DNA from: Teichococcus deserti
GTDB lineage: Bacteria > Pseudomonadota > Alphaproteobacteria > Acetobacterales > Acetobacteraceae
Direction of reading: 5' to 3'
NCBI RefSeq assembly: GCF_001982615.1
Contig: NZ_MLCO01000077.1
Coordinates: 1-64,000, forward strand
Length of the DNA: 64,000 nt
Program-made: the position numbers and the translations under genes
Shown here: one piece after another, positions 1-64,000 of the stretch
Layout: each line of letters starts with the position of its first letter
Numbering within the stretch: the stretch's first letter is position 1
The notes under the pieces: model-generated
Told to the model about the DNA's origin: nothing
What the model saw: the letters and a program-made list of their open reading frames with translations, nothing else
The model's database searches: none

Positions 1-3000
1 GGTCTCGCTGCCCTGCAGGGCGGCGGGCAGGCGCTCGGCGGCCAGCGCCAGCCAGGCCAGCTCATGGGCCAGGGTCGGGCTTTCGGCCAGGACGGCGCGC
101 CAGATGTCGCCGGCCTCCGGCAGCTCGGCCTCGGCATCCAGCTTCCAGCCGCCGCCCGCAGGCTCGGCCAGGCCGTCCTCGGCCAGCGCGCGCAGCATGG
201 CCTGGGCATAGGGCGTCAGGCCCATGGCCGGCAGGCGGCCGCCCTCGCCGGCGATCCCGGCCAGGGCCGTGTGCAGGCTGGAGACGACATGGCCTTCCAG
301 CAGCAGCGCGGTCTCGGACAGGTCCTGGGCCTGGTCCTCGGCCAGCGCGGCGGTGGCGGCGGCGTCGAGGTCGATGGTCGGCGCGCGGCCGGGCTGCGGG
401 CCAACCGCCTGGTCGACCAGACGGAACACGGCCTCTTCCGGCGTCAGGCGCGGCGCCAGGCGGATGCGCTGCATCCAGCCATCCTCGAGGCGGGCGACCA
501 CCTGGCCGCCGCCGTCGCGCAGCACCAGGGTGTAGTGGCCGGAGCGCTCGCCGCGATGCAGCATCTGCAGGTCGGCGGTGACCGGCACCGGGGCGCCGCG
601 CTTCAGCACGACGCGGCCGAAGCGGACCGGGACGACGGCGCGGCCGTCCTGGCTTTCGCCCGGGGCCAGCAGCTCGACCATGCCCTGCAGCGCGCCGTCG
701 AAGCGCACCGGGTGCAGCAGCCAGCCGGCATCGTCGGCGGGGGCGGCCCCGGGCAGGACGAGCCTGACCTCGGCGCGGCGGCCGGCCTGGCCGACGCTGA
801 CGCTGTCGACCACGGCGAAGGCCGGGCCGTAGTCGAGGTGGTAGCGCCGCGCCTGGGCGCGGGTCTGCTCGCCCGGGATCAGATGCGGGCTGACCGGGGC
901 CGGCACGGCATCGCCCGGCAGGGCGGCCAGCGTCGAGGGCGCCACCTGGCCGCGGGCATGCAGCGTCCAGCCCTCGCCGGACAGGCGCGGGCGGCTTTCC
1001 AGGCGGAACAGGCCGGATTCAGGGTCCAGCTGGCTGCGGAGCTCGCGCGAGCGGTCGGCCGAGAGCGGCAGGGCGCGCAGGATCTGCATGTCGCGCAGCT
1101 CGAGCGCCGGCGCCTCCGGGAACAGCAGCGCGCCGGCGGCGAAGGCCATCTCCAGCATGGCGGTGGCGGGGAAGACCGGCTCGCCGCCCAGCTTGTGGTC
1201 GGCCAGCCAGGGCTCCAGCGTGGTGTCGAGCAGCCGGCGCCATTCGCCGAGCTCGGCGCCGGCCCGCTGGCCGAGCAGCGGGTGGTCGGTCTGCGGGTCG
1301 GTCAGCCGCGCGGATTCGGCGCTGGGGGTGAACCAGTGGCGCTGCCGCTCGAAGGGGGTGAAGGGCAGGCCGCGGCGGGTGGCGGGGCCCTGCCAGGCCG
1401 GCCCCTGGCGCGGGTCGGCGCCCTGGGCGAAGGCGCGGTCGGCGAGGCCGGCGAAGGGGTCGCCCAGGCCGTCGCGGCGCGACAGGCTGGGCAGCACCGG
1501 GGCCTCGGCCTCGGCGGCGCGCAGGCTTTCGCGCAGATAGGATTGCAGGACCGGATGCGGGCCGATCTCGATGAAGAGGCGGGCGCCGCAATCCACCGCC
1601 GCCTGCACCGCCGCCTGGAAGCGGACCGGGGCGCGCAGGTTCTGCCACCAGTATTCGGCATCCAGCGCGACGCCGGGCAGCTTGCTGCCGGTGACCGAGG
1701 AGAGGAAGGCGCGCGCCTCGGCGCCCGGGGTCAGCGTCTTCAGGTCGGCGGCCAGCGCGTCGCGCACCGGGTCCATCGCCGCCGAATGGAAGGCATAGTC
1801 GAGATCGAGGCGGACGGCGGCCAGGCGCTGCGCCTTGGCGGCCGCGACCAGCGTGTCGATCGCAGCCTCCGGTCCGGCGACGGTGATGGCGTCGGGGGCG
1901 TTGTAGGCGGCGATCTCCGGCCGCCAGCCGGCGGCGTCGGGGGCGCAGGCGGCGAGCAGGGGGGCTGCCGCCTCGGCGCCGCAGCCGATGGCAGCCATGC
2001 GGCCATGGCCCTGGCGGCTGTGCTGGGCGCGGGAGCGGGCGACCACCAGCGTCACCGCCTGCTGCAGCGTCAGGATGCCGGCGGCATGGGCGGCGGCGAC
2101 CTCGCCGACCGAGTGGCCGAGGCAGAGGTCGGGGCGGATGCCCTCGGCGGCCAAGGCGGCGAGGATGCCGAGCTGGACGAGGAAGAGCAGCGGCTGGGCG
2201 CGGTCGGTGCCGGCCAGCTCCTCGGCCGTCACGCCACGCTTCAGCAGGGCGTAACCGGACCAGCCGGTCAGCGGGGTCAGCAGCGCATCGGCCTGGCGCA
2301 CGGCGGCGCGGAAGGCGGCGTTGTGCGCCATGGCTTCCGTCGCCATGCCGGCGAATTGCGCGCCATTGCCGGAGAAGACGAAGGCGACATGGCCGCCGGC
2401 GCCGCGCTTGGCGACGCCCTGGGCCAGGCCTTCGGGGCGCTCGCCGGCCAGCCAGCCGGCCAGGCGATCCGCGAGCGCTTCGGGCGTGTCGCCGCGCAGC
2501 GCCAGGCGGTGGCCATGCAGGTCGCGATGCCGGGCGGCGCCGCGCAGCAGGGCAGGGACCGGGTCGTTGGCGGGCGCCTCCACGGGGGTGGAAAGCTTCT
2601 CATGCCAGCTGGCCGCGAGCTCGCGCAGCGCGGCGGCGGAGCGGGCGGAAAGCAGCAGCGGCGGCGTCGCCTTGGCCGGCTTCGCGGCGGCGGGCTTCAC
2701 GGCCGGGGCGCGGCCCAGCAGCAGCGAGGCATTGGTGCCGCCGAAGCCGAAGCTGTTGACGCCGGCCAGCGACTTTTCCGTCAGCGTCAATTCCTCGGTC
2801 GCGGTGGCGACGCGGAGATTGAGGCCGGCGAAGTCGATGTTCGGGTTCGGCGTGTTGAAATGCAGGTTGGCGGGCAGCTGGCCGCGCTCCAGCACCAGCA
2901 TCGCCTTCAGCAGCCCGGCCATGCCCGAGGCCGGCTCCAGATGGCCGATATTGGTCTTCACCGAGCCGATCGGCAGCGGCGTGCTGCGGCCCTGCGCCAG

Positions 3001-4041
3001 GGCGGTGCCGATCGCCCAGGTCTCGGCCGGGTCGCCGGCCTGGGTGCCGGTGCCATGCGCCTCGAAATAGGCGAGGTCGGCGGTGTCCACGCCCGCCTCG
3101 GCGACGGTGCGGGCCAGCAGCGCGGCCTGGGCCTCGCGATTGGGCAGCGACAACCCGATGGTGCGGCCGGCGGCATTGGTCCCGCAGCCGAGGATCAGCC
3201 CGCGGATGGCATCGCCCGCGGCCAGCGCCGCCGAGAGCGGCTTCAGCACCACGAGGCCGGCGCCCTCGCCGCGGACATAGCCGTCGGCGGCGGCATCGAA
3301 GGCCTGGCAGCGGCCGCGGGCGGAGAGCATGCCGGCGCGGGAGAAGCCGGCGAAGGCGAAGGGCGAGAGCAGCAGCTGCACGCCGCCGACGAGCGCCGCC
3401 TCGACCCGGCCGGCGCGGATCGCAGCGACCGCAGCCTCCAGCGCGACCAGGGAGGAGGAGCAGGCGGTGTCCACCGTCTGTCCCGGACCGCGCAGGTCGA
3501 AGACATTGGTCAGGCGGTTGGACAGGATCGACAGGGTGTTGCCCGTCATGAAGTAGCGGTCGGTGCCGGCGGGGTCGGCCAGCCGCAGCTCGGCATGGTC
3601 GGTCGAGCTGCCGCCGATCCAGACGCCGACCTGGCGCCCGGCGAGCTGCGTCGCAGGCCAGCCGGCATCCTCCAGCGCCTCGGCCGCGACCTCGAGCAGC
3701 AGGCGCTGCTGCGGGTCCATCTCGGCCGCCTCGCGCGGCGAGAGGCCGAAGGCGGGGGCGTCGAAGCCGGTGATGTCGCCCAGATGCGCGGCGGCGAAGC
3801 TGTAGGAGCGGCCGGGCTCGCCCTTGCGCGGATGGTGGAAGGCAGCCTGGGTGAAGCGCTCGGCCGGCAGGGTGGCAACCGCGTCGCCGCCACGCGCCAG
3901 CAGGTCCCAGAAGGCCTCCAGATCGGGCGCGCCGGGCAGGCGGCAGGCGGCGCCGATGATGGCGATCGGTTCCCGGGCCAGGCCTTGATCCTGCTTGTCC
4001 CGGGTCTGCCGGCGGGCGGAGAGCTTTCTAGCTTCGGTCAT
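1..4041 (-). CDS. Type I polyketide synthase, KS-AT-DH part (3' end beyond window)
   Basis: Modular or iterative PKS that condenses malonyl-type extender units on a carrier protein. The frame is open from ATG at 4041 to the left edge (1347 codons, no stop), so this is the N-terminal part. A ketosynthase fills about residues 24-445, with nucleophile Cys194 in DTACSSSL, His329 in EAHGTGT and His367 in NIGH. The acyltransferase has Ser644 in GHSVGE and a YAFHS motif, which in this family points to malonyl-CoA. The dehydratase has His949 (HxxxGxxxxP intact) and Asp1115 in DGALQ. All catalytic residues are present, so the synthase looks active. No loading domain precedes the KS. A glycosyltransferase lies 97 bp upstream on the same strand, suggesting a glycosylated product. 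KR, ACP and release domains, and the product, cannot be seen. Confidence 0.93.
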   Translation of the reverse strand, partial: MTEARKLSARRQTRDKQDQGLAREPIAIIGAACRLPGAPDLEAFWDLLARGGDAVATLPAERFTQAAFHHPRKGEPGRSYSFAAAHLGDITGFDAPAFGLSPREAAEMDPQQRLLLEVAAEALEDAGWPATQLAGRQVGVWIGGSSTDHAELRLADPAGTDRYFMTGNTLSILSNRLTNVFDLRGPGQTVDTACSSSLVALEAAVAAIRAGRVEAALVGGVQLLLSPFAFAGFSRAGMLSARGRCQAFDAAADGYVRGEGAGLVVLKPLSAALAAGDAIRGLILGCGTNAAGRTIGLSLPNREAQAALLARTVAEAGVDTADLAYFEAHGTGTQAGDPAETWAIGTALAQGRSTPLPIGSVKTNIGHLEPASGMAGLLKAMLVLERGQLPANLHFNTPNPNIDFAGLNLRVATATEELTLTEKSLAGVNSFGFGGTNASLLLGRAPAVKPAAAKPAKATPPLLLSARSAAALRELAASWHEKLSTPVEAPANDPVPALLRGAARHRDLHGHRLALRGDTPEALADRLAGWLAGERPEGLAQGVAKRGAGGHVAFVFSGNGAQFAGMATEAMAHNAAFRAAVRQADALLTPLTGWSGYALLKRGVTAEELAGTDRAQPLLFLVQLGILAALAAEGIRPDLCLGHSVGEVAAAHAAGILTLQQAVTLVVARSRAQHSRQGHGRMAAIGCGAEAAAPLLAACAPDAAGWRPEIAAYNAPDAITVAGPEAAIDTLVAAAKAQRLAAVRLDLDYAFHSAAMDPVRDALAADLKTLTPGAEARAFLSSVTGSKLPGVALDAEYWWQNLRAPVRFQAAVQAAVDCGARLFIEIGPHPVLQSYLRESLRAAEAEAPVLPSLSRRDGLGDPFAGLADRAFAQGADPRQGPAWQGPATRRGLPFTPFERQRHWFTPSAESARLTDPQTDHPLLGQRAGAELGEWRRLLDTTLEPWLADHKLGGEPVFPATAMLEMAFAAGALLFPEAPALELRDMQILRALPLSADRSRELRSQLDPESGLFRLESRPRLSGEGWTLHARGQVAPSTLAALPGDAVPAPVSPHLIPGEQTRAQARRYHLDYGPAFAVVDSVSVGQAGRRAEVRLVLPGAAPADDAGWLLHPVRFDGALQGMVELLAPGESQDGRAVVPVRFGRVVLKRGAPVPVTADLQMLHRGERSGHYTLVLRDGGGQVVARLEDGWMQRIRLAPRLTPEEAVFRLVDQAVGPQPGRAPTIDLDAAATAALAEDQAQDLSETALLLEGHVVSSLHTALAGIAGEGGRLPAMGLTPYAQAMLRALAEDGLAEPAGGGWKLDAEAELPEAGDIWRAVLAESPTLAHELAWLALAAERLPAALQGSET

Positions 4042-4138
4042 TCCACATGCTCAGCGCGCCGCCTGGGGGCAGCCTGCGCGAAGGGTTCGAGAGAACGGAC
4101 AGATCGCGCGACGGGCGGCAGGGCCCATCCGCGGTCGG

Positions 4139-5539
4139 TCATGGCACGGCTTCGGCGCCTGCGGCAACAACCCCGCCGGGAACGCCGGCGGCGACCACAC
4201 CCGGCTGGCCGCCCCAGGCGCCATTGGACATGCCGGCCGGAACCGGCGCACGGGCGGCGCGGGCGCGGGCGGCGTGGCCCGAGGGGGCCTGGCGCGGCGT
4301 CGGATCGGTGACCTCGGAGAGCAGCCCGTCGACCAGGCGGAAATGCTCGGCCCAGTCGGGTGCCTTCCAGCCGGCCATGCGCGCCATCTGGGCGGCGCGG
4401 GCCGGGCTGTGCGGATCGGCATAGTCGAGCACCGCGTGGCGCCAAGCGGTGCCATCCAGCGGGTCGAGATAGTCGGGGACGTCGCCGCCGACCTCGCGCA
4501 GCGCGGGGAGGTCGGAGCAGATGGTCGGCACGCCGATCGCCAGCGCCTCGGCCAGCGGCAGGCCGTAGCCCTCGGCAAAGGAGGGGAACAGCAGGGCGGT
4601 GGCGCCCTGCATCACCTCGGCCACCATGCGGTCGGGCAGCTGGCCGACTTCCTGCACCAGGCCGCGCAGCGAGACGCAGCGCTCCAGGATGTCGACGATG
4701 TTCTCGTTCTCCCAGCCGCGCTTGCCGATGACGATCAGCCGGGGCGTCGCGGCGCCATGGGTGCGCGCCAGCTCGCGCCACATGTGCAGCAGCAGCAGGT
4801 GGTTCTTGCGCGGCTCGATGGTGCCGAGGGTGACGAAATAGGGGTCGGAGGGGGGCGTCGGCACGGCGCGCGGCAGGGTGTCGATGCCGAGCGGCGCGAC
4901 GAGGACCGGCGGCGGCGTGACGCGGCCACCCAGATGCGGCGCCAGCGCCTCGGCCGTCGCCGCCGAGTTGACGATGATGCCGTCGGCCAGCGCCGCCGTG
5001 GTGCCGATGCGGCGCAGATGCTTCTCCGCCTGGCCGGGGCGGGCGTATTCCGGATGGGTGACCGGGATCAGGTCATGGATCAGGGGGACGAAGGCGCAGC
5101 CGGCGCGGCGCATCGCCTCGATCGGCCCGGCGCGGTCCAGCGCCTGGTGCGAGACCAGCAGGAAGGCGATGCGGCGGCCCGACTGCAGCAGCCGCGCCAG
5201 CCCGCTGCGGCCGAGCCCCAGCAGCAGCCGCCCGCGCCCGAGCGAGCCCAGCCGCGCCGCGCGGCGGAAGGCCGGGCCATTGGCCTGGCCGCTGCTCCAG
5301 GCCTCGGTCAGGGCGGCGACCAGGTCGGCGACCAGCTTGCGCGGCAGCTGGCCGAAGCCGCCCTGCAGCTCCTGGCCGACGAAGCTGCAGACCTCCTCGG
5401 GCGCGGCGAGCCAGTGGCGGGCATAGGCGAGCTCGACGCGATCGATGCCGGAAGGGGTGCGCTTGCGGCCGCAGCCGAGCAGGCGCGAGACATCCAGGAT
5501 CACGTGCAGGCTGTCGTCTCGGTGCGGGTCAGCAGGCAT
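4139..5539 (-). CDS. GT4-family glycosyltransferase
   Basis: Glycosyltransferase of GT-B fold that transfers a sugar from an activated donor; sugar and acceptor are unknown. The C-terminal half holds the donor-binding domain: GTIEPRKNH, then FAEGYGLPLAEAL, whose EGYGLPLAE is the E-x7-E motif of GT4 enzymes, then PTICSDLPALREVGGD. The frame is open further upstream, but ATG at 5539 (466 aa) is preceded by GAGGA at good spacing and is preferred over an ATG at 5620. The last about 50 residues are Ala/Pro/Gly-rich and outside the family core. It is 97 bp upstream of the polyketide synthase on the same strand and probably cotranscribed with it, so it may glycosylate a polyketide or build a surface glycan. 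Confidence 0.85.
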   Translation of the reverse strand: MPADPHRDDSLHVILDVSRLLGCGRKRTPSGIDRVELAYARHWLAAPEEVCSFVGQELQGGFGQLPRKLVADLVAALTEAWSSGQANGPAFRRAARLGSLGRGRLLLGLGRSGLARLLQSGRRIAFLLVSHQALDRAGPIEAMRRAGCAFVPLIHDLIPVTHPEYARPGQAEKHLRRIGTTAALADGIIVNSAATAEALAPHLGGRVTPPPVLVAPLGIDTLPRAVPTPPSDPYFVTLGTIEPRKNHLLLLHMWRELARTHGAATPRLIVIGKRGWENENIVDILERCVSLRGLVQEVGQLPDRMVAEVMQGATALLFPSFAEGYGLPLAEALAIGVPTICSDLPALREVGGDVPDYLDPLDGTAWRHAVLDYADPHSPARAAQMARMAGWKAPDWAEHFRLVDGLLSEVTDPTPRQAPSGHAARARAARAPVPAGMSNGAWGGQPGVVAAGVPGGVVAAGAEAVP

Positions 5540-5673
5540 CACGGATCCTCGGGATACGGTGGCACCCTGACGGGCAGCCCCCGATGCAATCGAAGTCAGC
5601 AGATCGGTCGTAGGCGGCAATTCGGGTCGGCGTTCGCCAGACTATGCTGCAACTGCGAAGGGAGACTGTCACG

Positions 5674-5702
5674 ATTTTGTGGCGGGATTAACCCTTGGTC
5701 AA
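5674..5702 (-). promoter_or_regulatory. Candidate sigma-70 promoter of the glycosyltransferase-PKS unit
   Basis: On the minus strand TTGACC (5702-5697) is followed after exactly 17 bp by CAAAAT (5679-5674). It sits in a markedly AT-rich stretch (about 5690-5830) of otherwise very GC-rich DNA, about 135 bp upstream of the glycosyltransferase start. Prediction from sequence only. Confidence 0.5.
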
Positions 5703-5716
5703 TCTCATTTATGAGA
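5703..5716. promoter_or_regulatory. Palindrome abutting the -35 box (operator candidate)
   Basis: TCTCAT-TT-ATGAGA is an inverted repeat with 6-bp arms, directly adjacent to the -35 element of the candidate promoter that reads leftward into the glycosyltransferase and PKS genes. Its position suits a repressor or activator site; the binding protein is unknown. Confidence 0.4.
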
Positions 5717-5817
5717 ATGTGCTTGTTTCGACGGGTAATTTTGCTTTGAACTTTTCGTTATGAGCACAAAAATCAAGCGTTTAGGGCTCAGGCTTTAGTG
5801 CAATATTAAATTTACCG

Positions 5818-6828
5818 TCATTCCGCCTGTAACGGTATCCGGTTAGCGGATACGCCACTCGTCAAAATTTCATGCATGGTTTCCGCGCTCTTCAGCCGGA
5901 TGTCGGCATAGGCGGCGGGGGTGTGGAAGGCGCTGTGCGGCGTCACGATCAGCCGCCCGGAAAGCCAGGATTCCCGCGCCCGATAGGCCGCAAGCAACGG
6001 TGGGATCGGACCCGTCGCCGGCGGCTCGATCGGCAGCACGTCGAGTCCCGCCCCGGCCAGGTGGCCGTCCCGCAGGCAGCGCTCCAGCGCATCCAGGTCG
6101 AGAATCGGGCCGCGCGCCGTGTTCACCACCACCGCTCCGGGCCGCAGCCGGCGCAGCGCCGCCTCGTCCACCAGGCCGGTGGTCGCCCGCGTCAGCGGCG
6201 CATGCAGCGACAGCGTGTCGGTGCGCTCCATCAGTGCCTCCAGGCTGCGGCAGCGGGTGATGCCCAGCGCCCGGTCCACCCCGTTCGGCAGATGCGGGTC
6301 GTAGAAGGCAACGTCGAAGCCGAAGGCGCGGGCCCGCAGCGCCACCGCGGTGCCGATCCGCCCCAGCCCGAGAATGCCGAAATTCTGCTCGCCCAGCCGC
6401 TGGATCAGCGGCGTCTCCACCTGGGTCCAGGCCGCCGGGCTGTCGCCGCGCTGCAGGTCGTGGTGCAGGGCGATGCCGCGCCGCAAGGCCAGCGCCAGGG
6501 CCACTGCATGGTCGGCGACCTCGGTGGTGCCGTAGTCGGGGACGTTGCAGACGGCGACGCCGCGTTCCGCCAGCGCCACCCGGTCCAGCCGGTCATAGCC
6601 CACGCCCATCCGCACCACGGCGCGCAGCTTCGGGAAGCGCGGCAGGTCCTCGGCGCGCAGCCAGTTGCGGAAGATGAACAGCCCTTCCGCCTCGGCGCAG
6701 AGCGCATCGGGCAGCGCGGCCAGCCCCGATTCGCCGCCGCCACGCAGCAGCCGGATGCGGCCGGCGAACAGCGCATCCTCCAGCGCGGTGTCGGGGTAGA
6801 GGCCCTCCGGCTCGAGCACGGTCAGCAT
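5818..6828 (-). CDS. D-isomer-specific 2-hydroxyacid dehydrogenase
   Basis: NAD(P)-dependent oxidoreductase interconverting a 2-keto acid and a D-2-hydroxy acid; cytoplasmic. The 336-residue length is normal. The Rossmann motif GLGRIG lies in FGILGLGRIGTAV. The three family catalytic residues are visible: Arg in VVNTARGP, Glu in LPIEPP and His in TPHSAF. The long loop before that His resembles C-terminal-binding-protein-like or hydroxypyruvate/phosphoglycerate-type members, but the substrate cannot be assigned. It is divergent from the SDR gene at 6939, with 110 bp between. The AT-rich region 5690-5820 lies just past its stop and probably serves the next leftward unit. Confidence 0.88.
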   Translation of the reverse strand: MLTVLEPEGLYPDTALEDALFAGRIRLLRGGGESGLAALPDALCAEAEGLFIFRNWLRAEDLPRFPKLRAVVRMGVGYDRLDRVALAERGVAVCNVPDYGTTEVADHAVALALALRRGIALHHDLQRGDSPAAWTQVETPLIQRLGEQNFGILGLGRIGTAVALRARAFGFDVAFYDPHLPNGVDRALGITRCRSLEALMERTDTLSLHAPLTRATTGLVDEAALRRLRPGAVVVNTARGPILDLDALERCLRDGHLAGAGLDVLPIEPPATGPIPPLLAAYRARESWLSGRLIVTPHSAFHTPAAYADIRLKSAETMHEILTSGVSANRIPLQAE

Positions 6829-6938
6829 GCAAGAAATTTCCCCCGGATTTTCGTTGCGCGCAGGATGCGATCGCGGGGTTGGGGGCGCAAGCCACCCCGC
6901 CTAAGCTTTGCGTCATCGCAGCGACGAAGGCAGAGCCC

Positions 6939-7688
6939 ATGGCGGACCGCAGCATCCTGATCACCGGCGCATCCAGCGGCATCGGCGCCGCCACCGCCCG
7001 CGCCATGGCCGCCCCCGGCGCGCGGCTGGCCCTGCATGCCCGCAACAACCGCGAGGGTGCCGAGCGAGTCGCGGCCAGCGTCCGCGAACTGGGCGCCGAG
7101 GCCGTGGTGCTGATGGCCGACCTGGTCGAGCCCGAGGCCGCCGGCCGCCTGGTGGCCGAAGCCGCCGACAAGCTGGGCGGCCTGGACGTCCTGGTCTCCA
7201 ATGCCGGCTTCGCCGACCGGACCCCGGTGGCGCAGCTGACCGACGAGGCCTTCGCCCGCAGCCAGGACACCATCCTCTGGGCGCTGCTGCGCCTGGCCCG
7301 TGCCGCCGGCCCGATCCTGGCCCAGGGCAACGCGCCCCGCCTGGTCGCCGTCTCCTCCTTCGTCGCGCACAACTTCCGCACCGACAGCACCGTCTTCCCG
7401 GCCTCGGCCGCGGCGAAGGGCGGGCTGGAGGCGCTGGTGAAGGCCCTGGCCCTGGAATGGGCGCCGGTCGTGACGGTGAACGCGGTGGCCCCCGGCTACA
7501 CCCAGAAGGACGCCGGCGCCCATGCCGCGCTGGACGCCAAGGGCTGGGAAGCCGTGCTGACCCGCATCCCGATGCGCCGCCTGGGCCTGCCCGCCGAAGT
7601 CGCCGAGGCGATCGCGTTCCTGGGCTCGGTGAAGGCGGGGTACATCACGGGGCAGGTGCTCCACGTCGATGGGGGCGTGGTCGTCTGA
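6939..7688 (+). CDS. Short-chain dehydrogenase/reductase lacking the catalytic Tyr
   Basis: SDR-fold protein of 249 residues. The dinucleotide motif TGASSGIG is at residues 9-16, SNAGF follows at the NAG position, and the C-terminal YITGQVLHVDGG is typical. In the active site, YxxxK is replaced: the segment reads FPASAAAKGG, so Ser156 occupies the Tyr position while Lys160 is kept. The usual Asn of helix 4 is also not evident (DTILWALL). The Ser of VSSF remains. It may be a non-classical enzyme or have lost activity. ATG 6939 fits the fold start. The TGA stop is the first three bases of a conserved TGAAGAGAAGG that opens a repeat element. Confidence 0.82.
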   Translation: MADRSILITGASSGIGAATARAMAAPGARLALHARNNREGAERVAASVRELGAEAVVLMADLVEPEAAGRLVAEAADKLGGLDVLVSNAGFADRTPVAQLTDEAFARSQDTILWALLRLARAAGPILAQGNAPRLVAVSSFVAHNFRTDSTVFPASAAAKGGLEALVKALALEWAPVVTVNAVAPGYTQKDAGAHAALDAKGWEAVLTRIPMRRLGLPAEVAEAIAFLGSVKAGYITGQVLHVDGGVVV

Positions 7689-7725
7689 AGAGAAGGCCGG
7701 CTTGAAGAGAAGGCAGGGGGCAAGG

Positions 7726-7747
7726 CCAGGGGAATGAATTCCCCTGG
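7726..7747 (+). repeat. Family-1 hairpin (sense), probable terminator of the SDR gene
   Basis: Arms CCAGGGGAA and TTCCCCTGG (9 bp) enclose loop TGAA. The tail ACCCCTTCTTCTTTCTGG follows on the plus strand, giving the shape of an intrinsic terminator 38 bp after the SDR stop. Confidence 0.8.
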
Positions 7748-7933
7748 ACCCCTTCTTCTTTCTGGGGTGACTGCCGTGTCCACGTGACGACAGGATGTGG
7801 AACGGCCCGGCGGCAGCGCGACCTGTGAGGGCGCGCCGTTTTCATGGGCCGGCGTCCCGCCGAGATGCCCTGGTGTGGGTTTGGTTGGAGCGCTGGCTCC
7901 CGAACGGCCGATGATCAGAAAGAAGATGGGGGC

Positions 7934-7955
7934 TTGGGGGAATTCATTCCCCCAA
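7934..7955 (-). repeat. Family-1 hairpin (inverted), probable terminator of marR
   Basis: Read on the minus strand, arms TTGGGGGAA and TTCCCCCAA enclose TGAA, followed by GCCCCCATCTTCTTTCTG. It lies 35 bp past the marR stop. Relative to the 7726 copy, both outer stem pairs are changed in a compensated way. Confidence 0.8.
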
Positions 7956-7989
7956 CCTTCAGCCTGCCTTCTCTAAGCCTGTCTTCTCT

Positions 7990-8439
7990 TCAAGACCCCA
8001 ACGCCACCAGATCCGCCCGCAACCGCGCCGCGTTCCCCGGTGGCAGTTCCGCCTCCACCGCCGCGTGCGTCTCGGTCCAGATCGGCATCGCCTCGGTCAG
8101 CAGCATCCGACCTGCGGGGGTCAGGGCCAGGCGGCGGCTGCGCTTGTCGGCCTCCGACACCAGCACCTGCACCAGGCCGCGGCGTTCCAGCGGCTTCAGC
8201 ATCGCGGTCAGCGTCGTGCGGTCCATCGCCAGCAGCCGGGCGACCGGGGCCATCGGCGGCGGCTCGGGGCGGTTCAGCGACATCAGCAGCGAGAACTGCC
8301 CGTTGGTCAGCCCCACCGGCCGCAGCGCGGCGTCGAAGCGGCGGGCGAGCGCGCGGGCGGCGCGCTGGGCATGCAGGCACAGGCAGTGGTCGCGCACCAT
8401 GAGCGTGGTCGCGAAAGGCAGCTCGGCCGGTTCTGACAC
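7990..8439 (-). CDS. MarR-family regulator with N-terminal Cys pair
   Basis: Winged-helix repressor-type regulator of 149 residues from GTG 8439; ATG 8400 (136 aa) is the alternative start. The MarR core is visible: VGLTNGQFSLLMSLN, a recognition region around RLLAMDRTTLTAMLKPLE, and the wing VSEADKRSRRLALT. DHCLCLH near the N-terminus puts Cys19 and Cys21 in helix 1, the region where the OhrR subgroup carries its peroxide-sensing Cys, so redox sensing is plausible but unproven. It is divergent from the DUF899 gene, with an operator-like palindrome inside its own predicted promoter. That promoter would start transcription at or next to the GTG, so the mRNA may be leaderless. Its stop opens a TGAAGAGAAG repeat end. 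Confidence 0.85.
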   Translation of the reverse strand: MSEPAELPFATTLMVRDHCLCLHAQRAARALARRFDAALRPVGLTNGQFSLLMSLNRPEPPPMAPVARLLAMDRTTLTAMLKPLERRGLVQVLVSEADKRSRRLALTPAGRMLLTEAMPIWTETHAAVEAELPPGNAARLRADLVALGS

Positions 8440-8446
8440 AGAGTTT

Positions 8447-8475
8447 ATAATGTTGATATCAACCTTCTCTGTCAA
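8447..8475 (-). promoter_or_regulatory. marR promoter with palindromic operator in the spacer
   Basis: On the minus strand TTGACA (8475-8470) and CATTAT (8452-8447) are 17 bp apart. The perfect palindrome GTTGATATCAAC (8452-8463) fills most of the spacer. On the plus strand TATAAT (8446-8451) borders the same palindrome and may be the -10 of the DUF899 gene, although no good -35 is seen. One MarR dimer here could control both directions. Confidence 0.6.
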
Positions 8476-8499
8476 GGTGGCGGGTAGGGAGGAACGACG

Positions 8500-9240
8500 A
8501 TGCAGAACCAGGTCGTCTCGCGCGAGGACTGGCTGGCGGCCCGCAAGGCCCTGCTGGCCGAGGAAAAGGCAATGACCAGGGCCCGCGACCGGCTGAACGA
8601 AGCCCGCCGCGCGCTGCCCTGGGTGGCGGTGGCGGAGGACTACCGCTTCGACACGCCCGCCGGGCCGAGGCGGCTGTCCGAGCTGTTCGAGGGCCGCAGC
8701 CAGCTGATCGTCTACCACTTCATGCTGGCCCCGGGCTGGGAGGCGGGCTGCACCGGCTGCTCCTTCGTGGCCGACCACCTGGATGGCACGCTGCCGCATC
8801 TGCAGCACCATGATATCAGCCTGGTCGCGGTGTCGCGCGCGCCGCTGGCGGAGATCGAGGCCTATCGCCGCCGCATGGGCTGGCATTTTCCCTGGGTCTC
8901 CTCGCATGGCAGCCGCTTCAACGAGGATTACCATGTCAGCTTCCCGGCGGAAGCCATGGCCCGGGGCAGCATCGACTACAACTACGCTCCCCTGCCGGCC
9001 GGCAGCGCGGAGAGCGAGATGCCCGGCCTCAGCGTCTTTGCCCGCGGCGATGGCGGCCAGGTCTTCCACACCTATTCCAGCTACGCCCGCGGGCTGGAGG
9101 AGCTGCTGGGCACCTTCATGCTGATGGACCGCACGCCGCTGGGCCGCAACGAGCGCGGCACCATGGACTGGGTGCGCCGCCACGACGAATACGCTGAAGC
9201 CGACGGCAAGCCTGCCGCCGCCGCCTGCTGCCACGACTGA
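8500..9240 (+). CDS. DUF899 thioredoxin-like protein
   Basis: Member of the DUF899 family (thioredoxin-fold, function not established), 246 residues. An N-terminal helical segment (VSREDWLAARKALLAEEKAM) precedes the thioredoxin-like core, LIVYHFMLAPGWEAGCTGC, in which Cys84-Thr-Gly-Cys87 forms a CxxC pair. ATG 8500 has a strong GGGAGGA site. It leads a three-gene plus-strand run (DUF899, DUF1579, ABM-like) opposite marR. With the regulator's Cys pair, this suggests a thiol or oxidative-stress response. The C-terminal AAAACCHD adds two further Cys/His residues that could bind metal. Confidence 0.88.
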   Translation: MQNQVVSREDWLAARKALLAEEKAMTRARDRLNEARRALPWVAVAEDYRFDTPAGPRRLSELFEGRSQLIVYHFMLAPGWEAGCTGCSFVADHLDGTLPHLQHHDISLVAVSRAPLAEIEAYRRRMGWHFPWVSSHGSRFNEDYHVSFPAEAMARGSIDYNYAPLPAGSAESEMPGLSVFARGDGGQVFHTYSSYARGLEELLGTFMLMDRTPLGRNERGTMDWVRRHDEYAEADGKPAAAACCHD

Positions 9241-9256
9241 CAGGATCGGAAAGACG

Positions 9257-9751
9257 ATGAGCGATTGCATGGCGCCCAGCATCACCGACCAGCACCGCTG
9301 GCTGCTGCAGTTCCAGGGCGAATGGCACATGGTCGCCGATTGCGCGGCGCCCCCGGGCGGCGAGCCCGTCCATTTCGAAGGGCGCGAGACGGTGCGCGCG
9401 CTCGGCGAGGCCTGGATCCATTGCGAGGGCATCGGCCCCGGCCCGACCCCGGAGAGCGAGGCGCGCAGCGTCATGCTGCTGGGCTACGACACCGCCAAGG
9501 GCTGCTTCGTCGGCACCTTCACCGGCTCGATGATGACCAATCTCTGGATCTATCAGGGCCAGCTCGATGCCGATCGCCGCATGCTGACGCTGGACACCGA
9601 GGGCCCGAATTTCGGCCCCGAGGGCGGCACCGCGAAGTTCCAGGACATCATCGCGCTGGAGGCCGATGGCGGCCGCAGCATGACGTCGCGCATGCAGAAG
9701 CCCGATGGCCGCTGGGAGCAGGTGATGCGCGCCGTCTATCGCCGCATCTGA
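9257..9751 (+). CDS. DUF1579 family protein
   Basis: Protein of 164 residues matching the DUF1579 pattern: HRWLLQFQGEWHM near the start, the central GYDTAKGCFVGTFTGSMM, a middle LTLDTEGP, and the closing MRAVYRRI. The family is thought to be a lipocalin-like barrel, and no enzymatic role is established. It starts 17 bp after the DUF899 stop with GGAAAGACG as a plausible ribosome site, so it is almost certainly in the same operon and under the same MarR-type control. No signal peptide is seen, so it should be cytoplasmic. Confidence 0.82.
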   Translation: MSDCMAPSITDQHRWLLQFQGEWHMVADCAAPPGGEPVHFEGRETVRALGEAWIHCEGIGPGPTPESEARSVMLLGYDTAKGCFVGTFTGSMMTNLWIYQGQLDADRRMLTLDTEGPNFGPEGGTAKFQDIIALEADGGRSMTSRMQKPDGRWEQVMRAVYRRI

Positions 9752-9800
9752 CGCGGGGGCTGCGGCGTTGGTTGCCTGATCCCATCGAAGGACCGACGCC

Positions 9801-10142
9801 ATGCAGCAGCCCCGCATCGCCCGCATCTGGCGCGGCCGCGTCCTGCGCGACCGCGCCGACGAATACGAGCTCTACAACTACGAGGCCGGCATCCTGCCGC
9901 TGGTCGAGAGGGCGCTGGCGGTGCAGACCTTCCGCGAGGAGCTCGGCGCCGAGGTGGAGTTCACCACCATCTCCTACTGGCCGGACGTCGAGTCGATGGC
10001 CCGCTTCACCGGCCGCGACCCCACGGACATCCACCACCTGCGCCGCGACCCCGAATTCCTGGTCAGCCTGCCGAGCGCCGTGCAGATCCTGCAGCTGCGC
10101 AGCAGCCATGGCTTCGGCCTGCCGCCCTTCGAGCCCGGTTAA
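9801..10142 (+). CDS. Small dimeric alpha-beta barrel (ABM-like) protein
   Basis: A 113-residue protein whose pattern of short strands and helices (IARIWRGRVLRDRADEYELY, then VEFTTISYWPDVESMARFTG) resembles antibiotic-biosynthesis-monooxygenase-like dimeric alpha-beta barrels. These include oxygenases, heme-degrading enzymes and proteins of unknown role. No catalytic residue is assigned. It is third in the DUF899-DUF1579 run, 49 bp after the previous stop. Its TAA stop shares the palindrome TTAA (10139-10142) with the stop of the convergent DUF4269 gene. Confidence 0.6.
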   Translation: MQQPRIARIWRGRVLRDRADEYELYNYEAGILPLVERALAVQTFREELGAEVEFTTISYWPDVESMARFTGRDPTDIHHLRRDPEFLVSLPSAVQILQLRSSHGFGLPPFEPG

Positions 10143-10690
10143 GCCAGCACCTTGAAGCCCGCGAAGCGCAGCGTGGCGCGCAGCACCTCGTCCGGCCGCG
10201 CCTCCAGCTCCAGCATCGCCTGATAGGGGTCATCGCCGGCCAGGCCCAGCACGGCGGCGAAGGCGGGCTCGGTCTTGCGCCCGGCCTCGCGGTGGCGCTT
10301 CACCGCGGCGCGCAACGGCGGGCCGCCCATCGCCAGCAGCCGGCTCTCGACGCGAAAATGCCGCCAGCCATGCTGCTCCGCCACCGGCCGCGCCTGGCCG
10401 AAGATCTCCACCGGCCAGCCCTCCAGCGTGAAGGCGGCGACCACCGGCCGGTCCGCCCAGCGCCATTGCCGCATCCGGAACCCCGGCGCCTCGGCGAAGG
10501 CCTGCCAGACCACGGCGGCGAAGGCGATGGCGTCGGGGGCGTGGCACAGCACGTCGATGTCGCTGCCCGGCAGGTCCAGCCCCAGCGGCGGCGTCCCCGC
10601 CACATGCGGGTCGAACTCGGCCAGCCGCGCCAGCAGGCTGCCGCGCCGCAGGGCCTCGCGATAATCCGGACGCAGCGCGGCCGTCGGCAT
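10139..10690 (-). CDS. DUF4269 nucleotidyltransferase-fold protein
   Basis: A 183-residue protein resembling the DUF4269 family. The segment LDLPGSDIDVLCHA has the GSDID pattern of nucleotidyltransferase-superfamily active sites; RPVVAAFTLEGWPVEIFGQ and EQHGWRHFRVE follow. The substrate is unknown. Its ATG overlaps the stop of the upstream binding-protein gene by one base (TGATG), which favours translational coupling, though the two products have no obvious functional link. Its stop lies in TTAA shared with the convergent gene. Confidence 0.75.
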   Translation of the reverse strand: MPTAALRPDYREALRRGSLLARLAEFDPHVAGTPPLGLDLPGSDIDVLCHAPDAIAFAAVVWQAFAEAPGFRMRQWRWADRPVVAAFTLEGWPVEIFGQARPVAEQHGWRHFRVESRLLAMGGPPLRAAVKRHREAGRKTEPAFAAVLGLAGDDPYQAMLELEARPDEVLRATLRFAGFKVLA

Positions 10691-11637
10691 CAGTCGATCC
10701 GGATATCCGCCTCGCGCACCAGGGTCGCCATGCTCTGCCGCCCCTCCTGCACGAAGCGGGCGAAATCCGCGGGCCGGCTTCCGACCGGCACGGCGGCCAG
10801 CTGGGCCAGGCGCGCCTGCACCTCGGGCTCCGCCAGCGACGCCGCCAGCGCGGCATGCAGCGTCTCGGCCGTCGCCAATGGCAGCTTCGCCGGCCCGAAC
10901 AGCGCCGCCCATTCGGAGATCGTCAGCCCCGGCAGCCCGGCCTCGGCGAAGGTCGGCACCTCCGGCTGCACCGTGACGCGCTGCTCGGCGGCCACCGCCA
11001 GGAAGCGCGCCCGCCCCGCCGCCACCACGGGGCCTGCCGACAGCGCGGTGATGAAGGCGGCGTCCAGGTTGCCGCCGGCCAGGTCGCGCGCCGCATCGGC
11101 GCCGCCGCGATAGGGCACATGCTGCAGGGTGATGCCGGCCAGGCGCTGCAGCTGCACCACCGCCAGATGCCCCGCGGTGGCATTGCCCTGGGTGCCGATG
11201 TTCAGCGTCCCCGGCTGCGCCTTGGCCAGGGCGATGAAGCCGGCCAGGTCGCGCACCGGCGATTCCGCCTTCACCGCCAGAACCTGCGGGAAGGTCGTCA
11301 CCAGCGAGATCGGCGTGAAGGCGGTGGCATAGTCGAAGGGCAGCCCCTTCAGCAGTGCCGGATTGACCAGATGGGAAGAAGCGTCCCACAGCAGCGTCTG
11401 CCCGTCCGGCGCCGCCTGCGCCACCGCGCCGCCGCCGACGCTGCCGCTGGCACCCGTGCGGTTCTCGACGACGATGGTCTGGCCCAGCCGCTCGCCCATC
11501 CGCGGCGCGATGGTCCGTGCGGCGCTGTCGGCGGCACCGCCCGCGGCGAAAGGCACGATCAGCCGGATCACCCGGCCCTGCGCCAGGGCCGGCGCAGACA
11601 GCAACGAGGCGGCCAGGACAGCGCGACGAGTGAACAT
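10690..11637 (-). CDS. Bug/TctC-type tripartite tricarboxylate transporter binding protein
   Basis: Periplasmic binding protein of 315 residues for a carboxylate or similar small molecule. The N-terminal MFTRRAVLAASLLSAPALAQ is a signal peptide with twin Arg and cleavage after ALA. The mature part has the Bug hallmarks IRLIVPFAAGGAADSAART, VVENRTGASGSVG, the GTLNIGTQGNATAGHL region and HVPYRGGADAARDL. GGAGGAG lies 8 bp before ATG 11637. No TctA/TctB membrane genes are nearby, so this is an orphan binding protein, as is frequent in this family. The ligand is unknown. Confidence 0.9.
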   Translation of the reverse strand: MFTRRAVLAASLLSAPALAQGRVIRLIVPFAAGGAADSAARTIAPRMGERLGQTIVVENRTGASGSVGGGAVAQAAPDGQTLLWDASSHLVNPALLKGLPFDYATAFTPISLVTTFPQVLAVKAESPVRDLAGFIALAKAQPGTLNIGTQGNATAGHLAVVQLQRLAGITLQHVPYRGGADAARDLAGGNLDAAFITALSAGPVVAAGRARFLAVAAEQRVTVQPEVPTFAEAGLPGLTISEWAALFGPAKLPLATAETLHAALAASLAEPEVQARLAQLAAVPVGSRPADFARFVQEGRQSMATLVREADIRID

Positions 11638-11682
11638 CGGAAAAGCTCCTCCATTTCTTAAAGAGAAGCTTAAGCAAAAAGG

Positions 11683-11704
11683 CTGGGGGAATGAATTCCC
11701 CCAG
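11683..11704 (+). repeat. Family-1 hairpin, solo copy; probable terminator of ade
   Basis: Arms CTGGGGGAA and TTCCCCCAG with loop TGAA; tail GCCCCCTTCTTTTTCC on the plus side. On the minus strand the hairpin is followed by CCTTTTTGC, so it can terminate the leftward adenine deaminase transcript, whose stop is 23 bp away. Outer pairs 2 and 3 are compensated relative to the 7726 copy. Confidence 0.75.
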
Positions 11705-11726
11705 GCCCCCTTCTTTTTCCTGTCCG

Positions 11727-13496
11727 TCAGTCCACCAGGGTGGCACGCACCTCGCCAGTCGAGCCATCGGCCACGCCAAGATCGGTCACATGCGGGCCGG
11801 CATTGCAGGCCAGGCTGGCACCCACCACCGCTTTGAACACCCGGTACGGCGGCAGCCATTCGGCGATGCCGTCGGTCGCGGCGCGCAAGGCCGAGAACTG
11901 CGCGGCGACCTCGGCCGCCGGGGCGTCGGAAATCAGGCCGGCGACCGGCAGGGGCAGCAGCGCCCGCACCACCCCGCCCGACGCCACCGCCATCCCTCCG
12001 CCGGCCGCGATCAGCGCATTGGCGGCCAGCGCCATGTCTTTCTCGCCGCGGCCGAAGACGCAGAGATTGTGGCTGTCATGCGCGACCGTCGTCGCCAGCG
12101 CGCCGCGCCAGCGGCCCCAGCCCTCCAGCACGCCCATCACCGGCACGGGCTCGGCCAGGCCGTGCCGATGCACCACCGCCATCCAGCAGGCCTCTTCCGG
12201 CAGGACCACGGCGCCATCGACGACGGCGGCCTCGATCTCGCCCCAGCGGGTGAAGCGCGGCTGCGACACCGTGCGCAGCCGGGCGGTCGGCCCGGGCGCG
12301 CGCAGCACGAAGTCAGTGGGCGATAAAAGCCCCAGCCGCATCGTGTCGCGCAGCCCCGGCGGATCGGCTTCCGGCAGCGGCGCCACCAGCGCCCCGTCCT
12401 GCGCCACCAGCGCACCGGAGACGAAGACCTCCGCCACCTCGAGCGCGTCGAGCGAGCCGACGGCCAGAAAATCCGCGCGGCGGCCCGGCGCGATCAGCCC
12501 GAGATCGGCGCGGCCGATGCGTTGCGCCGCATTCAGCGTCGCCGCGCGAAAAGCTTCCAGCGCCGGCATGCCGTAGCGAACCAGCCGGCGGATCAGGTCG
12601 ATCATCCCGCCGCGCGCCACCAGGTCGTCGGGAAAGACGTCGTCGGTGCAGAGCGTCAGCGTCTGCGGCCAGCGGGGCAGGGAGGCCAGCGCCGCCACCG
12701 CCTCCGGCAGCAGGTAGTCATGGCTGCCGCGCAGTTCGATGGCGAAGCCGGCCCGCAGCTTCTCCAGCAGGTCGTCGCCCGAGGTGATCTCGTGGTCGGA
12801 CGAGATCCCCGCCGCGGCGAAGCCCTGCAGCGCGCCGCCAGTCAGCGACCGCGCATGGCCGCAGACCAGCTTGCCGCTGTCCAGCCCGGCCTGGACGATG
12901 CCGGCCATCAGCGGGCTGCGCGCCAGCACGCCGCGCATGTCCATCACCTCGGCGACGCCGGCGACCTCCGGCCAGGACAGGATTTCTTCCAGTTCCTCGG
13001 AGCCGAAGGCGGCCCCGGCCCGCTCCAGCCCCGGCGCCGAGGGCACGCAGGACGGCGCCAGCACCAGCGCCCGCAGCGGCAGGTCGCGCAGGGCGTCGAC
13101 CGCCCAGCGCAGGCCGGCGATGCCGGCGACGTTGCCCAGCTCGTGCGGGTCCCAGCAGACCGTCGTCGTGCCCTGCGGCAGCACCGTCTCGGCATAGCGG
13201 CGCGGGGTCAGCATCGAGCTCTCGACATGCATATGCGTGTCGATCAGCCCGGGCAGCAGGATGCGGCCGCCGAGGTCGATGACTGTCGCCGCATCGTCGC
13301 GGCTACCGCGCGGATGCACCGAGGCGATCAGCGGCCCAACGCAGCCGACATCGGCCTCGCGGATTTCACCGGTGGCCATGTCGGCGATGAGGCCGTTCAC
13401 CAGCAGCAGGTCGAACGGAAGAAGGCCTTGGGCCGCGCGGACGGCGCGGTCGCGCAGGGCCCGGTCGTTCAGCGGAAAGCGCTGGTCGATGCTCAT
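11727..13496 (-). CDS. ade: Adenine deaminase
   Basis: Amidohydrolase-superfamily enzyme that converts adenine to hypoxanthine in purine salvage; cytoplasmic. The 589-residue length is typical. LLPGLIDTHMHVESSML holds the metal-binding HxH and the ESS signature of Ade; DPHELGNVAG, AGISSDHEITSG and LCTDDVFPDDL follow as family motifs. In the C-terminal domain VAHDSHNLCVFG is the conserved HDSHN block. A CNT nucleoside carrier and purH occur elsewhere in the window but are not in this transcription unit. A family-1 hairpin lies just past its stop. Confidence 0.95.
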   Translation of the reverse strand: MSIDQRFPLNDRALRDRAVRAAQGLLPFDLLLVNGLIADMATGEIREADVGCVGPLIASVHPRGSRDDAATVIDLGGRILLPGLIDTHMHVESSMLTPRRYAETVLPQGTTTVCWDPHELGNVAGIAGLRWAVDALRDLPLRALVLAPSCVPSAPGLERAGAAFGSEELEEILSWPEVAGVAEVMDMRGVLARSPLMAGIVQAGLDSGKLVCGHARSLTGGALQGFAAAGISSDHEITSGDDLLEKLRAGFAIELRGSHDYLLPEAVAALASLPRWPQTLTLCTDDVFPDDLVARGGMIDLIRRLVRYGMPALEAFRAATLNAAQRIGRADLGLIAPGRRADFLAVGSLDALEVAEVFVSGALVAQDGALVAPLPEADPPGLRDTMRLGLLSPTDFVLRAPGPTARLRTVSQPRFTRWGEIEAAVVDGAVVLPEEACWMAVVHRHGLAEPVPVMGVLEGWGRWRGALATTVAHDSHNLCVFGRGEKDMALAANALIAAGGGMAVASGGVVRALLPLPVAGLISDAPAAEVAAQFSALRAATDGIAEWLPPYRVFKAVVGASLACNAGPHVTDLGVADGSTGEVRATLVD

Positions 13497-13540
13497 GCCA
13501 GGGAGATTAGCGGAAGCAGGGCTGCGGGGCGCACAAAGTA

Positions 13541-13571
13541 AAACAGGCTGCCCTTTTCAGGGCAGCCTGTT
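13541..13571 (-). terminator. Intrinsic terminator of tRNA-Ala
   Basis: A 12-bp perfect stem (AACAGGCTGCCC with GGGCAGCCTGTT) around a 6-nt loop, followed on the minus strand by TTTTAC. It starts 4 bp past the CCA end of the tRNA and is well placed to end its transcript. Confidence 0.85.
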
Positions 13572-13575
13572 GAAC

Positions 13576-13651
<76 letters not shown>

Positions 13652-13668
13652 CCGGGGAAGTGAGGCGG

Positions 13669-13697
13669 GGTATAACTAGCGGCCGCGGGGCGCGCAA
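13669..13697 (-). promoter_or_regulatory. Promoter of tRNA-Ala
   Basis: On the minus strand TTGCGC (13697-13692), a 17-bp spacer and TATACC (13674-13669), with the tRNA 5' end 18 bp further on. The GC-rich stretch between the -10 box and the tRNA could be a stringent-response discriminator, which is inference. Confidence 0.6.
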
Positions 13698-13888
13698 GCG
13701 TCTCGGCGCGGGTTATTTCCGTTTTTTTGCAGGACCGCTGCATGGCCGCCATGCGGGCACGCGGCTGGACAAGCTGACGCTGCTGAGCAGGTGCGGAAGA
13801 AACCGCTCCCGAAGCCCCCCGGCTGCCCCTTCCGCGACTGCGAAGGGGCCGTTAGCCTGCGGCCTTCCTGAACTGGGGAGCGTCAGTG

Positions 13889-14596
13889 ATGCGGAAAGTC
13901 TACCCGGATGCGCGGGCCGCGCTGGAAGGCCTGCTGCGCGATGGGCTGTTGATCCATTCCGGCGGCTTCGGCCTTTGCGGCATCCCCGCCAGCCTGATCG
14001 AGGCCATCCGTGATTCCGGCGTGAAGGACCTGACGGTCGTCTCCAACAATGCCGGCGTCGACGATGCCGGCCTCGGCCTGCTGCTGCAGACCCGCCAGAT
14101 CAAGAAGATGATCTCTTCCTACGTCGGCGAGAACGCGACCTTCGCGAAGCAGTTCCTGGCCGGCGAGCTGGAGATCGAGTTCAACCCGCAGGGCACGCTG
14201 GCCGAGCGCATCCGCGCCGGCGGCGCCGGCATTCCCGCCTTCTTCACCAAGACCGGCGTCGGCACCGCCGTGGCCGAGGGCAAGGAGACGCGGGACTTCG
14301 ATGGCGAGACCTATGTGATGGAGCGCGGCATCTTCGCCGACATTGCCATCATCCATGCCTGGAAGGCGGATACCGAGGGCAACCTGGTGTTCCGCAAGAC
14401 GGCGCGGAACTTCAACCCGATGATGGCCACGGCCGCCAAGGTGACCATCGTCCAGGTCGAGGAGCTGGTCCCGGCCGGCGCGATCGACCCCGACCAGATC
14501 CACACCCCCGGCATCTATGTGAAGCGCATCGTCAAGCTGCCCGAGGGCTATGCCAAGCGCATCGAGCAGCGCACCACCCGCAAGCGCGCGGCCTGA
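13889..14596 (+). CDS. scoA: 3-oxoacid CoA-transferase subunit A
   Basis: Alpha subunit of a succinyl-CoA:3-oxoacid (acetoacetate) CoA-transferase, which moves CoA between succinyl-CoA and a 3-oxo acid in ketone-body and poly-hydroxybutyrate metabolism. 235 residues. Typical motifs are SGGFGLCGIPASLIEAI near the N-terminus, LTVVSNNAG, FNPQGTLAERIRAGGAGIPAF and the glycine-rich TGVGTAVAEGKE. ATG 13889 is preferred over GTG 13886 because GGGGAG lies 8 bp upstream. The beta subunit follows after 15 bp, making a two-gene operon. Confidence 0.94.
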   Translation: MRKVYPDARAALEGLLRDGLLIHSGGFGLCGIPASLIEAIRDSGVKDLTVVSNNAGVDDAGLGLLLQTRQIKKMISSYVGENATFAKQFLAGELEIEFNPQGTLAERIRAGGAGIPAFFTKTGVGTAVAEGKETRDFDGETYVMERGIFADIAIIHAWKADTEGNLVFRKTARNFNPMMATAAKVTIVQVEELVPAGAIDPDQIHTPGIYVKRIVKLPEGYAKRIEQRTTRKRAA

Positions 14597-14611
14597 GGGA
14601 GGAGTAAGGAT

Positions 14612-15244
14612 ATGCCCTGGACCCGTGACGAGATGGCGGCCCGCGCCGCCCGCGAACTGCAAGACGGCTTCTACGTCAACCTCGGCATCGGCATCCCGAC
14701 GCTGGTGGCCAACCACATCCCCGACGGCATCAGCGTCCAGCTGCAGTCGGAGAACGGCATGCTCGGCATGGGCCCCTTCCCCTATGAGGGCGAGGAGGAC
14801 CCGGACCTGATCAATGCCGGCAAGCAGACCGTCACCACCCTGCCGACCACCAGCTTCTTCTCCTCGGCCGACAGCTTCGCGATGATCCGCGGCGGCCATG
14901 TCGACCTGTCCATCCTGGGCGCGCTGCAGGTGGCCGAGAATGGCGACCTGGCGAACTGGATGATCCCGGGGAAGATGGTGAAGGGCATGGGCGGCGCCAT
15001 GGACCTGGTCGCCGGCGTCAAGAAGGTGGTGGTGCTGATGGAGCACACCGCCGGCGGCAAGCCCAAGCTCCTGCGCGAATGCACCCTGCCGCTGACCGGC
15101 AAGGCCGTGGTCGACCTGGTGATCACCGAGCTCGGCGTCTTCTCGATCGACCGCAAGGCCGGCGGCATGGCGCTGGTCGAGCTGGCGCCCGGCGTGACGC
15201 TGGACGAGGTCCGCGAGAAGACCGAGGCCGCCTTCGCCGCCTGA
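14612..15244 (+). CDS. scoB: 3-oxoacid CoA-transferase subunit B
   Basis: Beta subunit, 210 residues, carrying the catalytic residue of the CoA-transferase: Glu47 in [10 protein letters not shown], which forms the glutamyl-CoA thioester in this family. Other family blocks are [30 protein letters not shown] and the late [11 protein letters not shown] strong GGGAGGAGTAAGGAT site precedes ATG 14612, 15 bp after scoA. Together with scoA it forms a complete enzyme. ahcY follows 138 bp later, separated by a GC-rich hairpin, and may be a separate unit. Confidence 0.95.
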
Positions 15245-15253
15245 GGTTGCGAT

Positions 15254-15289
15254 CCGCGCGGGGGAGGGGTGATCTCCTCCGCCGCGCGG
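15254..15289 (+). terminator. GC-rich hairpin between scoB and ahcY
   Basis: CCGCGCG (15254-15260) pairs with CGCGCGG (15283-15289), and inner GGAGG pairs with CCTCC. No T-tract follows on the plus strand, so it may be a factor-dependent terminator or part of the ahcY leader. No match to a known S-adenosylhomocysteine riboswitch could be made by eye. Confidence 0.35.
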
Positions 15290-15382
15290 AAAGATCACAT
15301 AAACCTATCCTTATGCCTCGTGGCTTTCGCTTGGCCGCCGTGGATGACCGTGCTATCGCGGCCGCCATTGCGGAGAACAGAC

Positions 15383-16690
15383 ATGCCCGACGCGACCCCC
15401 GGCTTCAGCGACTACAAGGTCAAGGACATCTCGCTCGCGGCCTGGGGCCGCAAGGAGATCGCCATGGCCGAGGACGAGATGCCCGGCCTGATGGCGCTGC
15501 GCGCCGAATACGGCCCCAGCCAGCCGCTGAAGGGCGCCCGCATCGCCGGCTCCCTGCACATGACCATCCAGACCGCCGTGCTGATCGAGACGCTGACCGC
15601 GCTCGGCGCCGAGGTCCGCTGGTCGTCCTGCAACATCTTCTCGACCCAGGACCACGCCGCGGCCGCCATCGCTGCCGCCGGCATCCCGGTCTTCGCCTGG
15701 AAGGGCCTGTCGGAGGAAGAGTTCTGGTGGTGCATCGACCAGACCGTCCGCGGCCCGGATGGCTGGGAGATCAACATGATCCTGGACGACGGCGGCGACC
15801 TGACCACCGTCGTGCATGAGCGCTTCCCCGAGCTGCTGGCCAATGTCCGCGGCCTGTCGGAGGAGACCACCACCGGCGTCCACCGCCTGTGGGACATGGT
15901 GAAGAAGGGCACGCTGAAGGTGCCCGCCATCAACGTGAACGACAGCGTCACCAAGTCGAAGTTCGACAACCTCTATGGCTGCCGTGAGTCGCTGGTCGAC
16001 GCCATCCGCCGCGGCACCGACGTCATGATGGCCGGCAAGGTCGCCGTCGTCGCCGGCTTCGGCGATGTCGGCAAGGGCTCGGCCGCGTCGCTGCGCAACG
16101 CCGGCTGCCGCGTGCTGGTGACCGAGGCCGATCCGATCTGCGCCCTGCAGGCCGCGATGGAAGGCTATGAGGTCGTGACCATGGAAGAGGGCGCCCCGCA
16201 GGGCGACATCTTCGTCACCGCCACCGGCAATATCGACGTGATCACGCTGGACCACATGCGCGCGATGAAGCACCGCGCCATCGTCTGCAACATCGGTCAC
16301 TTCGACAGCGAGATCCAGATCGGCGCGCTGCGCAACTACACCTGGGACAACGTCAAGCCGCAGGTGGACGAGGTCATCTTCCCCGACGGCAAGCGCCTGA
16401 TCGTGCTGTCGGAAGGCCGCCTGGTGAACCTGGGCAATGCCACCGGCCACCCGTCCTTCGTGATGTCGGCCAGCTTCTCCAACCAGGTGCTGGCCCAGAT
16501 CGAGCTCTGGACCAACGCCAAGGCCTACGAGAACAAGGTCTACACCCTGCCGAAGAAGCTGGACGAGAAGGTCGCCGCCCTGCACCTGGCCAAGGTCGGC
16601 GCCAAGCTGACCAAGCTGTCGCCGGCCCAGGCCGAGTATATCGGCGTGCCGGTCGCCGGGCCGTTCAAGCACGAAGAGTATCGCTACTAA
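15383..16690 (+). CDS. ahcY: Adenosylhomocysteinase
   Basis: S-adenosylhomocysteine hydrolase (NAD-dependent, cytoplasmic). It splits SAH into adenosine and homocysteine, relieving inhibition of methyltransferases and recycling methionine. The 435 residues fit the family. [15 protein letters not shown] near the start, [16 protein letters not shown], the [16 protein letters not shown] block and the NAD-binding [10 protein letters not shown] are all present, as is the C-terminal KHEEYRY. In many alphaproteobacteria ahcY lies near the PTS/chvGI genes, and here the PTS operon begins 4 kb downstream. Confidence 0.97.
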
Positions 16691-16701
16691 GGATAAAACT
16701 T

Positions 16702-16722
16702 CGGGGGGACAGTGTCCCCCCG
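16702..16722 (+). repeat. Family-2-like hairpin after ahcY
   Basis: CGGGGGGACA and TGTCCCCCCG around a single G, 11 bp past the ahcY stop. It resembles the two near-identical hairpins at 36210 and 44169 but with ACA/TGT instead of ATA/TAT, a compensated change. GGACCCCGCCGGGAG follows, and no T-tract is present. Confidence 0.6.
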
Positions 16723-16815
16723 GACCCCGCCGGGAGTCCTCCGGCGCCCCGTGGGACCAGCGGCGTCACTCGCGCTGGTTGTCAGGCTTGCGGACAGCCA
16801 GAAAAAAGATGGGGT

Positions 16816-16837
16816 CCAGGGGAATTCATTCCCCTGG
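16816..16837 (-). repeat. Family-1 hairpin (inverted), probable ahcY terminator
   Basis: Arms CCAGGGGAA and TTCCCCTGG. The loop reads TTCA on the plus strand and TGAA on the minus strand, and the family tail (CAGAAAAAAGATGGGG) lies to its left. On the plus strand it is followed by CCTTTTTTATG, so it can terminate ahcY transcription in that direction too. The stretch 16691-16951 holds only these two hairpins and the next gene's leader. Confidence 0.75.
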
Positions 16838-16951
16838 CCTTTTTTATGTCCTGCCCAGACAGCAGCGGCTGCCTTCGCACAGCCGGGCTTTCCTTGCCGG
16901 CAGCAATGGGCTACGGGCAAGATTGTTGCGCTTTCCTGGGAGGAATCCGTC

Positions 16952-18037
16952 ATGAATCGTCGCGCCCTGCTCGGCGCCGCGGCCGCCGCGCCTGTCGCGC
17001 TGGCTGCCCCCGCCCTGGCGCAGGCCGCGCCGGAGCTGCGCTGGCGGCTGACCAGCAGCTTCCCGCGCAACCTGGACATCCTGTTCGGCACCCCGGAAGG
17101 CATCGCCCGCCGGGTCGCGGCGCTGACCGACAACAAGTTCCAGATCCGCTGCTTCCCGGCCGGCGAGATCGTCGGCGGGCTGCAGGCGCTGGATGCGGTG
17201 CAGGCCGGCACGGTCGAATGCGCCCATTCGGCGGCCTATTACTACACCGGCAAGGACCCTTCCTTCGCCTTCTTCACCGCCATGCCCTTCGGCCTGAACA
17301 CCCGCATGTTCAACGCCTGGAACCGGCACGGCGGCGGCCAGGCGCTGGCGAACGAGCTGTTCGGCTCCTACAACATCGTCCCCTTCAGCGCCGGCGACAC
17401 CGGGGCCCAGATGGGCGGCTGGTTCCGCAAGGAAGTGAAGACGGTGGCCGATCTGCACGGCCTGAAGTTCCGCATCGCGGGCTTCGCCGGCCAGGTCTTC
17501 GCCAAGCTGGGCGCGGTGCCGACCCAGGTGGCGGCCTCCGACATCTATCCCTCGCTGGAGCGCGGCACGCTCGACGCCGTCGAGTTTGTCGGCCCCTATG
17601 ACGACGAGAAGCTGGGCTTTGCCCGCGTGGCGCCGAACTACTACTTCCCGGGCTTCTGGGAGCCGGGCGCGCGGCTGCACCTGATGGTCAACAAGGCCGC
17701 CTTCGAGGCGCTGCCGGCCCCCTACAAGGCGGCGCTGGAAGCGGCCTGCGCCGAGGCCGACCAGGAGATGACCGCGCGCTACGACGCCGGCAACCCGCAG
17801 GCGCTGCGCCGTCTGGTCGCCGGCGGCGCCCAGCTGCGCCCCTGGTCGCGCGAGATTCTGGCCGCCGCCTGGAAGGCCGCGCATGAGCTCTACGACGAGA
17901 CTGGCGCGAAGAACGAACGCTTCAAGAAGATCTGGGACTCCTATCGCCGCTTCCGCGACGACGAATATGCCTGGTTCCGGGTGGCGGAGAATTCCTTCGA
18001 CAACTTCGCCTTCACCGCCCAGCAGACGGTGCGCTGA
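16952..18037 (+). CDS. TRAP transporter substrate-binding protein (DctP family)
   Basis: Periplasmic solute receptor of 361 residues. MNRRALLGAAAAAPVALAAP is a signal peptide with twin Arg, ending in ALAQA. The mature chain has the TRAP pattern: GGLQALDAVQAGTVECAHS, AYYYTGKDPSFAFFTAMPFG, and the conserved HGLKFRIAGFAGQVFAKLGA containing the carboxylate-binding Arg. The tyrosine-rich AYYYTGKDP and the GTLDAVEFVGPYDD block resemble alpha-keto-acid-binding TakP. No DctQ or DctM membrane genes are near, so it is an orphan receptor. GGAGGA lies 8 bp before ATG 16952. Confidence 0.9.
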   Translation: MNRRALLGAAAAAPVALAAPALAQAAPELRWRLTSSFPRNLDILFGTPEGIARRVAALTDNKFQIRCFPAGEIVGGLQALDAVQAGTVECAHSAAYYYTGKDPSFAFFTAMPFGLNTRMFNAWNRHGGGQALANELFGSYNIVPFSAGDTGAQMGGWFRKEVKTVADLHGLKFRIAGFAGQVFAKLGAVPTQVAASDIYPSLERGTLDAVEFVGPYDDEKLGFARVAPNYYFPGFWEPGARLHLMVNKAAFEALPAPYKAALEAACAEADQEMTARYDAGNPQALRRLVAGGAQLRPWSREILAAAWKAAHELYDETGAKNERFKKIWDSYRRFRDDEYAWFRVAENSFDNFAFTAQQTVR

Positions 18038-18051
18038 TCCTGCAACAAGCC

Positions 18052-18077
18052 GGGGCCGCGGGATTTTTCGCGGCCCC
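18052..18077 (+). terminator. Hairpin after the TRAP receptor gene
   Basis: GGGGCCGCG (18052-18060) pairs with CGCGGCCCC (18069-18077) around GGATTTTT. It is 15 bp past the stop, but the T-run is in the loop rather than after the stem, so termination efficiency is uncertain. Confidence 0.5.
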
Positions 18078-18184
18078 TGCATGCCGTTAAAATATAAGAA
18101 ATTTTCGGACTTTTCCGAGGGGTTTGAGTGACAAGCCAGGGCCGGCCGGGCTATCCGGAAGGCCCTTCCTGGCAGGACCCCTTC

Positions 18185-18991
18185 ATGGATTTTTCCCTGG
18201 CTATTTCCGCCCTGTTGATGGGGGTGGTCGAGGGCCTCACCGAGTTCCTGCCGATCTCCTCGACCGGCCATCTGATCCTGCTGGGCGAGGCCATCGGCTT
18301 CCGCGGCCCGCCGGGCAAGACCTTCGAGATCAGCATCCAGCTGGGCGCCGTGCTGGCGGTGATCTGGCTGTTCCGGGCGACGCTGATCCGCATTGCCCTG
18401 GGCATGTGGAAGCGCGGCAGCCACGAATACTATTTCGCGCTGAACCTGGCCCTGGCCTTCCTGCCGGCGATGGTGCTGGGCGCGACGCTCTACAAGACGG
18501 TGACCGAGCTGCTCTACACGCCGCTGGTGGTGGCCCTGGCGCTCATCGCCGGCGGCGTCGCCATCATCGCCATCGAGCGCGCCCGCCCCGATCCCAGCAT
18601 CCATTCGGTGCCCGAGATCGGGCCGCTGGCGGCGCTGCTGATCGGCTTCGGCCAGGCGCTGGCGATGATCCCGGGCACCAGCCGGTCGGGGGCCACCATC
18701 ATCAGCGCGCTGCTGGTGGGCGTCGACCGGCGCACGGCGGCCGAGTTCAGCTTCCTCCTCGCCATCCCGACGATGATCGCGGCGACCGTCTTCAGCCTGT
18801 TCAAGAACCGCGCCGAGCTGGATTTCAGCGCGGCCGGCCTGATCGGCATCGGCTTCGTCGCCGCCTTCGTCGTGGCGCTGGTGGTGGTGCGCTGGCTGAT
18901 GTCGGTGATCAGCCGCATCGGCTTCACCCCCTTCGCCTATTACCGCATCGCGCTGGGCCTGCTCATCCTCGGCTGGCTGGCCGTCCGCTGA
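18185..18991 (+). CDS. uppP: Undecaprenyl-diphosphate phosphatase
   Basis: Integral membrane enzyme (BacA/UppP) that dephosphorylates undecaprenyl diphosphate to recycle the lipid carrier for peptidoglycan and polysaccharide synthesis; it also confers bacitracin tolerance. 268 residues from ATG 18185, the family length. Both active-site motifs are present: the E-rich VVEGLTEFLPISSTGHL and PGTSRSG. Several hydrophobic segments span the chain. An in-frame upstream start at 18128 would add 19 polar residues before the first helix and is disfavoured; AGGA lies 8 bp before the chosen start. Confidence 0.95.
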   Translation: MDFSLAISALLMGVVEGLTEFLPISSTGHLILLGEAIGFRGPPGKTFEISIQLGAVLAVIWLFRATLIRIALGMWKRGSHEYYFALNLALAFLPAMVLGATLYKTVTELLYTPLVVALALIAGGVAIIAIERARPDPSIHSVPEIGPLAALLIGFGQALAMIPGTSRSGATIISALLVGVDRRTAAEFSFLLAIPTMIAATVFSLFKNRAELDFSAAGLIGIGFVAAFVVALVVVRWLMSVISRIGFTPFAYYRIALGLLILGWLAVR

Positions 18992-19115
18992 GCCCTTCCT
19001 CGCCGGGGCGGCACCGCGCTGCGGTTGTGCCCCGGCGTCTCATTCCTGGAACTTGATCGCAGGGGATGGGGACGGCATCCTGCCGGCCCATTCCTCAGGC
19101 GGCACTGTTTCCCCC

Positions 19116-19634
19116 ATGCGCTTCCCGGCCCGGGCCTTCTTCCTGATTTCGCTGCTGGCGTCCCCGGTGTTGCTCTCGGGCGGCGCCGCCGCGCAGATGT
19201 GGCCGAACGAGACCAGCCCGGGCGGCGACATGATGGCCGGCTCCGCCCGCCAGTTCGACCGCATCCGCCCCGTCATCCCGGCGCCGATGACGCAGGAGCT
19301 GCCGGTGGCGCCGACCGTCGCCGGCGTGCCCACCGCCGCCTGGACCCCGCCGCCGCTGCCGCAGGAGGCCGCGCCCGCCCGGCCCGGTCGCCGGGCTGCC
19401 GGCCGCGGCGCCACCCCGCGCCGCGCGGCGGTCGCCCGCCGCAGCGGCGAGGGCAGCCGCAACACCCGGCTGCGCAGCGACGAGGCCGCGCAGCGCCGCT
19501 TCACCGCGCGCGAGGCCGAGATCGAGCGGCTGCGCAGCCGGCTGGAGAGCGACCGCAACCGCTATGATTCGCAGCGCGCCAACACGGCGATCCGCTCGGC
19601 GCCGCAGCCCGCCTCGCCGGCGCTGACGCGGTAA
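19116..19634 (+). CDS. Predicted secreted protein, Arg/Pro/Ala-rich, unknown
   Basis: A 172-residue protein not matched to a known family. Residues 1-27 form a signal peptide (FFLISLLASPVLL core, cleavage likely after GGAAA). The middle is Pro/Ala-rich and disordered-looking (PPPLPQEAAPARPGRR), then very Arg-rich. Residues about 120-155 (RRFTAREAEIERLRSRLES) look like a short coiled coil. It is probably a periplasmic or envelope protein. It follows uppP at 124 bp and faces the convergent methyltransferase gene. Confidence 0.6.
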   Translation: MRFPARAFFLISLLASPVLLSGGAAAQMWPNETSPGGDMMAGSARQFDRIRPVIPAPMTQELPVAPTVAGVPTAAWTPPPLPQEAAPARPGRRAAGRGATPRRAAVARRSGEGSRNTRLRSDEAAQRRFTAREAEIERLRSRLESDRNRYDSQRANTAIRSAPQPASPALTR

Positions 19635-19656
19635 GGCGACGGGGCCAGGCGGCCGC

Positions 19657-20358
19657 TCACCGCTTCAGCGGCTTGCGCAGGATCCATTTCGGGTTCTCGA
19701 CCACCAGCTCCTGGCCGATTTCGGCGGCGAATTCCTGCGCCGCCTTGGCGACGCCGGGCCAGGGGAAGTCGTCGCCGACCAGCACGCCGCCCGGCGCCAG
19801 CAGCGCCCAGAAGCGGCGGGCGTCGCGCAGCACCGGCTCGTATTCATGCGCCGCGTCGATATGGATCAGCTCGGCCTTCACCCGCAGCCGCTGCAGGATG
19901 ACGGCGGCGTTCTCGCTGGTCTGGGCCAGCGGCACCACGCGGTCCTGCAGCCCCAGATGCGCCATGTTGCTGAGGAACTGCCAATACAGCCCCGGCATCC
20001 CATGCCGCAGCCGCAATGAAGCAAAAATGTTGTCCTGGCGCTCGCGGTTCCAGTGCTCGGGGCTGCCCAGGAAGGTGTCGACCGCGATCACCGCGCCGGG
20101 CAGGGCGTTCTTCTGCAGCGCCTTGCAGAAGAAGGCGACCGAGGCGCCCTTCCAGACGCCGACATCGATGATGGTTTTCGGCTTCACCTCCTGCACCAGG
20201 CGGGCCAGCGTCGGATGGGTGCTGTTCCAGCCCTGCAGGTCCTGCGGCAGCTCCGGCGTGAAGCCGGCATAGAGATCCTCGCCGAAGAGCCGCTGCATCA
20301 GCGCCTGCGCGGGCGTTTCCTGGGCAGGGGTCCCCGTGGCGGCGGCGGCGTCGGACAT
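19657..20358 (-). CDS. Class I SAM-dependent methyltransferase
   Basis: Protein of 233 residues with a Rossmann-type methyltransferase core: motif I is TIIDVGVWKGASVAFF, the acidic strand-2 end is VIAVDTFLGS, and strand 4 is ELIHIDAAHEYEPVL followed by LAPGGVLVGDDF. The overall pattern resembles the Methyltransf_24 / CmcI-like group; the substrate is unknown. ATG 20358 follows GGGAGC, which is the 3' arm of the intrinsic terminator of the upstream EI gene, so the ribosome site of this gene is inside a hairpin. Expression therefore depends on read-through or on a promoter within the terminator region. Confidence 0.85.
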   Translation of the reverse strand: MSDAAAATGTPAQETPAQALMQRLFGEDLYAGFTPELPQDLQGWNSTHPTLARLVQEVKPKTIIDVGVWKGASVAFFCKALQKNALPGAVIAVDTFLGSPEHWNRERQDNIFASLRLRHGMPGLYWQFLSNMAHLGLQDRVVPLAQTSENAAVILQRLRVKAELIHIDAAHEYEPVLRDARRFWALLAPGGVLVGDDFPWPGVAKAAQEFAAEIGQELVVENPKWILRKPLKR

Positions 20359-20359
20359 G

Positions 20360-20389
20360 AAAAAAGCTCCCGGTCTGCACCGGGAGCTT
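20360..20389 (-). terminator. Intrinsic terminator of the PTS operon, overlapping a ribosome site
   Basis: On the minus strand AAGCTCCCGG and CCGGGAGCTT form a 10-bp stem around TGCAGA, followed by a T-tract that ends at the C before ATG 20358. It lies 35 bp past the EI stop. The 3' arm supplies GGGAGC, the only plausible Shine-Dalgarno sequence of the methyltransferase. Confidence 0.88.
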
Positions 20390-20424
20390 GCCATCTCGAT
20401 CCGCGATCGCAAAGGCGGCGGAAG

Positions 20425-22344
20425 CTAGTCCCTGGCCGCGGCGGGCTCGCCGAAGGCCATGACCAGCTCCTGGATGCGCTTCGGGTCGCTCTGCTCCATG
20501 ACGCGGCGGGCGAAGCGGGCGCAGTCGTCGATCTGCAGCGTGCGCACCACCTGCTTCACCCGCGGGATGGCGCTGGCATTCATCGACAGCGTGCGGATGC
20601 CCAGGCCCAGCAGCAGCGGCACCAGCCGCGGATTGCCCGCCATCTCGCCGCAGACCGAGACCGGCATGCGCAGCCGCAGCGCCGCCTCCGTCGCGAACTG
20701 CACCAGCCGCAGCACGGCGGGGTGCAGCGGGTCGTAGAGATGGGCCACCTCCGCCTCGGCGCGGTCGACGGCCAGGGTGTACATGGCGAGGTCGTTGGTG
20801 CCGATGGCGAAGAAATCGGCCTCCAGCGCGATGGCGTCGGCGGCGAGCGCCGCGCCCGGCGTCTCGATCATGGCGCCCAGCGGCGGCAGCTTCTCCGGCA
20901 GCGGCACGCCCTTGCGGCGCAGCCGGCGGGCGACGCGCTCATAGATCTCGCGCGCCTGGGCGACCTCGGAGGGCACGGTGACCATCGGCAGCAGGATGCG
21001 CACCGGGCCCTGTGCGGCGATGCGCAGGATGGCGGCGAACTGCGCCTCCAGCAGCTCAGGGCGCTTCAGCAGCATGCGGATGCCGCGCAGGCCCAGCGCC
21101 GGGTTGGGGCCGGCGTGATAGGGCTCGATGCCTTCGGCCAGGGCCTCGATGTCCTTCTCGCCGCCCCAGTCGAGCACGCGGATGGTCACCTGGTCGCCGG
21201 CCAGAGGCCCGACGATCTGCGCATAGGCGTGGAACTGCGCATCCTCGTCCGGGAGATCCTCCCGGTTCATGAACAGGAACTCGGTGCGCAGCAGGCCGAT
21301 GCCCTGCGCGCCGGCCTGGGCGATCAGCGGCAGCTCGGCCGGGATCTCCAGATTGGCCTGGAGCTCGACCTCCTCGGCATCCAGCGTGACCGAGGGCAGG
21401 CGCCGGAGCTTGCCGAGCCGGGTCTTCTCCTTGGCATAGGCGGCCAGCGCCTCGCGCCCGGCCTCCATGGCGGCAGGGCCGGGGCGCAGCACGATGGTGC
21501 CGGCGCTGCCGTCCAGCACCGCCTCGTCGCCGCGGGCGGCAGCCTCGGTCAGGCCAGGGCAGCCCAGCACCGAGGGGATGCCCAGCGCGCGCAGCATGAT
21601 GGCGGTATGGCCATCGGCGCCGCCTTCCTCCGTCGCCACGCCGGCGATGCGGGCGGGGTCGAGCAGCGCGGCATCGGCCGGCGTCAGCTCCTCGGCCACC
21701 AGGATGGCGCCCTGCGGCACGCCCTTCAGGCTGCGGAAGGGGGTGGCGGTCAGGTTGCGGGTCAGGCGGCGGGCGATCTCGCGCACCTCGCCGGCGCGGC
21801 GCTTCAGGCCGGGCTTGTCGTCGTCCTTGGCGGCCAGGATGACGGCGGCGATGGCCTCGGCCTCGTCCTGCACGGCGGTCTCGGCGGCCAGCAGCTCCTC
21901 GCCGATGCGGCGGCGGGCGCCGCGCAGCAGCCGGCTGTCGCCCAGCATCATGGCATAGGCGTCGAGCAGCGGCGCCAGCTCTTCCTGCGCCTCCTCCGGC
22001 AGCACGCCGAGGCGCGCCTTCAGCTTGCCGACCTGCTTGCGGCTGGCGGCGGCCGCGGCGTTGAGGCGCGCGCGCTCATCCTCGACATGGCCGGCATCGA
22101 CCTGGCGGCGCGGCGCCAGCGTCGGCTCCTCCGAGGTGTCGTAGACGGCGCCGATGGCGACGCCATGGCTGACCGGGATGCCGCGGATCGAGACCTCGCG
22201 GGTCTTGGCCTTGCGGCGCGGCTCCTTCTCCGGACGCACCGCCTCGGCCGCCTTCTCGGCGGCGCGCAGCACCTCGGCCTTCAGCGCTTCCGCCTCGGCC
22301 CTGGCCTCCGCCTTCTCCTTCGCGCTGGCCTTCTCAGTCTTCAT
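20425..22344 (-). CDS. ptsP: Phosphoenolpyruvate-protein phosphotransferase (enzyme I)
   Basis: Cytoplasmic EI: takes phosphate from PEP and passes it to HPr. 639 residues. The N-terminus has a charged Ala/Glu/Lys helix (about 1-48) not in the core family, then the HPr-binding and phospho-His domains. The active His246 lies in GGADGHTAIMLRALGIPS, where the usual SH is GH. The PEP-binding barrel shows LLRTEFLFMNR, LDWGGEKD, FFAIGTNDLAMYTLAVDR and the catalytic-loop VSVCGEMAGNP. No GAF domain precedes the core, so it is EI-like rather than a GAF-containing nitrogen-PTS enzyme. Its ATG overlaps the HPr gene by 11 bp. Last gene of the hprK operon; a strong terminator follows. Confidence 0.95.
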   Translation of the reverse strand: MKTEKASAKEKAEARAEAEALKAEVLRAAEKAAEAVRPEKEPRRKAKTREVSIRGIPVSHGVAIGAVYDTSEEPTLAPRRQVDAGHVEDERARLNAAAAASRKQVGKLKARLGVLPEEAQEELAPLLDAYAMMLGDSRLLRGARRRIGEELLAAETAVQDEAEAIAAVILAAKDDDKPGLKRRAGEVREIARRLTRNLTATPFRSLKGVPQGAILVAEELTPADAALLDPARIAGVATEEGGADGHTAIMLRALGIPSVLGCPGLTEAAARGDEAVLDGSAGTIVLRPGPAAMEAGREALAAYAKEKTRLGKLRRLPSVTLDAEEVELQANLEIPAELPLIAQAGAQGIGLLRTEFLFMNREDLPDEDAQFHAYAQIVGPLAGDQVTIRVLDWGGEKDIEALAEGIEPYHAGPNPALGLRGIRMLLKRPELLEAQFAAILRIAAQGPVRILLPMVTVPSEVAQAREIYERVARRLRRKGVPLPEKLPPLGAMIETPGAALAADAIALEADFFAIGTNDLAMYTLAVDRAEAEVAHLYDPLHPAVLRLVQFATEAALRLRMPVSVCGEMAGNPRLVPLLLGLGIRTLSMNASAIPRVKQVVRTLQIDDCARFARRVMEQSDPKRIQELVMAFGEPAAARD

Positions 22345-22711
22345 GGAAACCGGCCTCGATCAGGCCGGCCACCGCATCCAGCGCCTCTCTGGCGTCCCAC
22401 CCTTCGGCCTCCACCAGCACCTCGCTGCCCTTGCCGGCGCCCAGCATCATCAGCCCCATGATGGAGCAGGCGGGCACCTTCTGGCCATCGCGGGACACGG
22501 TGACGCAGGCGGAAAACCGCTCGGCCAGCGAGACCAGCTTGGCCGCCGCCCGGGCATGCAGGCCGCGGCTGTTGATGATGCGGATGCTGCTGCGCAGCAC
22601 CAGCGGGTTGGCGGCTTCCGGTGCAGGCTCCGCGGCCGCGCCATAGGTGTCGGACGGCGCGGCGGGCGCGGGGCCGCGCCAGAAAAGCAGGCCGGTCTGG
22701 TCAAGGCGCAT
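22334..22711 (-). CDS. ptsH: HPr family phosphocarrier protein, N-terminally extended
   Basis: HPr accepts phosphate from EI on a His and passes it to EIIA; HprK modifies a Ser. 125 residues, against about 88 for typical HPr. The first about 38 residues (FWRGPAPAAPSDTYGAAAEP) are an extra Pro/Ala-rich arm. His52 lies in NSRGLHARAAAKLV and Ser83 in CSIMGLMMLGAGKG, matching the two phosphorylation sites. Its end overlaps the EI start, so the pair is translationally coupled. It is 217 bp downstream of the EIIA gene; that gap has a weak hairpin (CGGGAC/GTCCCG near 22894) and might hold a second promoter. Confidence 0.94.
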   Translation of the reverse strand: MRLDQTGLLFWRGPAPAAPSDTYGAAAEPAPEAANPLVLRSSIRIINSRGLHARAAAKLVSLAERFSACVTVSRDGQKVPACSIMGLMMLGAGKGSEVLVEAEGWDAREALDAVAGLIEAGFHED

Positions 22712-22928
22712 CGTCTCGCCCCTCTGCTGCGGCCGCCACGGCGCGAGCGCGCGACGGCCTGGTCTGGTCCCCGGATCCCGGTACCGCTGCGAGAATCGAC
22801 GGGCAAAGCGCCGGGATTATGGCAGGCGCGCCGCGGGGATGCGCCCCAGGGACTGCGCCTGCGCCGTATTTTTTCCATATCTGGCCGGCGGGACCGGTTT
22901 TCCAGTCCCGCAAGGTCGAAGGCCGGGC

Positions 22929-23384
22929 TCAGCCGGTTTTCTGCACGCATTGCAGCACCACCTCGGAGGGCGGCGCGCAACGGGTGGGGGTCGCGCAGGC
23001 GATGTAGTGGCGGCCGGCGCGCATGGCGTGCTCGACCGCGGGCGACAGCGGCTCGGCGTTGCGGATGCGGGCCAGCTTGACCAGCATCGGCAGGTTGACG
23101 CCGGCGATCACCTCGATGGCGCCGCCGGCCGCCGCGCTGTCCTGCGCCACCGCCGTGGCCAGGTTGGACGGCGTGCCGCCGAACATGTCGGTCAGCAGCA
23201 CCACGCCGTCGCCGCTGTCCACCGCGGCCACCTGGGCCAGGATGTCGCGCTTGCGGCCGTCCATGTCGTCCTCGGGGCCGATGCAGACCGTCGCGACCTG
23301 GGCCTGCGGCCCCACGACATGTTCCATCGCCAGGCGGAACTCCTCGGCCAGGCGGCCGTGGCTGACCAGCACAAGACCGATCAT
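22929..23384 (-). CDS. PTS EIIA component, mannose-type
   Basis: Small cytoplasmic EIIA of the mannose/sorbose family, 151 residues. The N-terminal MIGLVLVSHGRLAEEF places the phospho-acceptor at His9. VVLLTDMFGGTPSNLA is the family signature, and VIAGVNLPMLVKLAR follows. There are no EIIB, EIIC or EIID genes in the window, so this is a regulatory rather than transport component, as known for alphaproteobacterial ManX homologues. The start codon chosen has a weak ribosome site; GTG or ATG further upstream are possible but lack family similarity. It begins 13 bp after the rapZ stop. Confidence 0.9.
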   Translation of the reverse strand: MIGLVLVSHGRLAEEFRLAMEHVVGPQAQVATVCIGPEDDMDGRKRDILAQVAAVDSGDGVVLLTDMFGGTPSNLATAVAQDSAAAGGAIEVIAGVNLPMLVKLARIRNAEPLSPAVEHAMRAGRHYIACATPTRCAPPSEVVLQCVQKTG

Positions 23385-23397
23385 CAGGAATACGCCA

Positions 23398-24615
23398 TCA
23401 CAGTGTGCAAGAAGGGTCCTCCCGACCCGGATGAGGGAGCGGCGCCGCGGCGCCGGCACGGGCTTCCGGCCCGCGGTATCCAGCATGGGCGTCCTGCCCG
23501 CGCTGCTCAGCCTGGGCGTCCTGCCCGATCGTCACGTCCGTCGTCCCGGCGGCGCCGCCAGGAGGCCTGGTGGCACCGCTGTCCGCCGCCGCCGGAACGG
23601 GGTCCGCAGCCGGCGGTCCGGTGAGGACCCGCTCGGCGGCGGCCAGCTCGCGGTGGCGGAGGTCGACCCGCCATCCCTGCCCGGCCAGGTGCTCGGCCAG
23701 CATCTCGGCCAGCAGCACGGAGCGGTGCTTCCCGCCCGTGCAGCCCAGGGCGACGGTCAGGTATTTCTTGCCCTCTGCCGCATAGCGGGGCAACAGCGGG
23801 TCCAGCAGCGCCGTCATGCGCTGCCAGAATGGACCGAACTCCGCATCCGCCTTGATGAAGCCGGCGACCGCCGGATCCCGTCCGGTCTGCGGCCGCAGCG
23901 CCGGATCATAATGCGGATTGCGCAGGAAGCGCAGATCGAAGACGAGATCGGCCTCGCGCGGCAGGCCGCGCGGGAAGGCGAAGGACAGCACCGCGACCGC
24001 CATCCCCTCGGGCCCCTCCGCCACCCGGAAGCGGCGCTCGATCTGGCGGCGCAGCTCCGGCAGGGGCAGCTCGGTGGTGTCGACCAGGGCATCGGCGGCA
24101 TCGCGCAGCGGCGCCAGCAGCGCCTCCTCGCGGGCGATGCCGTCGGCGACCGAGCCGCCCAGCGAGCCGCCCGGGGCCAGCGGATGACGCCGCCGGGTCT
24201 CCGAGAAGCGGCGCATCAGCACGGCGGGTTCGGCGGTGACATAGATGAGCTCGGGGGCCAGCCCCGGCAAGGTGCGCAGCCGCGCGATTCGCTGCAGCAG
24301 CGCCAGCGCGTCGAAGCCGCGGGTGCGGGCGTCGAGGCCGACCGCCAGCGGCACATGGCCGCCGTCGCGCACCAGCTCCTCCAGCACCGCCAGCGGCGGG
24401 TTGTCGATGCTCTCGAAGCCGAGGTCCTCGAGCATGCGCAGGATCGAGGCCTTGCCGGCGCCGGACAGGCCGGTGACCACGACGAACGGCCGCGCGCCGT
24501 CCGGCGCGACGAAAGGCCGCGCGCCGCCTGGCGCGACGAACGGCCGCGCGCCGTCTGGCGCGACGAAGGGGCGCGTGCCCTCGCGGGCCGGCGGCGACTC
24601 GGGAAGGAGGGTCAC
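23398..24615 (-). CDS. rapZ: RapZ/YvcJ-type nucleotide-binding adapter with N-terminal repeats
   Basis: P-loop protein family including RapZ (RNase E adapter controlling amino-sugar synthesis) and YvcJ (GTPase). 405 residues from GTG 24615, which has GAGGG upstream. Residues 14-49 are four 9-residue repeats of the type ARPFVAPDG, the last running into the P-loop TGLSGAGKAS (residues 48-57). The residue after Lys is Ala rather than Ser/Thr. The conserved C-terminal half has RFLRNPHYDPALRPQTGRD, KKYLTVALGCTGGKHRSV and the late DLRHRELA. A disordered tail of about 70 residues follows and is unusual. It starts 13 bp after hprK. Its mRNA target in this lineage is unknown. Confidence 0.92.
   Translation of the reverse strand: MTLLPESPPAREGTRPFVAPDGARPFVAPGGARPFVAPDGARPFVVVTGLSGAGKASILRMLEDLGFESIDNPPLAVLEELVRDGGHVPLAVGLDARTRGFDALALLQRIARLRTLPGLAPELIYVTAEPAVLMRRFSETRRRHPLAPGGSLGGSVADGIAREEALLAPLRDAADALVDTTELPLPELRRQIERRFRVAEGPEGMAVAVLSFAFPRGLPREADLVFDLRFLRNPHYDPALRPQTGRDPAVAGFIKADAEFGPFWQRMTALLDPLLPRYAAEGKKYLTVALGCTGGKHRSVLLAEMLAEHLAGQGWRVDLRHRELAAAERVLTGPPAADPVPAAADSGATRPPGGAAGTTDVTIGQDAQAEQRGQDAHAGYRGPEARAGAAAPLPHPGREDPSCTL
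24469..24576 (-). repeat. Tandem 27-bp repeat in the 5' end of rapZ
   Basis: Four 27-bp units encode TRPFVAPDG, ARPFVAPGG, ARPFVAPDG and ARPFVVVTG. The last merges into the P-loop strand, so the first three look like duplications of the RPFV strand start. The array stays in frame and may vary in copy number between strains. Confidence 0.85.
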
Positions 24616-24628
24616 GCCGCGAAGGCCC

Positions 24629-25060
24629 TCATGCCGCGAAGGCCCCGGCCCGCTGGCGCAGGCGGGACCGGCTGGCGGCCAGCGCCCAGGCCAGCTTGTC
24701 GGGAGTGGAAGCGTCGAAGCCATGCAGCGCGACGCAGGGCAGGGGAATGCCGGCGACGGCCAGGCTGCGCGGCAGCGGCAGGCGGGGGATGGCGGCGCGC
24801 GGCGCCAGCTCGACCACCAGGCGCAGCGGGGCAGGGGCATGGGCCAGCCCCTCGAAGATGCCGAGGCCGCGCACCTCCAGCAGGCCGGCGAGCGCCGCGG
24901 GTGCGCCGGCCTCGACGCCGCCGTCGCGCAGGGTCGCCACCACCTGGTCGTCGGCCACGAGCCGCCAGCCGCGCTGCAGCAGGTCGGACTTGCCGGAGCC
25001 CGGTGGGCCCAGGAAGAGGACGCCCTCGCCTTCCAGCGCGGCGCAGCTGCCGTGCAGCAT
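24629..25060 (-). CDS. hprK: HPr kinase/phosphorylase, short alphaproteobacterial type
   Basis: Serine kinase/phosphorylase of HPr, reduced to the C-terminal catalytic domain (143 residues), as known for alphaproteobacteria; the Firmicute N-terminal domain is absent. The P-loop is GPPGSGKSD, the catalytic region is LEVRGLGIF (the HprK signature) and a GWRLVADDQV block lies between. ATG 25060 is chosen, with GTG 25066 an alternative. First gene of the leftward operon hprK-rapZ-EIIA-ptsH-ptsP. In related genomes chvG normally lies directly upstream; here a rightward dehydratase gene is inserted between. Confidence 0.93.
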   Translation of the reverse strand: MLHGSCAALEGEGVLFLGPPGSGKSDLLQRGWRLVADDQVVATLRDGGVEAGAPAALAGLLEVRGLGIFEGLAHAPAPLRLVVELAPRAAIPRLPLPRSLAVAGIPLPCVALHGFDASTPDKLAWALAASRSRLRQRAGAFAA

Positions 25061-25269
25061 GATCACTCGGTCAGGGCTCCCGTCGGGGGGTGGAGACTCT
25101 GAAATCTGCTGAAATATGGCAGGATCGGGGCGGCTGTGAAAGCCACCCGCCCCGGCGACCCCCGGTTGCGGCCGCGGGCCAGCCTTCCTGCCATGGGTTC
25201 GGCGCTGCGGGCGCCGCGCGGCCAGGGCTCCGGTTGCCCGGCGCCGGGGGTGGTGCCAGGGTTGGGCGC

Positions 25270-26250
25270 ATGAGCGCTGACCTGCCAAGCACCCCGCCCG
25301 ACGCCGCCGCCATCCGGGCCGCCGCCGCCCGAATCGCCCCCTGGATCCGACGCACCCCGGTGATGACGCTGGCGCCGGGCGACCTGGGCCTGCCGCCCGC
25401 CACCGGCCCGGTGGTGCTGAAGCTGGAGCTGCTGCAGGCCACCGGCTCCTTCAAGCCGCGCGGCGCCTTCAACCGGATGCTCTCGGCCGGCAGCCTGCCG
25501 GAGGCGGGGGTGATCGCGGCCTCGGGCGGCAACCACGGCGCGGCGGTGGCCTATGCCGCCCAGGCGCTGGGGGTGAAGGCCGAGATCTTCGTCCCCGAGA
25601 TCACCGGCGCCGCCAAGGTCGCGCGGATCCGCGGCTATGGCGCCGCGCTGGTGCAGGGCGGGGCCAGCTACGACGAGGCGCGGCAGGCCTGCGAGGCGCG
25701 GGCGGCGGAAACCGGCGCGCTGATGGTGCATGCCTATGACCAGGCCGAGGTGCTGGCCGGCCAGGGCACGCTGGCGCTGGAGCTGTCCGAGCAGGCGCCG
25801 GAACTGACCCATGTGCTGGTGGCGACCGGTGGCGGCGGGCTGATCGGCGGCGTCGCCGGCTTCTATGGCGAGGCCGTCGAGGTGGTTTCGGTCGAGCCCG
25901 AGGGGTGCCCCACGCTGTTCACCGCGCTGCGCGAGGGGCGGCCGGTGCCGGTGGAAGTCGGCGGCGCGGCGGCGGACAGCCTGGGGGCGCGGCAGATCGG
26001 CCGGCTGAGCTTCGAGGTGGCACGGCGCAGCATCGGCCATGCGCTGCTGGTGCCCGACCAGGCGATCCGCGCGGCGCAGAAGAAGCTCTGGGATGTCTGC
26101 CGGCTGGTCACCGAGCCGGGCGGCGCGACCGCGCTGGCCGCGCTGCTCAGCGGCGCCTTCGTGCCGCCCGAGGGCGCCAAGGTCGGCGTGGTCGTGTGCG
26201 GCGCGAACACCGACCCCGGCTCGATTCTGGAGGGAGGTCCAGGAACCTAA
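25270..26250 (+). CDS. PLP-dependent threonine/serine dehydratase family protein
   Basis: Fold-type II PLP enzyme of 326 residues, probably deaminating Thr or Ser (or acting as a racemase of the same family). PLP Lys62 is in TGSFKPRGAF. SGGNHGAAVAYAA matches the phosphate/Asn loop, and the glycine-rich ATGGGGLIGG binds the phosphate. There is no C-terminal ACT-like regulatory domain, so it is the short catabolic type. It is the only plus-strand gene between the divergent hprK and the convergent chvG. The TAA stop is the centre of a 21-nt palindrome. Substrate not certain. Confidence 0.87.
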   Translation: MSADLPSTPPDAAAIRAAAARIAPWIRRTPVMTLAPGDLGLPPATGPVVLKLELLQATGSFKPRGAFNRMLSAGSLPEAGVIAASGGNHGAAVAYAAQALGVKAEIFVPEITGAAKVARIRGYGAALVQGGASYDEARQACEARAAETGALMVHAYDQAEVLAGQGTLALELSEQAPELTHVLVATGGGGLIGGVAGFYGEAVEVVSVEPEGCPTLFTALREGRPVPVEVGGAAADSLGARQIGRLSFEVARRSIGHALLVPDQAIRAAQKKLWDVCRLVTEPGGATALAALLSGAFVPPEGAKVGVVVCGANTDPGSILEGGPGT

Positions 26251-26290
26251 GGTTCCTGGCGGGGAGGGTCTGGGAGGGGCGGAGCCCCTC
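26239..26290. terminator. Two hairpins between the convergent dehydratase and chvG genes
   Basis: CCAGGAACCT-A-AGGTTCCTGG (26239-26259) spans the TAA stop of the dehydratase. GAGGGGC-GGA-GCCCCTC (26274-26290) lies just past the chvG stop. They are symmetrical and could end transcription from both sides, although no clear T-tract is present. Confidence 0.55.
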
Positions 26291-26296
26291 TCAGCC

Positions 26297-27985
26297 TTAA
26301 TTCATCGGCAGCCGCACCACGAAGCGCGCCCCGGTGACCTTGCCGCTTTCGTCCCGCCGGTTCTCCGCCGCGATCCGCCCGCCGAGACCTTCGACGATCT
26401 GCCGGCTGATGGAGAGGCCGAGGCCGGAATGCTGGCCGAACTCTTCGCCGCTGGGCCGCTCGCTGTAGAATCGCGCAAAAATGCCTTCGAGCTTGGCCTC
26501 GGGGATGCCGGGACCTTCATCCTCCACGGTGAATTCCATCATCGCCCCGGTCGGGCGGGCGCGCATCCAGACGCGGCCGCGCTCGGGCGAGAAGGAGATG
26601 GCATTGCCGAGCAGGTTGCGGAAGACCTGCACCAGGCGGCCTTCGACGCCGCGCACCACCAGCGACCCGGGGGCGAGGTCGAGCTCGACCAGCGGGTCCT
26701 CCTCGTCGCGGGTGGTGTTGTGCAGCTCGGTCAGCGCCGAGAGGATGGGCGCGATGTCGACCGGCTCGGAGGCGGTGCGGGACAGCTCGGCATCGACGCG
26801 GGAGCTGTCGGCGATGTCGCCGATCAGGCGGTCCATGCGGACGGCGTCGTCGGCGATGATGTCGAGCAGGCGCTTCTGGTGCACCGGGTTCTCGATGCGG
26901 CGCAGCGTCTCGATGGCCGAGCGGACGCTGGTCAGGGGGTTGCGCAGCTCGTGGGCGACGTCGGCGGCGAAGCGCTCGTTCTGGTCGATGCGGGCCCAGA
27001 GGGCGGTGGCGGAGGATTGCAGGTCACGGGCCAGGACGCCGATCTCGTCTTCCCGCGACAGCAGGGCCGGGGGGACGGAGCCGGCGCGGCCCTTGCCCTG
27101 GCGCATGGCGACGGCGGCTCCGGCCAGGCCCAGGATCGGCGAGGCGATGGTGCGGGAGAGGAACAGCGAGGCCGCGACCGTCAGCAGCAGCGCCAGCAGG
27201 AAGAGGCCCAGCACCGAGGAGCGGATCTCGAGAAGCCGCTCGTCCACCTGGCGGGCTTCGCGGGTGAGAAGAACGATGCCGACGGACTGGCTGCCGCGGC
27301 GGGCGGGCTCGGCCACCGAGACCAGCAGCCGGCCTTCGCGGGTGCGGCGGATATAGGGGCGGACGCCGCCTTCGAGGGCGAGTCGCAGCTCTTCCCGGCG
27401 ATCGGGGCCGAGGGCCGGCTGCCAGTCGAAGGAGGGGGCGTCGGGGCCGACATCGACGAAGACCTCGTCATCGGCGGAGCGCGGCCCGTAGACCGAGCGC
27501 GGCAGCAGCGCGAGAATCCGGTCGTAGAGGCCGCCGATGGTGCCGGCAAAGGCGCCGCGCGGCTCGGGCGGGGCGAGAGGCTCGGTGACGATGGCGCCCC
27601 CCTGGCCCTCGCGCACCCGGCTGTCGGCGACCAGCAGGCCGGTGCTGTCGAACAGCTTGGCCTGGGTATTGGGCGAGGGCTCGACCAGGCGGCGCAGCAG
27701 CGGGCGGGCGGTGTCGGGCACCAGGACGGCGCGGTCGTCCTGCAGGCGGACGGCGGCCTCGGCGATGCCGCCGGCATAGATGCGGGCCTGGGTGCGAAGG
27801 CCTTCGACCTCGGCCGAGAGCAGCCCGTTCTGGTACTGGTCGAGATAGAGCAGCGCCGCCGCCAGCAGGGCGGGGGCCAGCATGTTCAGCAGCAGGATGC
27901 GGCGCAGCAGCGGCGAGACCCGCCGCTTCGGCGCGGCCGGCTGCGGCAGGACGGCGGTGGCGGCCCTTCCGCTGGCGTCGGGCAT
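26297..27985 (-). CDS. chvG: Sensor histidine kinase, ChvG-like
   Basis: Membrane sensor of the ChvG/ChvI (ExoS/BvrS) system, which in alphaproteobacteria responds to acid and envelope stress. 562 residues. Transmembrane segment 1 is about residues 25-47 (ILLLNMLAPALLAAALLYL), then a periplasmic domain to about 255, TM2 about 256-278 (SVLGLFLLALLLTVAASLF), and HAMP. The phospho-acceptor H-box is FAADVAHELRNPLTSVRSAI. The ATPase boxes are FRNLLGNAISFSPE, VEDEGPGIPE and SGLGLSISRQIVEG. The ATG shares one base with the chvI stop (TGATG), so the two are translationally coupled. Confidence 0.93.
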   Translation of the reverse strand: MPDASGRAATAVLPQPAAPKRRVSPLLRRILLLNMLAPALLAAALLYLDQYQNGLLSAEVEGLRTQARIYAGGIAEAAVRLQDDRAVLVPDTARPLLRRLVEPSPNTQAKLFDSTGLLVADSRVREGQGGAIVTEPLAPPEPRGAFAGTIGGLYDRILALLPRSVYGPRSADDEVFVDVGPDAPSFDWQPALGPDRREELRLALEGGVRPYIRRTREGRLLVSVAEPARRGSQSVGIVLLTREARQVDERLLEIRSSVLGLFLLALLLTVAASLFLSRTIASPILGLAGAAVAMRQGKGRAGSVPPALLSREDEIGVLARDLQSSATALWARIDQNERFAADVAHELRNPLTSVRSAIETLRRIENPVHQKRLLDIIADDAVRMDRLIGDIADSSRVDAELSRTASEPVDIAPILSALTELHNTTRDEEDPLVELDLAPGSLVVRGVEGRLVQVFRNLLGNAISFSPERGRVWMRARPTGAMMEFTVEDEGPGIPEAKLEGIFARFYSERPSGEEFGQHSGLGLSISRQIVEGLGGRIAAENRRDESGKVTGARFVVRLPMN

Positions 27986-28686
27986 CAGGCCTCCTTGTAG
28001 CGGTAGCCGATGCCGTAGAGCGTCTCGATCATCGAGAAGTCGTCGTCGACCGCGCGGAACTTCTTGCGCACCCGCTTGACGTGGCTGTCGATGGTGCGGT
28101 CGTCGACATAGATCGCCTCGCCATAGGCCGCGTCGATCAGCTGGTCGCGGTTCTTCACCATGCCGGGGCGCTGCGCCAGCGTCTTGACCAGCAGGAACTC
28201 GGTCACCGTCAGCTGCACCTGCTGGCCCTTCCACAGGCAGGTGTGCTTGGTCTCGTCGAGCGTCAGGTCGCCGCGGGTGATGATGCCGGAGGGCGGCGCG
28301 CCGGAGCCTTCGGCGCGACTGGCCTCGTTGCGGCGCAGCAGGGCGCGGATCCGCTCCAGCAGCAGCCGCTGGCTGAACGGCTTGGTGATGTAGTCGTCGG
28401 CGCCGAGGCGCAGGCCCATCAGCTGGTCCAGCTCTTCGTCCTTCGAGGTCAGGAAGATCACCGGCATGGTCGAGCGCTGGCGCAGCCGCTGCAGCAGCTC
28501 CATCCCGTCCATCCGCGGCATCTTGATGTCCAGCACGGCGAGGTCGGCCGGGCGCGACAGCAGCCCCTGCAGCGCGCTCTCGCCGTCGGTGTAGGTGCGC
28601 ACCTGGAAGCCCTCCTGCTCCAGCGTCATGGAGACGGAGGTCAGGATGTTGCGGTCGTCATCGACCAGGGCAATCGTGGCGGGCAT
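27985..28686 (-). CDS. chvI: Response regulator, ChvI-like (OmpR family)
   Basis: Two-domain regulator of 233 residues. The receiver shows ALVDDDRNI with the acidic pocket, phospho-acceptor Asp in [23 protein letters not shown] and the conserved Lys in DYITKPFS. The C-terminal winged helix ([20 protein letters not shown], then [18 protein letters not shown]) is OmpR/PhoB type. It binds DNA when phosphorylated by ChvG. It is divergent from the HugZ-like gene with 94 bp between. pckA, a known neighbour of chvI in related genomes, lies 1 kb away. Confidence 0.94.
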
Positions 28687-28780
28687 ATGGGGGCTGGCTC
28701 CTGGGGCGTCCTGGACCCGTCCTGCCAAGGGATTGTGGCACGAGCCGGGCCGCCACAGGGCATAGAGGACAGGATCGCCG

Positions 28781-29521
28781 ATGGACAAGGTGGAAGCGGC
28801 ACGGCAGGCGCGGCGGCTGCTACGCAACGCGCGCCAGGGGGTGCTGGCAACGCAGCGCGATGGGCAGCCCTATGCCGCGCTGGTGACGCCGGCCATGGCG
28901 CCGGACCTTTCGCCGCTGCTGTGGCTGTCGCGGCTGTCGGAGCATGCCCGGCAGCTGGCCATCGAGCCGCGCTGCGCCCTGATGGTGCAGGGGGCGGCGG
29001 AGGGCGAGAATCCGCAGACGGCTCCTCGCGTAACCGTGACCGGCCTGGCCGAGCCGGTGCCAGACGGCGAAATCGTGGCGCTGAAGGCCCATTGGCTGGC
29101 ACATCACCCCTATGCCGAGGCCTATGCCGGCTTCGGCGATTTTTCCCTGTGGCGCATCGTCCTGCAGGCTGCGCAGCTGGTCGGCGGCTTCGCCGCGGCC
29201 GCCCGGCTGAAGGGATCGGAGCTGCGCCCCGACCCCGATGCCGTCGCCGCGGTGGCGGCTGCCGCGCCGCAGATCGTTGAGCATATGAACGCGGATCACC
29301 CGGACGCGGTTGAAAACATTGCGGCCCGCCTGCCCGGCCAGATGCCCGGCGCGGGGGCAGAGGGCTGGCGGATGCTGGCGGTCGATGTCGACGGCTGCCT
29401 TTTCTCGCGCGGGCCAGAGCGCTGCCGGCTGGATTTCGGGGCGCCTGCGGCGGATGCAAGCGGCGTGCGCCAGGCGTTGGTCGAGGCCGCCCGGGCGACG
29501 CGGGCGGCCGGGGAAGATTGA
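28781..29521 (+). CDS. HugZ-like PPOX-fold / DUF2470 protein
   Basis: A 246-residue protein with an N-terminal pyridoxamine-phosphate-oxidase-like split barrel (about 1-150; [20 protein letters not shown], then [14 protein letters not shown]) and a C-terminal DUF2470 domain that opens with [16 protein letters not shown]. This arrangement occurs in HugZ-type heme-binding or heme-degrading proteins and in other flavin- or heme-handling relatives. The catalytic role is not proven by sequence alone. It is a single gene between divergent chvI and pckA. Confidence 0.85.
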
Positions 29522-29548
29522 GGCAAAAGAGTGGCCTAGCATGGGGTG

Positions 29549-29569
29549 GTCGTCGTATAATATGACGAC
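29549..29569. promoter_or_regulatory. Dyad around a TATAAT box upstream of pckA
   Basis: GTCGTC (29549-29554) and GACGAC (29564-29569) flank a 9-bp centre with TATAAT at 29556-29561. It is 173 bp upstream of pckA in a 220-bp gap. It could be a promoter -10 under a dimeric regulator; no good -35 is visible. ChvI is one candidate by context only. Confidence 0.4.
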
Positions 29570-29741
29570 AACACTTACATTGACCGGCGGATCGGCGGCG
29601 GCGTAGGTTCAGGCTGAACCCGGCTTTCGGCGCATGAGGTACCCGGTACGCGATGCGCCGAGTGACCGGGCTTTCCCCAAGGCTACTGCCCCGGCGGATT
29701 CCTGCCGGAGGATAAGCGCCCTGCTCGGAGCATATCGTCTG

Positions 29742-31346
<1,605 letters not shown>

Positions 31347-31375
31347 GGCTTTCCCCCTGCGGGGGAGGAAGCAGA

Positions 31376-31407
31376 GGGGCGGGGCCGCAGGGTCCCGCCC
31401 CTTTTTT
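31376..31407 (+). terminator. Intrinsic terminator of pckA
   Basis: GGGGCGGG (31376-31383) pairs with CCCGCCCC (31394-31401) and is followed directly by TTTTTT. It starts 30 bp after the pckA stop. Confidence 0.9.
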
Positions 31408-31807
31408 CATGCGTTTGCGCGCCCGGCCACGCCCCCGCGCCCTGAAAAAATTCCGTGGCATCGGGGGGCGACTGCGTTCATAACGCCGTCCGGGTTGGCC
31501 CGCTCAGGCCGGCCCGGACCCGCCGGCGGGCGGGGAGCACGAAGGCTGCACCGGGCGCGACCCTTTTCTTCAGGGCCGCGTGGCGGCGTTTCCGGCCACA
31601 TGGTGCGTTCCGCGGCCCCTGACGCCGCGGCCACTCCATGCCGCCCGAGACGCCGATGAACCCCCTCTCCACTTCAGGGGGACGGACCCCGGTCTGGCGT
31701 CGCGGCCCCCGTCGCGCTGAAAGATGGACCCCCGCCGGCCAATGGGCCGGGGGGCGACGCAGGGCCCGCAGGCGCGACGCCGCGGGCCGCCATGCCAAGG
31801 ATTTCGC
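31408..31807 (+). promoter_or_regulatory. 400-bp gap: pnp promoter and leader with hairpins
   Basis: No convincing gene lies here, and rpsO, which often precedes pnp, is absent from this position. Close to pnp the leader can form CCGGCC-AATG-GGCCGG (31735-31750) and GGCCCGC/GCGGGCC (31763-31788, 12-nt loop), 19 bp before the start codon. PNPase is known to control its own mRNA through leader hairpins cut by RNase III in E. coli; a similar role here is inference. Confidence 0.45.
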
Positions 31808-34015
<2,208 letters not shown>

Positions 34016-34225
34016 GCGGGACGCCAAGGGTGGCCGATTGGCGCCCCTGGCTCCCCGGCCGGGCGCGATCGGCGGCCTGACGTCTTCCAAAGGAGGGGGT
34101 GAGCCCCCGTCAGCGGCTGACGCCGAAATGAAAGCCGGGGTATCGAAAGATGCTCCGGCTGGTTTATATGCCAGCAAGTATATGACGGTCTCGTGATGAC
34201 CGATTTGTGGGGACGGTAGGCTGCG

Positions 34226-35626
34226 GTGAAGGCGATCAACGCGATCCGGATGGGCGGGGTGGATGTCCTGCCCGTCGTCGAAGGCGGCAAGGGCGTGGCC
34301 GTCTCCACGGGGGCTTCCTGTGGCGAATGGGCGGGCGCCGGCGGCGTCGGCACCTTCTCGGGCGTCAATGCCGACAGCTACGACGCCGAAGGCCAGGTGA
34401 TCCGGCAGATCTATCACGGCCGCACCCGCCGCGACCGCCATGAGGAGCTGGTCGAATACGGCATCTCCGGCGGCATCACCCAGGCGCGCGAGGCCTATGA
34501 GCGGGCCAACGGCCAGGGCCGCATCCACATCAACGTGCTGTGGGAGATGGGCGGCGCCGAGCGGATCCTGCGCGGCGTGCTCGAGGGCGCCAAGGGGCTG
34601 ATCAACGGTGTCACCTGCGGCGCCGGCATGCCCTACAAGCTGGCCGAGATCGCCCGCGAGTTCGGCGTCTTCTACTATCCGATCGTCTCCTCGGGCCGCG
34701 CCTTCACGGCGTTGTGGAAGCGCAGCTATTCGAAAGTCTCCGAGCTGCTGGGCGGCGTGGTCTACGAGGACCCCTGGCTGGCCGGCGGCCATAACGGGCT
34801 GTCGAACTCCGAGGACCCGAACCGGCCGGAGGCGCCCTATGACCGGGTGCTGAAGCTGCGCCAGCAGATGCGGCAGTTCGGCCTGGACGACGTGCCGATC
34901 ATCATGGCCGGCGGCGTCTGGTGGCTGGAGGAATGGGAGCACTGGATCGACAATCCGGAGCTCGGCCCGATTGCCTTCCAGTTCGGCACCCGCCCGCTGC
35001 TGACCAAGGAAAGCCCGATCAGCGACAGCTGGAAGCAGCGGCTGCTGACGCTGAAGCCCGGCGACGTGCTGCTGCAGCCCTTCTCGCCGACCGGCTTCTA
35101 TTCCTCGGCCGTGCGCAACGACTTCCTGCGCGACCTCGAGGCCCGCAACGAGCGGCAGGTGGCGATCAGCCCCGAGCCGGTCGGCGAGCACACCGCCGAA
35201 TACGGCGTGGGCCCGCGCAAGCGGCTGGTCTGGCTGGCCCCGGGCGACCTGGAGCGGGTGCATGGCTGGGAGGCCGCCGGCTTTACCGAGGCGCTGCGCA
35301 CCCCCGACAACACCCTGGTCTTCGTCACGCCCGAGAATTCGCGCGAGATCCTGAAGGACCAGACCGACTGCATGGGCTGCCTCAGCCATTGCCGCTTCTC
35401 CAACTGGACGCAGCACGGGCCGGACTACACCAACGGCAAGAAGGCCGATCCGCGGTCCTTCTGCATCCAGAAGACGCTGCAGGACATCGCCCATGACGGC
35501 GAGGTCGAGCACAACCTGATGTTTGCCGGCCACAATGCCTATCGCTTCGGCAGCGACCCCTTCTACTCCAACGGCTTCATCCCGACGGTGAAGCAGCTGG
35601 TCGAGCGGATCATGTCCGGGCGCTGA
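34226..35626 (+). CDS. Nitronate monooxygenase-like flavin enzyme
   Basis: TIM-barrel FMN protein of the 2-nitropropane dioxygenase / nitronate monooxygenase superfamily, long form (466 residues). Visible are the early ASCGEWAGAGGVGTFSGVN, VTCGAGMPYKLAEIA, the phosphate-binding PIIMAGGVWW and FGTRPLLTKES. The C-terminal part has a Cys cluster (QTDCMGCLSHCRFSNW) not found in the short enzymes. The substrate is unknown and could be a nitronate or an enoyl-type compound. The start is GTG 34226, where the conserved N-terminus begins. A strong terminator follows. Confidence 0.85.
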   Translation: MKAINAIRMGGVDVLPVVEGGKGVAVSTGASCGEWAGAGGVGTFSGVNADSYDAEGQVIRQIYHGRTRRDRHEELVEYGISGGITQAREAYERANGQGRIHINVLWEMGGAERILRGVLEGAKGLINGVTCGAGMPYKLAEIAREFGVFYYPIVSSGRAFTALWKRSYSKVSELLGGVVYEDPWLAGGHNGLSNSEDPNRPEAPYDRVLKLRQQMRQFGLDDVPIIMAGGVWWLEEWEHWIDNPELGPIAFQFGTRPLLTKESPISDSWKQRLLTLKPGDVLLQPFSPTGFYSSAVRNDFLRDLEARNERQVAISPEPVGEHTAEYGVGPRKRLVWLAPGDLERVHGWEAAGFTEALRTPDNTLVFVTPENSREILKDQTDCMGCLSHCRFSNWTQHGPDYTNGKKADPRSFCIQKTLQDIAHDGEVEHNLMFAGHNAYRFGSDPFYSNGFIPTVKQLVERIMSGR

Positions 35627-35660
35627 GTCACCCACGGGCCTGATCACTCAAGATTGCGTG

Positions 35661-35697
35661 AACGCGCCTCCGCCCAAGCGGAGGCGCGTTTCTTTTT
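35661..35697 (+). terminator. Intrinsic terminator of the nitronate monooxygenase-like gene
   Basis: AACGCGCCTCCGC and GCGGAGGCGCGTT form a perfect 13-bp stem around CCAA, followed by TCTTTTT. It begins 34 bp past the stop. Confidence 0.93.
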
Positions 35698-35750
35698 GCC
35701 CGGATGTCGCTAGGGATGCGCCATCGAAACGAGTCCGGGGGGGTGGCGCG

Positions 35751-36200
35751 ATGGTGCGGGCGGTCGAAGGGTTGCTGGCGCAGCCAGCGGTGGAGTTCCT
35801 GGCGCGGGTCCTGCTGACCTTCCCGTTCTGGGGCAGTGGCCTGGCCAAGCTGATCGACTTCCAGGGCGGCGTGGCCGAGATGGCGCATTTCGGCTTCAAC
35901 CCGCCGGCGCTGTTCAACGTGGCGGTGATCCTGACGCAGCTTGGGGGTTCCGTGCTGATCGTGCTGAACCGCTGGACCTGGCTGGGTGCCGGGGCGCTGG
36001 CCGTCTTCACCGCGCTGACGATTCCGCTGGTGCACCGTTTCTGGGCCCTGGACGGCGAGCGCGCGATCGTCGCCTTCCACACCGCGACGGAGCATGTCGG
36101 CATGATCGGCGCGCTGGTGGTGGTGTCGATCCTGGCCGAGCGCCGCCGCCGCCATGCCGTGGGCTTGGAGTCCCGCCTCGGTCCTCAGGGCGCCAACTGA
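35751..36200 (+). CDS. DoxX family membrane protein
   Basis: Small integral membrane protein of 149 residues with about four hydrophobic segments. FLARVLLTFPFWGSGLAKL near the start is the DoxX signature, and PALFNVAVILTQLGGSVLIV and HVGMIGALVVVSILA are further helices. DoxX proteins have been linked to redox and thiol homeostasis, but the role here is unknown. ATG 35751 after a GGGGGGTGG stretch is chosen; an upstream in-frame ATG at 35658 lies within the preceding terminator and is unlikely. A family-2 hairpin lies 10 bp after its stop. Confidence 0.85.
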   Translation: MVRAVEGLLAQPAVEFLARVLLTFPFWGSGLAKLIDFQGGVAEMAHFGFNPPALFNVAVILTQLGGSVLIVLNRWTWLGAGALAVFTALTIPLVHRFWALDGERAIVAFHTATEHVGMIGALVVVSILAERRRRHAVGLESRLGPQGAN

Positions 36201-36209
36201 CGGCGGGGT

Positions 36210-36232
36210 CCGGGGGGATACTATCCCCCCGG
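36210..36232. repeat. Family-2 hairpin (copy 1) between DoxX and the CNT carrier gene
   Basis: CCGGGGGGATA-C-TATCCCCCCGG preceded by GGCGGGGT. It recurs base for base at 44169 with the same lead. It lies between convergent stops (DoxX 36200, carrier 36237) and probably serves both as terminator, although no T-tract is present. Confidence 0.8.
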
Positions 36233-36236
36233 AGTC

Positions 36237-37496
36237 TTACTGTGGGTAGGTCAGCAACCCGACGACCGCCCCCGTCATGCAGCACGCGATATTGGCCGCG
36301 AGTAGCGCCGGCATCCCCAGCCTGACGATGTCGCTGCGCCGTTCCGGGCACATGCCCGTCATCCCCGCCAGCATAATCCCCACCGAGCCGAAGTTGCTGA
36401 AGCCGCACAGCGCATAGGTCAGGATCAGCCGGCTGCGGGCATCCAGCCCCAGCCCGCCGGAGCCGGCGAGCTCCAGATAGGCGATGAACTCGTTCAGCAC
36501 GGTCTTGATGCCGAGCGAGGCGCCGATCGCCGGGATATGCTCGTCCGGCACGCCCATCAGCCAGGCGATCGGGCGGAAGACCATGCCCACCAGCCCCTGC
36601 AGGGTCCAGCCGGTGATCGGCTCCAGCGCCATGTTCACCAGGGCGACCAGCGCCACAAAGACGATCAGGCTGGCCATGACGCCCAGCAGCAGCTGCAGCC
36701 CGTCGGCGGTGCCGCGCACCACGGCTTCCATGGTGCTGTCGTAAAGGCGCGGCGCCAGCGCATCCTCGGCCACCAGCACCTGCTGGTCGGCGCCAGGCTG
36801 CGGCGGCCGCATCAGCGCGCCGACCAGCACCGAGGCGGGCGCGCTGACCAGGCTGGCCACCAGCAGCTGGCCGGCGACGTCGGGCACCACCGGCGACAGG
36901 ATGCTGGCATAGACCACCATCATGTTGCCGGCGATGGTGGCCAGTCCCGCGGTCATGACGATGAACAGCTCGGACAGGCTGAGGCGGGCCAGCCAGGCGC
37001 GGATCAGCAGCGGCGCCTCGACCATGCCGACGAAGACATTGGCGGCGACCGAGAAGCCGCAGGCGCCCGACAGGCCGAAGGCGCCGCGCAGCAAGCGGGA
37101 CAGCCCGCGCACCACCAGCGGCAGGATGCGCCAGTGGTAGAGCACGGCCGACAGCGCGCCGACCACCAGCACCAGCGGCAGCCCCTGGAAGAACAGCACG
37201 AAGCTGGCGTCGGGGCGCGTCTCGGCGAAGGGCAGGGGGGCGCCGCCGAGATAGCCGAAGACCAGCGACGTGCCGGCCTGGGTCGCGGTGCTCAGCGCGC
37301 CCACCGCATCGCCCAGCCAGGCGAAGCCGGCGCGGAGCACGGGGATGTGGAGCAGAGCGGCGCCGAGGGCCACCTGCAGCAGGAGGCCGGCGATCACCAT
37401 CCGCCAGGGGACGGGACGGCGGCAGCCGCCGACCACCCAGGCGATCAAGGCGAGGGCCAGCAGGCCGAAGCCGCTTTGCAACTGAAGCCAACTCAT
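36237..37496 (-). CDS. Concentrative nucleoside transporter (NupC/CNT family)
   Basis: Inner-membrane nucleoside:cation symporter of 419 residues with many hydrophobic segments. CNT signatures are GFSVAANVFVGMVEAPLLIR, LGIKTVLNEFIAYLELA (the NEFxAY motif) and ALCGFSNFGSVGIMLAG. ATG 37496 (MSWLQLQSGFGLL) matches the normal N-terminus; ATG 37514 would add six residues. It would supply nucleosides for salvage, consistent with ade and purH in the region, although it is a separate unit. A family-1 hairpin lies 27 bp upstream of its start. Confidence 0.92.
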   Translation of the reverse strand: MSWLQLQSGFGLLALALIAWVVGGCRRPVPWRMVIAGLLLQVALGAALLHIPVLRAGFAWLGDAVGALSTATQAGTSLVFGYLGGAPLPFAETRPDASFVLFFQGLPLVLVVGALSAVLYHWRILPLVVRGLSRLLRGAFGLSGACGFSVAANVFVGMVEAPLLIRAWLARLSLSELFIVMTAGLATIAGNMMVVYASILSPVVPDVAGQLLVASLVSAPASVLVGALMRPPQPGADQQVLVAEDALAPRLYDSTMEAVVRGTADGLQLLLGVMASLIVFVALVALVNMALEPITGWTLQGLVGMVFRPIAWLMGVPDEHIPAIGASLGIKTVLNEFIAYLELAGSGGLGLDARSRLILTYALCGFSNFGSVGIMLAGMTGMCPERRSDIVRLGMPALLAANIACCMTGAVVGLLTYPQ

Positions 37497-37522
37497 CCAC
37501 GCGACCCCAAACAAAAGAAAGG

Positions 37523-37544
37523 CCGGGGGAAGGAATTCCCCCGG
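37523..37544 (+). repeat. Family-1 hairpin, solo copy, upstream of the CNT gene
   Basis: Arms CCGGGGGAA and TTCCCCCGG with loop GGAA; tail ACCCCCATCTTTTTTC. On the minus strand it is followed by CCTTTCTTTTG, and it lies 38 bp past the rmuC stop, so it may end rmuC transcription before the carrier gene. It matches the 63902 copy through the stem and tail. Confidence 0.78.
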
Positions 37545-37581
37545 ACCCCCATCTTTTTTCTATTCCATGAAGATAACAGCG

Positions 37582-38694
37582 CTAGCTGGGCAGGCGAGGC
37601 AAATCGTCGCCCTCGTCCAGCTCCACCTGCTCGATGCGGGCGCCCGTGCGGAAGATCTTCTCGCTGCTGATGTCGATCTGGCGGATGTCGTCCTGCGCCT
37701 GGGCGAAATGGCCCTTCAGCCGCGTCACGCGCTCGGACAGGCGGCCGACATCGGCGACCAGCTTGCCCACCTCCTCCTGGATGCGGCCCGCCTGGGCCCG
37801 CATCCGCACATCCTGCATCAGCGCCCGCATCGCCGACAGCATCGCCCACAGCGTCGTCGGCGAGACGATATAGACCCGCCGCCGCTGCGCCTCATCCACG
37901 ACCGCAGCGAAGCCGGTGTGCAGCTCGGCGAAGATCGCTTCCGACGGGACGAACAGGATGGCGCCCTCGGCGGTCTCGCCGGGGATCAGGTATTTCTTGG
38001 CGATGTCGTCGATGTGGCGGCGCATGTCGGTGGTGAACTGGCGGGCGGCGACCGTGCGGCTGGCCGCATCCGCGGCATCGCGCAGCGCCTGCCAGGCCTC
38101 CAGCGGGAACTTGCTGTCCACCACCACCGGCCCGGGCGGATAGGGCAGCTGGATCAGGCAGTCGCAGCGCACCCCGGTCGACAGCGTGTGCTGCCAGGCG
38201 AAGCCGTCCGGCGGCAGCCGGTCCTCGATCAGCTGGCGCAGCTGCATCTCGCCGAAGGCGCCGCGCTGCTGCTTGTTGCCCAGGATGCCGGCCAGGCTGG
38301 TCACCTGGCTGCCCAGCGCCTCCATGTTCTGCCGGGCGGCGTCGATCACTGCCAGCCGCTCATGGATCTGGCCTGCCGTCTCCTGGCTCTGCTTGGCCTG
38401 CTCGGCCAGCCGCGTCGCCAGCTTCTCGTTCTGCGCGGCCAGCGCCAGGTCCAGCCGGCGCGCGGTCTCGGCGAGCCGGTCGCCCAGCAGCCGGTCCTGC
38501 TGCGCCAGCCGGGCGGTGGTCATCTCCGCCAGACGCTCCTGCGTGCCGGCCAGCATCTCCAGCTTGCCGGCCAGCATCATGAAGCCATCGGCCGCCGGAG
38601 GAGGCGCCGAGGGGCGCCGCAGCAGCGTGAAAAAAAGAATCGCCAGGGTGATCAGCACGGCGAGCAGGGAAACGGGCAGCAGCCAGTCGGGCAT
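37582..38694 (-). CDS. rmuC: DNA recombination protein RmuC homologue
   Basis: Protein of 370 residues. The N-terminus (about 4-26, LLPVSLLAVLITLAILFF) is a membrane anchor, followed by a long coiled-coil region (about 40-130, rich in LAEMTTARLAQQDRLL-type heptads). The RmuC domain follows: NKQQRGAFGEMQLRQLIEDR, VVVDSKFPLEAW, KYLIPGETAEGAILFVPSEA and VYIVSPTTLWAML. RmuC limits inversions at short repeats in E. coli and has a nuclease-like core. It is divergent from the XRE-cupin regulator, with 90 bp between. Confidence 0.93.
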   Translation of the reverse strand: MPDWLLPVSLLAVLITLAILFFTLLRRPSAPPPAADGFMMLAGKLEMLAGTQERLAEMTTARLAQQDRLLGDRLAETARRLDLALAAQNEKLATRLAEQAKQSQETAGQIHERLAVIDAARQNMEALGSQVTSLAGILGNKQQRGAFGEMQLRQLIEDRLPPDGFAWQHTLSTGVRCDCLIQLPYPPGPVVVDSKFPLEAWQALRDAADAASRTVAARQFTTDMRRHIDDIAKKYLIPGETAEGAILFVPSEAIFAELHTGFAAVVDEAQRRRVYIVSPTTLWAMLSAMRALMQDVRMRAQAGRIQEEVGKLVADVGRLSERVTRLKGHFAQAQDDIRQIDISSEKIFRTGARIEQVELDEGDDLPRLPS

Positions 38695-38754
38695 TCAGTC
38701 GGGACTCCGCGTCGCTGCCCATCCTAGCGCAACGGGGAAAGGGCCGCTTGACGG

Positions 38755-38793
38755 TTTTCTCTCGAATATGAGAAAAATTCTCCCATGAGAGAA
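38755..38793. promoter_or_regulatory. Repeated TTCTC/GAGAA half-sites at the XRE regulator start
   Basis: TTTTCTC (38755-38761) and GAGAAAA (38770-38776) form an inverted repeat. TTCTC follows at 38778-38782, and a GAGAA half-site begins just inside the gene. Alternating half-sites cover the start codon at 38785, as expected for autorepression. No Shine-Dalgarno sequence is seen before the ATG, so translation may be leaderless. Confidence 0.5.
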
Positions 38794-39363
38794 GATTCGG
38801 CGCCCGATGCCCTGGAAGCCCGCATTGCCACCCGGCTGGCGCAGCTGCGCGCCGAGCAGAGCCTGTCGCTGGAGACGCTGGCCGAGCGCAGCGGCATCAG
38901 CCGCGCCACCCTCTCCCGCCTGGAGCGCGGCGAGGCCAGCCCGACGGCGGCGATGCTGGGCCGCCTCTGCAGCCTCTATGGCCGCACGCTGTCGCGGCTG
39001 ATGAGCGAGGTGGAGGAGGCGGCGCCCGAATTTCTGCCCGCCGCCGTCCAGGCGGTCTGGACCGATCCCCAGACCGGCTTCCGCCGCCGCATCGTCTCAC
39101 CCCCCGGCCCCGGCCTGCGCGGCGAGATGCTGGAAGGCAGCCTGCCGCCGGGGGCGAGCATCGCCTATGCCGCCGCGCCGCTGCCGGGGCTGGAGCATCA
39201 CCTGTGGATGCTGGACGGCGCGCTCGACCTGACCGTCGAAGGGGTGACGCACCGGATGAGCGCCGGCGATTGCCTGCGCTACCGGCTGCACGGCGCCTCC
39301 CGCTTCCAGTGCCCGGGCGAAGGCCCCGCGGCGCGCTACGTCATCGCCATCATCCAGCCCTGA
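38785..39363 (+). CDS. XRE-family regulator with C-terminal cupin domain
   Basis: DNA-binding regulator of 192 residues. The N-terminal helix-turn-helix spans about 15-70 (LETLAERSGISRATLSRLER, then GEASPTAAMLGRLCSLYG). The cupin barrel spans about 110-190 (LPPGASIAYAAAPLPGLEHH, LDLTVEGVTHRMSAGDCLRY), which in this family senses a small molecule. A GNAT acetyltransferase gene follows after 13 bp and is probably cotranscribed, which suggests the regulator controls a modification or detoxification step. Half-sites around its own start suggest autoregulation. Confidence 0.88.
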   Translation: MREDSAPDALEARIATRLAQLRAEQSLSLETLAERSGISRATLSRLERGEASPTAAMLGRLCSLYGRTLSRLMSEVEEAAPEFLPAAVQAVWTDPQTGFRRRIVSPPGPGLRGEMLEGSLPPGASIAYAAAPLPGLEHHLWMLDGALDLTVEGVTHRMSAGDCLRYRLHGASRFQCPGEGPAARYVIAIIQP

Positions 39364-39376
39364 GAGGCGCCTGCGC

Positions 39377-39895
39377 ATGATCATCGAGGAACTGACCGCC
39401 GAGGGGCTGCCCGCCGCCCTGCCGCAGCTGGCCGCCCTACTGGAGGCCTGCGTCGCCGCCGGCGCCAGCATCGGCTTTCTTCACCCCATGGCGCCGGGCG
39501 AGGCGGCTGACTGGTGGCGCGGGCTGGAAGGTTCCTTGCGCGACGGTTCCCGCCGGGTGCTGCTGGCGCGGAACGGGGAGGAAATCGTCGGCACCGGCTC
39601 GCTGGCCCTGGCCGGGCTGCCCAATGGCCGGCACCGCGCCGAGGTCGCCAAGCTGATGGTCCACCCCGAGGCCCGCCGCCAGGGCATCGCCCGCCGGATC
39701 CTCGGGGCGCTGGACGGGGTCGCCCGGGAAGAGGGCCGCCACCTGCTGGTCCTGGACACCCGCGCCGGCGATTCCGGCGAACCGCTCTACCGCAGCCTGG
39801 GCTGGGTCGAGGCCGGCAGCATCCCCGGCTATGCCCTGGCCAGCGAGGGCCCGGCCGACGCGACCGTCTTCTATTATCGGGCCTTGCCGCGCTGA
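39377..39895 (+). CDS. GNAT family N-acetyltransferase
   Basis: Acetyl-CoA-dependent N-acetyltransferase of 172 residues. The acetyl-CoA-binding motif A is VAKLMVHPEARRQGIARRIL (the RxxGxA loop). Motif B is LLVLDTRAGDSGEPLYRSLG, and the family ending FYYRALPR closes the fold. Substrate unknown. Start ATG 39377 is 13 bp after the XRE-cupin regulator, so the two form an operon. Its last 22 bp overlap the end of the convergent small membrane-protein gene. Confidence 0.87.
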   Translation: MIIEELTAEGLPAALPQLAALLEACVAAGASIGFLHPMAPGEAADWWRGLEGSLRDGSRRVLLARNGEEIVGTGSLALAGLPNGRHRAEVAKLMVHPEARRQGIARRILGALDGVAREEGRHLLVLDTRAGDSGEPLYRSLGWVEAGSIPGYALASEGPADATVFYYRALPR

Positions 39896-40110
39896 TCCCG
39901 CCGCCAGCGCAGGAAGGCCCCCAGCAGCGCCCCCGCCAGCGCCCCCGGCGGCACCAGCGCCATGCCGGTCAGCCCGGCGACGCTGGCGCAGGGCTGGCTG
40001 CCGCAATCGCCCAGCAGCAGCACGAAGCCGATGCCCCCCAGCCCCGCCACCACGGCGCCGATGACCGAGCCGGCGATCATGCTGAGGAGATAGAGGAAGG
40101 GTGGGCTCAT
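39874..40110 (-). CDS. Small two-helix membrane protein, unknown
   Basis: A 78-residue protein with two hydrophobic segments ([20 protein letters not shown] and [16 protein letters not shown]) separated by a short loop containing Cys ([11 protein letters not shown]). A positive C-terminus ([11 protein letters not shown]) suggests it faces the cytoplasm. No family recognised. It overlaps the convergent acetyltransferase by 22 bp. It could be read from the purH transcript, although a hairpin lies between. Confidence 0.6.
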
Positions 40111-40136
40111 GCGGGCGGGTCTCCGGAACGGCAGAA

Positions 40137-40160
40137 GGCCGGGGGATCGCTCCCCCGGCC
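40137..40160 (-). terminator. Hairpin downstream of purH
   Basis: GGCCGGGGGA and TCCCCCGGCC pair over 10 bp around TCGC, 28 bp past the purH stop (leftward transcription). No clear T-tract follows on the minus strand, so it could be partial. Confidence 0.5.
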
Positions 40161-40188
40161 TCCTGGTTAGCCTGTCATCCGGCCGAGG

Positions 40189-41766
40189 TCAGTGGCGGAA
40201 ATGCCGCATGCCGGTGAAGACCATCGCCAGCCCGGCCTCGTCGGCGGCGGCGATCACCTCGTTGTCGCGCATCGAGCCGCCCGGCTGGATCACCGCGGTG
40301 GCCCCCGCCGCCGCCGCCGCCTGCAGCCCGTCGGCGAAGGGGAAGAAGGCGTCGGAAGCGACCACCGAGCCATGCGCCAGCGGGGCTTCCAGGCCGGCGG
40401 CCTTGGCGGCCTCGGCCGACTTCCAGGCGGCGATGCGGGCGCTGTCGACCCGGCTCATCTGGCCGGCGCCGACGCCGACGGTGGAGCCGCCCTTGGCATA
40501 GACGATGGCGTTCGACTTCACGTGCTTGGCGACGCGGAAGGCGAAGATCAGGTCGGCCATCTCCTGCTCGGTCGGCGCGCGCTTGGTCACCACCTTCAGG
40601 CTGTCGGCCGAGACGCGGCCGGCATCGCGCGACTGCGCCAGGAAGCCGCCGGAGACCGAGCGGATGACGCGGCCCATCGTCGCCGGGTCGGGCAGGCCGC
40701 CGGTCAGCAGCAGGCGAAGATTCTTCTTGCGGGCGAAGATGGCCTTCGCCGCCTCGTCGGCGTCGGGGGCGACCACGACTTCGGTGAAGATCGCAGAAAT
40801 CTTCTCGGCGGCGGCGGCGTCCAGCACGCGGTTGGCGGCGATGATGCCGCCGAAGGCCGAGACCGGGTCGCAGCGCAGCGCCAGGTCCCAGGCCTGGGCC
40901 AGGCTCTCGCCCTCGGAGACGCCGCAGGGATTGGCGTGCTTGACGATGACGATGGCCGGCTTGTCGAACTCGGCGACGCATTCGAAGGCGGCGTCGGTGT
41001 CGTTCAGGTTGTTGAAGGACAGCTCCTTGCCCTGCACCTGCTGCGCCGTCGCGATGCCGGGGCGGTTGCTGCCGTCGGTGTAGAAGGCGGCCTGCTGGTG
41101 CGGGTTCTCGCCATAGCGCAGGGTCTGGCGCAGCACGCCGGCCATGGCCAGGCGGGGCGGGAAGTCCTGCTCCAGCTTCTCCGCGAACCAGGTGGAGATG
41201 GCGGTGTCATAGGCGGCCGTGCGGGCGAAGGCGGCGGCGGCCAGGCGCTTGCGGGTGGCGAGGCTGGTGCCGCCCTGGGCCTCGATCTCGGCCTGCAGCG
41301 CAGCCAGCTGCCCGGGGTCGGTGACGACGGCGACGTCCTCGTGGTTCTTCGCGGCGGCGCGGGTCAGGGCCGGGCCGCCGATGTCGATCTCCTCGACCGT
41401 CTCCTCGTGCGAGGCGCCCTTCGCGACCGTCGCCTCGAAGGGGTAGAGGTTGGAGATCAGCAGGTCGATCGGCGCGATGCCGTGCTCGGCCATCTGGGCG
41501 ACGTGCTTGTCATCGCCGCGGCGGCCGAGCAGGCCGCCATGGATCTGCGGCACCAGGGTCTTCACCCGGCCGTCCAGGATCTCGGGGAAGCCGGTGTGGT
41601 CGGAGACATCGACCACCGCCACGCCGTTGTCGCGCAGCAGGCGCGCGGTGCCGCCGGTGGAGAGGATCTCGACCCCGCGCCCGGCGAGGAAGCGGGCGAA
41701 GTCGAGCAGCCCGGTCTTGTCATGCACCGAAATCAGGGCGCGGCGGATGGTCACGATGTCGGCCAT
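40189..41766 (-). CDS. purH: Bifunctional AICAR formyltransferase / IMP cyclohydrolase
   Basis: Last two steps of de novo purine synthesis: formylation of AICAR with 10-formyl-tetrahydrofolate, then ring closure to IMP. 525 residues from ATG 41766, the normal length. The N-terminal cyclohydrolase domain shows [31 protein letters not shown] and [16 protein letters not shown]. The transformylase domain shows [27 protein letters not shown] and [24 protein letters not shown] lies about 11 bp upstream. It is transcribed alone. Confidence 0.97.
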
Positions 41767-41881
41767 GGCGGTCGAACCTTCCTGCAGTCTGGTCGCGCGG
41801 GGGATAGACCCAAGCGGCGCCGGGCTCAACCAGAGGCTGCGCAGGGCTGGTCCTCAACGGTGGCGGAACAATCCGCCCGGC

Positions 41882-43036
41882 TCAGGGCTGTGCCGGGTCC
41901 ACGCTCACCCAGAAGGTTCCCTCGAAGGGCAGGGCGGCGAAGCGGCTGTTGATCTCGGCCAGCGTCGCCGCCGGGTCGAGCGCGGGGAACAGGTCGGGGC
42001 GGCACCAGCGCGCCATGGCCTCGAAGGCCAGCAGGTTCAGCGGCACCGCGTTGAAGTGGTTCCACAGCCCGTGCAGCCGGCCATGCCGCGCCGCCGACAG
42101 GCTCGACAGCCCGGCGCCGCGCACCACCTGGGCCAGCGAGGCGCGCGACTGCTCCTGCGTGACGCCCGGGCCGATGGTGAATTCGCGGCGCGGCAGGCCG
42201 GTGGTGACATAGACCTCCGGGTCCTGCGCCAGCATGCTCTCCAGATACATCGTGCCGCCGAGGCCGGCGGGCGGCAGCACCTCGGCGCCGATGTTGCGCA
42301 CGCCGAGCGCGGCCAGCAGGCTGCCCAGCCCGCCATTGTTCCAGACCCAGCAGCAGTCGGTGCTGCCGCCGAAGGCCTGCAGGATGACGCGGGGGCGCGG
42401 CTCCGGCCTTGCCGCGACCTTGGCGCGGATGGCGGCGACGCGCTGCTCGTAGAAGGTGGAAAAGGCCTCGGCCTGCGCCTCGCGGCCGATCGCCTGGCCG
42501 AGTGCGCGCATGCTGCGCGGCGTGTTGGCCAGCGGGTCGTCGCTGAAGTTCAGCACCAGCGTCGGGATGCCGGCATCCTGCAGCCGCTGGATCACCAGCC
42601 GGCCGGTGTCGCTCCAGTAGTGCCAGCCGCTCATCAGCGCGAGGTCGGGCGCGGCCGAGAGCGCATGCTCCAGCGACAGGCCGGCGGCGTTGTTGTCGCC
42701 GATCAGCGGCAGGGTGGCGAGGCGGGGGAAGCGGCGCTCGAAAGCCTCGGCCATGGGCGGGTTGACCCGCTTCAGGTCGTTGGCCCAGGCGACGACCAGG
42801 CTGACCGGGTCGGGATGCAGCAGCGAGAGCGGGATCAGGTTGAAGCCGCTGCCCAGCAGGATGCGGCCCGGCGGGCGCGCGATGGTGACGGTCCGCCCGG
42901 CGGCGTCGACCACCTGGCGCGGCCAGGACGCAGCGGCGGCAGTTCCGGCGGCGCTCTGCGCGGCGGCGGGGGGCGCCGGGGCGCAGAGCAATGCCAGCAG
43001 CGCGCCGTGGGCTTGGAGGAGGCGACGGCGCCGCAT
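41882..43036 (-). CDS. ABC transporter substrate-binding protein, iron/siderophore type
   Basis: Periplasmic receptor of the BtuF/FecB class, 384 residues from ATG 43036. The start MRRRRLLQAHGALLALLCAP is a signal peptide ending near AAAQS. The mature chain has the two-lobe pattern joined by a long helix: VDAAGRTVTIARPPGRILLG, SLEHALSAAPDLALMSG, TLVLNFSDDPLANTPRSM, LLAALGVRNIGAEVLP and NHFNAVPLNLLAFEAM. No permease or ATPase genes are adjacent, so it is an orphan. A Fur-like site lies just upstream, supporting iron control. Other metal-chelate or corrinoid ligands are possible. Confidence 0.85.
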   Translation of the reverse strand: MRRRRLLQAHGALLALLCAPAPPAAAQSAAGTAAAASWPRQVVDAAGRTVTIARPPGRILLGSGFNLIPLSLLHPDPVSLVVAWANDLKRVNPPMAEAFERRFPRLATLPLIGDNNAAGLSLEHALSAAPDLALMSGWHYWSDTGRLVIQRLQDAGIPTLVLNFSDDPLANTPRSMRALGQAIGREAQAEAFSTFYEQRVAAIRAKVAARPEPRPRVILQAFGGSTDCCWVWNNGGLGSLLAALGVRNIGAEVLPPAGLGGTMYLESMLAQDPEVYVTTGLPRREFTIGPGVTQEQSRASLAQVVRGAGLSSLSAARHGRLHGLWNHFNAVPLNLLAFEAMARWCRPDLFPALDPAATLAEINSRFAALPFEGTFWVSVDPAQP

Positions 43037-43055
43037 GCCGGGGATGTGGCGCGAA

Positions 43056-43070
43056 TGAGAATGAGTGTCA
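43056..43070. promoter_or_regulatory. Fur-like box upstream of the iron-type binding protein
   Basis: TGAGAAT-G-AGTGTCA matches the 7-1-7 Fur pattern TGATAAT-N-ATTATCA at 11 of 14 positions. It is 20 bp upstream of the start codon and overlaps a TTGACA -35-like hexamer on the minus strand. Prediction only. Confidence 0.45.
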
Positions 43071-43309
43071 ACAACGGCGCCGGTATGACGGATCCGTGAA
43101 AAAAGCTGGTCGGGTCCGGCGGTCATGCGGGCGGGAATCCTGGCGGGTCGGGCGGCCGGCAGAGTGCCCTCCGGCGCGGCGTGTGACCAGTCCCGCCGGC
43201 TGGCGCAAACGTGTCGGGCGCGTCACGGGAAGGTGTCGGCGGATGCCTCGCTTCCGCCATGGGGGGCGGCATGATCCGGACCCGTCACAGCTGCCAGGAA
43301 CCCCGCCCG

Positions 43310-44155
43310 ATGCGCCTCGTCCTCCTGTCCCTGCTGGCGGCCGGCCTCGCCGCGCCCGCTGCCCGCGCCCAGATGGAAATCGGCCCGCAGGTGCTGCCCA
43401 ACAACTACGTGCTGCAGAGCCAATTGCAGCGCGACCTGTTCGAGCGGGCCACCGGCAACCAGGGCGCGGCTCCCACCCAGGCTCCGAACCAGGCGGCGCC
43501 GACGCCCGCGCCGGTTCCTGCACCGGCTCCTGCACCGGCGCCCTCCACGGGGGGCGGCGGGATGTTCGGCCTGCCGCTGGCGCCGCAGGGGGCCGCGCCG
43601 CAGGCGGCGGCGCCCGGGGCGGGGATGGTCACCACCTACCAGGCCTCGCCCGAGGTGACGCAGCGGGTGCGGGAGCAGTTCCTGGGCTGGGTGCAGCAGC
43701 GCTCGGGTGCCGAGACGGCCGGGCAGATGCGCCAGGTGATGCAGCAGCAGGACGTGCTGGCGCTGTGGGCGCAGCAGATGGCGGCGGACGGGCTGAAGCC
43801 CGGCGACGTGGTCGATGCGCTGACCGCCTATTGGGTGCAGAACTGGCAGATGGCGCATGGGGTGGAGAACACCACGCCGGCGCAGGTGATGGGGGTGCGG
43901 GCGCAGGTGGCGCCGCTGCTGGCGCGCAACGAGGCTTTCGGCAGGATGAACGATGCGCAGCGGCAGGAGATGGCCGAGATGTTCATCTACAACCAGTTCC
44001 TGCAGGGCAGCGCCTGGGTGATGGCCGGCCAGCAGAACAATCCGGCCTTGAAGGCGCAGCTGGGCGAGGCCGCGGTGCAGCGTTTCCGCACCGAGATGAA
44101 CATCGACCTGAAGGCACTGCAGCTGACCGACCGCGGCTTCGTCAAGCGCAGCTGA
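43310..44155 (+). CDS. Predicted secreted protein with Pro/Ala linker, possibly DUF6683-like
   Basis: A 281-residue exported protein. The signal peptide is MRLVLLSLLAAGLAAPAARA. A Pro/Ala-rich linker (about 50-85, APTPAPVPAPAPAPAPS) leads to a helical C-terminal domain with LTAYWVQNWQMAHGVEN, TPAQVMGVRAQVAPLLARN and MAEMFIYNQFLQGSAWVM. The AYWVxNW pattern recalls the DUF6683 family, an uncertain match. Function unknown; the linker suggests an envelope-anchored or multidomain periplasmic protein. Its TGA stop is followed by AGAAAGGCGGGG and then a family-2 hairpin. Confidence 0.75.
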   Translation: MRLVLLSLLAAGLAAPAARAQMEIGPQVLPNNYVLQSQLQRDLFERATGNQGAAPTQAPNQAAPTPAPVPAPAPAPAPSTGGGGMFGLPLAPQGAAPQAAAPGAGMVTTYQASPEVTQRVREQFLGWVQQRSGAETAGQMRQVMQQQDVLALWAQQMAADGLKPGDVVDALTAYWVQNWQMAHGVENTTPAQVMGVRAQVAPLLARNEAFGRMNDAQRQEMAEMFIYNQFLQGSAWVMAGQQNNPALKAQLGEAAVQRFRTEMNIDLKALQLTDRGFVKRS

Positions 44156-44231
44156 AGAAAGGCGGGGTCCGGGGGGATACTATCCCCCCGGCGGGGGCTT
44201 GGGGGCAGCGCCCCCATGCTTACTTTCTTCA
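44153..44231. repeat. Family-2 hairpin (copy 2) with TGAAGAAAG at both flanking stops
   Basis: The secreted-protein stop opens TGAAGAAAGGCGGGG, then CCGGGGGGATA-C-TATCCCCCCGG (44169-44191), then GGGGGC-AGC-GCCCCC (44201-44215). The convergent polA stop reads TGAAGAAAG on the minus strand. The 36210 copy shares the hairpin and its lead base for base. Confidence 0.82.
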
Positions 44232-47141
44232 GTGGGCCTCGGCCCAGTTGGCCCCGAACCCGATCTCGGCCTTCAGCGGAACCCGCAGCTCGGCGACGCC
44301 TTCCATGACGCTGCGGACGCATTCGGCGGTGGCGGTGACCTCGCCCTGCGGCACCTCGAACAGAAGTTCGTCATGCACCTGCAGCAGCATGCGGGCCGAG
44401 AGGTTGGCGGCCTTCAGCGCCGCCGGCATGCGCACCATCGCCCGCTTGATGATCTCGGCGGCGCCGCCCTGGAAGGGGGCGTTGATGGCGGCGCGCTCGG
44501 CATTGCCGCGGCGGGCCTGCTCCTTGGCCTGGATGCCGTCGATCCAGAGGCGGCGGCCGAAGGGCGTCATGACGTAGCCGGTCTCGCGGGCTTCCGACTT
44601 CAGCCGCTCCATCTCTTCCAGGATGCCGGGGTACTGGGAGAAATAGGCATCGATGATGCCGCGCGCCTCGCCGGGGGAGATGCCCAGGCGGGCGGCCAGG
44701 CCAAAGGCCGACATGCCGTAGATGATGCCGAAGTTGATGGTCTTGGCGCGGCGGCGGGCTTCCTTGTCCACCTGGTCGCGCGGCAGGCCGAAGATGTCGG
44801 AGGCCGTGCGGCTGTGGATGTCCTCGCCCTTCTCGAAGGCGTCGCGCAGGGACGGAACATCGGCCAGGTGGGCGAGCAGGCGCAGCTCGATCTGGGAATA
44901 GTCGGCCGCCAGCAGGACATGGCCGGGTTCCGCCACGAAGGCGCGGCGGATGCGCACGCCTTCCTCGGAGCGGATCGGGATGTTCTGCAGGTTCGGCTCG
45001 GTCGAGGACAGGCGCCCGGTCGAGGTGATGGCCATGGAGAAATCGGTGTGGACGCGGCGGTCGCGCGGGTCGATCTGCGCGGCGAGCCCTTCCACATAGG
45101 TCGATTTCAGCTTGGCCAGCTGGCGCCAGTTGATCACCTGGCGCGGCAGCTCGTGGCCGCGGGCGGCCAGGTCCTCGAGCACGGCAGCATCCGTGCCCCA
45201 GGCGCCGGCCTTGCCGCGCTTGCCGCCCGGCAGCTTCTGCTCGTCGAACAGGATTTCGCCGAGCTGCTTGGGGGAACCCACGTTGAACGGCTTGCCGGCG
45301 AGCTCGTGGATCTGCTTCTCCAGCGTCGCCATGCGCTGGGTGAAATCCTCGCCGATGCGGGCCAGCTCGGCGCCGTCGACCTTGATGCCGGCCAGCTCCA
45401 TCTCGCGCAGCACGGCGACCATGCGGCGCTCCACCTGCTCGTAGAGCGCCAGCGACTTCTGCGGCAGCAGCTTCGGGCGCAGCGCCTGCCACAGCCGCAG
45501 CGTGACGTCGGCATCCTCGGCGGCATAGGCGGTCGCCTTGTCCAGCGCCACCTGGGTGAAGGGGATGCGGGCGCGGCCGGTGCCGGTGACCTCGTCATAG
45601 GAGACGGGGCGATGGCCGAGATGGCGCAGCGACAGCTCGTCCATGCCATGGCCGTGGCGGCCGGCATCCATGCTGTAGGAGATCAGCATGGTGTCGTCGA
45701 CGGGGGAGAGCTGGAGCGCGCCATGCTCGGCACGGCCCAGCACCTCGAGGTCGAACTTGGCGTTGTGCAGGATCTTGAGGACCGACGGATCGGCCAGCAG
45801 CGGCCGCAGGGCCTCCACCGCCTGGTCCTGGGTCATCTGCGGCGGCGCGACGGGGGCCTCCTGCAGCATGTCGCCGGTGCCGGGCGGCGGGCCGTGGCGC
45901 AGCGGGATGTAGCAGGCGCGGCCCGGCGCCACGGCCAGCGAGATGCCGACCAGGTTGGCGTTCAGCGCGTCCAGCCCGTCGGTCTCGGTGTCGATGGCGA
46001 GCAGGCCGGAAGCCTGCGCCTTGGCGACCCAGCCGGCCAGCTGGGCGGGGTCGGCGATCGTCTCATAGGGGCCGAAAGGCGCGGCCTCGGTCGAGACCGG
46101 CTCGGGCGCGGCGGCCTCAGGCTGCAGGCCGGGAAGCTGGAAAGCCTGGCGCGGGCGGCTGACAGGTGCCGATTCAGGGGCGGTGTCGCCGTCCAGGCCC
46201 ATGCGGTGCAGCATCGAGCGGAAGCCCTGCTCGCGCAGGAAGCCGGACAGGCGCGTGGGCTCCGGCGCGCGGGCCAGCAGCGCGTCGATCGGCGAGGGCA
46301 GCGGGCAGTTCTCGTCCAGCAGCACCAGGCGGCGGCTGATGCGGGCCAGCTCGGCATTGGCCAGCAGCGCCTCGCGCCGCTTCGGCTGCTTGATCTTGTC
46401 GGCGGCGGCCAGCAGGCCTTCCAGGTCGCCGTATTCCAGGATCAGCTGGGCGGCGGTCTTGATGCCGATGCCGGGCACGCCGGGGACGTTGTCGGTGCTG
46501 TCGCCGGCCAGGGCCTGGACGTCGACCACCTTGTCCGGGGTGACGCCGAACTTCTCCAGCACCTCGGGCTCGCGGATCGGCTTCTGCTTGATCGGGTCCA
46601 GCAGCTGCACGCCGGGGCGGACCAGCTGCATCAGGTCCTTGTCGGAGGAGACCACGGTGACCTGCCCGCCGGTCTCGACGAAGGCCTTGGCGTAGCCCGC
46701 GATCAGGTCGTCGGCCTCGAAGCCGTCCAGCTCGACGCCGGCGACGCCGAAGGCCGCGGTGGCCTCGCGGATCAGCGCGAATTGCGGCACCAGCTCCGGC
46801 GGCGGCTCGGGGCGGTGCGCCTTGTAGTCGGGGTAGAAATCGCTGCGGAAGGTCTTCCGCGAGCTGTCGAAGACGACCGCGATGTGGCTGCCGACATGCT
46901 TGGTCAGGAACTGGCCCAGCATGTTGGAGAAGCCGAAGACCGCATTGACCGGCACGCCGTCCGGCCGGGTCATCGGCGGCAGGGCGTGGAAGGCGCGGAA
47001 GATATAGCCCGAGCCGTCGATCAGGATCAGGTGCGGCTGCGTCTCGGCCGTGGCGCCGCTGCCGGCGGCGGCGTTGGGCGCCGCCCCGTCCAGCAGGTCG
47101 GCGGCCGCCGGGACCTCAGTGATGGTCGCCGCCACCGGCAC
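44229..47141 (-). CDS. polA: DNA polymerase I
   Basis: Repair and Okazaki-fragment polymerase, 970 residues, with all three domains. The 5' nuclease has [15 protein letters not shown] and the helix-hairpin-helix region [17 protein letters not shown]. The 3'-5' exonuclease looks intact ([20 protein letters not shown] keeps the Asp/Glu pair). In the polymerase, motif A is [17 protein letters not shown], the O-helix is [20 protein letters not shown], and motif C is [13 protein letters not shown]. The N-terminus has an extra Ala-rich arm of about 35 residues. Its start overlaps the end of the zinc-finger gene by 26 bp, so the two are coupled. Confidence 0.98.
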
Positions 47142-47340
47142 CGTCCTGCAGGATGAAGGTGCGCGAGCAATAGGGGCAGGTGACCTGCTTGTCCTCGATG
47201 CGCAGCGAGACGCTGGGATGGCCGAGCGCGCCGCCGCCGCCGTCGCAGGCGATGACCCGGCTGGTCACTTCCAGCGTGTCGACCGGCGTCACGCCGGGGG
47301 TGGCTTTCGGGGTGTAGCCCGTGAGGTTCGGATCGCGCAT
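47116..47340 (-). CDS. Small zinc-finger protein upstream of polA
   Basis: A 74-residue protein with a zinc-ribbon pattern: Cys in VIACDGGG, His in ALGHPSVSL and the CPYC knuckle in [14 protein letters not shown]. It resembles the zf-CHCC family related to the NDUFS6 subunit of complex I. Function in bacteria is not established. It overlaps the polA start by 26 bp and so is probably translated in the same mRNA. The His-rich tail (GGGDHH) is unusual. High confidence that it is real because of the conserved metal ligands and its spacing. Confidence 0.85.
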
Positions 47341-47509
47341 CGGGGGGAGGTCCCGTCATCTGGCCAGTAGGGCCCCGGACCATAAAGGCAGCGCCGCCCG
47401 GCCGCCAGGGTTGACACCATTCTTGGCGGGGGCGGGCCCGCGCAAGCAGAGGCTTGGCGCTTGTTGCGATTTTGCAGCGAGCCATTGCGGCGCAGGCTTC
47501 GGCAAGGCT

Positions 47510-48595
47510 ATGGCATTGAAGATGCTGCACCGCACCCGCCGCGCCGCCCGCACCCTGGCCCCCGCCGCCTTGCTGGGCGCTGCCTTGCTGGGAGCGGTTG
47601 CCTGCGCGCCGCGGGTCCAGCCCGCCGGCCCCGCCATCGGCACCCCCCTGCTGCAGGAGGAAGCCATCCTGGCCGCCGACGGCGCCTTGCTGAAGCTGCG
47701 CCGGCGCGACCCGCCGACAGGGGTGCCGGTGCGGGCGGTGCTGCTGGCGCTGCATGGCTTCAACGACCATTCCGGCAATTTCCTGCAGGACGGCTTCGGC
47801 CGCCTGGCCGAGGGCGGGGTGCTGACCTACGCCTATGACCAGCGCGGCTTCGGCGCCTCGCCCGGGCGGACGCTCTGGGCCGGGGCGGAGAGCATGGCGG
47901 CGGATGCGGCGACCGCGCTCCGGCTGCTGCGCGCCCGCTATCCGGAGACGCCGCTGTTCCTGATCGGCGAGAGCATGGGCGCCTCGGTCGCCGTGCTGGC
48001 GGCGACCGCCCAGCCGCTGCCGGTCGACGGCATGATGCTGATGGCCCCCGCCTTCTGGTCGCGCGCCGAGATCGGGCCGGTCGCCGTCGGCGCCTTCTGG
48101 CTGCTGGCGCATACCCTGCCGGCGCTGGCCTTCCCGCCGGGCGCCGGCGACATCGTCGCCAGCGACAACATGGAGGCGCTGCGCCGCTTCGGCCGCGACC
48201 CGCTGACCATCAAGGACACCCGGATCGACGCCGCCTGGGGGCTGCTGGACCTGATGGACCGGGCCAGCCTGAACCTGCCCGGCTGCTGCGGCGTGCCGAC
48301 CCTGGTGCTGCAGGGGGCGAAGGACCGCGTGGTGCCGCCCTCGGTGACCCAGGGCCAGCTGGCGCAGATGCGGCCCGACACGCGGCTGGCGCGCTACCCG
48401 GACGGGCTGCACCTGCTGCTGCGCGACAGCATCCGCGACCGGGTGGCCGACGATATCCTTGCGTGGATGGCCGCGACCCGGGCACCGCTGCCCTCCGGCG
48501 CCGACCAGGTGGGCGCCGCCTGGCTGGGACGGCCGGTGGAGCCCGCCCCGTCGCTGGCCGGCCCCGCCGAGGTGGCGCGGGCGCCGGGGGGTTAG
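47510..48595 (+). CDS. Alpha/beta hydrolase (S33 / monoacylglycerol-lipase type)
   Basis: Hydrolase of 361 residues. The N-terminal segment (about 1-32, TLAPAALLGAALLGAVACAP) is a signal sequence with a possible lipoprotein Cys at about residue 32, although the lipobox AVAC is imperfect. The fold shows LLALHGFNDHSGNFL (oxyanion region), the nucleophile elbow LIGESMGASVAV, GAKDRVVPPS with the acidic residue, and LHLLLRD near the catalytic His. The pattern matches Hydrolase_4, whose members act on lipids or peptides. It is the only gene in its unit. Confidence 0.86.
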   Translation: MALKMLHRTRRAARTLAPAALLGAALLGAVACAPRVQPAGPAIGTPLLQEEAILAADGALLKLRRRDPPTGVPVRAVLLALHGFNDHSGNFLQDGFGRLAEGGVLTYAYDQRGFGASPGRTLWAGAESMAADAATALRLLRARYPETPLFLIGESMGASVAVLAATAQPLPVDGMMLMAPAFWSRAEIGPVAVGAFWLLAHTLPALAFPPGAGDIVASDNMEALRRFGRDPLTIKDTRIDAAWGLLDLMDRASLNLPGCCGVPTLVLQGAKDRVVPPSVTQGQLAQMRPDTRLARYPDGLHLLLRDSIRDRVADDILAWMAATRAPLPSGADQVGAAWLGRPVEPAPSLAGPAEVARAPGG

Positions 48596-48604
48596 GAGGG
48601 GCGG

Positions 48605-49168
48605 CTAGCCCTTCCGCCGGTAGCGCAGCTCCAGCGTGCCGCTGTCGAAGGCGCGGTGCTCTTCCAGTTGCCAGTCGTCCAGCCGGTCATCCTCGGCGAA
48701 GAGGCGACGCCCGCCGCCGACGGTGACCGGGAAGATCATCAGCCGCACTTCGTCGATAAGGCCCCCCGCCAGCAGCGCCTGGGCCAGGCGGCGGCTGCCG
48801 CACAGGAGAAGAGAACCCTCGGCCGAGGCCTTCAGCGCGGCGATGGCCGGCAGCAGCGGCCCCTCGACCCGCTGCGCGCCATGCCAGTCCAGCGGCGCGG
48901 GGTCGCGGGTGACGACGTGTTTCGGCATGGCGTTCATCCGCTCGGCGAAGGCGCCGTCGCGCGACGACCAGCCCTCCCGGAAGGACTCGTAGGTCACGCG
49001 GCCGAGCAGCAGGGCGCCGGCCGCCTCGGCCTCGGCCTGCTTGTGGGCGACCTCGGCCTCGCCCATGCAGCGGCCGGCCCAGCCGGTATGCGGATGGCCG
49101 GGCTCGCCGCCCGGGGCCTCCATCACACCGTCGAGCGTCAGCAGCGTGGTCAGGATGATCTCGGCCAT
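48605..49168 (-). CDS. Dihydrofolate reductase-family protein (RibD C-terminal-like)
   Basis: NADPH-binding reductase fold of 187 residues. The start MAEIILTTLLTLDGVMEAPG is the family opening, then GALLLGRVTYESF, PKHVVTRDPAPLDW, LLLCGSRRLAQALLAGGLID and PVTVGGGRRLFAED. These match the RibD C-terminal / DHFR-like group, which contains reductases of uncertain substrate rather than true folate enzymes. It is divergent from the amidohydrolase gene, with 180 bp between, and nearly meets the convergent hydrolase gene (9 bp gap). Confidence 0.88.
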   Translation of the reverse strand: MAEIILTTLLTLDGVMEAPGGEPGHPHTGWAGRCMGEAEVAHKQAEAEAAGALLLGRVTYESFREGWSSRDGAFAERMNAMPKHVVTRDPAPLDWHGAQRVEGPLLPAIAALKASAEGSLLLCGSRRLAQALLAGGLIDEVRLMIFPVTVGGGRRLFAEDDRLDDWQLEEHRAFDSGTLELRYRRKG

Positions 49169-49348
49169 TCTTCTCCCCCCGTCCCCTTTGGGTGCAGATC
49201 GATACCATGCGACGCGGCGCCGGCGGCGGCGAGACCGGCCAAGCCGCGGATCGCCCTGGACAATCCGTGCATCGGTCCGGGGGCGGCTTGACCCGGGTAT
49301 GGGGCTTTGTGACGCTCGCCGCTTCCCCCTCCCGCCAGGAGACCGCCG

Positions 49349-50782
49349 GTGGCCCGCACCCTGATTCGCGCCTCGCATATCATCGCCTACCAGGATGGCG
49401 GGCACCGCCACCTGAAGGACGGCGTGGTGGTCTATGAGAACGACACCATCATCCATGTCGGCCGCGACTTCGAGGGCCCCGTCGACCACACCATCGACGC
49501 CACCGGCAAGCTGGTCACTCCGGGCTTCATCAACACCCATGCCCATCTGTCGGAAAGCCCGCTCGACAAGAGCTTCGTCGAGGATCGCGGCCCGCGGCAA
49601 TTCTACCTCTCCGGGTTGTTCGAGTTCCTGACCGCCCGCGACGGCGCCATCACCGACGCCGCCCGCCGCGCCTGCATCGCCTATTCGATGCCCGAGCTGC
49701 TGCGCACCGGCACCACCACCATCATGGAGATCGGCTGGCATGGCGACGTGGTCGCCGAGCATGCCGAGCGCGTCGGCCTGCGCGCCTATATCGGCCAGGG
49801 CTACCGCTCCGGCCGCTGGCTGACCGCGAATGGCCGCACGGTGGAATACGAATGGCTGGCGGATGACGGGCTGGCCGGCTTCAACGACGCCGTCGCCTTC
49901 GTCGAGAAGGTGGAAGGCCGCGCCAATGGCCGCATCAAGGGCTTCCTGACGCCGATGCAGGTCGACACCTGCTCGGAGGCGCTGCTGAAGCGCTCGGCCG
50001 ATGCGTCGCGCGACATGAAGCTGCCGCTGGCGCTGCATGTGTCGCAGTCGGTGCCCGAGTTCCACGAGATGACCCGCCGCAACGGCTGCACGCCGATCGA
50101 GTGGCTGCAGAAGATCGGCTTCCTGTCGGAGCGCTGCATCCTCGGCCACTGCATCATCCCGGGCGAGAGCAGCTGGGCCAACTACCAGGCCGACGACATC
50201 GGCATCCTGGCCGACAGCGGCGCCAACGTGGCGCATGCCGTCTGGGTCTTCGCCCGCCGCGGCATCGCCATGGAGAGCTTCGCCCGCTACCAGGCGCGCG
50301 GGGTCAACATGACCATCGCCACCGACACCTGCCCGCAGAGCATGATCGAGGCGATGCGCTGGACCTCGGTCTGCTCGAAGATCGTCGACCGCCGCACCCA
50401 GGTCGCGACCGCCGCCGACGTGTTCAACGCCGCGACCCTGAACGGCGCCAAGGCGCTGGGCCGCGAAGACATCGGCCGCGTCAGCGTCGGCGCCAAGGCC
50501 GACCTGCTGATCTGGCAAGGCGAGAGCATGTTCATGACCCCGCTGCGCGACCCCATCCGCAACCTGGTCTTCTCGGCGACGGCGGAAGACCTGCAAACCT
50601 CGATCATCGACGGCCGCGTCGTCATGGAGAACGGCATCGTCCCCGGCTACGACCCCATCGAGCTGGGCCGCGAAGTCCAGAAGGGCGCCGAGGCCATGTG
50701 GGCCGGGATGAAGGAACGCGACTGGGCCGGGCGCGACATCGAGACGCTGTCGCCGTCGTCGTTCCCGGCTTTTGCGAGGTGA
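49349..50782 (+). CDS. Amidohydrolase-family protein (ATZ/TRZ type)
   Basis: Metal-dependent hydrolase of 477 residues in the cytosine-deaminase / chlorohydrolase branch. Metal ligands are visible: HxH in PGFINTHAHLSESPLDKS, His in LPLALHVSQS, His in ILGHCIIPG and Asp in TIATDTCPQS. The substrate is probably an aminated heterocycle or guanidine-type compound but is not fixed by sequence. The start is GTG 49349 with AGGAG 8-12 bp upstream. The stop opens TGAAGAGAAGG, the outer end of composite repeat copy B. Confidence 0.88.
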   Translation: MARTLIRASHIIAYQDGGHRHLKDGVVVYENDTIIHVGRDFEGPVDHTIDATGKLVTPGFINTHAHLSESPLDKSFVEDRGPRQFYLSGLFEFLTARDGAITDAARRACIAYSMPELLRTGTTTIMEIGWHGDVVAEHAERVGLRAYIGQGYRSGRWLTANGRTVEYEWLADDGLAGFNDAVAFVEKVEGRANGRIKGFLTPMQVDTCSEALLKRSADASRDMKLPLALHVSQSVPEFHEMTRRNGCTPIEWLQKIGFLSERCILGHCIIPGESSWANYQADDIGILADSGANVAHAVWVFARRGIAMESFARYQARGVNMTIATDTCPQSMIEAMRWTSVCSKIVDRRTQVATAADVFNAATLNGAKALGREDIGRVSVGAKADLLIWQGESMFMTPLRDPIRNLVFSATAEDLQTSIIDGRVVMENGIVPGYDPIELGREVQKGAEAMWAGMKERDWAGRDIETLSPSSFPAFAR

Positions 50783-50800
50783 AGAGAAGGCAGAGGAAGG

Positions 50801-50822
50801 CTGGGAGAATGAATTCTCCCAG
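50801..50822 (+). repeat. Family-1 hairpin (sense), probable amidohydrolase terminator
   Basis: Arms CTGGGAGAA and TTCTCCCAG, loop TGAA, tail ACCCTCTTCTTTTTTCTG. The sixth stem pair is A-T instead of G-C, so both sides changed together. It lies 18 bp past the stop. Confidence 0.82.
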
Positions 50823-51007
50823 ACCCTCTTCTTTTTTCTGATGACCGGCCGTTGCCGGGCCTGCGCCCCACCACGAGCGAGATCAGGGCCTCACGGCGGG
50901 ACGTATTTTCATGAAATCAGCGCACCCTCAAAGGTCGCGCTGCTGCCGGGCCGTTTCACGTACTGTCGTCACGTGGACACGGCAGTCTGACAGAAAAAAG
51001 AAGGGGT

Positions 51008-51029
51008 CCAGGGGAATTCATTCCCCTGG
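51008..51029 (-). repeat. Family-1 hairpin (inverted), probable terminator of the NAPRTase gene
   Basis: Arms CCAGGGGAA and TTCCCCTGG; on the minus strand the tail ACCCCTTCTTTTTTCTG follows. It lies 12 bp past the leftward stop at 51042. Confidence 0.82.
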
Positions 51030-51041
51030 CCTGCCCGGACT

Positions 51042-52226
51042 CTAATTGCTGTTAGACCGCTTTCTTTCACCGTTCCGGTGCAGAAGGAACTCGCGTCCCA
51101 GCTTTACCCGGGCGACCCCATCGTAAGAGACGATATCCGCCGTGGCGTAGGTTTCGCTCCAGGTGTTGGGGATGAAGCTGCCGGTGCCGACCACGTCGAC
51201 CGGGGCCTTGGCTTCGTTCATCACCCGGCACTTGGTCACCCCGAAGCCCGAGGAGGCCACGATCTTGACCTTGGGGAAGCCGGCCTCGTCCATCGCTTCG
51301 CGGATGCGCCAGATGGCCGCGGCGGAGACGCCGGTGCCGACCAGGTGGCGCAGCTCAGTCTCGGAGCGGTAGCGGCGGATGGCGCCGGGGACGTGGCGCT
51401 CGAGCACCGCGTAGGAGGCGGCGGGGTCGAGGCCTTCGAGGAAGCGGCCGCCATGGGTGTCCAGGCGGACCGACAGGCGGCCTGCCGCGGCGAGTTCGGG
51501 GAAGCGCTGGCAGACGCCGAGGGTGTCGGTGACCTCGCGGCCGAAATAGTCGACCAGGACGGTCAGCGCCTCGTCCGGGAAGGTCTCGTGGAACATCTCG
51601 GCGGCGCGGACGGTGCTGCGGGCATAGCCGATCAGGGCATGCGGCATGGTGCCGAAGCCGCGGGGCTGGCCGAACCAATGCGCCGTCGAGTCATTGGCGT
51701 TGCCGACGAAGCCCTTGGCGCCTTCGCGCTGGGCGGCGGCGCTGCCGACGGCGGCGGCATAGGCCATCATTTCCTGCATCTCGGCGCCGGCGCAGTGCCG
51801 GGCCTCCATGGCGAGGAAGGCGGCGCCGGGCAGCTCCAGGCACATCTGGTAGGCGTTGTGGGCAGCGACGCAGGGCGGGCCCAGCTTCTGCAGGTAGAGC
51901 GTCTCGAGGTCGGCGAGCTCGGTGAAGGACCCGGTCAGGTAGAGCAGCGGGTCGCCGGCGCCGACCCACTCGCCCTCCTTGTGCATCAGCTCGATCTCGA
52001 TCGAGGTGCCGCGGGCGGCGGCGACCTTGGTCAGCCAGTCGATCATCAGCCGCGGGGCGGAGACGACGGGGCGGCGCAGGAAGACCGCATAGGTGACGCG
52101 GGCATCGCCGAAGCGCTGCACGATGGCCTTGGTGCGGTTGAAATAGGCGTCGGTCTGGCGGGAGATCTCCTGATCCCCCACCGGACCTGCCGCCGCGTGG
52201 TTCTCCCGCGGCGGCGTTCCATCCAT
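51042..52226 (-). CDS. pncB: Nicotinate phosphoribosyltransferase
   Basis: Salvage enzyme that makes nicotinate mononucleotide from nicotinate and PRPP in NAD synthesis. 394 residues from ATG 52226. Family blocks visible are the early DAYFNRTKAIVQRFGDARV, VPGAIRRYRSETELRHLVGT, and the phosphate-binding KVKIVASSGFGVTKC. GNANDSTAHWFGQPRGFGTM and ALIGYARSTVRAAEMF are also typical of the alphaproteobacterial enzyme. Nicotinate versus another pyridine base cannot be told from sequence. It lies 13 bp after the class II DAHP synthase stop, so the two are probably cotranscribed. Confidence 0.85.
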   Translation of the reverse strand: MDGTPPRENHAAAGPVGDQEISRQTDAYFNRTKAIVQRFGDARVTYAVFLRRPVVSAPRLMIDWLTKVAAARGTSIEIELMHKEGEWVGAGDPLLYLTGSFTELADLETLYLQKLGPPCVAAHNAYQMCLELPGAAFLAMEARHCAGAEMQEMMAYAAAVGSAAAQREGAKGFVGNANDSTAHWFGQPRGFGTMPHALIGYARSTVRAAEMFHETFPDEALTVLVDYFGREVTDTLGVCQRFPELAAAGRLSVRLDTHGGRFLEGLDPAASYAVLERHVPGAIRRYRSETELRHLVGTGVSAAAIWRIREAMDEAGFPKVKIVASSGFGVTKCRVMNEAKAPVDVVGTGSFIPNTWSETYATADIVSYDGVARVKLGREFLLHRNGERKRSNSN

Positions 52227-52239
52227 CACTGCGCCCGCC

Positions 52240-53619
52240 TCACTGGGCGGCCAGCAGCGGAAGGGCGGCGCCATCGGGGCGGCGCGCCTTCAGCTCCTCG
52301 GCGACGAGGAAGGCCAGCTCCAGCGCCTGCTCGGCATTCAGCCGCGGGTCGCAGAAGGTGGCGTAGTTGGCGGAGAGGTCGGCCTCCGACAGCTTGTGGG
52401 CGCCGCCGATGCATTCGGTGACGTCGCTGCCGGTCATCTCGACATGCACGCCGCCGGCCCAGGTGCCCTCGGCCTGGTGGGCGTCGAAGAAGCCGCGCAG
52501 CTCCGACAGGATCGCATCGAAGGAGCGGGTCTTGTAGGTGCCGGCGGTGTGGGTGTTGCCGTGCATCGGGTCGGAGATCCAGACCACTTCGCGGCCGGCC
52601 CGCTTCACCGCGCGCAGCAGCGGCGGCAGCTTGTCGGCGATCTTGGACGCGCCCATGCGGCTGATCAGGGTCAGGCGGCCCGGGATGTTCTCCGGGTTCA
52701 GGATTTCCGTCAGGCGGACCAGCTCGTCCGGGTCGGTCGAGGGGCCGACCTTCAGGCCCAGCGGGTTCTTCACGCCGCGCAGGAACTCGACATGGGCGCC
52801 GTCCGGCTGGCGGGTGCGGTCGCCGATCCACAGGAAATGGGCCGAGCAGGCATACCACTCGTCGGTGGTGCTATCGACGCGGGTCAGCGCCTGCTCATAG
52901 GGCAGCAGCAGCGCCTCGTGGCTGGTGTAGAAGTCGGTCTCGCGCACCTGCGGCGCTTCCGACATGCCGCAGGCGGCCATGAAGCGCAGCGTCTCGTCGA
53001 TGCGTGCCGTCAGGTCCTGGTAGCGCTCGGCCAGCGGCGAGCGCTGCACGAAGCCCAGGTTCCAGCGATGCACCTCATGCAGGTCGGCATAGCCGCCGGT
53101 GGCGAAGGCGCGCAGCAGGTTCAGCGTGCCGGCCGACTGCATATAGGCGAATTCCATCCGCGACGGGTCGGGGATGCGGGCTTCCGCCGTGAATTCCGGC
53201 CCGTTGATGATGTCGCCGCGGTAGGAGGGCAGCGTGGTGCCCTCCACCGTCTCGGTGTCGGAGGAGCGCGGCTTGGCGAACTGCCCGGCCATGCGGCCGA
53301 GCTTCACCACCGGCAGGCTGCCGCCGAAGGTCAGCACCACCGCCATCTGCAGCAGCACGCGGAAGGTGTCGCGGATCGGGTTGGCGCGGAAATCGGCGAA
53401 GCTCTCGGCGCAATCGCCGCCCTGCAGCACGAAGGCCCGACCCTGGCCGGCTTTCGCCAGGGACTGCTGCAACCGCCGGGCCTCGCCTGCAAAAACGAGC
53501 GGCGGAAAGCTCGCGAGCCGGGATTCCATGGCATTCAACTTGGCCTGGTCCGGATAATCCGGCACCTGCCGGATGGGCATTTCGCGCCAGCTTCCGGGCT
53601 GCCACCCGCGCACCGTCAT
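52240..53619 (-). CDS. Class II 3-deoxy-7-phosphoheptulonate synthase
   Basis: First step of the shikimate pathway: condenses PEP with erythrose 4-phosphate. The class II (plant-like / AroA-II) form, 459 residues. Visible are the N-terminal [36 protein letters not shown] with the metal-binding Cys, [70 protein letters not shown] and [19 protein letters not shown]. These include the metal and substrate ligands, so it should be active. No shikimate neighbours are present in the window. It precedes the nicotinate phosphoribosyltransferase gene. Confidence 0.97.
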
Positions 53620-53723
53620 GACACTCAGCTTCCTCAGCTAGATTTTTGGCCGGCCAGGATAGACCGGTCCGCCTTGACAGGGCTACCACCGGCTGCGGCC
53701 TGCGCAAACCAGTCTCGTGGCAT

Positions 53724-55313
53724 TCAGCCTGGATTAAGCGCAGCCCTGCCATGCTCGACGGTGAAAGAACCGCGGTCCTCGCATGCGGCGCCGGGGCGGG
53801 TGACCTCGGACACGGCGCGGAAACGGGCGGTCAGGGTGGCGTCCGTCGCCTCATGCAGCGTGTAGCCGCGGCGGTTGTTGAAGAAGGCCAGATGCGGGTT
53901 GCGCGCCAGGATGCGGGGCGTGGCGGCAACCTGCTCCGAGCCGTCGCCGCCGGAGCTGATCGAGGTGGCGGTGAATTCCACCCCGACGGCGCCGCGCTCC
54001 GGCCGCGAGAACTCGCGCAGCAGCGTGCCGGCCCAGGCGGCATGGACGTCGCCGGACAGCACCGCCAGGCCCTGCAGCCCGCTTTCCTGCACCTGGGCGA
54101 AAAGGCGGTCGCGGGCGGCGGGATAGCCGTCCCACTTGTCCATGGCATAGCGCGGCGCCTCGCTGCCGGTGTCGCGCTGCAGCATGGGAACCTGCTGGGC
54201 CAGCAGGCTCCAGCGGGCGCGGCCGGGGCGCAGCCGCCCGGACAGCCATTGCTCCTGGGCCGGGCCGATCATCTGCGCGGCCGGGTCTTCCCGCGCTGTG
54301 CAGCTGGCGGCGGTCGCGCCGCCGCAGGGCTGGTCGGTGCGGAAGCTGCGGGTGTCGAGCACCGACACCTCCAGCAGCCGCCCGAAGCGCAGGCCGCGAT
54401 ACGCCAGGATCTCCGGGCCGCGCGGCAGCTGGCTAGGGCGCAGCGGCATGTGCTCGTACCAGGCCTGGAAGGCGGCCTGCTTGCGCAGCGCGAAGATCTC
54501 GGGCGGGACGGCAGGGCGGTCGCGGCGGCTGCCGTCCTCCTCCGAGAAGGGGCCGGCCCAGTCATTGTCGACCTCATGGTCGTCGAAGGAATGCAGGAAG
54601 GGATGCGCCGCCTGCGCCGCCGCCAGGTCGGGGTCCAGCTTGTAGAGGGCGTAGCGGTTCCGATAGGCCTCGAGCGAATACACTTCGGGCGAGTTGTGCC
54701 GCCGCGGCTGGCCGCCGCGGGGGCCGCCCTCGTAGATGTAGTCGCCATAGTGGAAGACGAAATCCAGCTCGTCTTCCCCGGCGACATGCCGCCAGGCGCT
54801 GAAGAAGCCATGCTCGTAGTTCTGGCAGCCGGCATTGACGAAGCGCAGCCGGCGGGGGGCGGCATCGGCCGCCGGGGCGGTGCGGGTGCGGCCGGTCGCC
54901 GACGCCCAGCCGCCGACGCGGAAGCGGTAGTGGAAGGAAGCGCCGGCCGGCAGCCCGGCCAGCTCGACATGCAGCGAGTGGCCGAGCTCCGGCCGGGCCA
55001 GCGCCTCACCCCGGCGGAGGATCGTCTGGAAGGACGGGTCCTCGGCCAGCTCCCAGGTCACGGGGATGGCCAGCATCGGCATGCCGCCGCCTTCCAGCGG
55101 CGCCGGTGCCAGCCGGGTCCAGAGCACCATCCCGTCCGGCCAGGGATCACCCGAGGCCACGCCCAGGGTGAAGGGGTTTTCCGCCCAGCGCGGCTGGGCC
55201 CAGGCGCGGCGCGGGACGGCCGGCTGCAGCGCCGCCAGCGCCGCCATCCCCAACCCGCCGCGCAACGCACCGCGCCGCGACAGTGCCAGAATATCCCGCC
55301 GCCGGCTCTCCAT
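53724..55313 (-). CDS. phoD: PhoD-family alkaline phosphatase, Tat-exported
   Basis: Secreted metallophosphatase or phosphodiesterase of 529 residues from ATG 55313; an in-frame ATG at 55442 adds 43 residues before the twin-Arg signal and is unlikely. The signal LSRRGALRGGLGMAALAAL ends near RRAWAQ and fits Tat export. The PhoD core has FTLGVASGDPWPDGMVLWTR, the metal-binding FVFHYGDYIYEG, FDDHEVDNDWAG, ALYKLDPDLAAAQA and VLSGDVHAAWAG. Ca/Fe-dependent members of this family release phosphate from phosphoesters. It is divergent from the diguanylate cyclase gene. Confidence 0.93.
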   Translation of the reverse strand: MESRRRDILALSRRGALRGGLGMAALAALQPAVPRRAWAQPRWAENPFTLGVASGDPWPDGMVLWTRLAPAPLEGGGMPMLAIPVTWELAEDPSFQTILRRGEALARPELGHSLHVELAGLPAGASFHYRFRVGGWASATGRTRTAPAADAAPRRLRFVNAGCQNYEHGFFSAWRHVAGEDELDFVFHYGDYIYEGGPRGGQPRRHNSPEVYSLEAYRNRYALYKLDPDLAAAQAAHPFLHSFDDHEVDNDWAGPFSEEDGSRRDRPAVPPEIFALRKQAAFQAWYEHMPLRPSQLPRGPEILAYRGLRFGRLLEVSVLDTRSFRTDQPCGGATAASCTAREDPAAQMIGPAQEQWLSGRLRPGRARWSLLAQQVPMLQRDTGSEAPRYAMDKWDGYPAARDRLFAQVQESGLQGLAVLSGDVHAAWAGTLLREFSRPERGAVGVEFTATSISSGGDGSEQVAATPRILARNPHLAFFNNRRGYTLHEATDATLTARFRAVSEVTRPGAACEDRGSFTVEHGRAALNPG

Positions 55314-55509
55314 GCCCCGCCTCCCCGCTTCCGCCTTGCGGAAGCTAGCCGCTGCCCCACGGCGCGTCCCCGGCGGCGGCGTGACATTTCCCCCATACGA
55401 AGGCCCTGCTCCGGATGAAAGCGGTCCCGTTCCGGCTGGCAAAGCGCCCGGAAGCGATTATACGCTTTCGTGAGCCCCCGCCGGGGCGCCACCTTCCTCC
55501 CGCCGGACC

Positions 55510-57132
55510 ATGCCCCAGGGGACCATGCCGCAGGCCGAGCCACGTCGCCCGTCTGCCGAGCCTGCCCCCGCTGCCGGGACGCCGCGCCCCGGCCAGCCGG
55601 CCCGCGCGCGCCCGGGAAGCGAGCGCGGCGAGGCGCTGACCCTCTGGCTCGGCCTGCTGCTGCCGCTCTGCTTCGCCGCCCTCTGCGCCATCCAAGTCTG
55701 GGAGCTGCGGCGCGACGCCTGGCAGAAGGCCGAGCGCAACGCGCAGAACCTGCTGGCCATTGCCGGCCGCGACATCCTGCGCCAGGTCGAGCTCTACGAC
55801 CGCGCGCTGCAGGCCGTCGCCGCCAATCTGTCCGACCAGAGGGCCGACCAAAAGGCCGACCAGGGGGCCGATCGCGGCGACGGCGCGCTCCCGCGCCCGC
55901 TGCCGCGGCAGCTGCTCTTCGCGCCGGCGGCGGCCACCACCCATCTGGGCAGCATGGTGGTGATGGACGCCTCGGGCGAGATCGTCGCCAGCTCCGACCC
56001 TGCCGTGGGCAGCCGGCGCGACTTCTCCGGCCACCGCTTCTTCCTGCGCCATGCCGGCGATCCCTCGGCCGGGCTGCAGATCAGCCACCCCTTCCCCGAC
56101 CGCTACCAGCAGGACCACCTGATCGCGCTGAGCCGCCGCATCCCGACCGCCGATGGCCGCTTCGCCGGCGTCGTGGTCGGCACGCTGCGCCTGGCCTATC
56201 TGCGCGAGCTGCTGGACGGCATGGAGATCGGGCGGGCCAGCACCATCAACCTCTTCGCGGCCGACGGCACGCTCATCTACCGCAGCCCGGCGGGCGGGGC
56301 GCAGCCCGGGCTGGACCTGTCGCGGGCGCCGACGGTGCGCCGCTTCATGGCCGAGCCAAGGGGCGTCTTCACCGGCACCGCGGCCATCGACGAGGTCGAG
56401 CGGCTCTACAGCTTCACCCGCCTGGGCGACCGTCCGCTGATCCTGAACGTCGCGGTCTCGACCGACGAGATCCTGCGCGGCTGGCGCGAGCATGCGGCCT
56501 GGATCGGGCTGGCGGTCGGGCTGCTGTCGCTGATCATGCTGGCGCTGCTGCTGCGGCTGCGGCAGGAGCTGCGGCTGCGCCGGGCCGCCGAGGCCGTGGC
56601 GCTGGCCGAGGGCGCGCGGCTGGCCGAGCTGTCCGAGACCGACGGGCTGACGGGGCTGGGCAACCGCCGGCGCCTGGACCGGCTGATGGCGCTGGAATGG
56701 GCGCGGCTGCAGCGCCAGGCGCAGCCGCTGGCGATGATCATGATCGACATCGACCATTTCAAGGCCTTCAACGACAGCCAGGGCCATCCGGCCGGGGATG
56801 CGGTGCTGCGCGGCATGGCCGACTGCCTGCGCGCCGCCATCCGCCCGGACGTCGATCTGGCCGCGCGCTACGGCGGCGAGGAATTCGCCGTCCTGCTGCC
56901 AGAGATGCCGCTGGAGGGGGCGCTGCGCATCGCCTCCCGCATCCAGTCGCAGCTCGCCCGCCTCGACCTGCCGCATCCGGCGGCGCCGGGCGGGCGGGTG
57001 ACGGTCAGCCTGGGCGTCGCCGCCCGCATTCCCGCCCCCGGCACCTCGGCGGAGATGCTGCTGCGCGCCGCGGATGCCGCCCTCTACGAGGCCAAGCATC
57101 TGGGGCGCGACAGGATCGCCGCCGCCGCCTAG
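55510..57132 (+). CDS. Membrane diguanylate cyclase with Cache-type sensor domain
   Basis: Makes cyclic di-GMP. 540 residues. TM1 is about 43-63 (TLWLGLLLPLCFAALCAI), then a periplasmic domain of about 270 residues resembling a double Cache fold (LLAIAGRDILRQVELYDRAL, GHRFFLRHAG, VGTLRLAYLRELLDGM), then TM2 about 337-357 (IGLAVGLLSLIMLALLL). The GGDEF domain has DGLTGLGNRRRLDRL and the active site RYGGEEF. At the inhibitory-site position the sequence is PDVD instead of RxxD, so classical product inhibition is probably missing. A 12-bp tandem repeat lies in the periplasmic part. Its stop is shared with the next gene in CTAG. Confidence 0.93.
   Translation: MPQGTMPQAEPRRPSAEPAPAAGTPRPGQPARARPGSERGEALTLWLGLLLPLCFAALCAIQVWELRRDAWQKAERNAQNLLAIAGRDILRQVELYDRALQAVAANLSDQRADQKADQGADRGDGALPRPLPRQLLFAPAAATTHLGSMVVMDASGEIVASSDPAVGSRRDFSGHRFFLRHAGDPSAGLQISHPFPDRYQQDHLIALSRRIPTADGRFAGVVVGTLRLAYLRELLDGMEIGRASTINLFAADGTLIYRSPAGGAQPGLDLSRAPTVRRFMAEPRGVFTGTAAIDEVERLYSFTRLGDRPLILNVAVSTDEILRGWREHAAWIGLAVGLLSLIMLALLLRLRQELRLRRAAEAVALAEGARLAELSETDGLTGLGNRRRLDRLMALEWARLQRQAQPLAMIMIDIDHFKAFNDSQGHPAGDAVLRGMADCLRAAIRPDVDLAARYGGEEFAVLLPEMPLEGALRIASRIQSQLARLDLPHPAAPGGRVTVSLGVAARIPAPGTSAEMLLRAADAALYEAKHLGRDRIAAAA
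55834..55881 (+). repeat. 12-bp tandem repeat in the cyclase sensor domain
   Basis: Three units of the type GACCAGAGGGCC plus a degenerate fourth encode DQRA-DQKA-DQGA-DRGD. The array is in frame and sits in a loop of the periplasmic domain. Confidence 0.7.
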
Positions 57133-58580
57133 CGGTTGCGCGTCACCAGGCGGCCGGGCTTCTCGCCGGTCTCCTTGCCCGCGGCGAAGGTCGCGACGCC
57201 GTTGGCCCAGACTTCCTCGATGCCCAGGCTCATCTGCACCGGATTCTCGAAGGTGGCGTTGTCGATCACCGTCGCCGGGTCGAACAGCACCAGGTCGGCA
57301 TAGGCGCCCTCGCGGATCACGCCGCGATCGACCATGCCGAAGATCTCGGCGCTGCGGCCGGTCATCTTGTGCACCGCCGTCTCCATGTCGAACAGGCCGA
57401 GCTGGCGCGAATACAGCCCCAGCACCCGGGGGAAGGTGCCCCAGAGGCGCGGATGCGGCTTCTCGTCATGCGGCAGCCCGTCGGAGCCGATCACCGACAG
57501 CGGGTGGCGCATGATGCGGCGGACGTCTTCCTCGTCCATCTGGAACATGACGCAGCCGGCCGGCAGCAGCCGCTCGGCGGCCAGCTTCAGGTCGGTGTTC
57601 CAGCCGCGGGCGATCTCGGCCAGGTCGCGCCCGGCCATCTCCGGATGCGGCACCGACCAGGTCACCACGGTGCGGATATCGGCCCGCGTCCGGTCCGGCA
57701 TCAGCACCGTCGAGCCGGCCGGATAGGGGTACATGTCGAAGGCCAGCTCCTGCATCGTCGCCGCCGCCTGGATCAGCGCCAGGGTCTGCACCGAGCGGCC
57801 GTAATTCTCCGGCATCGAGCATTTGTGGTGGCTGATATGCACCGGCACGCCGACGCGCTTGCCGATCGCCAGCGTCTCCTCGATCGAGGCCAGGATGTGG
57901 TCGGCCTCGTCGCGCATATGGCTGGTGTAGAGCCCGTCGGTGGTGCGCAGCGCCTCGGCCACCGCGATCACCTCCTCGGTCGTCGCCGCCTTGTTCAGCG
58001 GATAGAACAGCCCGGTCGAGAAGCCCGAGGCGCCTTCCAGCAGCGACTGCTTCAGCCGCCCATGCATCCGCTGGATCTCCTTGTCGGTGGCCACGCGATG
58101 GACGTCGCCGGCCATGGCTTCCACCCGCATCGTCTGGTGGCCGACGAGGGCATAGGTATTCACCTCGCTCCCCTGCTTCTTCAGCGCATGCGCGTAGTCG
58201 CCGAAACTATCGAAAGTCCACCACTGCTCGTCGCCGAGCAGGTCGAGCGGCGCCGGCGGGCGCTTGCCGGTATGGCGCATCGGCGCCAGGCTGACGCCGC
58301 AATTGCCGACCACGACGGTGGTGACGCCCTGGCTGATCTTGCACAGCGTGCAGGACGGGCCACAGAGCACGGCGCGGTCGTCATGCGTGTGCGCGTCGAT
58401 GAAGCCCGGCGCCAGCGCCTTGCCCGTCGCGATCACCTCGCGGTCGGCGGTGGCGCCGCCGAGGTCGCCGACGCCCGTGATCCGGTCTCCCGTCACCCCG
58501 ACATCGCCGATCCGGCGCGGCGCGCCGGTGCCGTCGAAAATGGTCGCATCGCGGATGATCAGGTCGCAGCGCAGGGCCAT
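57129..58580 (-). CDS. N-acyl-D-amino-acid deacylase family protein
   Basis: Amidohydrolase-superfamily D-aminoacylase type, 483 residues, cytoplasmic. Metal-binding HTH in LAPGFIDAHTHDDRAVL, the TTVVVGNCGVSLAP block unique to this family, LVGHQTMRVEAM, the YTSHMRDEAD loop and HISHHKCSMPENYG are all seen. It would hydrolyse N-acyl-D-amino acids; the exact substrate is open. The stop shares CTAG (57129-57132) with the convergent cyclase gene. Divergent from the IclR regulator at 58805, which is its likely regulator by position. Confidence 0.92.
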   Translation of the reverse strand: MALRCDLIIRDATIFDGTGAPRRIGDVGVTGDRITGVGDLGGATADREVIATGKALAPGFIDAHTHDDRAVLCGPSCTLCKISQGVTTVVVGNCGVSLAPMRHTGKRPPAPLDLLGDEQWWTFDSFGDYAHALKKQGSEVNTYALVGHQTMRVEAMAGDVHRVATDKEIQRMHGRLKQSLLEGASGFSTGLFYPLNKAATTEEVIAVAEALRTTDGLYTSHMRDEADHILASIEETLAIGKRVGVPVHISHHKCSMPENYGRSVQTLALIQAAATMQELAFDMYPYPAGSTVLMPDRTRADIRTVVTWSVPHPEMAGRDLAEIARGWNTDLKLAAERLLPAGCVMFQMDEEDVRRIMRHPLSVIGSDGLPHDEKPHPRLWGTFPRVLGLYSRQLGLFDMETAVHKMTGRSAEIFGMVDRGVIREGAYADLVLFDPATVIDNATFENPVQMSLGIEEVWANGVATFAAGKETGEKPGRLVTRNR

Positions 58581-58804
58581 GGGGCCGGTCTCCAGGGGAT
58601 CGGGCGAAGAGGATTCCGGCCCGCGGAAATCGGCGGCCGGAACGGCGGCAGGAGGCGGATCATGCCCCCGTGCCCGCGCTCACGGAAGACGGCCATGCTG
58701 CCAGGATGACAGTTCGGCGACGGTTTTTCCCGGCACGGCCCCGCTTCCGGCTTGCGTCCCCCGCGCGGGGGCCGCAAACCCCCACCGAAAAGGAGGCGCC
58801 CCCG

Positions 58805-59575
58805 ATGTCAGACGACCGGCTGTTCGTGCAGTCCCTGCAGAAGGGGCTGGCGCTGCTCGAGGCCTTCTCCCGCCAGCCGGGCGAGCTCAGCCTGAACGAG
58901 CTGGCCTCGCTCTCCGGCATCGACCGCAGCTCGGCGCAGCGGATGGCGCATACCCTGCTGAAGCTCGGCTACCTCGAGCGCGGCGCCAATGGCCGCGGCT
59001 ACACGCCGGGGCGAAAGATCCTCGACCGCAGCTTCGATTTCCTGCGCTCCCGCCCGCTGATCGAGCGCGCGACGCCGGTGATCATCGAGCTGCAGCGCAG
59101 CACCGGCGAGCGCGTCGACCTCAGCCTCTTCGACGGCAGCAGCATCGTCTATGCGCTGCGCCGGCAGAGCAAGCGGGAGACCTTTTTCGCGACGCTGGCG
59201 GGGCGGCGGCTGGCCAGCTTCATCACCTCCGGCGGCCGCGCCTGCATGGCGCATCTGCCGCGCGACGAGGTGGCCTCGATGCTGGCCCGGGCCGATATCC
59301 GGCCGGCCACGCCCAAGACGCTGCTCGACCCCGACGCCATCATGGCCCGCATCGACCAGGCGCGGCGCGAAGGCTACAGCGTGGTGCTGGAAGAGATGCT
59401 GATCGGCGAGGTCGTCGTCGGCGCCGCCATCCTCGACCAGCAGGGCCGGCCGGTGGGCGCCATCCATGTCGCGGGGTCGCTGTCGGAATGGCCGCCGGCG
59501 CGCTTTACCGCCCGCTTCGCGCCGCTCGCCATCGAGGCGGCGCGGGCCCTCAGCGGCGGTACCGGGCTGCGCTGA
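58805..59575 (+). CDS. IclR-family transcriptional regulator
   Basis: Regulator of 256 residues. The N-terminal winged helix (about 11-65) shows LQKGLALLEAFSRQPGEL, then LASLSGIDRSSAQRMAHTL and GYLERGANGRGYTPGRKIL. The C-terminal effector-binding domain has IVYALRRQSKRETFFATLAG, VLEEMLIGEVVVGAAI and GAIHVAGSL. AAAAGGAGG gives a strong ribosome site before ATG 58805. It is divergent from the D-aminoacylase gene and upstream of the penicillin-acylase gene, so both are candidate targets. The inducer is unknown. Confidence 0.92.
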   Translation: MSDDRLFVQSLQKGLALLEAFSRQPGELSLNELASLSGIDRSSAQRMAHTLLKLGYLERGANGRGYTPGRKILDRSFDFLRSRPLIERATPVIIELQRSTGERVDLSLFDGSSIVYALRRQSKRETFFATLAGRRLASFITSGGRACMAHLPRDEVASMLARADIRPATPKTLLDPDAIMARIDQARREGYSVVLEEMLIGEVVVGAAILDQQGRPVGAIHVAGSLSEWPPARFTARFAPLAIEAARALSGGTGLR

Positions 59576-59715
59576 GTTTTCGCCATTGCTGATCCAGGCT
59601 GCGGTTTTTCGGAGCCATCGGTAGCGCCCTGCGATATTCGCCGGGCGTCTGGATTGCCTGAGCCGCGGCAGGCTTCTAGCTTCCCAGGCCTTGCCCCATG
59701 GGAATGCGCTCCGCC

Positions 59716-62091
59716 ATGAACGACACTGTCGCCCCGCCTGCCTCCCCGACCCTGCCCGGCGAGACGATCCGGCTGCGCGGGCTGCAGGCGCCGGCCTCGA
59801 TCCATGTCGACCGCTGGGGCATCCCGCATCTGCGGGCAGAGAATGAGGCCGATCTCTTCTTTCTGCAGGGCTTCAACGCGGCGCGCGACCGGCTGTGGCA
59901 GATCGACCTGTGGCGCAAGCGCGGCCTGGGCCTGCTGGCGGCCGATTTCGGACCCGGCTTCCTCGCCCAGGACCGCGCCAGCCGACTTTTTCTCTACCGC
60001 GGCGACATGGAGGCGGAATTTTCCGCCTACGCCCCCGATGCCAGGCAAATCTGCGAAGCCTTCGTCGCCGGCATCAACGCCTTCGTCGACCTGGTCGAGG
60101 CCGAGCCTGCCCGGCTGCCCGCCGAGTTCCGCGCGCTGGGCACCCGCCCGTCGCGCTGGGCGGCCGAGGACGTGGTGCGCATCCGCAGCCACAGCCTGAC
60201 CCGCAACGCGCTGTCCGAAGTGCTGCGCGCCATCGTTCTTTCGAAGGCCGACCTGGCCACCGACCTGCTGCGCAAGCATCTGGAGCCGATGGTGGAGCCG
60301 GTGCGGCCGGAAGGGCTCGACCTCTCCACGCTCGGCACCGAGGTGCTCACCCAGTTCAAGCTGGCCACCGCCGCCGTCACCTTCTCGGCCGAGCGGCTGG
60401 CCGCCCCGCTGGACGACTGGCGCCGCTGGACCGCGGTCACCGATCTCGGCGACGTGGTGATGGGCGCCGAGATGGAAGGCTCCAACAACTGGGCGATCCA
60501 TGGCAGCCGCAGCGAAAGCGGCCGGCCGATCCTGGCCTCCGACCCGCATCGCGCCCATGCGGCGCCGTCGCTGCGCTACATCGTCCATCTCGACAGCCCG
60601 GGCTTCAACGCCATCGGCGCGGGCGAGCCCGCCGTGCCCGGCATCTCCATCGGCCACAACGGCACGAGCGCCTTCGCCCTGACCATCCATGGCGCGGACC
60701 AGGAGGACGTCTATGTCTACGAGACGGCCGAAGGCGACCGCAACTCCTACCGCCACGGCGATGCTTTTTCCGACATGGACGTCGTCCGCGACAACTTCGC
60801 CGTCAAAGGCCATCCCGACCAGACGCTGATGCTGCGCTTCACGCAGCACGGCCCGGTCATCGCCGAGGACGTCGCCAACCGCCGCGCCGTCGCCATCCGC
60901 ACCGTCTGGTCGATGCCCGGCTCGGCGCCCTATCTGGCCAGCTTGGCCTCGATGCGCGCCACCACGTTGGAAGAATTCCGCACGGCGATACGGCGCTGGG
61001 GCACGCCTTCGGTCAACAAGGTCTATGCCGACACCAGCGGCACCATCGCCTGGACCCCGGCCGGCTTTGCCCCACAGCGGCCGAACTGGGACGGGCTGCT
61101 GCCCGTTCCGGGCGATGGCCGCTACGAATGGTCCGGCCTGCTCGATCCGGCGGAGCATCCCTGGCGCGTCGATCCGCTGGAAGGCTTCGTGCACAGCGCC
61201 AACGAGCAGAACCTGCCCGCCGACTGGAACCACGCCGAGAAGACCTATGGCTATGAGTGGGTGGAAGCCTCCCGTGCCACGCGCATTCGCGAATCCCTGA
61301 CGCGCGGCCCGCTGCTGACGCTGGCCGACTGCACCGCGCTGCAGACCGATGTCCTGTCCATTCCCGCCCGCCGGCTCTGCGCCCTGCTGCTCACGCTGCC
61401 GCGCGGCAGCGCGCCGGAGCTCTGGGCGGCGCAGACCCTGCTGGAGGACTGGGACTTCCGCTTGGCCGCCGACAGCGCCGCCGCTGGCCTGTTCGAGGTC
61501 TTCCTGACCAAGCACCTGAAGCCCAGGCTGCTGGCCGCCCTGGTCCCCGATGCGACGCTGCGCCCGCTCCTGCTGCCGCAGGACATGGAAAGCTTGCTGC
61601 TGGTGCTGGAAAACCCCGACGCCCGCCTGCCCGCCGCCGCCCGCGACGCCTTGCTGGCGGACTGCCTGATGGCCGCCTTCCACGATTGCGAGAGCCGCAT
61701 GGGCTCCTGCCCCAGCGGCTGGAGCTGGGGCAAGCTGCACCACGGCTACTTCGCGCATGCGCTGCAGGGCCTGACCGCCGAGACCGCGACGCTGGACGTC
61801 GGCCCCTTCCCCGTCGGCGGCAGCGCCCAGACGCCGATGCACACCGGCTACCGCCCTGGCGACTTCCGCTGCACCTTCGGCGCCTCGGTGCGGCTGGTGA
61901 TGGATGTCGGCGAATGGGACAACAGTCTCTGCATCAACGCCCCCGGCCAGTCCGGCGATCCGGCCTCGCCGCATTACGCCGACCTGGCTCCGCATTGGGC
62001 ACAGGGCGAATACGTGCCGTTGCTCTATTCGCGCGAGGCGGTGGACCGGATGGAGATGCAGCGGATCGCGCTGGTTCCTGTGGCGGACTGA
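59716..62091 (+). CDS. Penicillin acylase family (Ntn) hydrolase without signal peptide
   Basis: Ntn hydrolase of 791 residues that would be cut by itself into two chains at Gly-Ser; the catalytic Ser is Ser256 in MEGSNNWAIHG. Other family marks are VDRWGIPHLRAENEADLFF, QGFNAARDRLWQID, GRPILASDPHRAHAAPS and WTPAGFAPQRPNWDG, and the late VGEWDNSLCINAPGQSGDP. The family includes penicillin, cephalosporin and acyl-homoserine-lactone acylases. Unlike most, no signal peptide is seen in the first 60 residues, so it may act in the cytoplasm. Start 59716 is preferred over 59698. The stop opens TGAAGAGAAG (repeat copy C). Confidence 0.92.
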   Translation: MNDTVAPPASPTLPGETIRLRGLQAPASIHVDRWGIPHLRAENEADLFFLQGFNAARDRLWQIDLWRKRGLGLLAADFGPGFLAQDRASRLFLYRGDMEAEFSAYAPDARQICEAFVAGINAFVDLVEAEPARLPAEFRALGTRPSRWAAEDVVRIRSHSLTRNALSEVLRAIVLSKADLATDLLRKHLEPMVEPVRPEGLDLSTLGTEVLTQFKLATAAVTFSAERLAAPLDDWRRWTAVTDLGDVVMGAEMEGSNNWAIHGSRSESGRPILASDPHRAHAAPSLRYIVHLDSPGFNAIGAGEPAVPGISIGHNGTSAFALTIHGADQEDVYVYETAEGDRNSYRHGDAFSDMDVVRDNFAVKGHPDQTLMLRFTQHGPVIAEDVANRRAVAIRTVWSMPGSAPYLASLASMRATTLEEFRTAIRRWGTPSVNKVYADTSGTIAWTPAGFAPQRPNWDGLLPVPGDGRYEWSGLLDPAEHPWRVDPLEGFVHSANEQNLPADWNHAEKTYGYEWVEASRATRIRESLTRGPLLTLADCTALQTDVLSIPARRLCALLLTLPRGSAPELWAAQTLLEDWDFRLAADSAAAGLFEVFLTKHLKPRLLAALVPDATLRPLLLPQDMESLLLVLENPDARLPAAARDALLADCLMAAFHDCESRMGSCPSGWSWGKLHHGYFAHALQGLTAETATLDVGPFPVGGSAQTPMHTGYRPGDFRCTFGASVRLVMDVGEWDNSLCINAPGQSGDPASPHYADLAPHWAQGEYVPLLYSREAVDRMEMQRIALVPVAD

Positions 62092-62109
62092 AGAGAAGAC
62101 AGAGGCAGG

Positions 62110-62138
62110 CCAGGGGAATGCATTTCCTTTTCTCTGGG
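62110..62138 (+). repeat. Degenerate family-1 hairpin (left end of copy C)
   Basis: Left arm CCAGGGGAA is kept, but the loop reads TGCA and the right side TTTCCTTTTCTCTGG, so pairing is broken. It is the decayed counterpart of the 7726 and 50801 hairpins. Confidence 0.7.
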
Positions 62139-62299
62139 ACTGCCGTGTCCACGTGGTGACAGTCCGTGCAACGGCCGATGCACAGCGCGACCTTCAAGGT
62201 CGCGCTGCTGTCACATTCGCGCCCCGCCGTCTTGCCCTGGCGAGGCTGCCGGCGAGGTGCTGGTCCCCGAACGGCCGGTAACCAGAAAAAAGAAGGGGT

Positions 62300-62321
62300 C
62301 GAGGGGAATTCATTCCCCTCG
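62300..62321 (-). repeat. Family-1 hairpin (inverted, right end of copy C)
   Basis: Arms CGAGGGGAA and TTCCCCTCG with loop TTCA on the plus strand; the tail CAGAAAAAAGAAGGGGT lies to the left. It sits 78 bp upstream of the aldo/keto reductase start. The second stem pair is G-C instead of C-G, a compensated change. Confidence 0.8.
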
Positions 62322-62398
62322 TCTACCCGCCTCTTCCTTCCTGAAACCTCTTCCCCCACCATCCCCTCCTCAGCGAAGCCCTGAAGGAGAACCCAACC

Positions 62399-63370
62399 AT
62401 GGCCCGTTTCGCTCCCCCTGGTCCGCTCGGCTTTGGCGGCGCGCCGCTTGGCGACATGTTCGCCAAGGTCGACGACGCCACGGCCGAGGCTGCGCTGGAG
62501 GCCGCCTGGGACAGCGGCATCCGCTATTACGACACGGCGCCGCATTATGGCGCCGGGCTGTCGGAGCATCGCTTCGGCGCGATGCTGCGGCGGAAGCCGC
62601 GCGACGAATACGTCATCTCCACCAAGGTCGGCCGGCTGCTGGAGCCGACCACGGAGCCCGAGCTGGCACATCCCTTCCTCAGCACGATGATGTTCCGGCG
62701 GAAACAGGACTACACCGCGGCCGGCGCCCGGCGCTCGGTGGAGGACAGCCTGCAGCGCATGGGCATCGGGCGCATCGACGTCGTCTATGTGCATGACCTG
62801 GCCACCGACCATCTGGGCGATGGTTACGACGCGGCCTTCCGCATCGCCCGCGACGGCGCCTTCCGCGAGCTCATCAGGATGCGCGAGGAAGGCATGATCC
62901 GCGCCTGGGGCCTGGGCGTGAACCTGCCGGAGCCCTGTGTGCGGGCGCTGCAGGAATCCGATCCGGACGTCTTCCTGCTGGCCGGGCGCTACAGCCTGAT
63001 CGACCTGGCCGGCACGAAGGAGCTGTTTCCCCTTTGCGCCGAGCGCGGCGCGCATGTCGTGGTGGGCGGGCCGTACAATTCGGGGCTGCTCGCCGGCGGC
63101 ACCACCTTCGACTACCAGGAGGCGCCCCCGGAACAGGTGGCGGCGCGCGACCGCATGGCGGCGGTGGCGGCGAAGCACGGCGTCGACCTGAAGGCGGCGG
63201 CGCTGCAATTCTGCGCCGCCAATCCGGTGGTGGCCTCGGTCATCCCCGGCGCCAAGCATGCCGACCGGGTGCGGCAGAATGCGGCGCTGATGCAGGCCGA
63301 GGTCCCGGCGGCCTTTTGGGCGGCGTTGAAGCAGCAGGGGCTGCTGCCGCCGGAAGTGCCGACGCCCTAG
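62399..63370 (+). CDS. Aldo/keto reductase
   Basis: NAD(P)H-dependent TIM-barrel oxidoreductase of 323 residues. The catalytic tetrad positions are present: Asp and Tyr in YYDTAPHYGAG, Lys in ISTKVGRLL and His in VVYVHDLATD. The fold continues with RAWGLGVNLPEP and GGPYNSGLL, and VVASVIPGAKHADRVRQ binds cofactor. It resembles the D-threo-aldose / L-fucose dehydrogenase group; the substrate is inferred only loosely. The stop shares CTAG (63367-63370) with the convergent YaiI gene. Confidence 0.91.
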   Translation: MARFAPPGPLGFGGAPLGDMFAKVDDATAEAALEAAWDSGIRYYDTAPHYGAGLSEHRFGAMLRRKPRDEYVISTKVGRLLEPTTEPELAHPFLSTMMFRRKQDYTAAGARRSVEDSLQRMGIGRIDVVYVHDLATDHLGDGYDAAFRIARDGAFRELIRMREEGMIRAWGLGVNLPEPCVRALQESDPDVFLLAGRYSLIDLAGTKELFPLCAERGAHVVVGGPYNSGLLAGGTTFDYQEAPPEQVAARDRMAAVAAKHGVDLKAAALQFCAANPVVASVIPGAKHADRVRQNAALMQAEVPAAFWAALKQQGLLPPEVPTP

Positions 63371-63873
63371 TCGAACAGGCCCGGCCGCCACAGCGCGGCC
63401 GGCTTGGCCTCGGCGCCGCGCAGCGCCGCCTGCACCTCGGTCTCCAGCGCCGAGAGGAAGCGCGACTTGTCCGACCCGGTCATCGGCGCATGGCCCCTGG
63501 TCATGGCGCCGATCTCGCGCAGATGCCGGGACACTTCGCGCCCGGCCAGGGCCTGGCCGATATTGTCGCTGGTCCAGATCCGGCCGTTCGGCGCCAGGGC
63601 GCGGGCGCCGCGCTCCAGGCAGCGCGAGGCCAGCGGGATATCGGCGGTGACGCACAGATCCTGCCGGCGGATCCGCTCGGCGATCCAGTCATCGGCGGCG
63701 TCCGCCCCCTCGGCGACGATCACCCGCTTGACCCAGTCCACCTCGGGCAGCCGCACGCCGCGCGCGCCGTTCGACACCACATGCACGATCAACGACAAAC
63801 GCCCGGCGACGCGGAACACCTCGTCGCGCACCGGGCAGGCATCGCCGTCGACCCAGATCTCGGTCTTTTCCAT
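63367..63873 (-). CDS. YaiI/YqxD family protein (UPF0178)
   Basis: A 168-residue protein of the UPF0178 family, whose fold is NYN/PIN-like; function is not established, though nuclease relatives exist. Family blocks are IWVDGDACPVRDEV at the start, VIVAEGADAADDWIAERI, LCVTADIPLASRCL and RFLSALETEVQAAL near the end. The acidic residues in WVDGD and TADIP could bind metal. Start ATG 63873. It converges on the aldo/keto reductase with a 4-bp CTAG overlap. Confidence 0.93.
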   Translation of the reverse strand: MEKTEIWVDGDACPVRDEVFRVAGRLSLIVHVVSNGARGVRLPEVDWVKRVIVAEGADAADDWIAERIRRQDLCVTADIPLASRCLERGARALAPNGRIWTSDNIGQALAGREVSRHLREIGAMTRGHAPMTGSDKSRFLSALETEVQAALRGAEAKPAALWRPGLFD

Positions 63874-63901
63874 GAGACTGCGCTTAGGACAGAAAGGAAG
63901 G

Positions 63902-63923
63902 CCGGGGGAAGGAATTCCCCCGG
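63902..63923 (+). repeat. Family-1 hairpin, solo copy, in a divergent gap
   Basis: Arms CCGGGGGAA and TTCCCCCGG, loop GGAA, tail ACCCCCATCTTTTTTCTGG. It matches the 37523 copy through the stem and tail. It lies upstream of the YaiI gene and before a rightward start, so here it does not follow a known gene end. Confidence 0.78.
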
Positions 63924-63979
63924 ACCCCCATCTTTTTTCTGGTCCATAATCGGCGCCGACGTCCAGGGACCAAGACAGA

Positions 63980-64000
63980 ATGCGCGCTGCCTATCTCTCC
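63980..64000 (+). CDS. Possible start of a rightward gene (cut by window edge)
   Basis: ATG 63980 opens seven codons (MRAAYLS) to the window edge, with AGGGA about 12 bp upstream. The start resembles quinone-oxidoreductase-type proteins, but this is far too little sequence to assign. Confidence 0.3.

Follow-up and report, generated by a model that had tools for sequence, protein, structure and literature searches.

A terminator-like hairpin between EI and a methyltransferase gene of Teichococcus deserti that contains the Shine-Dalgarno candidate of the downstream gene

In this study, we analysed a 64,000-nt stretch of the Teichococcus deserti genome (contig NZ_MLCO01000077.1, hereafter the window), in which the genes for EIIA, HPr, and EI lie consecutively on the minus strand, presumably as one transcript, and are followed by a gene for a class I SAM-dependent methyltransferase (Table 1). 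The gap between EI and the methyltransferase gene is 66 bp and holds a hairpin with a T-tract: on the minus strand, positions 20389-20359 read AAGCTCCCGG-TGCAGA-CCGGGAGCTTTTTT-C, directly followed by an ATG at 20358-20356. Beyond its other end the methyltransferase gene converges with a plus-strand frame (19053-19634), the two ends being 22 nt apart (19634-19657), and the scan for terminator-like sites found none between them.

Table 1. Genes and features around the EI-methyltransferase gap (coordinates of the window)
Feature	Position	Strand	Remarks
ptsI-like EI (PEP-protein phosphotransferase)	20425..22344	minus	TIGR01417, E 1.1e-135, above cut-off; Pfam; stop TAG 20427-20425
Spacer between EI stop and hairpin, 35 nt	20390..20424	minus	sequence
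In-frame ATG just upstream of hairpin, possible alternative start	20392..20394	minus	out of frame in sister species
Intrinsic-terminator-like hairpin, 10-11 bp, and six-T tract	20360..20389	minus	sequence, fold, scans
5' arm of hairpin	20389-20380	minus	AAGCTCCCGG
Hairpin loop	20379-20374	minus	TGCAGA
3' arm of hairpin	20373-20366	minus	CCGGGAGC
GGAG, Shine-Dalgarno candidate in 3' arm	20367..20370	minus	8 nt before ATG 20358
T-tract, six T	20365-20360	minus	first two T able to pair with AA
Single C between T-tract and ATG	20359	minus	
Class I SAM-dependent methyltransferase (Methyltransf_24), 233 aa	19657..20358	minus	PF13578, E 2.2e-19; relatives with similar N-terminal length
In-frame internal ATG, possible alternative start	20296..20298	minus	weak SD; sequence, duplex energy

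Folding with ViennaRNA closed an 11th pair (U-A) and left GCAG as the loop. The 40-nt hairpin module folded at -23.0 kcal/mol against a mean of -9.33 for shuffled sequences (z -5.72), none of 200 shuffles being as good; with more flanking sequence the z-scores were weaker (-2.01 for 66 nt and -2.51 for 96 nt). The hairpin therefore combines a GC-rich stem longer than the approximately 7 bp required of an intrinsic terminator, a T-tract directly after it, and, in the 40-nt module, a stability beyond chance. The 22-nt core alone reached -18.3 kcal/mol, which falls between the mean hairpin energies given in PMC2965389 for 5' attenuators (-16.5) and for 3' terminators (-20.2). The d'Aubenton-Carafa formula, applied for orientation only, gave a terminator strength of 44.9 for the window and 29.6 for the sister species. 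The initial annotation had described a 10-bp stem with a T-tract running to one base before ATG 20358, and the sequence, the coordinates, and the fold all agree with that description. A permissive terminator scan of 19400-24000 returned the hairpin as its sole site, which by itself proves nothing because 0.8 sites were expected by chance.

How unusual it is for a terminator to lie next to a start codon was judged from a strict scan of the window, 0.70 Mb of the 6.25-Mb genome, and 0.40 Mb of a relative (G203), which yielded 61 terminator-like sites: 22 same-to-same, 4 opposite-to-same, 16 same-to-opposite, 3 opposite-to-opposite, 8 inside called genes, and 8 at edges. Only the hairpin at 20360-20389 had its end between -12 and +15 nt relative to the called start of a gene on the same strand. 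Among the 26 sites preceding a same-direction gene it was likewise the single one ending no more than 3 nt before the start, where 0.88 would be expected with uniform placement in each gap, and it was the closest to a start, the next lying at 16 nt; we counted this last point against a plain-terminator reading. The hairpin is thus the extreme of its set, yet its abutment on the start is not beyond chance. It would also pass the distance-ratio filter for candidate attenuators described in PMC2965389, which again counts against a plain terminator. On the side of EI, 13 of the 22 same-to-same sites begin 19-61 nt past the stop codon and the hairpin begins 35 nt past it (36 nt in the scan, because its stem was taken one base shorter there); this distance is usual and speaks for a 3' terminator of EI. 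At the E. coli terminator tR2, as reported in PMC4824070, termination is repressed by a ribosome on a nearby stop codon and becomes maximal once the distance exceeds about 27-30 nt. The 35-nt spacer exceeds that range, so EI ribosomes at the TAG should leave the hairpin undisturbed, as far as another terminator in another organism can be a guide, and we judged a coupling of the hairpin to EI translation unlikely.

The 3' arm carries the only Shine-Dalgarno (SD) candidate of the methyltransferase gene. Among the four 4-mers tested (AGGA, GGAG, GAGG, and AAGG), GGAG was the sole one at -18 to -5 of ATG 20358, so the placement of the only SD candidate inside the stem in the initial annotation was correct. 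Its predicted duplex with the anti-SD, for which we assumed the sequence, has an energy of -7.1 kcal/mol against a median of -5.8 for 589 called genes, 31% of which were equal or stronger. These genes were called with a crude codon-usage script and their start positions are approximate. Opening positions -18 to +3 at 20358 would cost 18.7 kcal/mol (median 10.3), a cost reached by 29 of the 589 genes with the methyltransferase included (the top 5%), and the fold of -35 to +3 was as strong in 10 of the 589, again including the methyltransferase. Structured starts are common in this GC-rich genome, so the value is high without being singular. By computation, then, the SD candidate is paired in a stable fold and the start is costly to open, which supports the earlier expectation that read-through RNA would have a blocked start.

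Comparison with the sister species G211 revealed that the hairpin and GGAG are kept at a fourfold divergence of about 15% (58 of 395 sites in EI and 18 of 123 in the methyltransferase). The 66-nt gap differs by two substitutions and one indel, and 51 nt from 20417 down are identical. The indel drops the C of GGGAGC in G211 (an equally good alignment has T in place of the C and lacks one T); a G-U closure is possible there and the six T are kept. The 51-nt run extends past the hairpin on its upstream side by some 28 nt, which would be superfluous for a plain terminator and which we counted against that reading. The run is suggestive, not proof, of a constraint on the hairpin and the upstream leader, as it was picked out post hoc in a single species pair; moreover, fourfold differences at the end of EI (3/25, 5/63, and 9/93 in the last 150, 300, and 450 nt) were somewhat below those of the whole gene, and the same 5120-column alignment contains 17 identical runs longer than 51 nt, mostly coding. 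From 20298 on, 8 of 213 methyltransferase residues are changed, and the first, second, and third codon positions carry 8, 3, and 31 changes. Purifying selection acts on the gene between the two species; it is therefore maintained, presumably expressed, and hardly silent behind EI, contrary to one option of the initial annotation. The single-base indel shifts every frame upstream of the hairpin, so that the two species have no ATG in a common frame before ATG 20358; a GTG 21 nt upstream is in frame in G211 and out of frame in the window.

In the genus set of 17 genomes, including T. deserti itself (G000), EI of this kind was found in 16, G202 having only a distant match. Strong matches to the methyltransferase (E <1e-100) occurred in 7 of the 17 genomes, and another 3 had weak ones (E 1e-5 to 1e-6); the gene directly follows EI in 5 of 16 (G000, G211, G203, G208, and G200). 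The hairpin is present in just two of these five, the sisters G000 and G211, so it is not kept before the gene in relatives as an attenuator might be. In G200 the gap between EI and the methyltransferase gene is 15 nt, with GGGA before the ATG and without a hairpin, so isolation of the methyltransferase from EI is not general. In G203 and G208 the gap holds a repeat element. A wider family search matched 75 of 200 genomes, and upstream regions were inspected at 19 loci plus the genus loci; in other Roseomonas the methyltransferase stands in different contexts, several with an apparent TTG start (judged by eye) overlapping the upstream stop. With such varied neighbours, and with the hairpin in two sisters, the gene order cannot be regarded as a fixed unit, nor can the hairpin. 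A plasmid search returned 8 records, all below 60% identity, which were not used.

Taking these data together, we hold it about 64% probable that the hairpin is an ordinary 3' intrinsic terminator of the EI-ending transcript that would also lock the translation of read-through RNA. Because the gap is so short, the leader of the methyltransferase gene is made up of the 3' arm and the T-tract. Polymerase would mostly halt at the T-tract just upstream of the AUG, and in any RNA that reads through, the same hairpin is computed to keep GGAG paired, which would dampen initiation; this would insulate the methyltransferase from the PTS operon and keep its expression low, with read-through or a promoter near its start as the source. 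The points that we counted for this reading are the fold relative to shuffles, the 35-nt distance from the stop, the placement near expectation, the hairpin in G211, the structured start, and the purifying selection on the methyltransferase.

It is conceivable, if unlikely, that the methyltransferase gene is transcribed from a separate promoter, at the hairpin region or within it, as a message with no leader or a very short one, so that the functional transcript never forms the hairpin. The AUG one base past the T-tract would suit such a start, and SD-independent starts are plausible here because an SD 4-mer is missing from roughly half of the called genes (it occurs at -18 to -5 in 272 of 567, against 85, 77, and 74 of 567 in shifted controls, with crude start calls). 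Yet no sigma-70 consensus site was found in 19400-24000 by a scan with an E. coli-type consensus only, AGGA precedes the start in G203 and G208 (by eye), and GGAG stands in good register and is kept in G211. Two further start codons, absent from the initial annotation, bear on the question. Were the internal ATG at 20298 the true start, the hairpin would merely be an upstream terminator and GGAG no SD. That codon is in frame, 60 nt downstream, and cheaper to open (13.3 against 18.7 kcal/mol), and the first 60 nt of the methyltransferase gene are variable between the sisters (65%, with a 15-nt gap). However, the 15-nt gap stays in frame, the anti-SD duplex at 20298 reaches just -2.6 kcal/mol, and the genes in G203, G208, and G200 and at two other loci (L036 and L037) start, by eye, 11-18 residues before the equivalent of 20298, which 20358 fits better; we regard this reading as very improbable. 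AUG 20394, two bases before the hairpin, could in turn act as a landing site, a 30S subunit on it covering the 5' arm, opening both the terminator and the SD, and so turning the methyltransferase on. In the window this AUG is in frame and would add 12 residues, and in G211 it opens a 26-codon frame ending in TGATG on the internal methyltransferase AUG, an arrangement that would permit coupling. Its anti-SD duplex is weak (-3.3 kcal/mol), and we would give such a switch hardly any credence.

The hairpin could also be a regulated attenuator, in which a signal favours another fold so that polymerase passes and the SD is freed, as in the rplJL and vmlR leaders; we consider this quite improbable. 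The hairpin directly before the start with the SD in its 3' arm is the layout that such control would use, the 51 identical nt at about 15% fourfold divergence would accord with it, and a possible competitor appears once the 3' arm is left off: the leader then has a fold of -13.4 kcal/mol in which AGCUU, at the EI stop, pairs with the outer half of the 5' arm (AAGCU). This competing leader fold exists on paper and is short. When the 3' arm is included in the fold, the terminator hairpin prevails, and in a longer upstream stretch GGAGC of the EI coding region pairs with GCUCC of the 5' arm instead, over only 5 bp. No Rfam family came near its gathering score in 19600-20900, that is, no known sensor domain was found there; the hairpin is missing in the other three genomes with the same gene order; and the identity across the gap loses force beside the lower divergence at the end of EI and the longer, mostly coding, identical runs. 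The hairpin probably has no sensor.

Several published systems resemble a terminator that also holds the SD of the next gene. According to PMC4538822, the SD in the Bacillus subtilis rplJL leader lies inside the 3' portion of a terminator hairpin and is free when an antiterminator forms and polymerase reads through. The locus studied here shares with it an intrinsic terminator whose 3' portion contains the SD of the next open frame, but the rplJL leader, as described there, has a leader peptide, an antiterminator, an anti-antiterminator, and control by L10(L12)4, whereas here a whole enzyme gene lies downstream and no convincing alternative fold was found among those computed. In the rimP-leader attenuators described in PMC2965389, the terminator lies 4-130 nt from the gene start and may encompass the ribosome-binding site, and no antiterminator is reported as visible outside several Gammaproteobacteria. 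The hairpin is like them in lying near a gene start and overlapping the ribosome-binding site; unlike the rimP-leader, whose conserved GGGc(...)gCCC stem precedes rimP-nusA-infB in many bacteria, it has a C-rich 5' arm, precedes a different gene at a distance of 1 nt, and is confined to two sister species. The B. subtilis vmlR leader (PMC9226507) is presented as combining termination and SD sequestration as two layers on one gene, with separate hairpins (SL-3 and SL-4) and a uORF, whereas here a single hairpin would serve both. With ordinary 3' intrinsic terminators the hairpin shares the GC-rich stem, the T-tract, and the position 35 nt past a stop, the sole difference being the start codon 1 nt beyond the T-tract. 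Since the rplJL, rimP-leader, and vmlR cases have been published, the anatomy is not new and this is one more instance of it; a phrase search of the literature matched no paper, to which we attach little weight. The locus illustrates that compact spacing can let one hairpin end one message and mute the next gene. It also counsels caution, as a terminator overlapping a start need not be a riboregulator: of the five genomes of the genus that share the gene order, only two, which are sisters, have the overlap.

The hairpin was also considered as a member of a known or repeated family. The pattern of its 20-nt core, with up to 3 mismatches, occurs at 10 places in the genome, one perfect and nine with 3 mismatches (3 for a reversed-pattern control), and with a single perfect copy the idea of a repeat family was rejected. 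So was an Rfam element, the three matches in 19600-20900 scoring 12.7-16.4 bits against gathering scores of 61-100. The gap of G200 (L064) has GCAGAGACACCGGGA before the ATG, which resembles GCAGACCGGGA of the hairpin; 47 of 5000 shuffles were as good in this post hoc comparison. In the alignment, the G200 gap of 15 nt is matched to GCAG....ACCGGGA of the hairpin, a weak hint that the 3' arm may possibly derive from an older SD.

A search for GGAG-T5-ATG in 16 genus genomes, T. deserti included, gave 35 matches against 11 for reversed-pattern controls. Thirty loci were retrieved and 26 have fold results; those without are L188, L200, L207, and L210, the last being the G211 copy of the hairpin site, which was folded separately. 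All four GGAG bases were paired as the 3' side of a stem in 4 of the 26 (L184, L192, L201, and L205). At L201, in G211, a GGAGGTTTTTTTCATG hairpin has GGAG in its 3' arm and is followed by a T-run and then the ATG of a 303-aa frame. L205 (G206) and L192 (G208), with GGAGCCTTTTTCATG and GGAGTTTTTTTTGATG, show the same layout before frames of 133 and 255 aa, which look doubtful. Among the four loci only the L201 frame looks like a usual gene.

The genus genomes differ in what else stands behind EI. In the 330 nt behind EI (L053-L068), examined by eye, the frame in G016, G209, and G206 is what we take to be ahcY, and a different frame follows EI in G201, G207, G212, G205, and G204; that of G201 has 227 aa, with 109 residues without a Pfam match, and ahcY comes after it. 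In G162, G210, and G107 the slot holds, by eye, sequence without an identified frame. The element in the gaps of G203 and G208 (L055 and L058) is a composite repeat of about 130 nt, further copies of which were seen at L122-L141 and for which the literature matches listed included no paper. Its ends are AT-rich hairpins (CTTCTTTTTCTGAAGAAAAAGAAG and GTTCTTTTTTnnAAAAAAGAAC), its inner arms are GC-rich, for example TTTGGCGTCCCGC..GCGGGACGCCAAA, and 400 kb of G203 contain 12 copies. The end palindrome was counted 414 times in G208, 79 times in G203, 72 times in G202, and 9 times in G204; the remaining 12 genomes of the 16 had 0-2 each, and a reversed-pattern control had none. This is a strongly species-specific expansion.
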